Part shown: positions 1 to 41,545 of the stretch, piece after piece
Numbering within the stretch: the stretch's first letter is position 1
Layout of the letters: every line of letters begins with the position of its first letter
Source: Burkholderiales bacterium
Lineage (GTDB): Bacteria; Pseudomonadota; Gammaproteobacteria; Burkholderiales; JAEUMW01
Length of the DNA stretch: 41,545 nucleotides
Reading direction: 5' to 3'
Assembly: GCA_016791285.1 (NCBI GenBank)
Contig: JAEUMX010000009.1
Span: 1-41,545, forward strand
Made by a program: the position numbers and the translations under genes
Notes under the pieces: generated by a model
The model's input: only the letters and a program-made list of their open reading frames with translations
Told to the model about the DNA's origin: nothing
The model's database searches: none

Positions 1-1209
1 GGAGACGAGGATGGCCAGGCAGACTGCGAGCACGGGCCACGCAGTCGCCCGCATGGAGACGCCGATGCCGGCGATGATGTTGGTGGCGTGGCCGGTGGTG
101 GACGCCTGCGCGACGTGGCGTACCGGCTGGAAGTCGGTACCCGTGTAGTACTCGGTGATAACGACCATGAGGCCGGTCAGCACCAGACCCACGAGCGCCG
201 AGAGATAGAGTCTCATCACCGACAGGTCCGGGTACTGTTCGGCGACGTTGCCCATCAGCCACTGCGTGATGGGGTAGTAGGCAATCGCCGCGATCACGCC
301 CGCGACGATGAGGCCGCGGTAGAGCGCATTCATGATCTTCTTGCCGGGTGTGGCCTTCACGAACATTGCGCCGATGATGGAAGCGATGATCGACAGGCCC
401 CCGATCGCGAGCGGGTACACCACCGCGTTACTGGCCACCTCGGGTTTGGAGAGCAGCAGCGCGCCCAGCAGCATGGTGGCGACGGTGGTCACGGCATAGG
501 TCTCGAAGAGGTCCGCCGCCATGCCCGCGCAGTCGCCCACGTTGTCGCCCACGTTGTCTGCGATCACCGCCGGGTTGCGCGGGTCGTCCTCCGGAATGCC
601 GGCTTCGACCTTGCCCACGAGGTCGGCCCCGACGTCCGCCCCCTTGGTGAAGATACCGCCGCCGAGTCGCGCGAAGATCGAGATCAGCGAGCCACCGAAG
701 GCGAGTCCCACCAGCGGTTTGATGACTTCCGCCACCGATTCACCGTGGGTGGCGCTGCCGAGCAGGACCGCGTAGTAGCCGGCCACACCGAGCAGACCCA
801 GACCCACGACGAGCATGCCGGTGATGGCGCCGCCACGGAAGGCGATGGTGAGCGCTTCGTTCAGACCGCTGCGCGCGGCTTCGGCCGTGCGCACGTTGGC
901 GCGCACCGAGACGTTCATGCCGATGTAGCCGGTCAGGCCGGAGAGCACGGCGCCGAGCAGGAAGCCGATCGCGGTCGCCCAGCCGAGACCGGGCGTGAAC
1001 CCGATCACCAGGAACAGGATCACGCCGACGAGGGAGATGGTCGTGTACTGGCGATTCAAATATGCGGAAGCGCCCTGCTGGACGGCAGAGGCGATTTCCT
1101 GCATGCGCGGATTACCTGCGGGCTGGGCCAGTATCCATTTGATGGACACGGCGCCGTAGAGAATGGCGATGATCGCGCAAATGAGCGCGAATGCGAGACC
1201 TGCTCCCAT
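1..1209 (-). CDS. hppA: Membrane-bound proton/sodium-translocating pyrophosphatase, C-terminus outside window
   Basis: Hydrolyses pyrophosphate and uses the energy to pump H+ (or Na+) across the inner membrane. The visible 403 codons start at an ATG preceded by an AGGGGAG-type ribosome site and run off the left edge. They contain many hydrophobic helices and the family signatures: DVGADLVGK (residues 192-200) and [19 protein letters not shown] (218-236), which hold the acidic residues binding Mg-PPi. About 40% of the usual 670-700 residues is missing, including the region that separates K+-dependent from K+-independent enzymes, so that type cannot be decided. It lies 134 bp downstream of the PPi-dependent phosphofructokinase gene on the same strand. 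This suggests joint management of the pyrophosphate pool, and similar hppA-pfp pairs are known in methanotrophs. Family assignment is secure. Confidence 0.97.
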
Positions 1210-1233
1210 GAGACTCCCCTATTGAAGACGCGT

Positions 1234-1269
1234 GCGGGCCACGTTTTGGGCTGGCCCTGCTCGGCCCGC
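1234..1269 (-). other. Hairpin in the hppA leader
   Basis: Perfect 7-bp arms GCGGGCC (1234-1240) and GGCCCGC (1263-1269) lie between the pfp stop and the hppA start. There is no T-tract, so this is not a classical terminator. It could be a processing or attenuation element in the 5' leader of hppA, or chance in GC-rich DNA. Confidence 0.35.
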
Positions 1270-1286
1270 TTGCTGCAAAACGCGCG

Positions 1287-1292
1287 ATTGTA
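1287..1292 (-). promoter_or_regulatory. Possible -10 box for hppA (TACAAT)
   Basis: TACAAT on the minus strand, 78 bp upstream of the hppA ATG, matches 5 of 6 sigma-70 -10 bases. No good -35 is visible at 16-18 bp. It may give hppA its own promoter in addition to read-through from pfp. Confidence 0.3.
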
Positions 1293-1343
1293 CCGACCCC
1301 GGCCGCTCAGTGCCAGCCGGATGTCGATTCCCGCCGAGAGACG

Positions 1344-2606
1344 CTAGATCTTGAAGGTGGTGGTGAGCTTCTTCGCGACCGCGGCGTTCTTGAGACGCAC
1401 GTAGTCCGGCAGGCCGCCGGAATAGGGGGGGTAGTCTTCGCCGGCGATCAGCGGCTCGAGGTAGGTGCGGCACTTCCGGGTGATGCCGAAGCCGTCCTCG
1501 GTGATGAAGTCCTCCGGCATGAACTTCTCCACGTTCGCGACATCCTTCAAGTCCGCGAGTTCGATCTTCCACTTGTAAGGCCGGTTCGACACGCGCTTGA
1601 TAGCGGGCATCACCGAGTTGCGCCCCTTCAGCGCCGCCTCGACCGCCGCCTTGCCCACGGCATAGGCCTGGCTCACGTCGGTTTTCGACGCGATATGACG
1701 CGCGGCGCGCTGCAGGTAGTCGGCCACGCCCCAGTGGAACTTGAGGTTGAGGCTGTCCTTGACGATGTTGGCGATCACCGGCGCGACCCCGCCCAATTGC
1801 GCGTGGCCGAAAGCATCGCGCAGGCCCTGGTCGGACAGGAACTTGCCGTCCGGACCCTGCACGCCCTCGGACACCACCACGGCGCAGTAGCCCTGCTCCT
1901 TCACCATCGTTTCGACCTTGGCGAGGAACTTGGCTTGATCGAACTTCACTTCCGGGAACAGCACGAGGATCGGCAGATCGCCTTCCTTTCTCGCGGCGAG
2001 CGCACCGGCAGCGGCGATCCAGCCGGCGTGGCGGCCCATCACCTCGAGCACGAAGACCTTGGTCGAGGTCTTCGACATCGAGGCGACGTCGAAGCACGCT
2101 TCCAGGGTGGAGACCGCGATGTACTTCGCCACCGAGCCGAAGCCCGGGCAGTTGTCGGTGATCGGCAGGTCGTTGTCCACCGTCTTCGGCACGTGGATCG
2201 CCTGCAGCGGGTAACCCATGGTCTCGGAGAGCTGCGAGACCTTGAGGCAGGTGTCGGCGGAGTCGCCGCCGCCGTTGTAGAAGAAGTAGCCGATGTTGTG
2301 CGCCTTGAAGACCTCGATCAGGCGCTCGTATTCGGCGCGGCTCTGGTCCAGCCCCTTCAGCTTGAACCGGCAGGAGCCGAACGCGCCGGACGGCGTGTGG
2401 CGCAGCGCCGCGATGGCCGTGTCGGACTCCTTGCCGGTGTCGATCAGATCTTCGGTCAGCGCGCCGATGATGCCGTTGCGGCCGGCGTAGACCTTGCCGA
2501 TCTGGTCCGTGTGCTTGCGCGCCGTTTCGATGACGCCGCAGGCGGATGCGTTGATGACGGCGGTGACACCGCCGGACTGAGCGTAAAAGGCGTTTCGCTT
2601 CGCCAT
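1344..2606 (-). CDS. pfp: Pyrophosphate-dependent 6-phosphofructokinase
   Basis: Reversibly phosphorylates fructose 6-phosphate with PPi instead of ATP, in the cytoplasm. The 420-residue product has the PFK fold signatures: an N-terminal SGGVTAVINA loop, GGGDS (residues 112-116), PKTVDND (140-146) and MGRHAGW. The Asp in GGGDS and the Lys in PKTVDND are at the two positions where ATP-PFKs carry Gly (GGDGS and PGTIDND), which is the standard mark of PPi-dependence. The more common PPi-PFK form is GGDDS or GGNDS, so the first acidic position here is Gly. The gene sits 57 bp downstream of adk and just upstream of hppA, so the enzyme that uses or makes PPi and the pump that consumes it are adjacent. 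Phosphoryl donor specificity is inferred from residues only. Confidence 0.93.
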   Translation of the reverse strand: MAKRNAFYAQSGGVTAVINASACGVIETARKHTDQIGKVYAGRNGIIGALTEDLIDTGKESDTAIAALRHTPSGAFGSCRFKLKGLDQSRAEYERLIEVFKAHNIGYFFYNGGGDSADTCLKVSQLSETMGYPLQAIHVPKTVDNDLPITDNCPGFGSVAKYIAVSTLEACFDVASMSKTSTKVFVLEVMGRHAGWIAAAGALAARKEGDLPILVLFPEVKFDQAKFLAKVETMVKEQGYCAVVVSEGVQGPDGKFLSDQGLRDAFGHAQLGGVAPVIANIVKDSLNLKFHWGVADYLQRAARHIASKTDVSQAYAVGKAAVEAALKGRNSVMPAIKRVSNRPYKWKIELADLKDVANVEKFMPEDFITEDGFGITRKCRTYLEPLIAGEDYPPYSGGLPDYVRLKNAAVAKKLTTTFKI

Positions 2607-2663
2607 GGTGATGCTCCCTGGGAGTGCTAGGTAATCGGACGGGTTGCGGGATTCGAGCGCCCG

Positions 2664-3424
<761 letters not shown>

Positions 3425-3431
3425 TGCGCTT

Positions 3432-3449
3432 CCGCCACGCTTGTGGCGG
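3432..3449 (-). terminator. Hairpin after kdsB, terminator-like without T-tract
   Basis: CCGCCAC-AAGC-GTGGCGG forms a perfect 7-bp stem with a 4-nt loop, 14 bp after the kdsB stop. It lacks a following T-run, so it is at best a partial terminator or an mRNA-stabilising hairpin. Confidence 0.35.
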
Positions 3450-3462
3450 GGTGTCGCAGTGA

Positions 3463-4224
3463 TCAGGGCTCGAAAGGCGACGACCGAGCCAGGGCCAGAT
3501 CCTCCGCAGTATCGATGCCGGGGGCGGGCGTGTAATGCACAACGGCGACCGCGATGCGGTGACCGTGCCACAGCGCGCGCAACTGCTCCAGCACCTCGAA
3601 GGCTTCGAGCGGGCAAGGGGCAAGCTGCGGATAGGCCTTGAGGAAACCCGCGCGATAGGCGTAGAGACCGATATGGCGCAGCGCGAGCATTCCCGCGGGC
3701 AGCGCGGTGGCCCGCGCCAGCTCGGCATCGCGCGGGAATGGAATCGGTGCGCGCGAGAAGTACAGCGCGCATCCGGATGCGTCCACCACCACCTTGACGG
3801 CGTTGGGATTCATGAAGGTATCGCGGTCGGTGATGGGGTGCGCGGCGGTTGCCATTGCCGCCACGGGATGCCGCGCAAGCTGTCCCGCCACCTCCCTGAT
3901 CAGTGCCGGCTCGATGCGCGGTTCGTCACCCTGGACGTTCACCACGATCGTGTCGTCGGCATACCCCTCCCGTGTCACGACCTCCGCGATGCGATCGGTG
4001 CCGGTCGCGTGGTCGCCGCGGGTCAGGGTGCAGTCGACGCCGTGCGCCGCGCACGCATGTGCGATGCGTTCGTCGTCCGTTGCGACTACAACCGCCGTGG
4101 CGCCGCTTCGCCGTGCACGCTCCGCGACCCGCACCACCATAGGCTTGCCATGCAAGTCTTCGAGCGGCTTGCCCGGCAGGCGCGTTGACGCGTAGCGCGC
4201 CGGGATGACGGCGATGAAGTCCAT
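3463..4224 (-). CDS. kdsB: 3-deoxy-manno-octulosonate cytidylyltransferase (CMP-Kdo synthetase)
   Basis: Activates Kdo with CTP for lipopolysaccharide inner-core synthesis. The 253 residues match the usual length. The N-terminal [20 protein letters not shown] nucleotide-binding motif, the ATDDERI segment and VVNVQGDEP are clear. It is the third gene of an lpxK-Trm112-kdsB run, the common grouping in Beta- and Gammaproteobacteria. The start ATG lies 30 bp after the upstream stop. Confidence 0.97.
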
Positions 4225-4254
4225 TCTTGCGGGGGAGGAGGGCGTTGGAAACTT

Positions 4255-4452
4255 CTACCGCTTCTTCCGCCAGGATTCGATTTCCTCGGGCGTCAGACGG
4301 CGCGCGTCGTCTTCGAGCATCACCGGGATGCCGTCGCGAATCGGATAGGCGAGCCCGCTTTCCACGGAGACGAGCTCGTGCGCGGATTTGTCGTGCAGCA
4401 GCGGGCCCTTGCAGATCGGGCACACCAGCAGGTCGAGCAGCTTGGGGTCCAT
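4255..4452 (-). CDS. Trm112/YcaR-like small protein
   Basis: A 65-residue protein beginning [18 protein letters not shown] and ending with [12 protein letters not shown], as in the YcaR/Trm112 family usually found between lpxK and kdsB. Its ATG overlaps the lpxK TGA by one base (TGATG), implying translational coupling. Only one CPIC pair is present. The third cysteine often seen in homologues (in an LICK-like position) is replaced by Ser here (ELVSVES), so zinc binding may be weaker or absent. Bacterial function is not settled; eukaryotic and archaeal Trm112 proteins activate methyltransferases. Confidence 0.9.
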
Positions 4453-5468
4453 CACTTCCTCTGAAGACGTGCGATCGCGAGCTCGTCGAGGCCGGGGTCG
4501 AGGACTGCCTCGGCCGCCAGCGCCCACCAGTGGGGACGTGCGAAGGCGCTGCATTTTACCGCATCCTTCTCGGTCATCAGGACCGGCGTGTCGTCGCCGA
4601 AGTCGAGATCTTCGGCACGATATGCATGATGATCGGGAAACGCGTGGCGCATCACCGTGAGACCCTCGCCGGCGAGCCGGTCGAAGAAGCGCCGCGGATT
4701 GCCGATGCCGGCCACCGCATGCGCGCGGGTTCCCCGCAGGCTCGCGAGATCGCGCACCTGACCCGAGTCGGCGAGATTCACGAGGCGCGTGCCCGCCAGT
4801 GCCATTGCGAACGCCGGGCGCCCCGCTGCCAGAGTCCGATCCGCCTGCTCGAGCACGCCTGCGTGGATTACCACTGCGCTCACGCGTTGCAGCCGCGACA
4901 GCGGCTCGCGCAAGGGTCCCGCGGGCAAAGGCAGGCCGTTGCCGTGACCGCGATCGTTGTCGACCACGGCAATCTCGACCTGGCGCGCGAGGCGGTAGTG
5001 CTGGAGACCGTCGTCGGCGATCAGGACGTTGCAGCCGGGGTGGGAATCGAGCAGTCGCGTGCCCGCCGCGACGCGATCGGCGCCGATCCAGACCGGACAG
5101 CCGCTGGCGCGGGCGAGCAGCAGCGGCTCGTCGCCGACCTCTGCTGCCGTCGCGGTCGCGTCGACCTCGCGCGGCGTGTCCGAATGGCCGCGATAGCCGC
5201 GGCTCAGAATGCCCGGCTTGTAGCCGCGCGCGCGCAGCGCCTGCGCGAGCCAGAGCACGAGCGGCGTCTTGCCCGTGCCGCCGACGGTAAGGTTGCCGAC
5301 CACGATGACAGGCACGCGCAGTGACGTCGCCCGCAGCCATCCGTACCGGTAGCCGAGGCGGCGCAGACCCGAGATCAGCCAGAACGCGGCGGACAGCGGC
5401 AGCAGCGCTGCGGCGACCACGGGCCACGCCGGGGTCGTGCGATACCACGTGCGTTCGAGCAGGTTCAT
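4452..5468 (-). CDS. lpxK: Tetraacyldisaccharide 4'-kinase
   Basis: Phosphorylates the 4' position of the lipid A disaccharide precursor at the inner membrane. The 338-residue protein has an N-terminal hydrophobic helix (about residues 14-34) and the Walker A-like [12 protein letters not shown] (58-69). It also has LSRGYRG and the DDGLQH motif typical of LpxK. It lies between exbD and the Trm112-like gene in the same direction and overlaps the latter by one base. Confidence 0.96.
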
Positions 5469-5529
5469 CGGCGCAAATCCGCGGCGCGCATCCGATGCGG
5501 CGCCGCCACGCGCCGCATCGGCCGCCTTG

Positions 5530-5973
5530 TTACTTGCCGACCGTGCGGACCTGGGTGGTGAAGGTGATGCGGCCGAAGCCGGCGACGCGTGCCGCTTCCA
5601 TCACCTGGATCACGGACTGGTGCGTCGCGTTGGCGTCCGCGTTGATGATGATCACCGGATCGGCGGTCTCGCCGGCCGCTTTCTTCAGTTCCACAGCGAG
5701 CCCGTCGACGGTGGTGAACGCGACGGGAGTCTTGTTCACGACGTAGCGGCCGCCAGCATCCACCCCGACGCTGATCTGCTCGGGGCGGTCGAGCGGCTTC
5801 TCCGCGTCCGCCTTCGGCAGGTTGATCTGCAACTCGGTGAAGCGCGAGTAGGTGGTGGTGACGGAGAGGAAGATCACGATGACGAGCAGCACGTCGATCA
5901 TCGGGATCAGGTTTACCTCCGGCTCCTCGTGCCGGCTGCCGCGACGGAAGTTCATGTGCGTGGACGACCTCAC
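5530..5973 (-). CDS. exbD: ExbD/TolR-family energy-transducing protein
   Basis: Partner of ExbB in a proton-driven complex that energises TonB-dependent uptake or envelope processes. The 147 residues contain one membrane helix (VNLIPMIDVLLVIVIFLSV) with the essential Asp of the IDVLLV motif, followed by a periplasmic domain. The ATG overlaps the exbB stop (ATGA). A second in-frame Met (MNFRRG) six codons in is an alternative start. No tonB gene is visible nearby, so the actual partner is unknown. Confidence 0.93.
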   Translation of the reverse strand: MRSSTHMNFRRGSRHEEPEVNLIPMIDVLLVIVIFLSVTTTYSRFTELQINLPKADAEKPLDRPEQISVGVDAGGRYVVNKTPVAFTTVDGLAVELKKAAGETADPVIIINADANATHQSVIQVMEAARVAGFGRITFTTQVRTVGK

Positions 5974-6584
5974 ACCTGGCGCTCGCCGTGGACCACTTCC
6001 ACGAGCTTGATCGCCTGCTGTTCCATCTCGACCACGAGCGCGTCCACCTTGGCGCGATAAAAGCGATAGAAGATGAGCGCCGGCACCGCGACGATGATGC
6101 CGAAGGCGGCGTTGTAGAGCGCGACCGAGATGCCGTGCGCGAGTTGCTGCGGATTGGCGATGCCGGAGCCGCCGGTCTGGGCGCCGAAGATCTCGATCAT
6201 GCCGATGATGGTGCCGAGCAGGCCGAGCAGGGGCGCCATGGTCGAGATGGTGCCGAGGGTGGTCAGGAAGCGGTCGAGCTCGCTTGAGACCCCGCGGCCC
6301 GACTCCTCGATCGACTCCTTCATCACCTCGCGCGAACTTTTCACGTTGCGCAGCCCCGCGGCGAAGATGCGGCCGAGCGGCGAGTCTCCGGCGAGCCGCG
6401 TGAGCATGTCCGGTGTCACGCCATTCTGCTGGAATTCCTGGACCACCTTGGACAGCAGGTCCTTCGGTGCCACGACGCTCTGCCGCAGGGACCAGGCGCG
6501 CTCACCTATAATCCCGAGCGCGATGATGGAGCAGAGGATGATCGGCCAGATCGGCCAACCCGCTGCCTGGATGATGTCGATCAC
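5970..6584 (-). CDS. exbB: MotA/TolQ/ExbB-family proton channel
   Basis: A 204-residue inner-membrane protein with three predicted helices (near residues 8-27, 108-130 and 155-178) and the conserved LLGTIIGMIEIF segment of ExbB/TolQ proteins. The start is GTG at 6584, preceded by GGGAG nine bases upstream. First gene of the minus-strand run that continues through exbD, lpxK and kdsB, and divergent from xseA. The short length favours the two-gene ExbB/ExbD type over MotA. Confidence 0.93.
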   Translation of the reverse strand: MIDIIQAAGWPIWPIILCSIIALGIIGERAWSLRQSVVAPKDLLSKVVQEFQQNGVTPDMLTRLAGDSPLGRIFAAGLRNVKSSREVMKESIEESGRGVSSELDRFLTTLGTISTMAPLLGLLGTIIGMIEIFGAQTGGSGIANPQQLAHGISVALYNAAFGIIVAVPALIFYRFYRAKVDALVVEMEQQAIKLVEVVHGERQV

Positions 6585-7043
6585 CGCGACTGCTCCCGAT
6601 TTTGCGAAAGGCGGAAATGTATCCTGCGCAAGGTCTCCTCCGCAACCGGAGGCGGGCCGTGAACAAAGCGGCGAAGAATTGGGCCCTTTTCCACATTTGC
6701 TGTGGATAAATTTGTGAATAGTTTGTCAAGAGGATGCTTAAGTCCGGTCCGCAAATCATCTTTTCGCCCCGCGCTCAATATTTAGCCTTTATTTTTCACT
6801 TGCGTAATCATTCAGTTGGGTCAACTGCCCCGATTTCTAGGGCTTCCCGGGCGGGCGTCCCGTGCAAGGCCCCGAGTTGTGGATGTTCTTGCACTGCGGG
6901 GGCGCGTGCAAGCCTGATACGGTGGGCTTTCGGCGGCATCGCGTGGCGCGAAGGGGCGTCCTGCCTGGCGCTGCGGCCGTCGCCGCGCGCCAGGCCGCGC
7001 CGGCGCTCGATCTTGAGAATCATCAATTCGCGTAGACCCTCCC
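6585..7043. promoter_or_regulatory. Divergent exbB/xseA intergenic region with an AT-rich island
   Basis: A 459-bp gene-free region between two divergent genes. Bases about 6680-6820 are markedly AT-rich compared with the surroundings and hold the DnaA-box-like cluster described separately. Promoters for exbB (minus) and xseA (plus) must lie here, but I find no convincing -35/-10 pair for either. No RNA gene or conserved small ORF is evident. Confidence 0.6.
6687..6721. promoter_or_regulatory. Cluster of three DnaA-box-like 9-mers
   Basis: TTTTCCACA at 6687-6695 (8/9 to TTATCCACA, plus strand), TGTGGATAA at 6701-6709 (perfect box on the minus strand) and TGTGAATAG at 6713-6721 (7/9, minus strand) lie within 35 bp of an AT-rich stretch. 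This could be a DnaA- or IHF-type regulatory site; replication-origin function is unlikely without dnaA, dnaN or gidA genes nearby. Confidence 0.4.
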
Positions 7044-8387
7044 ATGCAAACGCTCTTCACCCGGGCGCCTGACGCCGTCCTCTCGGTGTCCGAGCTCAAT
7101 CGCGCGGCGCGCCGCGCGCTCGAGGAGAACTTCCCGCTGCTGTGGATCGCGGGGGAGGTTTCCGGTTTCGTGCGCCACGGCTCGGGTCACTGCTACTTCA
7201 CGCTGAAGGACCGCGAGGCGCAGGTGGGCTGTGTGATGTTTCGTCAGCGCGCCGCGTTGCTCGGGTTTCTGCCGCGCAACGGCGAGCGCGTGGAGGTGCT
7301 GGCGTTCGTCACGCTGTACGAGCCACGCGGCCAGTTCCAGCTCAACGTCGAGACCCTGCGCCGCGGCGGGCTGGGTGCCCTGTTCGAGGCGTTCGAGCGG
7401 CTGAAGACCAAGTTGCAGGGCGAAGGACTGTTCGATGCCGCGCGCAAGCGACCGCTGCCGCGGTTTGCGCGCGCGGTCGGTGTCGTCACGTCGCGCGAGG
7501 GCGCGGCCTTGCGGGACTTTCTCTCGACGCTCGCGCGGCGCATGCCGGGCATCGCGGTCCGGGTCTATCCGACCCTGGTACAAGGCGAAGGCGCGGCGAC
7601 GCGCATCGCGAGTGCACTGCGCATCGCCGGGGAGCGGGCGGAGTGCGATGTACTGGTCGTGTGCCGGGGCGGCGGCAGCATCGAAGACCTGTGGGCGTTC
7701 AACGATGAAGCCGTCGCGCGCGCGATCGCCGCCTCGCCGATCCCGGTCGTGAGCGGGGTCGGTCACGAGACCGACTTCACCATCGCCGATTTCGTGGCCG
7801 ACGTGCGCGCGCCGACACCGACCGCTGCCGCGGAGCTGGTGAGTCCGAGCCGTGCCGAGCTCGCGGAGCGCCTGGGCGAGCACGGGCGGCGCCTTGCGCG
7901 GTCCGTGTGGCGTTGGCTCGAACAGCGCATGCAGCAGGTCGACTATCTCGGCCGCAGGCTGATGTCGCCCGCCGAGTTGCTGCGCCACCGGCGCTCCCAC
8001 CTCGCTCATCTCGCGAGCCGGCTGCGGGCTGCCGAGGCCGCGAGCCGGGCGGCGAGCGCCCATCGCGTCGCGCTGGCCGCTCGCCGCCATGCCGCCGTCT
8101 TGCCCGGCGTCGCGGGCCTGGCCGCGCGCGTCGACACTCTCCGTCATCGCCTCGCCACCTCTGCTCACCGCGGGCTCGAGCGGCGCGGCGACGGGGTGGG
8201 ACGTCTTGCCGCCCAGCTGGCGCACCTGAACCCAGCCGCCGTGCTCGCGCGCGGCTACAGCATCACCCGGCGCGAGGACGGCAGCATCGTGCGCGCGGCC
8301 GCGGACGTGCAGGTGGACGAGCGGCTCGCGCTGACCTTCGCCCAGGGCGGCGCGCAAGTGCGCGTCGAGGAGCAGAGCGGACCATGA
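7044..8387 (+). CDS. xseA: Exodeoxyribonuclease VII large subunit
   Basis: Catalytic subunit of ExoVII, which degrades single-stranded DNA in both directions. The 447 residues begin with the OB-fold domain (LSVSELNRAARRALEENF, WIAGEVSGF, GHCYFTLKD). The catalytic core follows (GVVTSREGAALRDF, CRGGGSIEDLWAFNDE, SGVGHETDFTIADFVAD), and then the helical C-terminal region. No clear Shine-Dalgarno precedes the ATG. The stop overlaps the next gene by four bases (ATGA). The small subunit gene xseB is not in the window. Confidence 0.97.
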   Translation: MQTLFTRAPDAVLSVSELNRAARRALEENFPLLWIAGEVSGFVRHGSGHCYFTLKDREAQVGCVMFRQRAALLGFLPRNGERVEVLAFVTLYEPRGQFQLNVETLRRGGLGALFEAFERLKTKLQGEGLFDAARKRPLPRFARAVGVVTSREGAALRDFLSTLARRMPGIAVRVYPTLVQGEGAATRIASALRIAGERAECDVLVVCRGGGSIEDLWAFNDEAVARAIAASPIPVVSGVGHETDFTIADFVADVRAPTPTAAAELVSPSRAELAERLGEHGRRLARSVWRWLEQRMQQVDYLGRRLMSPAELLRHRRSHLAHLASRLRAAEAASRAASAHRVALAARRHAAVLPGVAGLAARVDTLRHRLATSAHRGLERRGDGVGRLAAQLAHLNPAAVLARGYSITRREDGSIVRAAADVQVDERLALTFAQGGAQVRVEEQSGP

Positions 8388-8926
8388 CCGCGGTGCGGAG
8401 CACCCGGGGTGCCTGGGTCACCCGGATCGCGGCGCTGATCTTCCTTGCAGGGATGGCGGGGGCCGGCGCGGAACCGGAGATGCTCGCCGCCCGGGTGCTG
8501 TGGGTGGACGACGGCGACAGTCTCGAGATCCGCGACGACTGGGGCAGACGCTTCCGCGTGCGCCTGCGCGGCATCGACGCGCCGGAGCGCACACAGCCGT
8601 ACGCGAGCGTCTCGCGGCGCAATCTGGCGCGCCTGGCGCGGGGTCGCGCAGTCACCGTGAGCTATGACGGCGTGGACAAGTACGGTCGCCTGCTCGCCTG
8701 GGTCTTTGTCGACGATGGCCTCAGCGTCAATCTGCAGCAGGTGCAGGCGGGGCTTGCGTGGCACTACGCGTTCCCGGGCCAGCCCTGGACCGCCGACGAC
8801 GATCTGCTCGCCCGTGCCGAGCAGGAGGCACGGGTGGCGCGACGCGGGCTGTGGGCGCGGCCCGGTCCGAAGCCGCCGTGGCAGTACCGCCGCGACCATC
8901 GAAACGAGTCGTGGCGCGCCCGGTGA
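8384..8926 (+). CDS. Secreted thermonuclease-like (SNase-family) nuclease
   Basis: A 180-residue protein with an N-terminal signal-like hydrophobic stretch (about residues 12-27) followed by the staphylococcal nuclease fold. WVDDGDSLEI, VRLRGIDAPE with the catalytic Arg/Asp/Glu set, DKYGRLLAWVFVDDG and ARRGLWA are all visible. Predicted Ca2+-dependent endonuclease acting on DNA and RNA outside the cytoplasm. The ATG overlaps the xseA stop and the product's own stop overlaps the next gene, so the three are translationally coupled. Placing an exported nuclease behind ExoVII suggests nucleic-acid scavenging, but that is inference. Confidence 0.92.
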   Translation: MTAVRSTRGAWVTRIAALIFLAGMAGAGAEPEMLAARVLWVDDGDSLEIRDDWGRRFRVRLRGIDAPERTQPYASVSRRNLARLARGRAVTVSYDGVDKYGRLLAWVFVDDGLSVNLQQVQAGLAWHYAFPGQPWTADDDLLARAEQEARVARRGLWARPGPKPPWQYRRDHRNESWRAR

Positions 8927-9546
8927 GGCCGGCCGGCGCGCGGGGGCTGCTCGCGCTCGCTGCCGCCCTGCCGGCGATCGCGGCTCTCCCGGCTCATGCG
9001 CAGGCGCTCTTCGATCGTCGGCCGGTCATGATCGCGGACCCTGTGCCGACCCGGTTCTCCGTCTGCTACGGGCATAGCTGTTCGGTGGTGGTCACCGTCG
9101 GCGTGTCGGAGCAGGGGTGGCAGCGCGTGCGCAGCCTGTTCTCTCCGGCGTCGCCCAATGCCGACGAGGAGCGCGTGCGCATCGGGGCGGCAATCGCGCT
9201 GATGGAATCACTGGTCGGCGTGCAGACGGGCACCTGGCGCGACTATGGCGGCGATCTCAAGGGCTTGGCGCGCGCGGGTCAGATGGACTGCGTGGACGAG
9301 GCGAACAACAGCACGACGTATCTCAGGATGTTCGCTGCCGACGGCCTGCTCGCGTGGCATACGGTGGGATCCATCCTCAAGCGCGGCCACGTCCTGTGGG
9401 GTGTCCCGCACGCCACCGCGGTGATCGTCGATGCGGCCTCCGGCGAGGCCTGGGCGGTGGACTCGTGGTTTCTCGACAACGGCCTGCCGCCCTACATCGT
9501 GCCCTACGGCGTCTGGTACAACGGCTGGAGGCCGCCGTCGGACTAA
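8923..9546 (+). CDS. Secreted protein with Cys-His-Asp papain/transglutaminase-like pattern, unassigned
   Basis: A 207-residue protein read from the GTG that overlaps the preceding stop as GTGA; an in-frame GTG at 8911 is the alternative. Residues 1-26 form a clear signal peptide ending AHA|Q. The mature part has MDCVDEANNS (C123), PHATAV (H163) and AVDSW (D180), the order and spacing of a Cys-His-Asp triad of the papain/transglutaminase fold. Two further cysteines (C48, C53) could form a disulfide. I do not recognise the family by name; proteins of this type are usually annotated hypothetical. It may be a periplasmic hydrolase or amidase. The triad is seen in sequence; the fold is inferred. 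Confidence 0.75.
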   Translation: MRPAGARGLLALAAALPAIAALPAHAQALFDRRPVMIADPVPTRFSVCYGHSCSVVVTVGVSEQGWQRVRSLFSPASPNADEERVRIGAAIALMESLVGVQTGTWRDYGGDLKGLARAGQMDCVDEANNSTTYLRMFAADGLLAWHTVGSILKRGHVLWGVPHATAVIVDAASGEAWAVDSWFLDNGLPPYIVPYGVWYNGWRPPSD

Positions 9547-9555
9547 TCCGTCCCC

Positions 9556-10521
9556 TCAAGCCCGGTCGCTTTTCGCGTGTGATGTGCTCCGGCGCAGCGC
9601 CGGCACACCTGCCTTCCCGGCGCGCCGTGCCTGCTCCTCGATCAGATCGGCCAGCAGGTCGAAGTCGCGCCTGAGCGGTGTGGTCGCGCGTGCCGCGAGC
9701 GCGATGGTGCGCGCCGGGGCGCGCCCCGTGAACGGCCGGGCAAGCAGCTTCGTGCCGCGCAGGATGCCGGCCTTGACGGTCATCTCCGGCAGCAGCGTCG
9801 TACCGAGGCCGCCCTCCACCATCTGCACCAGGGTGGGCAGGCTGGTCGCCTCGAACTCGGGCGCGATCGAGCGCCCGCGCGTTCCGCACGCCGTGATGGC
9901 GTGGTCGCGCAGGCAGTGACCTTCCTCCAGGAGCAGGATCCGGCCGGGATCCAGATCCCGCAGCGCGAACTGCGCGCCCTTGGCGGTGGGATCGTCCTCG
10001 CGCGCCACGTACCAGAACTCGTCCTCGAACAGAGTGCGGACCAGGAGCTTGCCCGTGTCGTAGGGCAGGGCGAGCAGGGCGAAGTCGAGCTGGCCCGCTT
10101 CGAGACGCTCGATCAGCCGTGCGGTCTGGTCTTCGCGCAGGAAAAGACGCAGCGCGGGGTACTTCGCACGCAGGGGCGGCAGGAGGGTCGGCAGGAGAAA
10201 GGGCGCAATGGTCGGGATCACGCCGAGCCGCAGGGCGCCCGCAAGCGGTGCCGCGGCGTCTTTCACCGCACCGACCAGGTCTTCTGCCGCGGCGAGCAGG
10301 GTCCGCGCACGCTCGACCACCTCGGCGCCGAGCGGAGTCAACCGCACCGTGCGCTGGTCGCGCTCGACCAGTGCCACGCCCAGCACGCTCTCCAGTTCCT
10401 TGATGCCCGCGGAAAGCGTCGATTGGGTCACGAACAGCGCCTCGGCCGCCTGGCGAAAGTTGAGCCGCTCGGCGAGCTCGACCAGATAACGCAGCTGACG
10501 CAGGGTTGGCAGGGCGCTCAT
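9556..10521 (-). CDS. oxyR: LysR-family peroxide sensor OxyR
   Basis: A 321-residue LysR regulator: winged helix at residues 1-65 (LRQLRYLVELAERLNFRQAA, TQSTLSAGIKELE) and a periplasmic-binding-like sensor domain. C203 and C212 in GHCLRDHAITAC correspond to the redox pair C199 and C208 of E. coli OxyR, including the HCLRD context. This makes OxyR far more likely than a generic LysR. It is divergent from ahpC-ahpD, 132 bp apart, the expected target. Oxidised OxyR normally activates peroxidase genes. Confidence 0.95.
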   Translation of the reverse strand: MSALPTLRQLRYLVELAERLNFRQAAEALFVTQSTLSAGIKELESVLGVALVERDQRTVRLTPLGAEVVERARTLLAAAEDLVGAVKDAAAPLAGALRLGVIPTIAPFLLPTLLPPLRAKYPALRLFLREDQTARLIERLEAGQLDFALLALPYDTGKLLVRTLFEDEFWYVAREDDPTAKGAQFALRDLDPGRILLLEEGHCLRDHAITACGTRGRSIAPEFEATSLPTLVQMVEGGLGTTLLPEMTVKAGILRGTKLLARPFTGRAPARTIALAARATTPLRRDFDLLADLIEEQARRAGKAGVPALRRSTSHAKSDRA

Positions 10522-10568
10522 GCACGCGAGTCATTCAATTTGTCGATCACAGTAGCAGAAAAAAGTTA

Positions 10569-10598
10569 TTGGATCGATCGCTCGGAGTCACGGACAAT
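10569..10598 (+). promoter_or_regulatory. Probable ahpC promoter in the oxyR-ahpC gap
   Basis: TTGGAT (10569-10574) and GACAAT (10593-10598) are spaced 18 bp and lie 55 bp before the ahpC start. The sequence around 10538-10580 contains the inverted elements CGATC and GATCG and is where OxyR should bind, although a clean ATAG-N7-CTAT array is not obvious. Confidence 0.4.
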
Positions 10599-10653
10599 GC
10601 ACTTCGTACAAGAGATCTTCGCTTCGACAACCCTCAATCAAGGAGAAAGCATC

Positions 10654-11193
10654 ATGCTGACCATTGGCGATCGTCTTCCCGCCTTCGACGTAGCTGCCGT
10701 CGTGTCGACGGATCCCGCGCAGGCCTTTACCCGCATCACCGAGGCGAGCGACGCGGGCAAATGGAAGGTCGTGTTCTTCTGGCCGAAGGATTTCACTTTC
10801 GTGTGCCCGACCGAGATCGCTGCATTCGGTCGACTGAGCGGAGAATTCGCGGACCGCGACGCCGTTGTCTACGGCGCATCCACCGACAGCGAATTCGTGC
10901 ACCTCGCGTGGCGTCAGTCGCACGACGATCTGAAGGCGCTGCCGATCCCGATGCTCGCCGACATCAAGCGCGAGCTCTCGACCGCTTTCGGTATCCTGGA
11001 CAAACAGGAAGGTGTTGCGATGCGCGCCACCTTCATCGTCGACCCGGAGGGGATCATCCGGTTCGTTTCGGTGAACGACCTCAACGTGGGCCGCAATCCC
11101 GAAGAAGTCCTGCGCGTGCTGGATGCGCTGCAGACCGACGAGCTGTGCCCCTGCAACTGGAAGAAGGGCGACGAGTTTCTCAAGGCCGCTTAA
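10654..11193 (+). CDS. ahpC: Alkyl hydroperoxide reductase AhpC, actinobacterial-like three-cysteine type
   Basis: A 179-residue peroxiredoxin reducing H2O2 and organic hydroperoxides. FWPKDFTFVCPTE holds the peroxidatic Cys (C51) and the C-terminal DELCPCNWKKGD holds two cysteines (C165, C167). This CPCNW tail is the form known from mycobacterial AhpC, which is reduced by AhpD rather than AhpF, and ahpD is indeed the next gene. The start is fixed by a strong AAGGAG eight bases upstream; longer upstream reading is the antisense of oxyR. Confidence 0.96.
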   Translation: MLTIGDRLPAFDVAAVVSTDPAQAFTRITEASDAGKWKVVFFWPKDFTFVCPTEIAAFGRLSGEFADRDAVVYGASTDSEFVHLAWRQSHDDLKALPIPMLADIKRELSTAFGILDKQEGVAMRATFIVDPEGIIRFVSVNDLNVGRNPEEVLRVLDALQTDELCPCNWKKGDEFLKAA

Positions 11194-11218
11194 GGCGCCT
11201 CGCCCCGGTCGCACCACC

Positions 11219-11240
11219 ACCCCCTGCACGTGCGGGGGGT
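11219..11240 (+). other. Hairpin between ahpC and ahpD
   Basis: ACCCCC (11219-11224) and GGGGGT (11235-11240) flank the palindrome GCACGTGC. No T-tract follows. It could reduce downstream expression or stabilise the ahpC message. Confidence 0.35.
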
Positions 11241-11289
11241 GTGCTGGCGACCCGTGTCCGCCCCATTCAATTCGATGAAAGGAAGAACC

Positions 11290-11847
11290 ATGTCGATTCA
11301 AACCCTGAGGGACGCACTGCCCGACTACGCCAAGGATCTCAAGCTCAACCTCGGTTCGCTCGCGAGCGAGACAGTGCTGGGCGAGCCGGAGAAGTACGGC
11401 ACCTTCATTGCCGCGGCGATCGCATCCCGCAACCCCGTCGTGATCGAAGCGGTCACGTCGGAATTCGCACCGAAGGTCGACGCTGCCACGTACCAGGCGG
11501 CGAAGGCCGCGGCCGCGATCATGGGCATGAGCAATGTCTACTACCGCTTCCTGCATCTCGTGGAAGACGAGGAGTACGGCCGTCTGCCCGCCCGGCTGCG
11601 CATGAACGTGCTGGCTGCGCCGGGCGTGCCGAAGATCCAGTTCGAGCTGTGGTGTCTGGCGGTGTCCGCGGTGAACGGCTGCGGCACGTGCGTTGCTGCC
11701 CACGAGAAGGTGCTGCGAGACGCCGGCGTCACGCGCGAGCAGATCCAGACCGCGGTGCGCATTGCGGCGGTGGTGCACGCGGTGGCGGCGACGCTTGCTG
11801 GCGAAGCGGCGGCAGTGGACGCGGCGTCGGTGGCCCAGGCTGCGTGA
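11290..11847 (+). CDS. ahpD: Alkyl hydroperoxidase AhpD
   Basis: A 185-residue member of the AhpD/CMD family. [11 protein letters not shown] carries the redox pair C131-x-x-C134 and the relay His138, matching C130, C133 and H137 of the mycobacterial enzyme. In that system AhpD passes electrons from dihydrolipoamide to AhpC. The start ATG at 11290 has GAAAGGA upstream; an in-frame upstream extension is spanned by the ahpC-ahpD hairpin and is not homologous. Lies 96 bp after ahpC, same direction, likely same OxyR-controlled transcript. Confidence 0.96.
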
Positions 11848-11848
11848 G

Positions 11849-11886
11849 GCGTTCCCTGCCTCGGCGGACGGGGAACGCGTCGTTTC
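11849..11886 (+). terminator. Probable intrinsic terminator after ahpD
   Basis: Perfect 8-bp arms GCGTTCCC (11849-11856) and GGGAACGC (11871-11878), one base after the ahpD stop, followed by GTCGTTTC. The T-tract is poor, so termination may be partial. Confidence 0.5.
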
Positions 11887-11963
11887 CCGTTCGCTCCTGA
11901 CCAGGCCGCACGCGGCCTCATCCCCATTGCCCCCACGCCCAAGCCAAGGTCGTGCGCGAGGTG

Positions 11964-13664
11964 TCACTGCACTGCGCGCGGGGGAGCGGCAAGCGCCTGC
12001 GCGAGCTTCGCGTCGTGGCCGTAGATGTCGGGCAGGAAGCGGACCCTGCCTTGCGCGTCGACGGCGGTGGTGGTGTAGAAAATGAGGATCGGAACCGACT
12101 GATCGACGTTCACGCGTAGCGGACGCGGTTGGCTCATCGAGGCGCGGATGCGTGTGGCGTCCCAGGTCGGTCGGTCGACCAGCACGAACTGGGCAAGCGC
12201 GACCGGATCGGCCACCCGGATACAGCCATGACTGAAGTCGCGGCGCGTGCGGCTGAAGAGCTTTGGCGAGGGCGTGCTGTGCAGATAGACGTCATGACGA
12301 TTGGGGAACATGAACTTGACCCCGCCGAGCGCGTTCCTTGCACCCGGCCGCTGGCGTAGCCGCAGTGCGCCGCGCTGCAGCTCGGTCAGGGTGGTCGCGT
12401 CGATGTCGGTGCGCACGCCGCTGCCGACGATCTCCATGCCTTCGCGCGCCAGATAACCGGGGTCGGCCCTCAACTTCGGCAGCATCTCTTTCACCGTGAT
12501 GCTGTGCGGCACGTTCCAGTAGGGGCTGAAATCGAGGTACTCGACTTCGCCGGTGAAGACGGGCGTGGGCGTCTTGTCCGCGCGGCCCACGATGACCCGC
12601 ATGTCCAGCAAAGGACGCTCGGCGGATGCCGCGTGGTCGAATGCCAGCAGCTTGAACTCGGGAATGTTGACCACGAGAAACCGGCCGCTTGGCGGCGGCG
12701 GCAACCAGCGCAGGCGCTCGATGGCGATTTCGATCTGCCGTACGCGCTCGGCCGGCGACCGGTTCAGCTCGGCCACCGTCGACGGGCCGAGCACGCCGTC
12801 GTCGGCAAGCCCATGCCGGTACTGGAAGCGTTTCACCGCATCGACCACGGTCCCGCCATAGCGGTTGCCGTTGCGCCGATCGAGCGCGGCCGGATCGAGA
12901 TCGCCAAAGGCAACGAGTCGTTTCTTGAGCTGCGGCAGTCCGGCGAAGACGGCCCCCGGGGCGATCTTGCCAGTCGGCACGGGAACGAGCGGCAGGGGTG
13001 CCTCGCCCGCCAGCCGGCGATAGTGGGCGAGTGCATGGGTGAGGCCGCCATAGAGTGGCAGCGGGGGCGCTGCCGACTCGATCTCCACGGTCAGACGATC
13101 CCCCTCCAGGCCACGCTGGATCAATGCAACCGGATCCACCTGGCGTGCGCCTTCCTCGAGATCCGGGTAGATGTGGGAGGGGGCGATGCGACCGTGCGCC
13201 AGATGCGATGTATAGCGGATGAGCGCCAGCGTGAGATCGACGTCGAAGACCGCGAGCTCGCGACTTGTCGCGAGCTCGCGGCCGGATGCAGGGACGGCCG
13301 CGACCCGCAGATAGCGGAGCTGGCGGTCGAGGTCTAGCGCACCGTACTCGACGCTCGAAAGCCCCTGCTCGTCGGCCCGTTGCAGCAGGGCGAGCGCCTC
13401 GTCGGCCTGACGGTTCGGCTGACCCTCGTCCGTCCACGCCGGCGCGAAGTTCCGGCCGGCATAGAAACGCTCGAGCGCCGGTCGTTGAGCGCCGATCACC
13501 GAGGGCGCCGCAGTCGCCGCCGGATCCGGCGTGACGATCGCCCGCAGTTCGTCGGCAACGTCAGCGGCGGTCGCTGCCCCCGACAACGTTGCAGCACCGG
13601 CGGCGAGCGCCCATGCCAGAAAGAGGGTGGCGCGAGCGTGTCGCGCGAACGACCGTGTCGTCAT
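11964..13664 (-). CDS. L,D-transpeptidase, YcbB/LdtD type
   Basis: A 566-residue periplasmic enzyme that forms 3-3 cross-links in peptidoglycan. It has an N-terminal signal sequence ending near residue 33, a scaffold region, and a peptidoglycan-binding domain (VKRFQYRHGLADDGVLGPST, about residues 280-300). The YkuD catalytic domain ends in HSTPSPKLF and DFSHGCIRV, with catalytic C481 and nearby H479. Length and domain order match the large YcbB class. It faces ahpD convergently. The gene symbol ldtD is not assigned because paralogues differ between species. Confidence 0.93.
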   Translation of the reverse strand: MTTRSFARHARATLFLAWALAAGAATLSGAATAADVADELRAIVTPDPAATAAPSVIGAQRPALERFYAGRNFAPAWTDEGQPNRQADEALALLQRADEQGLSSVEYGALDLDRQLRYLRVAAVPASGRELATSRELAVFDVDLTLALIRYTSHLAHGRIAPSHIYPDLEEGARQVDPVALIQRGLEGDRLTVEIESAAPPLPLYGGLTHALAHYRRLAGEAPLPLVPVPTGKIAPGAVFAGLPQLKKRLVAFGDLDPAALDRRNGNRYGGTVVDAVKRFQYRHGLADDGVLGPSTVAELNRSPAERVRQIEIAIERLRWLPPPPSGRFLVVNIPEFKLLAFDHAASAERPLLDMRVIVGRADKTPTPVFTGEVEYLDFSPYWNVPHSITVKEMLPKLRADPGYLAREGMEIVGSGVRTDIDATTLTELQRGALRLRQRPGARNALGGVKFMFPNRHDVYLHSTPSPKLFSRTRRDFSHGCIRVADPVALAQFVLVDRPTWDATRIRASMSQPRPLRVNVDQSVPILIFYTTTAVDAQGRVRFLPDIYGHDAKLAQALAAPPRAVQ

Positions 13665-13713
13665 GTCGGAACCCGGAGTTCAGCGAGCGGGAATGTTGTT
13701 GACAGGAGTTCCA

Positions 13714-13719
13714 ATTATA
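13714..13719 (-). promoter_or_regulatory. -10 box (TATAAT) upstream of the L,D-transpeptidase gene
   Basis: Perfect TATAAT on the minus strand 50 bp before the ATG, within GTATAATTGG. The -35 at the usual spacing is poor. Confidence 0.4.
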
Positions 13720-13809
13720 CGGGGCATCGACCGCGGCACCGAGACCGTCGCCTGCGGCGAGAGCGCCCGGCGGTGCGCCGTGCTGGATGCGCTCCTTGCC
13801 TGTGGTCCC

Positions 13810-13833
13810 ATAGAGGACTAAACTTGTCCCTAT
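13810..13833 (+). promoter_or_regulatory. Candidate Rrf2/IscR-type operator upstream of the SUF operon
   Basis: An imperfect palindrome, ATAG...GGAC-N7-GTCC..CTAT, with the GACTAAA core of IscR-type sites, about 100 bp before the Rrf2 gene. It overlaps a TATTAT (13831-13836) that could be the -10 box. A second half-like segment, GTTGACCAAGTTCGG (13853-13867), follows. Autoregulation by the encoded Rrf2 protein is the natural inference. Confidence 0.45.
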
Positions 13834-13933
13834 TATCGCGTTCCAAACGAGAGTTGACCAAGTTCGGCGTGTTGGACGGACGCGGCCGGCAGGTCGTTCC
13901 AGTAGATCTTTTCAGGCTCAAACGGCTGCTTTC

Positions 13934-14401
13934 ATGCTGAGACTCAGCAAGCTCACCGACTACGGCACCGTGATCATGACCTTCATGGCGCGCGCCGAAG
14001 GTCATGTACACAGCGCTCACGAGATCGCCGAGCAGGTCGGCATCGCCGCGCCCACCGTGAGCAAGGTGCTCAAGATGCTCGCGCGCGATGAGCTCGTGGT
14101 TTCGACGCGGGGCGCGCGGGGCGGCTACGTGCTGGCGCGGCCGGCGGCGCAGATCACGATGGCGCAGATCATCAGCGCCATGGAAGGCGGACCGCTCGGG
14201 CTGACGGAGTGCAGCACGACGCCGGGGGTCTGCGTGCAGGAGCGCAGTTGCTCCATTCGCACCAACTGGCAGCGCATCAATCAGGTGATCGTCCGGGCGC
14301 TCGAAGAGGTGTCGCTCGCGGAGATGACCCGACCCGTGGCGCAGCCGATACACATGCGCGATGCCGATCCGGGTGCCCGCCGTGGGCGGGTGCCTGCCTG
14401 A
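13934..14401 (+). CDS. Rrf2-family SUF operon regulator
   Basis: A 155-residue winged-helix regulator ([19 protein letters not shown]; recognition helix [15 protein letters not shown]) with three cysteines, C93, C100 and C106, in the arrangement that binds an Fe-S cluster in IscR-like proteins. It fits the subgroup annotated as SUF system Fe-S assembly regulator. It precedes sufB by 35 bp in the same direction. It probably senses cluster status and controls this operon. Confidence 0.93.
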
Positions 14402-14436
14402 GCGTCGGCGTCGGCGAAACGAGGATACTCAAGACC

Positions 14437-15882
<1,446 letters not shown>

Positions 15883-15905
15883 CGAGATCATAACCAAGGA
15901 TCACC

Positions 15906-16682
15906 ATGCTTCAGATCAGAGATTTGCACGCGAGCGTCGACGGCAAGCCCATCCTCAAGGGCATCACGCTCAACGTGAACGCAGGCGAGGTGCACGCCAT
16001 CATGGGGCCGAATGGCTCCGGCAAGAGCACGCTCGCGAACGTGCTCGCCGGCCGCGCAGGCTACGAAGTGACACACGGAGAGGTCGTCTACCAAGGCAGG
16101 AACCTGCTCGACTTGTCCCCTGAGGACCGCGCACGGGACGGCGTTTTCCTGGCGTTCCAATACCCCGTGGAGATCCCGGGCGTTTCCAACGTCTATCTTC
16201 TGAAGGCGGCGTTGAATGCCATCCGCAAGCACCGCGGCCTGCCCGAGGTCGACGCGATGGATTTCCTCGCGCTCGTGCGCGACAAGATGAAGCTCATGGA
16301 GATGAAGGAGGAAATGCTCTACCGCTCCGTCAACGAGGGCTTCTCGGGCGGCGAAAAGAAGCGCAACGAGATTCTCCAGATGGCGATCCTGGAGCCGGCG
16401 CTGGCGATTCTCGACGAAACCGACTCGGGTCTCGACATCGACGCGCTCAAGGTCGTCGCGAACGGCGTCAATGGCCTGCGCGGGCCGGAGCGCGCCATGA
16501 TCATGGTCACACACTATCAGCGACTCCTCGACTACATCGTGCCCGACTTCGTCCACGTGCTCTCGCAGGGGCGCATCGTGAAATCGGGAGGGCGCGACCT
16601 CGCCCACGAGCTCGAGCGCCGCGGCTACGGCTGGATCGAAGGCGAAGCGAAGGCCGTCGCGGCGGCGCGCGCGGGAGCCTGA
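15906..16682 (+). CDS. sufC: SUF ATPase SufC
   Basis: A 258-residue ABC-type ATPase of the SufBC2D complex. Walker [10 protein letters not shown], signature [11 protein letters not shown], Walker [13 protein letters not shown] and the switch His (VTHYQR) are all present. Soluble, with no membrane domain, as expected. sufD starts five bases after its stop. Confidence 0.98.
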
Positions 16683-16687
16683 GCGCC

Positions 16688-18003
16688 ATGGCGAGCGAAG
16701 CGATCGACCGCATTGTCGCGGATTTCCGGGCGCTCGAGGCCAGTCTGCCGGGACGCGGCGCGGCGTGGCTCGATCACGCGCGGCGCGATGCCCTGGACTG
16801 GTTCGCGGACCGAGGTTTCCCCACCGCGCGTGACGAGGATTGGAAGTACACCAACACTGCGGCGATCGAGCGCCGGCCCATGAAGGCGGTGACGGCGCGA
16901 GGATCGGTGTCGGCGGATCAGGTGCGCGGCCTCGTCTTCGCGGAATTGCCGTGCCACCTGCTGGTATTCCTGGATGGTCGCTTCGATCCGACCTTTTCGT
17001 CGCTCGGCGCGTTGCCCGCTGGCGTCTCCATTCGCAGCCTGGCCGAGGTCATCGCGCAGGACGGCCAGCGCGTCGAGTCGCTGCTGGCGCGGGAACCGGC
17101 GAACGCGTTCGGGGCGCTGAATCTCGCTTTCATGACGGACGGTGTGGTGATCGAGCTCTCCCGGAACGCGGTGGTCGAGCGGCCGATCCATCTGCTCTAC
17201 ATCGCGAGCCAGGCGGAGACCTCCGTGCACTACCGCAATCTCATCGTCGCCGACGAGAATGCGCAGGCGACCGTGGTCGAGCACTATGCGGGTCCGGAGG
17301 GTTGCTCGTACCTCACGAATGCGGTGACGACGATTGTCGGTGCTGCGAACAGCAACGTGGAGCACTACAAGCTGCAGCAGGAAAGCGCGCAGGCATTTCA
17401 CGTGGCGGGAATCCACGCTACCCAGGCCCGGGACAGCCGCTTCATTTCACACTCGATCGCGCTCGGCGGTGCCATCGCTCGCAACGACATCACGACGCGC
17501 CTCGCCGCGGAGGGCGCCGAGTGCACGCTGAACGGGCTCTACATGGTCGGCGGCCGTCAGCTGGTCGATCATCACACGCGCATCGACCACGACAAGCCCC
17601 GCGGCACGAGCCGTGAGTTCTATCGCGGCGTGCTCGACGGGGCCGCGCGTGGGGTCTTCAACGGCAAGGTGGTGGTGCACCCGAACGCGCAGCACACGGA
17701 CGCGCAGCAGTCCAACCACAACCTCCTGCTCTCGAAGGCGGCGCAGGTCGATACCAAGCCGCAGCTGGAGATCTTCGCCGACGATGTCAAATGCACTCAC
17801 GGCGCCACGGTCGGCCAGCTCGACGATGGCATGCTGTTCTATCTGCGCGCGCGGGGGATAGAACCGGAAGTCGCGAAGGCGCTGCTGATCTATGCGTTCG
17901 CCCACGACATCGTCGGGCGCATCCGCCTCGATCCCCTCAAGCGGCGCATCGAACGTCATCTGATTTCGATGCTGCCGGAGGGCGAACGCATCAAGGAGCT
18001 GGT

Positions 18004-18007
<4 letters not shown>
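16688..18007 (+). CDS. sufD: SUF scaffold subunit SufD
   Basis: A 439-residue SufB paralogue and partner. It starts MASEAIDRIVADF, contains DEDWKYTNTA near residue 52, and ends with the beta-helix region shared with SufB (DDVKCTHGATVGQLDDGMLFYLRARGI). The stop overlaps the sufS start (ATGA). Confidence 0.96.
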
Positions 18008-19286
<1,279 letters not shown>

Positions 19287-19287
<1 letters not shown>

Positions 19288-19730
19288 TGGCGGACCTGCG
19301 CGAGCTCTACCAGGAAGTGATCTTCGATCACTACAAGCAGCCGCGGAACTTCCACGCCCTGCCCGGTGCCGACTGCTCGGCGGAGGGTTACAACCCGCTG
19401 TGCGGCGATCGGGTGACCGTCTATCTCAAGACCAAGGACGGGGTCATCGAGGAAGTCTCGTTCGAGGGTTCGGGGTGCGCCATCTCGACCGCCTCGGCGT
19501 CGCTCATGACCGAGGTGCTCAGGGGCAAGTCGCTGGCGGATGTCGAGCAGCTGTTTTCGGGGTTTCATGCGATGGTGACGGAGGCGGAGGCGGCCCCGCA
19601 CCCGGAGCTCGGCAAGCTCGAGGTGCTATCGGGGGTGCGCGAGTTTCCGGCGCGCGTGAAATGCGCCACGCTGGCCTGGCACACGCTGAACGCGGCGCTG
19701 CACCAACAGACTTCCGTGACCACGGAGTGA
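19287..19730 (+). CDS. sufU: SufU, zinc-type sulfur acceptor
   Basis: A 147-residue IscU-fold protein with C39 and D41 (NPLCGD), C64 (GSGCAIS) and C126 (RVKCATLAWHTL), plus the extra residues between the second and third cysteines that distinguish SufU from IscU. In known systems SufU accepts persulfide from SufS by zinc-ligand swapping. The ATG overlaps the sufS TGA by one base. No sufE or sufA is present, so SufU is the likely sole activator of SufS here. Confidence 0.93.
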
Positions 19731-19740
19731 GGCGAGAATC

Positions 19741-20094
19741 GTGAGCGATTGGCAGAGCTTGGCAGATGCGGGAGGCGCGCAGGTGCCGACCGAGCAGTTG
19801 CGGCAGAACGTCATCGAGGCACTGCGGACGGTGTTCGATCCGGAGATCCCGGTCAACATCTACGACCTCGGCCTGATCTACGATCTTGAGGTCGACGATG
19901 CCGGCAAGGTCACGGTACAGATGACCCTGACCGCGCCGGGATGCCCGGTTGCCCAGACCTTCCCCGGCGAAGTCGAGGGGAAGCTCTATGCCGTGCCGGG
20001 TGTCAACGAGGCGATCGTCGATCTGGTCTGGGACCCGCCGTGGGACCAGGACCGGATGACCGAAGCCGCCAAGCTGCAGCTGGGGTTCCTCTAG
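19741..20094 (+). CDS. sufT: SufT, MIP18/DUF59-family Fe-S maturation factor
   Basis: A 117-residue protein with a GTG start, 10 bp after sufU. It shows the DUF59 core: FDPEIPVNIYDLGLIYDLEV, TLTAPGCPVAQ with the conserved Cys, and DLVWDPPWDQDRMTEAAK. Family members assist Fe-S cluster carriage or delivery. Position inside a SUF operon is typical of SufT. Confidence 0.93.
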   Translation: MSDWQSLADAGGAQVPTEQLRQNVIEALRTVFDPEIPVNIYDLGLIYDLEVDDAGKVTVQMTLTAPGCPVAQTFPGEVEGKLYAVPGVNEAIVDLVWDPPWDQDRMTEAAKLQLGFL

Positions 20095-20096
20095 CG

Positions 20097-20414
20097 ATGA
20101 ACTGGATCGATGTCGCGCCCGCCGCGGAGATCGCGCCGGGGCAGTGGAGAACGGTGGATGTCGAGGGGCGGCTGGTAGCCGTCTTCAACCTGGAGGGCGA
20201 GTTCTTCGCCATCGAAGACGTCTGTACCCACGATGGCGGTGAACTCACCGGCGGGGACATCGAGGACGGCTGCATCGCGTGTCCGCGTCACGGTGCGCGC
20301 TTCGACATCCGGACCGGGGCGGTGCTGTCGCCGCCCGCGTACGAGGACGTGCTCACCTATCCGGTGCGGGTGGCGGAGGGCAGGGTGCAAGTGGGTAACG
20401 AAAGCGGAGGCTGA
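20097..20414 (+). CDS. Rieske-type [2Fe-2S] ferredoxin
   Basis: A 105-residue small protein with both Rieske boxes: CTHDGGEL (C43, H45) and CPRHGARFD (C62, H65). There is no membrane anchor or oxygenase domain, so it resembles the soluble ferredoxins of aromatic dioxygenases or NirD. It starts two bases after the sufT stop and therefore belongs to the SUF transcript. It may donate electrons during cluster assembly or serve an unknown oxidoreductase. No reductase is encoded nearby. Confidence 0.93.
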   Translation: MNWIDVAPAAEIAPGQWRTVDVEGRLVAVFNLEGEFFAIEDVCTHDGGELTGGDIEDGCIACPRHGARFDIRTGAVLSPPAYEDVLTYPVRVAEGRVQVGNESGG

Positions 20415-20486
20415 CGAGCCCGGCGGTCCCGTGCCGGAACCGCTGGTGGCGCGCAGCTTCCCGCGATGGTTCGGAGGCTGTGAACG

Positions 20487-20903
20487 ATGACCGGGTTGCG
20501 ATTGCCGTGCGCATTGCAGGCGCGCCTGCAGGATTGGGCGCGAGCCGGCTACCCGAGCGAGACCTGCGGGATCCTGATCGGGCGGTGCGGCGATGAGGAT
20601 GTCCGGGTGGAAGAGGTCCTCGCAGCCCGGAACCTCAACGTGGAGCGGGCGCGCGACCGCTACGAGCTGGATCCTGCCGCCCTCCTGGCGGCCGACGAAG
20701 CAGCGCGCGACCGTGGCCTCGAGATCGTCGGCGTCTGGCACTCCCATCCCGATCATCCCGCTGTTCCCTCCGCGACCGACCGCGAACAAGCCTGGTGCGG
20801 CTGGTCGTACGTGATCGTCTCGGTGTCACGCGGCGGCGTCGAGGAGCTACGCTCCTGGCGCCTGACCGGAACCGACTTCGTCGAGGAGATGATTCGATCG
20901 TGA
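20487..20903 (+). CDS. JAMM/MPN-domain metallopeptidase (Mec-like)
   Basis: A 138-residue zinc peptidase. E25 (SETCG) and the perfect JAMM motif H85-S-H87-x7-S95-x2-D98 (HSHPDHPAVPSATD) are intact. Related bacterial proteins (Mec of Mycobacterium) cleave isopeptide-like bonds to a C-terminal Gly-Gly, for example releasing cysteine from CysO-cysteine. It begins 72 bp after the Rieske gene with GGAGG upstream. Its stop overlaps the GTG start of the ubiquitin-like/rhodanese/E1 fusion (GTGA), so the two products are made together. Likely substrate: the ubiquitin-like domain of that fusion. Confidence 0.92.
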   Translation: MTGLRLPCALQARLQDWARAGYPSETCGILIGRCGDEDVRVEEVLAARNLNVERARDRYELDPAALLAADEAARDRGLEIVGVWHSHPDHPAVPSATDREQAWCGWSYVIVSVSRGGVEELRSWRLTGTDFVEEMIRS

Positions 20904-22354
20904 GCACGGTGACCATTCGTATTCCCATGCCGCTGCGCAGTTACACCGGCGGCCTGGACGAGGTGCAGGTCGACGCCGCGACCGTCGGCGAAGCGCTGCA
21001 GCGCCTGGGTGCGCTGCACGGCGGCATCCTCGATCGGGTGCTCGCGGGCGAGGGCGAGCTGCGGCAGTTCGTGAACGTGTTCGTCGGCAACCGCAACGCG
21101 CGCACCCTCGGCGGGCTCGCGGCGCGGCTCGAGGGGGGCGAGGTGATCTCGATCGTCCCCGCGGTGGCGGGCGGGGCGACGGGCAAAGCGCGGGAGCGCC
21201 GGCTGGCCGAGCTCAGGCGCGCCATCCCCGAAGTGACGCCGGCCGAAGCACTGGCGCTGCAGGCGCAGGGCGCGGCGCTCATCGACGTGCGCGAGCCCGA
21301 CGAGATCGCGCAGGGCAGCCCACCCGGCGCGCATCGCCTGGGGCGCGGCTACCTCGAGCTGCGCATCGAGGAAGCGGTGCCCGACTTCGAGCGGCCCATC
21401 GTCGCCATGTGCAACGGCGGCGTGCGGTCGCTGTTCGCCGCGGAGGATCTGCAGCGGATGGGTTACACGCGCGTGTCCTCCATGATCGGGGGCTTCAGCC
21501 GCTGGAAGAACGAAGGTCTGCCGGTGGAGATTCCCGCGCGCCTCGACGCACTCGATCGCGAGCGTTATTCGCGTCATCTCCTGATGCCGGAGGTCGGCGA
21601 GGCAGGCCAGCTCAAGCTGCGGGCCGCGCGTGTCCTGCTGGTCGGCGCGGGCGGGCTGGGCAGCCCGGCGGCCTTCTATCTCGCCGCGGCCGGCGTCGGC
21701 ACGGTCGGCCTGGTCGACCACGACGTGGTGGATCGCAGCAATCTGCAGCGCCAGATCCTGCACAGCGACGATCGCGTCGGCATGGCCAAAGTGGTCTCCG
21801 CGCGCCGGACGCTGGAGGCGCTCAATCCGGGCGTCACGGTCATCGCCCACGAGACACATCTTTCCAGCGCCAACGTGGACGAGATCTTCGAGGGCTACGA
21901 TCTCGTGGTCGACGGTTCCGACAACTTCCCCACCCGTTACCTCGTCAGCGACGCCTGTCTGAAGCAGGGCCTCGCACATGTCTACGGTGCGGTGTACCGC
22001 TTCGAAGGGCAGGTCGCCGTCTTCTGGCCGGCGTATGCGAAGCGGCGCGGCCCCTGCTACCGCTGCCTCTACCCCGAACCGCCGCCGGCCGAATTCGCGC
22101 CATCCTGCGCCGACGCGGGCGTGCTCGGCGTGCTGCCGGGCGTGATCGGGCTGCTGCAGGCGACCGAAGCGATCAAGCTGCTGCTCGGCATCGGCGATCC
22201 GCTGGTGGGCCGCATGCTGTGCTTCGACGCGCTGCGCGCACAGTTCGTCGAGCTTGCCCTCGACCGCGATCCGCATTGCCGGTACTGCGCGGACGGCGCG
22301 CGTTTCCCGGGCTATATCGACTACGAACGATTTTGCGCGAGTTCGACGGCATGA
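20900..22354 (+). CDS. Single-chain ubiquitin-like carrier / rhodanese / E1-like adenylyltransferase
   Basis: A 484-residue protein read from a GTG overlapping the JAMM stop. Residues 1-92 are a MoaD/ThiS/CysO-like beta-grasp domain ending in PAVAGG (G91-G92), where free carriers normally terminate. Residues about 108-212 are a rhodanese domain with active-site C171 in CNGGVRS. Residues about 218-484 are a MoeB/ThiF E1 domain: GAGGLGSP (249-256), LVDHDVVDRSNLQRQ, and zinc cysteines C386/C389 and C460/C463. It also has C403 in PSCADAGVLG at the position of the catalytic Cys of human MOCS3. The reading frame is continuous across both junctions. MoeZ and MOCS3 have the order E1-rhodanese; here rhodanese comes first. 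Its stop overlaps the cysM-like start (ATGA). Confidence 0.93.
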   Translation: MSTVTIRIPMPLRSYTGGLDEVQVDAATVGEALQRLGALHGGILDRVLAGEGELRQFVNVFVGNRNARTLGGLAARLEGGEVISIVPAVAGGATGKARERRLAELRRAIPEVTPAEALALQAQGAALIDVREPDEIAQGSPPGAHRLGRGYLELRIEEAVPDFERPIVAMCNGGVRSLFAAEDLQRMGYTRVSSMIGGFSRWKNEGLPVEIPARLDALDRERYSRHLLMPEVGEAGQLKLRAARVLLVGAGGLGSPAAFYLAAAGVGTVGLVDHDVVDRSNLQRQILHSDDRVGMAKVVSARRTLEALNPGVTVIAHETHLSSANVDEIFEGYDLVVDGSDNFPTRYLVSDACLKQGLAHVYGAVYRFEGQVAVFWPAYAKRRGPCYRCLYPEPPPAEFAPSCADAGVLGVLPGVIGLLQATEAIKLLLGIGDPLVGRMLCFDALRAQFVELALDRDPHCRYCADGARFPGYIDYERFCASSTA

Positions 22355-23301
22355 GAAGCGACGGCTCCGATGCCCCGCGCCCGCACCCGCTGCTGACGGG
22401 GATCGGCGAGACACCACTGGTGGAGATCGGGCTCGTGCGCGAGGTGGCGAGCGGTTGCCGCCTTTTCGCAAAGTTGGAGAGCGTGAACCCCGGCGGCTCG
22501 GTGAAGGACCGGCCGGTCGCCCGCATGCTGATGCAGGCCCAGGCGGCGGGCCGCTTCGCGGGCGGGCGCCGGCTGCTCGATTCCTCTTCGGGGAACGCCG
22601 GCATCTCCTACGCGATGCTCGGCGCGGCCCTGGGTGTTCCGGTCACCATCGTCGTGCCCGGCAACGCGAGCCAGGAGCGGCTGGAGCGCATCGCCGCGCA
22701 CGGGGCCGAGCTCGTCATCACCGACCCCATCGAAGGCTACGACTTCGCGCTGCGCGAGGCGCACCGGCTGGCCGAAGAACAGCCGGAGCGGTATTGGTAC
22801 TGTGATCAATACTCCAACCCCGACAACTGGCGCGCCCATTACGAGGGGACCGGGAGCGAGATCCTGCGCCAACTCGATGGACATGGGTTCGCCGCGCCGG
22901 ACGCGTTCGTGGCCGGGGTCGGGACCGGCGGCACGCTGACGGGTGCCGGGCGGAGGCTGCGCGAGGTCCGCGCCGACACGTGGATCGCGGCCGTCATCCC
23001 GGAGACGTTCCCGGGTATCGAGGGGCTGAAGCCGCTCGGCCATCCGGGCGACATCGTGCCGAAGATCCTCGACGAGTCCCTCATCGACGAGCGCATCCCG
23101 GTCACGCTCGACGATGCGCTCGCCATGTGCCGGCGCCTCGTGCGCGAGGGCCTCTTCGTGGGTCCGTCCTCCGGCGCGTTCGTGCACGGCGCGCTCAAGC
23201 TCGCGGCGAGCGGGCGCTTCCGCACCATCGTCACCGTGCTTTCGGACACCGGCGAGCGCTACGTCTCGACGGGGATGTGGAAGCGGGAAGAAGGGCCCTA
23301 G
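22351..23301 (+). CDS. CysM-like PLP-dependent cysteine synthase
   Basis: A 316-residue fold type II PLP enzyme. NPGGSVKDR carries the PLP lysine, followed by SSSGNAG, GVGTGGTLTGAGR and VGPSSGAF. These are the signatures of O-acetylserine sulfhydrylase and CysM. In Mycobacterium, CysM uses a thiocarboxylated carrier (CysO-COSH) as sulfur donor and O-phosphoserine as acceptor. The adjoining E1, carrier and JAMM genes make that reaction likely here, although substrate choice cannot be read from motifs alone. Last gene of the operon. Its TAG shares the palindrome CTAG with the stop of the convergent lemA. Confidence 0.92.
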   Translation: MRSDGSDAPRPHPLLTGIGETPLVEIGLVREVASGCRLFAKLESVNPGGSVKDRPVARMLMQAQAAGRFAGGRRLLDSSSGNAGISYAMLGAALGVPVTIVVPGNASQERLERIAAHGAELVITDPIEGYDFALREAHRLAEEQPERYWYCDQYSNPDNWRAHYEGTGSEILRQLDGHGFAAPDAFVAGVGTGGTLTGAGRRLREVRADTWIAAVIPETFPGIEGLKPLGHPGDIVPKILDESLIDERIPVTLDDALAMCRRLVREGLFVGPSSGAFVHGALKLAASGRFRTIVTVLSDTGERYVSTGMWKREEGP

Positions 23302-23879
23302 CCCGATTGCGAACGAAACAGCGCCCTGACGTTTGTGGGGCGCTCATTCTTGTCGGTGACCCGGAACAGGGGGAAAAGCCTGAACGAGCCGATGGCGGCG
23401 ACGATGTTGTCGGGGATCTGCTCGATGCGGACGTTGTTGCGGTTGACGCTCTCGTTGTAGCGCTCGCGCTGCGCCGCGATGGCGTTCTCGAGCTCCGTGA
23501 TCCGGCTCTTGAGTTGGCGGAAGGCCCCGTTCGACCGCAGCACCGGGTAGGCCTCGGCCCCCGTGAATAGCCGGACGAGCGCGCCCCGCAGCACGGTCTC
23601 GGCGATACCGAGCGCGGGGATGTTCACATGCTCCCGCGCATTGGCCACCATCGATCGCGCGCGGGTCACCTTCTCGAGCGTATCCCTTTCGAAGCGCATG
23701 TGCCGGCGGCATGTCTCCACCAGCTGGGGCAGCTCGTCGTTGCGCTGATCGAGCAGCGCATCGAGGCTGGCCCAGGCTCTCGATACGTCGTGCTTGAGCG
23801 CGACCAGCCTGTTGTAGGTGGCGACGACATAGGCGCCGGCCAGGATCGAAAGCGCGCCCAGGGCGATGACGGCGATCAT
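23298..23879 (-). CDS. lemA: LemA-family membrane protein
   Basis: A 193-residue protein with one N-terminal membrane helix (IAVIALGALSILAGAYVV) followed by the helical LemA domain (YNRLVALKHDVSRAWASLD, LLDQRNDELPQLVE, ARSMVANA). The ATG at 23879 is chosen because GGAG lies upstream and the helix then starts at residue 2; an upstream start at 23909 is possible. Function of LemA proteins is unclear. It lies 65 bp downstream of the DUF4139 gene and ends tail-to-tail with the cysM-like gene. Confidence 0.92.
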   Translation of the reverse strand: MIAVIALGALSILAGAYVVATYNRLVALKHDVSRAWASLDALLDQRNDELPQLVETCRRHMRFERDTLEKVTRARSMVANAREHVNIPALGIAETVLRGALVRLFTGAEAYPVLRSNGAFRQLKSRITELENAIAAQRERYNESVNRNNVRIEQIPDNIVAAIGSFRLFPLFRVTDKNERPTNVRALFRSQSG

Positions 23880-23944
23880 GGCGCGAGTCTCCAGGGTGGG
23901 GAACGCCACGCGGCTAGCGATCCTTATGCCAGGGAAGCTCGGCC

Positions 23945-25453
23945 CTACCAGGCGTACTGCACCGTGTACCGCAACGTGCTCTCGCCGCCCGCCGGTACTT
24001 GCACCGGAAAGTGGACGGTGCGGGCGTCCTCCTGATCGAACTTGTGCGTGCTCTGCCCGATGGTCCAGTTCACCCAGCGATAGAGGTTTTCCTTTACGAT
24101 CACGGTCGCCGCCTGGTTCTTGTGGTTGCGCAGCCTGATCTCGATCTCCTCGCTCATCTGGCGGCGCGACGTGTCGACGCGGAAGCTCACTTGCCTGCGC
24201 TCGCCGACGAGGTCGAAGGCCGAGCCGAGCTTGAGACGGACCGCCTCGTCCTTCGGGGTGTGGTCGATGACGTCTTCGCCGACGAGCTCGAGCGTCTGGT
24301 CGGCGCTATCCTGCTTCGACACCCGCACCCGGCCCGCCGGCAGCGGCATGCCCATGTGGTGGTCGGCGCTGTTGCGGAAACGCAGATAGACGTCCACCTT
24401 TCGGTTCGAGGCGCTGCCGTAATCGCGGTCGGTGACGGGATTCGGTCCGTACGCGTACACGGGCTGTGCGGCGCCGTAGTAGACAAAGGTCTTCTCGCAA
24501 GGCACGTTGCGCGCGGCCGGGAAGAGCTCGATCTGCTTCGTCGAGTTGTCGGGCAGCGTCGTCGTGCGGCCCAGGGTGTAGAGGTGGTACTCGAAGAACG
24601 CCTGTTCGGCGAAGCCGGCTGCGGCGTCCTCCATTGCCGCCGCCTTGTGGGTCGCACGCGGCGCGGGGGCCGGCCGCTGCGGCGCGCGGTGCACGTCCCC
24701 CGCCACCAGTTTGAGCCTGGCGTCCGGGTAGCTCGCGCCCGACTGATTGACCAGACTGACCCAGGCAGCGACGTCAAGCTTGCAACTGTCGGCGCCCTTC
24801 GGCTCCGCGTAGTGGATGTTGTAGTCGGCCCACCACGTCATGCCGCCGGTCTGGTACGAGACGCGCGTCCGGTGCGGGCCTGCCCTTCTCGTGCTCACGT
24901 CCCAGAGGAGCGTCGGGCGCGTGATGAGCCCGCCCGGCAAGCTCGGCAGCTTGACCCCGGAGTGGCTCGGCAGGACGCGCACGGTGCCGTCCGGTTGGCG
25001 CAGGATGAGACCGCCCTGGGTGGACAGGAGCGTGCCGTCGAAGGATTCCACGCTCTGTCCGCGCGCCTGCTCGACCGTGACCGGCCGGTCGATGTAGCGC
25101 TGCAGCAGCTTGTCCTGGCTCACCAGGTCGAACTGAAAGTTCTGTTCCAGAATGCTCGTGCCGGCGGGATCGGTGAGGGACTCGAAGGTCACCGTGGTCG
25201 GATCGATGCGTTCGGCGACGTCGACGAACCGGACCGCATTGCGGCCTTTGTCGAGGGGGATCGTGCGTTCCTGCCGTACCATGGCGTACCCGGGGACGGC
25301 GGCGCGGTTGCCGCCGCGAAAGAGATCGGGGTTGATCGACCCGGGGCTCGCGCTGCTGTAAACGGTGAGCGAGTGGCCGTCGGACGTGTCGTCGGCGGCG
25401 GCGGAGGCGGTCAATGCGGTGGCGATCAACGTTGCAAGAACGGGGCGTTTCAT
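23945..25453 (-). CDS. Secreted DUF4139-family protein
   Basis: A 502-residue protein starting MKRPVLATLIATALTASAAA, a signal peptide, with mature sequence from about residue 21. The middle and C-terminal regions (WWADYNIHY, AWVSLVNQSGASYPDARLKLVAGDV, VYLRFRNSADHHMGMPLPAG, YRWVNWTIG) resemble the DUF4139 beta-rich domain of bacterial exported proteins of unknown function. The start is the ATG after the ACCGATG-free gap to the divergent LOG gene; longer readings lose the signal peptide. It is probably co-transcribed with lemA. Confidence 0.85.
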   Translation of the reverse strand: MKRPVLATLIATALTASAAADDTSDGHSLTVYSSASPGSINPDLFRGGNRAAVPGYAMVRQERTIPLDKGRNAVRFVDVAERIDPTTVTFESLTDPAGTSILEQNFQFDLVSQDKLLQRYIDRPVTVEQARGQSVESFDGTLLSTQGGLILRQPDGTVRVLPSHSGVKLPSLPGGLITRPTLLWDVSTRRAGPHRTRVSYQTGGMTWWADYNIHYAEPKGADSCKLDVAAWVSLVNQSGASYPDARLKLVAGDVHRAPQRPAPAPRATHKAAAMEDAAAGFAEQAFFEYHLYTLGRTTTLPDNSTKQIELFPAARNVPCEKTFVYYGAAQPVYAYGPNPVTDRDYGSASNRKVDVYLRFRNSADHHMGMPLPAGRVRVSKQDSADQTLELVGEDVIDHTPKDEAVRLKLGSAFDLVGERRQVSFRVDTSRRQMSEEIEIRLRNHKNQAATVIVKENLYRWVNWTIGQSTHKFDQEDARTVHFPVQVPAGGESTLRYTVQYAW

Positions 25454-25542
25454 CGGTTTCTCCGGTGAGATATCGGATGGCAGCACCTTCAACGCATGCC
25501 GGCGGGATTCGGGTTGAGCAGGATCGACGAAACAGGGAGCAG

Positions 25543-26124
25543 ATGAAGCGGATTTGCGTCTTTTGCGGGGCCAACGCGGGCGCCTCGCCAATCTACGTCG
25601 AGACAGCGCGGACGGTCGGCACGCAACTCGCGCGGGCGGGCATCACGGTGATCTACGGCGGCGGCGGCCTGGGTCTGATGGGCGCGGTGGCGCGCGGCGC
25701 GCTCGAGGCCGGCGGCGAGGCGATCGGCATCATTCCGGAGTCGCTGCTGCGATTCGAGCCGCCGCCGGACTGTCTGACCGAGCTTCGCGTCGTGGCCTCC
25801 ATGCACGAGCGCAAGGCGATCATGGTCGAGCTCGCCGATGCGTTCGTCGCGCTGCCCGGCGGGCTCGGCACCCTCGACGAGATTTCCGAGGTGCTGACCT
25901 GGGCTCAGCTCGGGCTGCACGCCAAGCCGTGCGGGCTGCTCAACCTCGAAGGCTACTTCGATTTGCTGATGGCATGGCTGGACCATGCCACGGCGCAACG
26001 CTTCATCCGCGCCGAGCATCGTGCCATGGTGCTGATCGACGGCGATCTCACGAGATTGCTGGCGCGCCTGAGTGAATACGAGCCGCCGCGGGCGAGTCCG
26101 CTCATCGATTCGAGCATGCTATGA
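25543..26124 (+). CDS. LOG-family nucleoside 5'-monophosphate phosphoribohydrolase
   Basis: A 193-residue Rossmann-fold protein starting MKRICVFCGANAGASPIY, with GGGGLGLMGAVARGA and the hallmark PGGLGTLDE (residues about 106-114). LOG enzymes release the base from nucleotides. Plant and bacterial members make cytokinins from adenine derivatives, and others act on AMP. The substrate in this organism is unknown. Start fixed by CAGGGAG ten bases upstream. Divergent from the DUF4139 gene. Confidence 0.92.
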   Translation: MKRICVFCGANAGASPIYVETARTVGTQLARAGITVIYGGGGLGLMGAVARGALEAGGEAIGIIPESLLRFEPPPDCLTELRVVASMHERKAIMVELADAFVALPGGLGTLDEISEVLTWAQLGLHAKPCGLLNLEGYFDLLMAWLDHATAQRFIRAEHRAMVLIDGDLTRLLARLSEYEPPRASPLIDSSML

Positions 26125-26250
26125 GCGCGCAGCGGCCGGTTTCGTGGGTGCGCCGTTGCTTTGGCGATCGGAAACCGTTAGCCTAGACTCAAAAGGGCGC
26201 GGTCGTGCGCGCCGTCCTGTCATGCGAACCGATCCCAGAAGAGGAATTCC

Positions 26251-26562
26251 ATGAACGCTGAACTCGTCGGAAGCAAGGATAAGCTCATCAATGACTTCAA
26301 GACCGTTGTGGCCGATACCGAGGAGCTCCTGAAGGCGACGGCGAGCGCAGCCGGCGAGCAGGCGACCGTTGCCCGGTCGCGGGTGCGCGAGAGTCTTGCC
26401 GAAGCCAAAGTGAAGCTCGCAGCCGCCGAAGAGGTGGCCGTCGAGCGCGCGCGCGACGCAGCCAGAGCTACGGATGCATACGTCCACGACCACCCCTGGC
26501 AGGCGATCGGCCTTGCCTCGAGCATCGGGTTGATCGTGGGCCTGCTTATCGCGCGTCGTTAA
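26251..26562 (+). CDS. DUF883/ElaB-YqjD-type membrane-anchored protein
   Basis: A 103-residue protein: a long amphipathic, Ala/Glu/Lys-rich helix (residues 8-75) followed by VHDHPWQAIGLASSIGLIVGLLIARR. The HPWQAIG motif and C-terminal membrane helix define the ElaB/YgaM/YqjD family, which in E. coli binds ribosomes at the inner membrane in stationary phase. GAAGAGG precedes the ATG. First of three genes matching yqjD-yqjE-yqjK. Confidence 0.93.
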   Translation: MNAELVGSKDKLINDFKTVVADTEELLKATASAAGEQATVARSRVRESLAEAKVKLAAAEEVAVERARDAARATDAYVHDHPWQAIGLASSIGLIVGLLIARR

Positions 26563-26568
26563 GTCGCA

Positions 26569-26967
26569 ATGTCCGCTGCGGACAGTCAGGTCGCCGAAGC
26601 GGAGCGCGGGTTACTGTTCTCGCTGCGCCGGCTGGCGTCGACCGGCGTCGAGATCGTTCACACCCGGTTGGAGATCCTTTCGAGCGATCTGGAGGAAGAG
26701 CGGGCGCGCCTGGGGTCGCTTCTCATGACCGGTGTTCTTGCCCTTTTTTGCTTCTTCATGGCCTTTATCCTGCTCACGACATTGATCGTGGTGCTGTTGT
26801 GGGAGACGCATCGCGTGCCGGTGCTCGGCGTGCTGGGCGGGGTGTTTCTGATTGGCGGCGGGTTGTGCTGGCGTTCTTTTCAGCATCAGCGCCACGAGCG
26901 GCCCGCCTTTCTCGCAACGACGCTGGGCGAGCTCGCCAAGGACCGACGGGAGATCACGCCGCGATGA
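26569..26967 (+). CDS. YqjE-like, phage holin superfamily III membrane protein
   Basis: A 132-residue protein with an amphipathic N-terminal region (LFSLRRLASTGVEIVHTRLEILSSDLEEE) and two hydrophobic helices (residues about 46-71 and 84-101), characteristic of the YqjE/Act206 family. Six bases after the DUF883 gene. No lysis role is implied by the family name. Confidence 0.9.
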   Translation: MSAADSQVAEAERGLLFSLRRLASTGVEIVHTRLEILSSDLEEERARLGSLLMTGVLALFCFFMAFILLTTLIVVLLWETHRVPVLGVLGGVFLIGGGLCWRSFQHQRHERPAFLATTLGELAKDRREITPR

Positions 26968-27281
26968 TGAAGCGGCGGTCACTGCGCGACGTGCAGGGAC
27001 GGCGCGCGTCGCTGGTGGCGTCGGCCCAGGTGCAGCGGGAACAGCTGGCCGGAGACTTCCGGGCGTTGCGCGGTTCGACCGTCTGGGTCGATCGAGGCAT
27101 GAGGGGCGCGAGCTATCTGCGCGAGCATCCGCTGGTCCTGATCGGGGCTGGCGTGGTGGTGCTGGTGGTGTTTCGCCGCCCCTTCGCGCGGGGAGGGTGG
27201 CTGCGGTGGATTCAGCGCGGATTCGTGCTCTGGCGCGGAGTTACCGCGGTGCGTTCGCTGGCGTTGCGATTGGGGCGCTGA
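26964..27281 (+). CDS. YqjK-like small basic membrane protein
   Basis: A 105-residue protein with tandem ATG codons (26964 and 26967) overlapping the yqjE-like stop. It is Arg-rich, with one hydrophobic stretch (PLVLIGAGVVVLVVF, after a YLREHPL motif). Position and composition match YqjK, the third member of the yqjDEK set. Confidence 0.8.
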   Translation: MMKRRSLRDVQGRRASLVASAQVQREQLAGDFRALRGSTVWVDRGMRGASYLREHPLVLIGAGVVVLVVFRRPFARGGWLRWIQRGFVLWRGVTAVRSLALRLGR

Positions 27282-27516
27282 CGCGTACGTGCAGCTTGGG
27301 AATTGATGCCGTTTCTTTTGTCGAGATTTGCAGGTCAGATGAGCTTTAGCGCGTTTCCTCCGTCGTGCCGCCCCCCAGCCGGAACGTGGGTGGCCTTTGT
27401 CTGTTCGACCTTCGCCGCGGGCGCAGCCTCGATCGTTCGAGGTGGTTCGAGCCGCCGCGGAGTGTCTTGTGCACGGTGGCGATAGTTTGTCCCGGCGTCG
27501 TCGTCCACTTGTCGTC

Positions 27517-28548
27517 GTGACCCCGCCGCGCGCCCCGACGGTTGCCATCGTCGGTGCCGGGATCGCGGGACTCACGTGCGCCCGCAAATTGCGCGACGCG
27601 GGGCACAGCGTCGCCCTGTTCGAGCAGTCGGGTCGCCCGGGCGGGCGCTGCGCCACCCGCAACGAGGACCTTGGTCAGTTCGACGACGGCGCCCAGTATT
27701 TCACCGCGCGCGATCCCCGGTTCAAGAGTGCTATATCGAGCTGGCTTCGTGCCGGCGTGGTCGCGGAATGGCGGGCGCGCATCGTGCGCGTCACCAAGGA
27801 CAACGTCGGAGAATCGCGAGAGCGCGCCACGCGCTACGTCGGCTACCCGGTGATGGGCGCCCTCGCATCCCATCTCGCACGTGGTTTCAGCGTCGGCTAC
27901 GAGCGGCGCGTCACCCATATCGATCGGGTCGAAGCCGGTTGGACGTTGCAGTTCCAGGACGGCAGCCAGACCCTGCCGTACGCGAAGATCATCGTGGCGA
28001 CGCCGGCGCCGCAGGCGGCGGAACTGCTCGCCGGCTCGACCGAGCTCGGACCCCGGATCGCCGCGGTCGAGATGTCGCCCTGCTGGGTTCTCATGTTGCA
28101 GTTCGACAAACCATTCGACGCACGTTTCGACGCGGCCATCGTCGAGGACGAGCCTATTGCCTGGCTCGCCCGCGAGAGCAGCAAGCCGGGGCGGAAGGCG
28201 GGCGAGCGCTGGATCGTCCACGCCTCCAACGACTGGAGCCGCCAACACTTCGATGCCGACTCGGAGACAATCGTCGCGGGCCTGATGAAGTCCTTCTGCG
28301 AGCTGGTCGAGAAGCGCGTGACGCCGGCGTTCTCGAAAACGGTGCGGTGGGAGCACGCGTTGGCTGCCCCGGACGGTGCGCGACCGTTCCTGTACGACGC
28401 AGAGGCGGGATTAGGTGCGTGTGGAGACTGGCTGGTCGAGGGGCGAGTGGAGGGGGCGTTCCTGAGCGGTCTTACCATGGCCTCCGAGCTGGTTCAGCAG
28501 TCGAAGACTTCGAAGTCACCGCACACCAAGAACCGCGAATCCGCCTAG
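27517..28548 (+). CDS. NAD(P)/FAD-dependent oxidoreductase, renalase/COG3380-like
   Basis: A 343-residue flavoprotein read from GTG at 27517, just before the dinucleotide-binding motif VAIVGAGIAGLTCA. GRPGGRCATR and FDDGAQYFTARD follow, then the C-terminal ACGDWLVEGRVEGAFLSG that closes the FAD site. These features match the predicted amine-oxidase-like/renalase group common in proteobacteria. The substrate is unknown. A longer in-frame reading starts at 27397 but its first 40 codons are not protein-like for this family. Confidence 0.87.
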   Translation: MTPPRAPTVAIVGAGIAGLTCARKLRDAGHSVALFEQSGRPGGRCATRNEDLGQFDDGAQYFTARDPRFKSAISSWLRAGVVAEWRARIVRVTKDNVGESRERATRYVGYPVMGALASHLARGFSVGYERRVTHIDRVEAGWTLQFQDGSQTLPYAKIIVATPAPQAAELLAGSTELGPRIAAVEMSPCWVLMLQFDKPFDARFDAAIVEDEPIAWLARESSKPGRKAGERWIVHASNDWSRQHFDADSETIVAGLMKSFCELVEKRVTPAFSKTVRWEHALAAPDGARPFLYDAEAGLGACGDWLVEGRVEGAFLSGLTMASELVQQSKTSKSPHTKNRESA

Positions 28549-28588
28549 CCGCGAGTGCCAGGCCCGCAGCGGGCAATGACCCCTAGCA

Positions 28589-28658
28589 CGCGCTGGAGCG
28601 GAAGCCGGAGCGAAGAGGAGGAGGGGCTCCGCTCGCGTCGACCGATCCAGCGCGCTGG
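28589..28658. repeat. Nested inverted repeats after the FAD oxidoreductase
   Basis: CGCGCTGG (28589-28596) pairs perfectly with CCAGCGCG (28647-28654), and inside it GAGCGGA (28596-28602) pairs perfectly with TCCGCTC (28628-28634). CCAGCGCGCTGG (28647-28658) is itself a 12-bp palindrome, and CCAGCGCG recurs at 28677-28684. It lies between two convergent genes and could be a bidirectional terminator or a repetitive extragenic element. Confidence 0.45.
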
Positions 28659-28719
28659 GGACTCGTTGACGACACGCCAGCGCGACAGCCTTCCCCGTCA
28701 CGCGTAGCGGCCGCGGTGT

Positions 28720-28965
28720 TCAGCAAGGAAAGCCGGTAAACCGATGTTCCTCGGTAAATTTCCGGATGTGCCGTTCCATTGCTTCGATTTCTCGAGCGTC
28801 CAGCGTGTGTGGCGCATCTTCCGGCACGCTGCCCGGCGTAAACCAGCTTTTCACCGCCTTGATGATGCGGTGCAACGCCACACCCTTATCGGATCCTGCG
28901 ATGTCGCTGCGGATTTGCAGCTCGGGAGTGGGAAAGGTCGGCTTGCTAGCCAAGGCGCTTTTCAT
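28720..28965 (-). CDS. Small orphan protein
   Basis: An 81-residue protein, MKSALASKPTFPTPELQI..., rich in charged residues in its C-terminal half (EIEAMERHIRKFTEEH helix). I do not recognise it. The second of two close ATGs is preferred because CTGGAG then lies six bases upstream; the alternative start is 28971. It has no signal peptide or membrane helix. The upstream DNA is unusually AT-rich and contains a TATAGT and a direct repeat, so real transcription is plausible. Isolated, with no functional context. Confidence 0.6.
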   Translation of the reverse strand: MKSALASKPTFPTPELQIRSDIAGSDKGVALHRIIKAVKSWFTPGSVPEDAPHTLDAREIEAMERHIRKFTEEHRFTGFPC

Positions 28966-29334
28966 GATCATCTCCAGTAATTTCTTTTAGAATTAGCACT
29001 ATTCCATGCTTTGTCAGCACTATAAGAGGCGTGGTGATGGGGGGTCCAATCGCATCTTTGGATGAGAGTGATTTGTTTCAGCTATACAGGGAATGACCGT
29101 GCTGCGAAGCAATATTTATGCATTTTGTATTGGGTGAGGTGCGAACGTGATCCGGGTGTCTCGGCCGTGGTCGACGTGGTGCAGACGGTTTGGCCGTCGC
29201 AGGCCAGTAACAGGCCATGGCGCGCTCGACCGATCGGTGAAAAACGGTGTTGAATCAGGGCTCGATCGCAGCACAGGCGTCTTGGCACATCGTTTGCGCC
29301 AGATGGCGACGTCGCGTTGTTGGGAGGAAACGTC
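28966..29334. other. AT-rich intergenic region between two small divergent genes
   Basis: About 370 bp without a recognisable gene. The first 160 bp are much less GC-rich than the rest of the window. They hold a direct repeat and possible promoter elements for the small minus-strand gene; bases 29130-29334 return to normal composition. No tRNA, terminator or mobile-element end is visible. Confidence 0.5.
28995..29023 (-). promoter_or_regulatory. Direct repeat ATAGTGCT x2 upstream of the small orphan gene
   Basis: ATAGTGCT on the minus strand occurs at 29016-29023 and 28995-29002, a 21-bp period (two helical turns), 30-60 bp before the start codon. It is a plausible tandem operator. CTGACA lies directly between the copies, followed 16 bp later by TAATTC. 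Confidence 0.4.
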
Positions 29335-29577
29335 ATGTCAGTCATCGAGCGTCGCAGCAGCACGTGTCCGGTCCGCTTCGTACTGGCGGAGGTGAGTCGG
29401 GGAGCGTGGGCGGTCGGCCACTCCCGTGGCCTTATCCCAGGAGCAATTCTCCACACGCGAGCCGCCGCTGAGCGCTACGTCCAAGCCCTGGGCGAGGCGG
29501 CCGGCTTCTACGATGTGGACATCGTGATCGCGGCCGGCGACGAGAGCTTCATGCAGGACCGACGCAGCGCCCCCTGA
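29335..29577 (+). CDS. Small protein, possibly DUF2188-like
   Basis: An 80-residue protein starting MSVIERRSSTCPVRFVLAEV, with a strong GGGAGG seven bases before the ATG. The middle (GAWAVGHSRG..., HTRAAAERYVQALGEAAG) recalls DUF2188-type small proteins, in which a Trp-Val strand is followed by a helix bearing Ala-rich repeats, but the match is weak. The function is unknown. It stands alone 159 bp upstream of clpB, same direction, but the clpB promoter lies in between. Confidence 0.6.
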   Translation: MSVIERRSSTCPVRFVLAEVSRGAWAVGHSRGLIPGAILHTRAAAERYVQALGEAAGFYDVDIVIAAGDESFMQDRRSAP

Positions 29578-29679
29578 TTCGCGGGCGCTCCCTTTCGCCG
29601 CGCGGCCCGCGTGGCATTGTGCCTGCCGGAAACACCGCCTACAGCAATACGGGCGATTCGAGCGCGTGCTCGAACGCCA

Positions 29680-29707
29680 GTTGAATTCGTGCGGCCGTCC
29701 CCCATCT
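29680..29707 (+). promoter_or_regulatory. Sigma-32 (heat-shock) promoter of clpB
   Basis: GTTGAA (29680-29685), a 14-bp spacer, then CCCCATCT (29700-29707), an exact match to the sigma-32 -10 consensus CCCCATNT. The start of transcription would fall near 29714, about 23 bases before the clpB ATG, which has AAGGGG as ribosome site. Confidence 0.75.
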
Positions 29708-29736
29708 TGGTTACCAACTAGACAAGGGGATCGCCG

Positions 29737-32334
<2,598 letters not shown>

Positions 32335-32356
32335 CCCTCGCGTCGTGCGGCTGCAG

Positions 32357-32389
32357 CCCCCGTTCACACCGAGCGGGGGTTTCTTTTTC
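32357..32389 (+). terminator. Intrinsic terminator of clpB
   Basis: CCCCCG (32357-32362) and CGGGGG (32374-32379) form a 6-bp GC stem with an 11-nt loop, directly followed by TTTCTTTTT. It lies 22 bp after the clpB stop. Confidence 0.9.
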
Positions 32390-32425
32390 TGCCCGGCGGC
32401 GGCGAGCCGGCGTCGATGAGTGATA

Positions 32426-33676
32426 ATGGACGCGACCATGGATGCCGCACCCGCCACCAGTTCGCACGGGCACGATGCCGAGGTGATATCCCTCGTGGGG
32501 CTCGCGCACGCCACCTCGCATTTCTTCCACCTGATCCTGCCGCCGCTCTTTCCGTGGCTGATGCCTGCCTTCGGCCTGAGCTTTACCGAGGCCGGGGCGT
32601 TGATGACTGTGTTCTTCGTCGTCTCGGGGATCGGGCAGGCGCTGGCGGGCTTCGCGGTCGATCGGGTGGGTGCGCGCAGCGTGCTCCTGTCCGGGATCGC
32701 GCTGCTCGGCGTGTCGTCGCTGCTGGTTGGCGTCGCTCAGGGGTGGGGGACGCTCGCGCTGGCGGCGGCCGTCGCGGGGGTGGGGAACAGCGTGTTCCAC
32801 CCCGCGGACTTCAGCCTGCTCAACCATCGCGTGAGCGCATCCCGCCTGTCGCATGCGTTTTCGATCCACGGACTGTCGGGCTATCTCGGCTGGGCGGCCG
32901 CGCCCGCGTTCATGATCGGTATCGCGGGTCTCGCCGGCTGGCGCAGTGCGGCGTTTGCCGCGGCGGCGGTGGCCGTGGTCGTGCTGGGCGTGCTGTATCT
33001 GCGCAGGGGCGCGCTCGACGACGCCAGCCGCCGCGTGATGGTCCACGATCTGCCCGCCCACCGGAGCGCCGGTGCCAACGCCTTTCTCCGTTCGCGACAG
33101 GTGTGGATGTGCTTTGGCTTCTTTCTGACCGCGACAATGGCCTTTGGGGCGCTACAAAACTTCTCGCCCGCCCTGCTCGAACGCCTGTACGGGATCTCGC
33201 TGCCGCTCGCGACCTCGGCGCTCTCGGCGTATCTCGCGGGCGGGGCCGGGGGTACGGTCGCCGGCGGTTTCCTCGCCGCTGGCCGTGCCGACCAGGATCG
33301 CATCATCACGGTCGCATTGCTCGCGGCAGCCGGTGTTGCGCTGCTGCTCGCGACCGCCGCACCCCCGGGTTGGGCGGTAGTGGGTCTGATGGCGCTGATG
33401 GGATTTCTTACGGGTCTCGTCGCGCCCTCACGCGATCTGCTCGTGCGGCACGCGGCGACCGCTGCTTTTGGCACGCGCGGGTTCGGGCGCGTCTATGGCG
33501 TCGTGTATTCGGGACTCGATGTGGGACTGGCCACGGCGCCGCTGGTCTTCGGGCCGCTCATGGATGCCGGTCGCTATCCCTGGGTTCTGGTCGGTGTCGC
33601 GGCGCTCCAGGGGCTCGCGATCCTGACCGCAATACGCCTGGGACTGCGCCTGCGGCCCGCTGTCGCTGCCGCCTGA
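32426..33676 (+). CDS. MFS transporter, Fsr/fosmidomycin-resistance-like
   Basis: A 416-residue membrane protein with about 12 hydrophobic helices and the MFS loop AGFAVDRVGARSVLLSG after helix 2. HATSHFFHLILPPLFPWL at the start and GVGNSVFHPADFSLLNHRV are typical of the Fsr/predicted arabinose-efflux-like group. The substrate is unknown. The start is ambiguous: GTG 32420, ATG 32426 or ATG 32438, with no clear Shine-Dalgarno; 32426 is a compromise. Convergent with the lipoprotein gene, 28 bp apart. Confidence 0.88.
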   Translation: MDATMDAAPATSSHGHDAEVISLVGLAHATSHFFHLILPPLFPWLMPAFGLSFTEAGALMTVFFVVSGIGQALAGFAVDRVGARSVLLSGIALLGVSSLLVGVAQGWGTLALAAAVAGVGNSVFHPADFSLLNHRVSASRLSHAFSIHGLSGYLGWAAAPAFMIGIAGLAGWRSAAFAAAAVAVVVLGVLYLRRGALDDASRRVMVHDLPAHRSAGANAFLRSRQVWMCFGFFLTATMAFGALQNFSPALLERLYGISLPLATSALSAYLAGGAGGTVAGGFLAAGRADQDRIITVALLAAAGVALLLATAAPPGWAVVGLMALMGFLTGLVAPSRDLLVRHAATAAFGTRGFGRVYGVVYSGLDVGLATAPLVFGPLMDAGRYPWVLVGVAALQGLAILTAIRLGLRLRPAVAAA

Positions 33677-33704
33677 CTTGGACCGCTTCGGCTGTGGCCT
33701 TGCC

Positions 33705-34136
33705 CTACCAGGGATAGGGGTATTGGCACCCCGGATCGATGTCGCGGCAGGCGGAAACGTTGCCCAGGGGCCGCGAGAACGTATAGTTCAGGGGTGTCTC
33801 CACGAGCGCATCCCACGCCTCACCCGTGCTGCCACTGGGCAGGGAGAACGGCAAGGAGACGATCCATGCGGCGGCCCCAACGGCCACACCGACCAAGGAC
33901 ACCGGGCGCAGGAAAACCGTGTCGAGCAGCATCGCCTCGCCGTCGGTCGTGGAGCCATAGCGGGATGCAGGTACAGGGCGCTGCTCTTGGTAGGCATAGG
34001 GCGTCGCCGGGGTCGTCGGGGTGTTGTACCCGGCGGGTGGTGCGGCGTACGGCTGCTGTGCGGTCGTCGCACATCCTGACAAAGAAAGCGCCGCGAGCAG
34101 GGTCGCGGTGGTCTTGAGCACGGAACGGTTTTTCAT
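33705..34136 (-). CDS. Small lipoprotein
   Basis: A 143-residue protein with a lipoprotein signal, MKNRSVLKTTATLLAALSLS, and lipobox LSGC (C22). A Pro/Tyr/Thr-rich low-complexity stretch follows, then a hydrophobic segment (SLVGVAVGAAAWIVSLPFSLP, about residues 80-100). The C-terminus is Cys-containing (CRDIDPGCQYPYPW). GGAG lies nine bases before the ATG. Resembles small multidrug-resistance-type outer membrane lipoproteins of unknown role seen in Gammaproteobacteria and Betaproteobacteria. Divergent from the Nudix gene by 96 bp. Confidence 0.85.
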   Translation of the reverse strand: MKNRSVLKTTATLLAALSLSGCATTAQQPYAAPPAGYNTPTTPATPYAYQEQRPVPASRYGSTTDGEAMLLDTVFLRPVSLVGVAVGAAAWIVSLPFSLPSGSTGEAWDALVETPLNYTFSRPLGNVSACRDIDPGCQYPYPW

Positions 34137-34232
34137 GATTTCATTCTCCGGTTCGGGCATCGTCCCATTTAAGCACAGCCGATCGTACGGCGAAAAGCGC
34201 CGGTTGTCGGGCAGCACGGGATCGACAGGACG

Positions 34233-34676
34233 ATGAGCTGGGAGCAGGCACAGAAGCGGGCGGCCGGGGTCGTCGTGCTGCGGCGCTCGCCGTTCGGGTG
34301 GCGGGTTCTGATCCTGCGCGCGTATCGCAACTGGGACTTCCCGAAGGGTCTGCTGGACCCGGGCGAGAGCCCGCTCGCGGCGGCGGTGCGCGAGACCCGC
34401 GAAGAAACGAGTCTCACGGATTTGGTCTTCCGCTGGGGCTACGGCTGCATCGACACGGAGCCCTACGCAGTCGGCAAAGTGGTGCGCTATTTCCTCGCGG
34501 AGAGCCCAGGCGGCGAAGTCATGCTGCCGGTATCGCCCGAGCTGGGGCGCCCCGAGCACAGCGAGTTCCGCTGGACCACGCCCGATGAGGCAGCGGCACT
34601 GCTGCCGCCGCGCCTGGCCAAAGTGCTGGGTTGGGCCCGCATCCGCGCCGGTTCGGCGCTCACGCTCGGGCCGTGA
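34233..34676 (+). CDS. Nudix hydrolase
   Basis: A 147-residue hydrolase with a Nudix box from G39: [21 protein letters not shown], with E45, R53, E54, E57 and E58 in the pattern Gx5Ex7REUxEE. The usual Gly near the end of the box is replaced by Ser. It probably cleaves a nucleoside diphosphate derivative; which one cannot be told. Resembles bis(5'-nucleosyl)-tetraphosphatase-like members by the FPKG motif. Its 3' end overlaps the convergent lon gene by 17 bp. Confidence 0.93.
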
Positions 34677-37110
34677 CCGGGGTCGGCACGGCGGCGCGCT
34701 CGCCGAGGGCGGCGCCGATAGCATCGTCGACCGTCTCCAGCCACACGAACTCGAGCGCGCCGCGCGTCTCCTCGGGGATCTCCTCGAAGTCCCGACGATT
34801 GCGCGCCGGCAGCAGCACCCGCGAGATGCCGGCACGCTGCGCGGCGAGCACTTTCTCCTTGATGCCGCCCACCGGCAGCACCAGGCCGCGCAGGCTGATC
34901 TCGCCAGTCATCGCGGTGTCGCTGCGTACCGGGCGGCCCGTGAGGAGCGAAGTGAGCGCCATGGTGATCGCCACCCCCGCGCTCGGGCCGTCCTTCGGGG
35001 TGGCCCCCGCTGGCACGTGGACGTGGATATCGCTCTTCTCCAGCAGGTCTTCGCGCAGCCCGAACGACGTGAGACGCGCCTTCACCAGGGACAGCGCGGC
35101 TTGCGCGCTTTCCTTCATCACGTCGCCGAGCTGTCCGGTCAGGATCAGCCGACCGGATCCGGGCACCTTGCTCGCCTCGATGAAGAGGATGTCGCCGCCG
35201 ACCGGGGTCCAGGCCAGCCCGGTCGCCACGCCGGGCACCCCGGCGCGCATCGCGACCTCGTTTTCGAAGCGTCGCGGACCGAGAATCGTCGCCAAGTCAG
35301 CGGCAGTTACCTGCACCCGCTCCGCCACGCCCTCCGCGATACGCACCGCGACGTTGCGCAGCACCGCGCCGATCTCGCGCTCGAGACTACGCACACCGGC
35401 CTCGCGCGTGTAGTCCGCGATGATCGCGCGCAACGTGTCGTCGGCGATCTCGACCTGCTCGGGCTTGAGCCCGTTCGATTCGAGCTGCCGCGCCACGAGG
35501 TAGCGGCGGGCGATCTCAAGCTTCTCCTCTTGCGTATAGCCGGGGAGCTGGATCACCTCCATGCGATCGCGCAGCGGACCGGGGATGGTCTCGAGCACGT
35601 TCGCCGTCGCGATGAACATCACCTTCGACAGGTCGAACGGCACCGCGAGATAGTTGTCGTGGAAGGTCGCGTTCTGCTCGGGGTCGAGCACCTCCAGCAG
35701 CGCCGAGGCAGGGTCGCCGTGGAAGCCGCCCGCGCCCAGCTTGTCGATCTCGTCCAGCATGAACACGGGGTTGTTCGTCTCCGCCTTGCGGATCGACTGG
35801 ATGATGCTGCCCGGCAGCGCACCGATGTAGGTGCGCCGGTGGCCGCGGATCTCCGCTTCGTCGTGTACGCCGCCCAGGCTCGCACGCACGAACTTGCGTC
35901 CCGTGGCGCGGGCGATCGACTGCCCGAGCGAGGTCTTGCCCACGCCGGGCGGGCCAACGAAGCACAGGATCGGGCTCTTGCCGGCGGGGTTCAGCTTGCG
36001 CACAGCGAGGTATTCGAGAATGCGGCGCTTGATCTTGTCGAGGCCGAAGTGGTCCTCGTCCAGGATGCGGCGCGCTTCCGGAATATCGATGCGCGACTCG
36101 CTCGCCTTCTGCCACGGCAGCTCGACCATCGTGTCGAGGTAGGTGCGCACCATCGAGTACTCGGCCGCGTTCTCGGACATGCGCTGCAGCCGCTTCAATT
36201 CCTTGCGCGCCTGGGCGAGCACATCCTCGGGCATGCCCGCTTCCTCGATCGCCTTTGCGAGCTCAGCGAGCTCCTTGGCGTCGTCGTCGCTCTCGCCGAG
36301 CTCCTTCTGGATCGTCTTCATCTGCTCGCGCAGCAGAAACTCGCGCTGGCGATCCTCCATCGATTCGCGCGTCTGATCGCTGATCTTCTTCGACAGCTGC
36401 AGCACCTCGATGCGATGCGAAAGGCGCTTCAGCACCTTGTCGACACGCGTCGCGACGTCGAAGGTTTCGAGCAGCTCCTGCTTTTCTTCCGGCTTGAGAT
36501 CCATGAAGCCGGCCACGAGATCGGCCAGCAGCGAGGCGGAAGTGATGCCGCGGATCGCATTGGCGAGCTCCGCCGGCGCTTCGGGCAGGAGCTCGAGCAC
36601 TTCCTGCGCGCGGTTGCGCAGCTCGATCAGGCGCGCTTCCATCTCGGTGCTCGTGACTTCCGCGTCGGGAATGCGCTGGATGCGCGCGGCGAGGAAGGGG
36701 TAGCCGTCGAGAAACTCGAGCACGCGGAAGCGCTGCTCGCCCTGGCAGACGAGGTGATGACCGCCGTCGGGCGTGGTCACGTAACGCATCACGTTGGCGA
36801 CGGTGCCGACCCAGTAGAGATCCTTGGGCTGCGGGTTGTCCATCGACGGGTCGCGCTGCAGCAGCAGGCCGACCGGCCGATCGGTGCGCACCGCCTCCTG
36901 GGCCGCGGCAACGGAACGCTCGCGACCGACGCCGGCAGGCAGGATCATGCCGGGGAACAGCACGAGGTTGCGCATGCCGACGATCGCTATCGCGTCCGGC
37001 GGCAGCGGACGCTGGCCGGGCACGGCGCTGCCGGCCGCTGCGGCTTGCACGGGCACGGCGCCGCCTTCGGCCGCGTCGCGCGGGAGGTTGGTGTCAAGTT
37101 CTTGGCTCAT
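34660..37110 (-). CDS. lon: ATP-dependent protease Lon
   Basis: An 816-residue protein: N-terminal substrate-binding domain ([20 protein letters not shown]), coiled region, AAA+ module with GPPGVGKT (385-392), and serine protease domain. The catalytic dyad is S710 (DGPSAG) and K753 ([10 protein letters not shown]), with the standard 43-residue spacing. It degrades misfolded and regulatory proteins in the cytoplasm. The start is ATG at 37110; longer reading enters the hsp20 gene. It lies 13 bp downstream of hsp20, so both should be on one heat-shock transcript. Confidence 0.98.
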
Positions 37111-37123
37111 GTGGGACTCCGCG

Positions 37124-37534
37124 TCAATCGCGTTTCTCGAGATCGAGCACGAGGCAGCCGTCTTCGATGCGCGTCGATTTCGGCTCGAGGGCGCTGCCCG
37201 CGAGCTCGATGCGCCGCTCGAAGCGGCCGTAGGGAATCTCGGCGCGGTGCACACGGCTGCCCGGCGCCGAGAACGGCAGCGGGCGCTCGCCGGTGACGGT
37301 GATGCACTGGCCGTCGAAGTGCACGGCGACCCGGTCGGCCGGCACGCCCGGAAGGGCGACCACGATGCGCACGCCGCGCGCGGTTTCCACGACGTCGGCG
37401 GGCGGTTCCCAGACCGGTCGGCGGGCGCGCGTCTCGCCGAGCTGGAAGAACTGGCGGTGCAGGCGGTCGGCCCGCTCGACGAGATCGCAGGCTTCGGCCC
37501 ACATCCAGGCACTCGAATGGCGATACGTCATCAC
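37124..37534 (-). CDS. Hsp20/alpha-crystallin-family small heat-shock protein
   Basis: A 136-residue protein with an alpha-crystallin domain from about residue 42 (WEPPADVVETARGVRIVVALPGV, ITVTGERPLPF, HRAEIPYGRFERRIEL, LVLDLEKRD). The C-terminal IxI tail of many sHSPs is missing and the N-terminal arm is short, so large oligomers may not form. It begins with tandem ATG codons (37534 and 37531). It lies directly upstream of lon behind a sigma-32-like promoter. An ATP-independent holdase feeding Lon is a reasonable inference. Confidence 0.92.
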   Translation of the reverse strand: MMTYRHSSAWMWAEACDLVERADRLHRQFFQLGETRARRPVWEPPADVVETARGVRIVVALPGVPADRVAVHFDGQCITVTGERPLPFSAPGSRVHRAEIPYGRFERRIELAGSALEPKSTRIEDGCLVLDLEKRD

Positions 37535-37599
37535 GTCTCCCGAAGTGTAAGAGCCATATCGGCCGTGGCGCCCGGCGCCTCCGGTCGACCGTTCATGGC

Positions 37600-37626
37600 A
37601 AATGGTGCCGGCGGGGGGAATTTCAA
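37600..37626 (-). promoter_or_regulatory. Sigma-32-like promoter of hsp20-lon
   Basis: On the minus strand, TTGAAA (37626-37621), a 13-bp spacer, then CACCATTT (37607-37600), matching CCCCATNT at 7 of 8 positions. It lies 66 bp before the hsp20 start codon. Together with the clpB promoter it implies a shared heat-shock sigma factor. Confidence 0.65.
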
Positions 37627-37712
37627 TAGCGCCGACACCGGCGCTTTGCGTTGTCCGCGGCAGGGCGCGCGGCTACACTCTGCCCACGATACCGATTCGG
37701 AGTAACGGTGCA

Positions 37713-39116
37713 ATGCAGCCGCACAAGCTCGAGCGCTTCGTAGGTCAGCTCTGGCAGGACTCGATCATGCCCGCGCTCACGGAATATATCCGCATCCCGG
37801 CCAAGTCGCCGTTCTTCGATCACGACTGGGAACGCCGCGGCTACCTGGAGGACGCGGTGCGGCTCGCGGTCAAGTGGTGCGAAGCGCATCGCATCGCGGG
37901 CATGACGCTCGAGGTCGTACGCCTGCCCGGCCGCACACCGCTCGTCTATATCGAGATCCCGGGAACCCGGCCCGGCACGGTGCTGCTCTACGGCCACCTC
38001 GACAAGCAGCCCGAGTTCTCGGGCTGGCGCGACGATCTGGGACCCTGGAAGCCGGTCATCGAAAACGAGCGGCTGTACGGGCGCGGCGGCGCCGACGATG
38101 GCTACGCGCTCTTCGCCTCGCTGGGGGCGATGCTCGCGCTCGACGACCAGCGCGCGGCGCATCCGCGCTGCGTGCTGCTGCTCGAGTGCAGCGAGGAGAG
38201 CGGCAGCCCGGACCTTCCCGCCTACATCGACGCGCTGTCGGACCGACTCGGCACGCCGGAGCTCGTCGTGTGCCTCGACTCGGGATGCGGCAACTACGAC
38301 CAGCTATGGGCGACCACCAGCCTGCGCGGGCTCGTCGCCGGTACGCTCACGGTCGAAGTGCTGGAGCTCGGCGTGCACTCGGGGGATGCGAGCGGCATCG
38401 TGCCGTCGACCTTCCGCATCGCGCGCCAGTTGCTCGCGCGCATCGAGGACGCTGCCACCGGGGAGATCATCCCGCCCGAGCTGCACGTCGCGATTCCCGC
38501 AGACCGCGTCGAGCAGGCGCGGCACGCGGCGCACGTGCTGGGTGCCCATGTCCACGACAAGTTTCCGTTCACACATGGCTGCGGGCCGATCTCGCGGGAT
38601 GCCGCAGAGCTCGTTCTGAATCGCACCTGGAAGCCCGCGCTCGAGGTCATCGGCGCGGCCGGTCTGCCCTCCCTGGAGGCGGCGGGCAACGTAATGCGGC
38701 CGCGCACGCAGTTCAAGCTGTCGTTCCGCTTGCCGCCGACGGCGGATGCGGACACGGTGGCAAGGAGGCTGAAGGAGATCCTGGAAGCGGACCCGCCTTA
38801 TGGCGCACGGGTCACGTTCGAGCGGGAGCAGGCGTCGAGCGGGTGGTGTGCCGGCCCGGTGCCGCCCACGCTGGCCGCCTCGATCGAGCGGGCCTCGACC
38901 AACTACTTCGGTCGCTCGGCCGTGTTCATGGGCGAGGGCGTGTCGATTCCGTTCATGGGGATGCTGGGGGCGAAGTTTCCGCGGGCGCAGTTCCTCGTCA
39001 CCGGGGTGCTGGGTCCGCAGTCGAATGCGCACGGTCCGAACGAATTCCTGCACCTGCCCACGGTGCGGCGCCTGACCTGCGCCATTGCGGACGTGATCGG
39101 CGGGCACTCAGGCTGA
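37713..39116 (+). CDS. M20-family metallopeptidase
   Basis: A 467-residue dizinc peptidase. Metal ligands and catalytic residues are visible as H95 (LLYGHLDKQPE), D128 (GRGGADDGYA), E161/E162 (ECSEESGS), D189 (CLDSG) and a C-terminal His in NAHGPNEFLH. The dimerisation domain is inserted around residues 200-330. The long form and YGHLDKQPE motif resemble the CPDA/Dug-like dipeptidase branch, which acts on di- or tripeptides, rather than ArgE or DapE. No signal peptide is seen, so it is cytoplasmic. Convergent with the secreted-protein gene, 13 bp apart. Confidence 0.93.
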   Translation: MQPHKLERFVGQLWQDSIMPALTEYIRIPAKSPFFDHDWERRGYLEDAVRLAVKWCEAHRIAGMTLEVVRLPGRTPLVYIEIPGTRPGTVLLYGHLDKQPEFSGWRDDLGPWKPVIENERLYGRGGADDGYALFASLGAMLALDDQRAAHPRCVLLLECSEESGSPDLPAYIDALSDRLGTPELVVCLDSGCGNYDQLWATTSLRGLVAGTLTVEVLELGVHSGDASGIVPSTFRIARQLLARIEDAATGEIIPPELHVAIPADRVEQARHAAHVLGAHVHDKFPFTHGCGPISRDAAELVLNRTWKPALEVIGAAGLPSLEAAGNVMRPRTQFKLSFRLPPTADADTVARRLKEILEADPPYGARVTFEREQASSGWCAGPVPPTLAASIERASTNYFGRSAVFMGEGVSIPFMGMLGAKFPRAQFLVTGVLGPQSNAHGPNEFLHLPTVRRLTCAIADVIGGHSG

Positions 39117-39129
39117 TCGGCAGGTTGCC

Positions 39130-39633
39130 TCATTTCGCCGGCTTCGACGCATTCGCGGCAGGGTGCGTCACCTTCGTGCGCAGCGTGAGCAGAACCGATG
39201 ACTCGGCTTCGATCCGCGGTACCCGCCAGAGCAGGAATCGGTAGTCCGCAACCGGCACACGCTGTAGCCGCTCGATCCCCTTTGCGTCCTTTACCGAGCG
39301 CATCAGCGGCAATGGACCGAAGGCGAGACCATCCTCGCTCGCGAAGACGTTCGCCGGCCGTGCGCTCCCCGGGACGTAGTCCATCCCGGGCGGAAGTGGG
39401 ACGGCGACTTCGAGGTTGCGCACCGCGGCCGTGCCGGTGTTGCGGTATTCGGCCTGGTACTCGACGATGTCGCCGGCCCGGGCCGCGAGCGCCGGGATCA
39501 GCAGCTCCGCGCCATCCGATCCTTTCTCGACGCGAAAGGCCTGCAGCGTCGCGGTGACTTCGTCTTCGCCTTGCGCCGCACTGCCGAACGAGAGGCCCAC
39601 CGCAAGCGCCGCTGCCCGCAGCCACTGTCGCAC
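39130..39633 (-). CDS. Small secreted protein with DUF11-like beta domain
   Basis: A 167-residue protein from GTG at 39633: a signal peptide (MRQWLRAAALAVGLSFGSAA) followed by a beta-rich domain. AGDIVEYQAEYRNTGTAAVRNLEVAVPLPPGM is the pattern of DUF11/conserved-repeat domains of cell-surface proteins. A TTG start at 39648 is the alternative, but it would use the T-run of the upstream terminator. GGGGCGG lies six bases before the GTG. The gene has no room for a promoter after that terminator, so expression needs read-through. Function unknown. Confidence 0.8.
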   Translation of the reverse strand: MRQWLRAAALAVGLSFGSAAQGEDEVTATLQAFRVEKGSDGAELLIPALAARAGDIVEYQAEYRNTGTAAVRNLEVAVPLPPGMDYVPGSARPANVFASEDGLAFGPLPLMRSVKDAKGIERLQRVPVADYRFLLWRVPRIEAESSVLLTLRTKVTHPAANASKPAK

Positions 39634-39646
39634 AAGGAACCGCCCC

Positions 39647-39680
39647 AAAAAAAAAAGAGAAGGGGCTGACAGCGCCCCTT
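39647..39680 (-). terminator. Strong intrinsic terminator abutting the secreted-protein gene
   Basis: On the minus strand AAGGGGC (39680-39674), loop of 7, GCCCCTT (39666-39660), then CTCT and ten T residues (39656-39647). It ends 14 bp before the GTG start, with the GGGG ribosome-site candidate immediately after the T-run. This is the usual geometry of a leader attenuator rather than a gene-end terminator. Confidence 0.85.
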
Positions 39681-39683
39681 CGA

Positions 39684-39835
39684 AGTTTCCCCAACACCAC
39701 CCTTGCCGTCGCCTGCCCCGGCATTCGCTCCCGAGGGAGCAGCCCGAAACGGGCGCCGGCAGAGAGTTCCTGCAAACCTGGCACCGGGAGGAGGTCGGCG
39801 CTCGTGGTTTGCGACGAGGCTAGAAGGCAACTCAT
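39684..39835 (-). ncRNA. Candidate structured leader RNA upstream of the terminator
   Basis: The 150 bp upstream of the terminator contain compact complementary segments. CTGCC/GGCAG plus GGC/GCC form a closing stem (39713-39722 with 39755-39762) around two hairpins (39727-39740 and 39742-39754, the latter GCCCG-AAA-CGGGC). GCAAACC (39772-39778) pairs perfectly with GGTTTGC (39806-39812). The set resembles a three-way junction plus an upstream stem. It matches no riboswitch class I can recall. Direction is inferred from the terminator. Confidence 0.45.
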
Positions 39836-39859
39836 ATGCCACGGGGTGCTCAACGGAAT

Positions 39860-39894
39860 GGGAGGCGGGAGGCGAGAGGCGAGAGGCGGGAGGC
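39860..39894 (+). repeat. Five tandem heptamers (GGGAGGC/GAGAGGC)
   Basis: GGGAGGC, GGGAGGC, GAGAGGC, GAGAGGC, GGGAGGC in perfect tandem, followed by GGCGGGAG. It lies between the DUF99 stop and the candidate leader. Likely variable in copy number between strains; the G-runs could form a quadruplex on the plus strand. Confidence 0.85.
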
Positions 39895-39907
39895 GGCGGG
39901 AGATCGA

Positions 39908-40471
39908 TCACGCGCGATGGCGGCTTTCGCCCGCCCCGAGACCGCCCGCGATGAGGTGCGCCGTGCGGATCGGTTCCGGCAGACGGCCATGGACGGCGAG
40001 CCGCTCGATCAATTTCTCGGCCGTTCGCGGCGAAATGCCGGCGCGCTGGATCCACACACCGGCGAGTCGCTCCATCGGTCCGGCCTGCTCGATGAGTTGC
40101 CACTTGCGGGCGCCGCCCCGGACGTGGTCGAGCAGCGCCCGACGGATCGCCCCGAGGTCCGGCTTTCTGCGGGCGATGACGAGCACGGGCACGCCTGCCT
40201 GGCGATGCAGCGCGTGAAGGTCGACCATGTTGAAGCCAGCGACCGCGATACCCTGCAGCAGCACCGCATGGAGCTGGTCGCGGAAGCGGCTGCGCGCGAC
40301 GAGCTCGGCCATGACCCGCGTCGAGTTCGTGCCATCGCGACGGACTTTCCCCGTCAGCACACCGTCGAGGCGCGGACCGGCGAACACCGCACCGACCAGC
40401 AGGACATCACCGCGATGCTCGCGCGCGAAGGGCGCGTCGTCGAAAGCGATCACGTGCGGCTGGTTCGGCAC
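39908..40471 (-). CDS. DUF99 family protein (endonuclease V-like fold)
   Basis: A 187-residue protein from GTG, 18 bp after the DUF3617 stop. IAFDDAPF, LVGAVFAGPRLDGVLTGKVRRDG, the conserved LLQGIAVAGFNMVDLHAL and VPVLVIARRKPD are the core of DUF99, best known from archaea and structurally related to endonuclease V. The acidic pair in FDDAPF is kept. A nuclease activity has not been established for the family as far as I know. It is uncommon in proteobacteria, so horizontal origin is possible, though base composition is like the neighbours. Confidence 0.87.
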   Translation of the reverse strand: MPNQPHVIAFDDAPFAREHRGDVLLVGAVFAGPRLDGVLTGKVRRDGTNSTRVMAELVARSRFRDQLHAVLLQGIAVAGFNMVDLHALHRQAGVPVLVIARRKPDLGAIRRALLDHVRGGARKWQLIEQAGPMERLAGVWIQRAGISPRTAEKLIERLAVHGRLPEPIRTAHLIAGGLGAGESRHRA

Positions 40472-40489
40472 GGTCGGTCCGCAGAAGAC

Positions 40490-40933
40490 TCACTTCGCGC
40501 CCGGAACACAATCGCCCAGCCGCGTCGCGGTGACGCGCTGCGAGAAGGTCATGTTCTTGCCGCCGAGCCGAACGTCCAGTCTGCCGGTGCTTCGATCCGC
40601 ACCCAGCAACCACTGCGCGGTGCCGGTCGCCTCCTGCCCGCCCGCGCACACGAGGCGGTAGGAAACGGAATCCTCGAGGCGGGTCGCGTCGCCGAGCGCG
40701 CAGCCCTTGAGCGCGTCCTGGCGCAACGCCGGGAACGCGGAAGCGAGATCGCTGTCGCTCAGGCAACGTCGTTCGCGGGTGGTCGCGTAGCGAAGACCCT
40801 CTTCGAGGTGGGGCATGACGGTCTCGGTCGTGACTTCGTACAGTCCCGATCGCAGCGATTGCGAAGCGTGCGCTGACGCAAACGCTCCGGCCATCAGGAT
40901 CGCCCAGCGCCAAATCCCCAGGATATCGAGCAT
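40490..40933 (-). CDS. DUF3617-family secreted protein
   Basis: A 147-residue protein with a signal peptide (ILGIWRWAILMAGAFASAHA) and four cysteines in the mature part. LRSGLYEVTTETVMP at the N-terminus and the CLSDSD, GCALGD, LVC and GDCVPG segments match DUF3617, periplasmic proteins of unknown function common in proteobacteria. The start is ATG at 40933; upstream in-frame sequence is antisense to the VOC gene. It is followed at 18 bp by the DUF99 gene. Confidence 0.85.
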   Translation of the reverse strand: MLDILGIWRWAILMAGAFASAHASQSLRSGLYEVTTETVMPHLEEGLRYATTRERRCLSDSDLASAFPALRQDALKGCALGDATRLEDSVSYRLVCAGGQEATGTAQWLLGADRSTGRLDVRLGGKNMTFSQRVTATRLGDCVPGAK

Positions 40934-41102
40934 GCTGCGGCAGATTATCCGACGTGCAGACGACGCGCACTCGGGATTCGCGCGGTCGAATCGAAAAATG
41001 TCACGGACCGTGTCGATTTCGTGTCGCGCCGATCGTCGTACAGTGACGCAAGCCAACCCGGTCGAGGCGATGCCTCGGAACCGCCACAGAGGAGAGATCA
41101 CG
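40934..41102. promoter_or_regulatory. Divergent DUF3617/VOC promoter region with a short palindrome
   Basis: The 169-bp gap contains CACGG-A-CCGTG (41002-41012), a possible operator half-way between the two divergent genes. GAGGAG upstream of 41103 is the VOC ribosome site. No strong -35/-10 pair seen. Confidence 0.35.
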
Positions 41103-41545
41103 ATGAGCACACCCGAAGTCAAGCCGATCCCGGACTGGATGCATTCGATCACGCCGCACCTCGTATGTGCCGGCGCTGCGGACGCGATCGAGTTCTACAA
41201 GAAGGCGTTCGATGCGGTCGAACTGTGCCGCGTGCCGGGCCCGGCCGGCAAGCTGATCCACGCGGCGGTGCGCATCGGCGATTCGGCCGTGATGCTGGTC
41301 GACGAAATGGCCGAGTGCGGTGCGATCGGGCCGAAGGCGCGCGGCGGTTCGTCGGTCACGATTCACCTCCAGGTGGAAGATGCGGACGCCGTGGTCGAGC
41401 GGGCCGTGGCGGCCGGGGCGAAGGTCATCATGCCGGTGAACGACATGTTCTGGGGCGATCGCTACGGCCAGATCGAAGACCCGTTCGGTCATTCCTGGGC
41501 CGTCGCCACGCATGTGCGCGACGTGAGTCCGGAGGAACTGCAGGA
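41103..41545 (+). CDS. PhnB-like VOC-family (glyoxalase fold) protein, 3' end outside window
   Basis: The 147 visible codons begin MSTPEVKPIPDWMHSITPHL and show the VOC pattern: LVCAGAADAIEFYKKAFDAVEL, VMLVDEM, VTIHLQVEDADAVVERAVAAGAKVIMP and WGDRYGQIEDPFGHSWAVA. This subgroup (PhnB/YdhR-like, SnoaL-unrelated) includes many uncharacterised proteins and some lyases. Only a few residues are likely missing, since the family is about 150-165 residues. The start is fixed by GAGGAG at normal spacing. Confidence 0.92.
   Translation, partial: MSTPEVKPIPDWMHSITPHLVCAGAADAIEFYKKAFDAVELCRVPGPAGKLIHAAVRIGDSAVMLVDEMAECGAIGPKARGGSSVTIHLQVEDADAVVERAVAAGAKVIMPVNDMFWGDRYGQIEDPFGHSWAVATHVRDVSPEELQ

Follow-up and report, generated by a model that had tools for sequence, protein, structure and literature searches.

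A ubiquitin-like sulfur carrier fused ahead of its own rhodanese-E1 activating enzyme, a putative precursor for processing by a linked JAMM protease

A CysO-like carrier, a JAMM protease, a rhodanese-bearing E1 and a cysteine synthase are shared between the locus reported here and the CysO-CysM-Mec+ system of Mycobacterium tuberculosis with MoeZ. The two differ in that the present carrier is fused before the rhodanese-E1 part, its Gly-Gly is internal, and its rhodanese domain lies ahead of the E1, whereas that of MoeZ is reported at the C-terminus (PMC3227635). Iyer et al. (2006) similarly list operons, their types 4b-4c, that unite a ThiS/MoaD-like carrier, a JAB protein, an E1-rhodanese and a cysteine synthase, but with the carrier as a separate protein; as far as the accessible text of that study goes, a fusion of the present type was not found there, and ThiS/MoaD fusions were proposed as substrates for JAMM cleavage (PMC1779556).

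Fused carriers have also been described. MoaX and Deinococcus MoaD-MoaE are reported to carry an internal Gly-Gly followed by a working domain and to need a cut after it, which in Deinococcus is made by a JAMM protein; the partner there is MoaE, a sulfur-using enzyme, whereas here it is an activating enzyme. JAMM cleavage of MoaD-MoaE that leaves a C-terminal Gly has been reported (PMC8832034), as have precise cleavage of a ubiquitin precursor after its Gly-Gly by the JAMM-family protein CsRpn11 and cleavage of SAMP precursors by CsJAMM (PMC6043591). Fusions of MoaD with MoeB, and of MoaD with MoeB-rhodanese, were reported in 2024 from archaea and some bacteria and likewise join a carrier to its own E1; the portion of that paper available does not say in which order the domains of the rhodanese form stand, nor does it treat JAMM linkage, Gly-Gly conservation or split precursors for these fusions (PMC11237513). 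The original prediction regarded the order carrier-rhodanese-E1 as new, and a partial literature search yielded no description of it that we recognised. Novelty was nevertheless overstated: rhodanese-then-E1 is a curated family (NF006444/PRK08762) and carrier-E1 fusions are in print, so the locus adds a variant to known carrier fusions.

The window, a 41,545-nucleotide stretch of DNA from a Burkholderiales bacterium (contig JAEUMX010000009.1), contains at 20900..22354 on the forward strand a single unbroken reading frame of 484 codons, with a GTG start at 20900 and a stop at 22352-22354. The frame is still open upstream of 20900 (GTG 20795), and the start at 20900 is preferred because it gives a 4-base GTGA overlap with the stop of the preceding JAMM gene and agrees with homologue starts. 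Pfam matches to ThiS (residues 7-92), Rhodanese (113-205) and ThiF (223-461), all over curated cut-offs, bear out the predicted succession of a MoaD/ThiS-like domain ending in PAVAGG, a rhodanese domain and a MoeB/ThiF domain. The carrier domain (residues 1-92, 20900..21175, +; PF02597, 5.6e-08) is CysO-like, and the best PDB sequence matches of its residues 3-92 are 4n6e_B (ThiS/MoaD family protein) and 3dwg_C (labelled cfp10A), the latter of which we take to be M. tuberculosis CysO. Its Gly91-Gly92 codons, GGCGGG at 21170..21175 (+), mark the proposed cleavage point after Gly92 and are followed by a linker of residues 93-112 (21176..21235, +).

Domain analysis likewise located both predicted cysteines. 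C171 (codon 21410-21412) lies in the CNGGVRS active site of the rhodanese domain (21236..21514, +; PF00581, 3.3e-14), and the MOCS3-like C403 (codon 22106-22108) lies in the MoeB/ThiF-type E1 domain (21566..22282, +; PF00899, 1.8e-78), aligned with the catalytic Cys of Uba4 from Chaetomium (6yub), a position occupied by Lys in the Uba4 chains of entries 6yuc and 6z6s. Together with four further E1 cysteines (C386/C389/C460/C463), which we assume from MoeB/ThiF to be zinc cysteines, they are invariant in 60/60 aligned fused chains. The E1 part can be aligned to Uba4 and MoeB, and its best Foldseek matches are ThiF, MoeB and Uba4. Residues 98-482 form a full member of the rhodanese-MoeB family NF006444 (PRK08762), at 617.9 bits against a cut-off of 449 and covering model positions 3-386 of 387, and the chain differs from that model, which begins past the carrier, by the carrier added at its N-terminus. 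The MoeZ model NF005902 scored 361.8 against a cut-off of 647, and the order of the two domains, rhodanese 113-205 and then E1 223-461, departs from the E1-first arrangement of MoeZ, MOCS3 and Uba4, whose characteristic E1 cysteine is retained as C403. In an AlphaFold model, residues 89-95, the Gly-Gly region, were the sole run of at least three residues with pLDDT below 50, which is in keeping with a cut there; as pTM was 0.67, we draw no conclusion on domain docking.

The fusion lies in a row of genes on the forward strand. Directly upstream, at 20487..20903, is a JAMM/MPN+ metalloprotease (Prok-JAB, 138 aa; PF14464, 7.4e-29), the candidate processing protease, with active-site residues E25, H85, H87, S95 and D98 in place and the motif HSHPDHPAVPSATD from residue 85; its nearest PDB sequence is 2kcq, and JAMM1 (5ld9/5lda) was also matched. 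Downstream, at 22351..23301, a cysteine-synthase-like PLP enzyme (PF00291, 1.6e-63; PLP lysine motif at K52) has a start codon that overlaps the stop of the fusion (ATGA). This enzyme reached 279.5 bits with TIGR01136 (cysKM; cut-off 344) and stayed under the cut-off of each of 25 NCBIfam models among the matches listed. Further upstream are a Rieske-type ferredoxin (20109..20414; PF00355), found in the same place in L151-L154, a SufT-like SUF-associated protein (19741..20094; TIGR02945, 153 bits, cut-off 143.4), SufU (19287..19730; TIGR01994, 157.6 bits, cut-off 92.5) and the cysteine desulfurase SufS (18004..19287; Aminotran_5; TIGR01979, 606.9 bits, cut-off 475.1), whose likely start at 18004 overlaps the sufD stop (ATGA) and whose profile scores used the frame from 17911. 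None of 12 neighbourhood proteins matched an E2-like family in a Pfam scan, which sets this neighbourhood apart from bacterial ubiquitin-like conjugation systems with an E2. Both partners of a CysO-type system, JAMM and cysteine synthase, are thus present in the operon, while the Gly-Gly, at 91-92 of 484 residues, would reach a C-terminus only after cleavage.

We consider it probable that the JAMM protein cuts after Gly92 and frees a CysO-like carrier, which the rhodanese-E1 part then thiocarboxylates for the adjacent cysteine synthase, a reading built on sequence comparison. One gene would encode the precursor of two proteins, a ubiquitin-fold carrier and a rhodanese-E1 activating enzyme. Cleavage by the product of the overlapping upstream gene would give the carrier a free Gly-Gly end for adenylation by the E1 domain, and, by analogy with MoeZ/Uba4, a persulfide on rhodanese Cys171, with E1 Cys403 participating, would yield the carrier thiocarboxylate. 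If the pathway follows the M. tuberculosis cycle, the downstream cysteine synthase would turn the thiocarboxylated carrier into a carrier-cysteine adduct, from which the same JAMM would release cysteine. Because the locus sits behind a suf operon in the window, it would probably serve to supply Fe-S assembly with cysteine and sulfur; SufS as the sulfur source of the rhodanese would, however, spend cysteine to make cysteine, which we count against this explanation. Self-processing of the chain, as originally envisaged, found no support, the candidate protease being a separate gene next door. More tentatively, and with some doubt on our side, carrier and E1 might form one inactive precursor that a single JAMM matures and whose product it later releases, the protease gating cysteine supply to the Fe-S operon and the carrier:E1 ratio being fixed at 1:1.

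To place the fusion among its relatives, 7999 homologues were scored. The same three-domain architecture, in chains of more than 440 residues, was present in 117 of the best 120, which puts the fusion far beyond chance, and Gly-Gly stands at the junction in all 118 fused chains, the window included. Across 60 fused chains, mean entropy was 0.02 bits at residues 87-92 against 1.90 bits at the poorly conserved residues 93-100. Since HvJAMM1 reportedly cuts linear fusions without needing a diglycine (PMC8832034), the invariant Gly-Gly argues for carrier use more than for the cut. Combined with an adjoining JAMM whose active-site motif is intact, the conserved junction Gly-Gly is what would be expected of a JAMM-processed linear fusion.

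This conservation bears on the possibility that the carrier domain stays attached for good and helps the E1, or partners, by docking or regulation, its Gly-Gly being a relic. In fused chains, the residues past the Gly-Gly do run directly on into the rhodanese domain, and ubiquitin-like domains on some ThiF proteins are reported to co-occur with a separate ThiS, another role having been proposed for these domains (PMC1779556). Another ThiS/MoaD-like match was found in 5/9 fused genomes (G001, G004, G173, G485 and G506), whereas the same profile found no other carrier in the remaining four at E <= 0.001, a search that could miss a remote ThiS. A relic Gly-Gly should drift, yet it is kept in 118/118 chains beside a drifting linker; P..xGG is likewise kept in 97/97 database relatives of one split carrier, and changes between fused and split forms are recurrent. 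A docking-only carrier, the second alternative of the original prediction, is therefore disfavoured, and we regard it as unlikely.

The preferred reading, release by the linked JAMM, was compared with gene neighbourhoods. A JAMM with an intact motif lies directly upstream of the fusion in the window and in 9/9 other fused genomes examined, and one holds the same directly upstream position in 7/7 split operons with the carrier just before the E1. At 32/32 solo rhodanese-E1 loci, the stretch examined, which contig ends cut short in some cases, showed neither a ubiquitin-like protein nor a JAMM; this survey covered 40 of 41 matching genomes in a 369-genome set, G178 (two fragments) being left out, and counted in the 369- and 300-genome sets are G004 and G003, centre genomes picked for holding the locus. 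The idea that solo-E1 genomes lack JAMM proteins was rejected, as Prok-JAB exceeded its cut-off somewhere in 25/32 of them; linkage alone differs, not presence. Among 106 ubiquitin-like reading frames of the surveyed loci, two without Gly-Gly being set aside, a same-strand JAMM occurred within 2.5 kb of 19/22 carriers that were fused or had tails of at least four residues against 8/82 with 0-3 residues past the Gly-Gly, a contrast confounded by phylum. The three fused or tailed carriers without a nearby JAMM were L032, L042 and L045.

Cleavage by another protease, with the linked JAMM only stripping cysteine (the Mec+ role) or other adducts, accords with the JAMMs that adjoin carriers already ending at Gly-Gly (L136, L138, L140, L156 and L159), an observation that also led us to reject JAMM linkage as proof of processing by itself. 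M. tuberculosis MoaX, moreover, is reported to be cut after Gly-Gly by a protease left unidentified in the text available from that paper (PMC4326299). Within the proteobacterial sets (L001-L009, L111 on), however, a JAMM lay within 2.5 kb of 16/16 fused or at least 4-residue-tailed carriers against 7/12 with 0-3 residues, the seven including L005, a split carrier with 2 residues past the Gly-Gly. This linkage, together with the directly upstream position in all nine other fused genomes, makes a different protease quite improbable. A cysM gene accompanies the fusion in just 6/9 other fused genomes (not in L001, L008 or L113), so cysteine need not be the sole product.

Split relatives point in the same direction as the fused chains. 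In 7/7 of the split operons, PAVAGG at the carrier end is followed by a further 2, 6, 6, 10, 12, 15 or 17 residues, so split carriers look like precursors too. At least one residue past the Gly-Gly was present in 73 of the 97 database relatives of a single split carrier, and 38 had 7-20, in a sample that leans to tails because the query was tailed and that includes sequences on short contigs (500-1000 bases). Relatives with a stop between residues 92 and 108 had been named as evidence against the proposal: such stops do occur, in the seven split loci, and make the fusion itself dispensable, but they do not count against processing because those carriers still have residues past the Gly-Gly. 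The E1 tree showed 17 changes between fused and split labels, of which at least 8-9 are forced by strongly supported branches, counted on 110 of 217 fused/split rows after thinning; of 90 rows labelled split, seven were checked in their loci and the other 83, database proteins 360-400 aa long, were classed without a view of their neighbours. If whatever follows the Gly-Gly is cut off, anything between 2 residues and a whole enzyme could stand there, and the recurrent fusion and fission would be explained.

The split loci also hint at an internal translation start that would yield a separate E1 beside the fusion, tying up the carrier only partly. The Gly-Gly codons read GGAGG, a Shine-Dalgarno sequence, in 5/7 split relatives, where the E1 starts 4-5 bases further on (ATG in four, ATA in L002), and the MKA motif at which split E1s start persists in the linker of 7/118 fused chains. 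At that place GGAGG occurs in 0/10 fused loci, the window and all nine others, a contrast not corrected for kinship; window residues 93-111 hold no in-frame ATG, GTG or TTG, for which reason a start there was rejected; and the carrier Gly-Gly would stay unfreed, all of which makes this scheme very improbable. A frameshift freeing the Gly-Gly was likewise rejected, as neither shifted frame of the window ends there: just past the Gly-Gly, the -1 frame runs through 40 codons with no stop, and the +1 frame meets one after 19 codons. That two neighbouring genes were merged in error during assembly or gene calling, or that the fusion is a unique oddity, is scarcely credible, and for the family the isolates refute the artefact, even though many relatives are split and many sequences metagenomic, given 117 fused chains among the best 120 homologues, named isolates among the fused homologues (Aromatoleum diolicum L004, Methylonatrum kenyense L008 and Inmirania thermothiophila P0090) and several strongly supported all-fused clades on the E1 tree.

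Collectively, the invariant Gly-Gly, variable linker, linked JAMM, tailed split carriers and repeated fusion and fission provide good comparative support for a cut after G92, the first alternative of the original prediction, which nonetheless stays a conclusion from sequences. NCBI names among the best 120 homologues read plain 'MoeB', and JGI names give all three domains for some; under the plain name, it is easy to overlook the carrier and its likely cut. The locus offers a clean case, open to experiment, in which a prokaryotic ubiquitin-like protein would be synthesised in precursor form with the enzyme that activates it. If true, the proposal would back Iyer et al. (2006), who suggested that buried carriers are freed by JAMM proteases, and natural fused/split pairs, such as Aromatoleum diolicum and Crenobacter oryzisoli, would serve for asking what role fusion plays. 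The link to cysteine synthase points to a cysteine route in proteobacteria that depends on a carrier.

The fusion gene at 20900-22354 (+) encodes 484 residues in a stop-free frame, within which Pfam places three domains above cut-off: ThiS (residues 7-92), Rhodanese (113-205) and ThiF (223-461). The carrier domain ends in ISIVPAVAGG, with the Gly91-Gly92 codons of the fusion junction at 21170-21175 (+), and residues 98-482 match the NCBIfam rhodanese-before-E1 family NF006444/PRK08762 at 617.9 bits (cut-off 449). By sequence, the carrier domain comes closest to two solved structures, the ThiS/MoaD family protein 4n6e_B and the carrier 3dwg_C, whose structure also contains cysteine synthase B; both are CysO proteins. 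C403 aligns with the catalytic Uba4 cysteine, at a position occupied by Lys in 6yuc and 6z6s. The gene overlaps its neighbors by 4 bases at both ends, namely the JAMM (Prok-JAB metalloprotease) gene upstream and a cysteine-synthase-like gene downstream.

Among the best 120 of 7999 scored homologues, 117 contain all three parts by Pfam labels in chains exceeding 440 residues (P0102, which lacks the ThiS label and retains the motif, is counted here), and the other three (P0108, P0109 and P0117; 390 residues each) have no carrier. Gly-Gly occupies the junction in all 118 fused chains, comprising these 117 and that of the window, as PAVAGG in 116, PAIAGG in one and PADAGG in one. Across 60 aligned chains, mean entropy is 0.02 bits at residues 87-92 versus 1.90 bits at the adjoining residues 93-100, so the carrier tail is held while the linker drifts; the values elsewhere are 1.34 (carrier residues 2-86), 0.94 (rhodanese) and 0.68 bits (E1). 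The tail is thus as constrained as the invariant cysteines, and the adjacent linker is not. AlphaFold, run on a 60-row alignment (mean pLDDT 88.6, pTM 0.67), predicts a flexible carrier-rhodanese junction, residues 89-95 being the sole run of at least three residues with pLDDT below 50.

Two genome samples were surveyed. An even draw of 369 genomes from one class, including its centre G004, yielded 41 genomes with rhodanese-E1 of this type (E <= 1e-110), five of them fused across the whole model. Within one order (300 genomes, including its centre G003), the carrier profile matched 11 genomes (E <= 1e-15), of which two are fused and three split within this operon.

A JAMM gene with an intact HxH(x7)SxxD motif lies directly upstream of the fusion in the window (20487..20903 (+), 138 aa) and in all nine other fused genomes (L001, L004, L008, L111, L112, L113, L115, L151 and L152), and a cysteine synthase gene adjoins the fusion in six of those nine (exceptions L001, L008 and L113). 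At seven loci (L002, L003, L005, L006, L007, L153 and L154) a separate carrier gene stands just before rhodanese-E1, and every one of these split operons includes both JAMM (7/7) and cysteine synthase (7/7). A third gene order, carrier-JAMM-rhodanese-E1, was found at L136, L138 and L140, where the carrier is tail-free and stops at the Gly-Gly as PSVAGG; L136 and L138 form their own starred branch on the E1 tree, and L140 falls outside that tree. Rhodanese-E1 is solo in 32 of the 40 fetched survey loci, with neither carrier nor JAMM found within the stretch, some stretches reaching contig ends. Because 25 of these 32 genomes encode a JAMM over the Pfam cut-off elsewhere, solo and linked genomes differ in JAMM linkage, not presence.

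On their sequences, the split carriers look like precursors as well, with 12 (L002), 10 (L003), 2 (L005), 6 (L006), 6 (L007), 15 (L153) and 17 (L154) residues past the Gly-Gly. P..xGG is kept in 97/97 database relatives of the L003 carrier, a sample whose query is itself tailed and in which some contigs are short; 24 have no tail, 31 a tail of 1-3 residues, 38 of 7-20 residues, and the four longer ones look like fused or rearranged pieces. At L002, L003, L005, L006 and L007 the Gly-Gly codons read GGAGG, and the E1 start follows 4-5 bases later (ATG in four, ATA in L002; the 389-aa database protein P0282, whose contig is as long as that of L002, begins MKARERR). The corresponding codons at L153 and L154 are GGCGGC and GGGGGT, with E1 starting 69 and 50 bases further on. 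GGAGG thus occurs in 5/5 of the former split loci versus 0/10 fused loci, window included (Fisher 3e-4, kinship ignored). We infer that at these five loci the E1 gene, which overlaps the carrier gene, uses the Gly-Gly codons for ribosome binding, and the extra residues would be a by-product of gene overlap. GGAGG is a Shine-Dalgarno sequence, so a single motif would here function both in the protein and in the RNA.

Phylogenetic reconstruction of the rhodanese-E1 part (IQ-TREE quick mode; 390 columns; 110 fused/split rows kept after thinning 217, and 7 further rows) gave 17 changes of fused/split state, at least 8-9 of which are forced by starred branches, on a tree where gains and losses are indistinguishable and 43 of 114 inner branches are weak. 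Shuffling the labels 200 times on the same tree gave a mean of 29 changes and a minimum of 24, and an unthinned FastTree gave 16. Since the carrier is kept before a stop, a few residues or ~390 residues, the pattern is best explained if whatever follows the Gly-Gly is cut off.

In sulfur carriers of this fold the thiocarboxylate sits on the last glycine of the Gly-Gly (PMC3227635), and an internal Gly-Gly is without a free carboxylate for adenylation. The JAMM protein would be the nearest candidate to cut the fusion after the Gly-Gly, freeing the carrier end. Release of ThiS or MoaD from fusions by JABs was proposed by Iyer et al. 2006 (PMC1779556). There are precedents for such cleavage. In Deinococcus, DRJAMM cuts MoaD-MoaE so that a Gly forms the new C-terminus (PMC8832034). 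In archaea, CsRpn11 processes a ubiquitin precursor exactly behind the Gly-Gly, and CsJAMM cleaves SAMP precursors (PMC6043591). MoaX requires cleavage of its Gly82-Ser83 bond, for which that paper names no protease (PMC4326299). Because HvJAMM1 is reported to be able to cut linear fusions without diglycine (PMC8832034), the invariant Gly-Gly argues mainly for the carrier being used.

Carrier-E1 fusion as such is already known, and the proteobacterial form described here is a variant. MoaD-MoeB fusions have been published from Thaumarchaeota, Rokubacteria and NC10, the bacterial ones being given as confined to the latter two, and MoaD with MoeB-rhodanese chiefly from some Euryarchaeota, with transfer from Acidobacteria possible (PMC11237513). 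In a literature search with most matches unopened, we recognized no account of the proteobacterial carrier-rhodanese-E1 order with JAMM, or of precursor tails on split carriers. Two Chloroflexi genes (L012:8702-9961 and L042:9933-11255) join the carrier straight to a ThiF-type E1, with rhodanese absent and the Gly-Gly buried; JAMM lies close by at L012 and was not found within the fetched stretch at L042. Carrier-DUF4395 (L031:5058-5822) and carrier-NIL domain (L040:872-1429) fusions also bury the Gly-Gly, each with JAMM immediately upstream.

At window positions 14209-23301, suf genes come first, genes for a SufT-like protein and a Rieske ferredoxin follow, and the carrier/JAMM/E1/cysteine-synthase set comes last. 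Upstream of the fusion and JAMM lie the Rieske ferredoxin, sufT-like, sufU and sufS genes, together with sufD and sufB (SUFBD core matches) and an ABC-type ATPase gene (ABC_tran match) that its position suggests is sufC. The same suf-to-cysteine-synthase order recurs in four other genomes of one order (L151-L154), with sufD-sufS-sufU-sufT-Rieske-JAMM-carrier-rhodanese-E1-cysM common to the fused L151 and L152 and the split L153 and L154; at the other fused loci examined, no suf gene was found within the fetched stretch. SufS (18004-19287) likely starts at 18004, not 17911. About 28 N-terminal residues with a CAECP motif precede the start of its family match, and its top NCBIfam score, computed like its other family scores on the frame from 17911, is to an encapsulin-cargo desulfurase model, yet under that model's cut-off.

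Once freed, the carrier would be thiocarboxylated and cysteine would then be formed on it, with JAMM catalyzing release, by analogy with the M. tuberculosis pathway, whose genes are up-regulated mainly under oxidative stress (PMC3227635). With SufS as sulfur donor, cysteine would be spent to make cysteine. Speculatively, the thiocarboxylate carrier might feed cysteine to SUF in oxidative stress, a possible way around this circularity.
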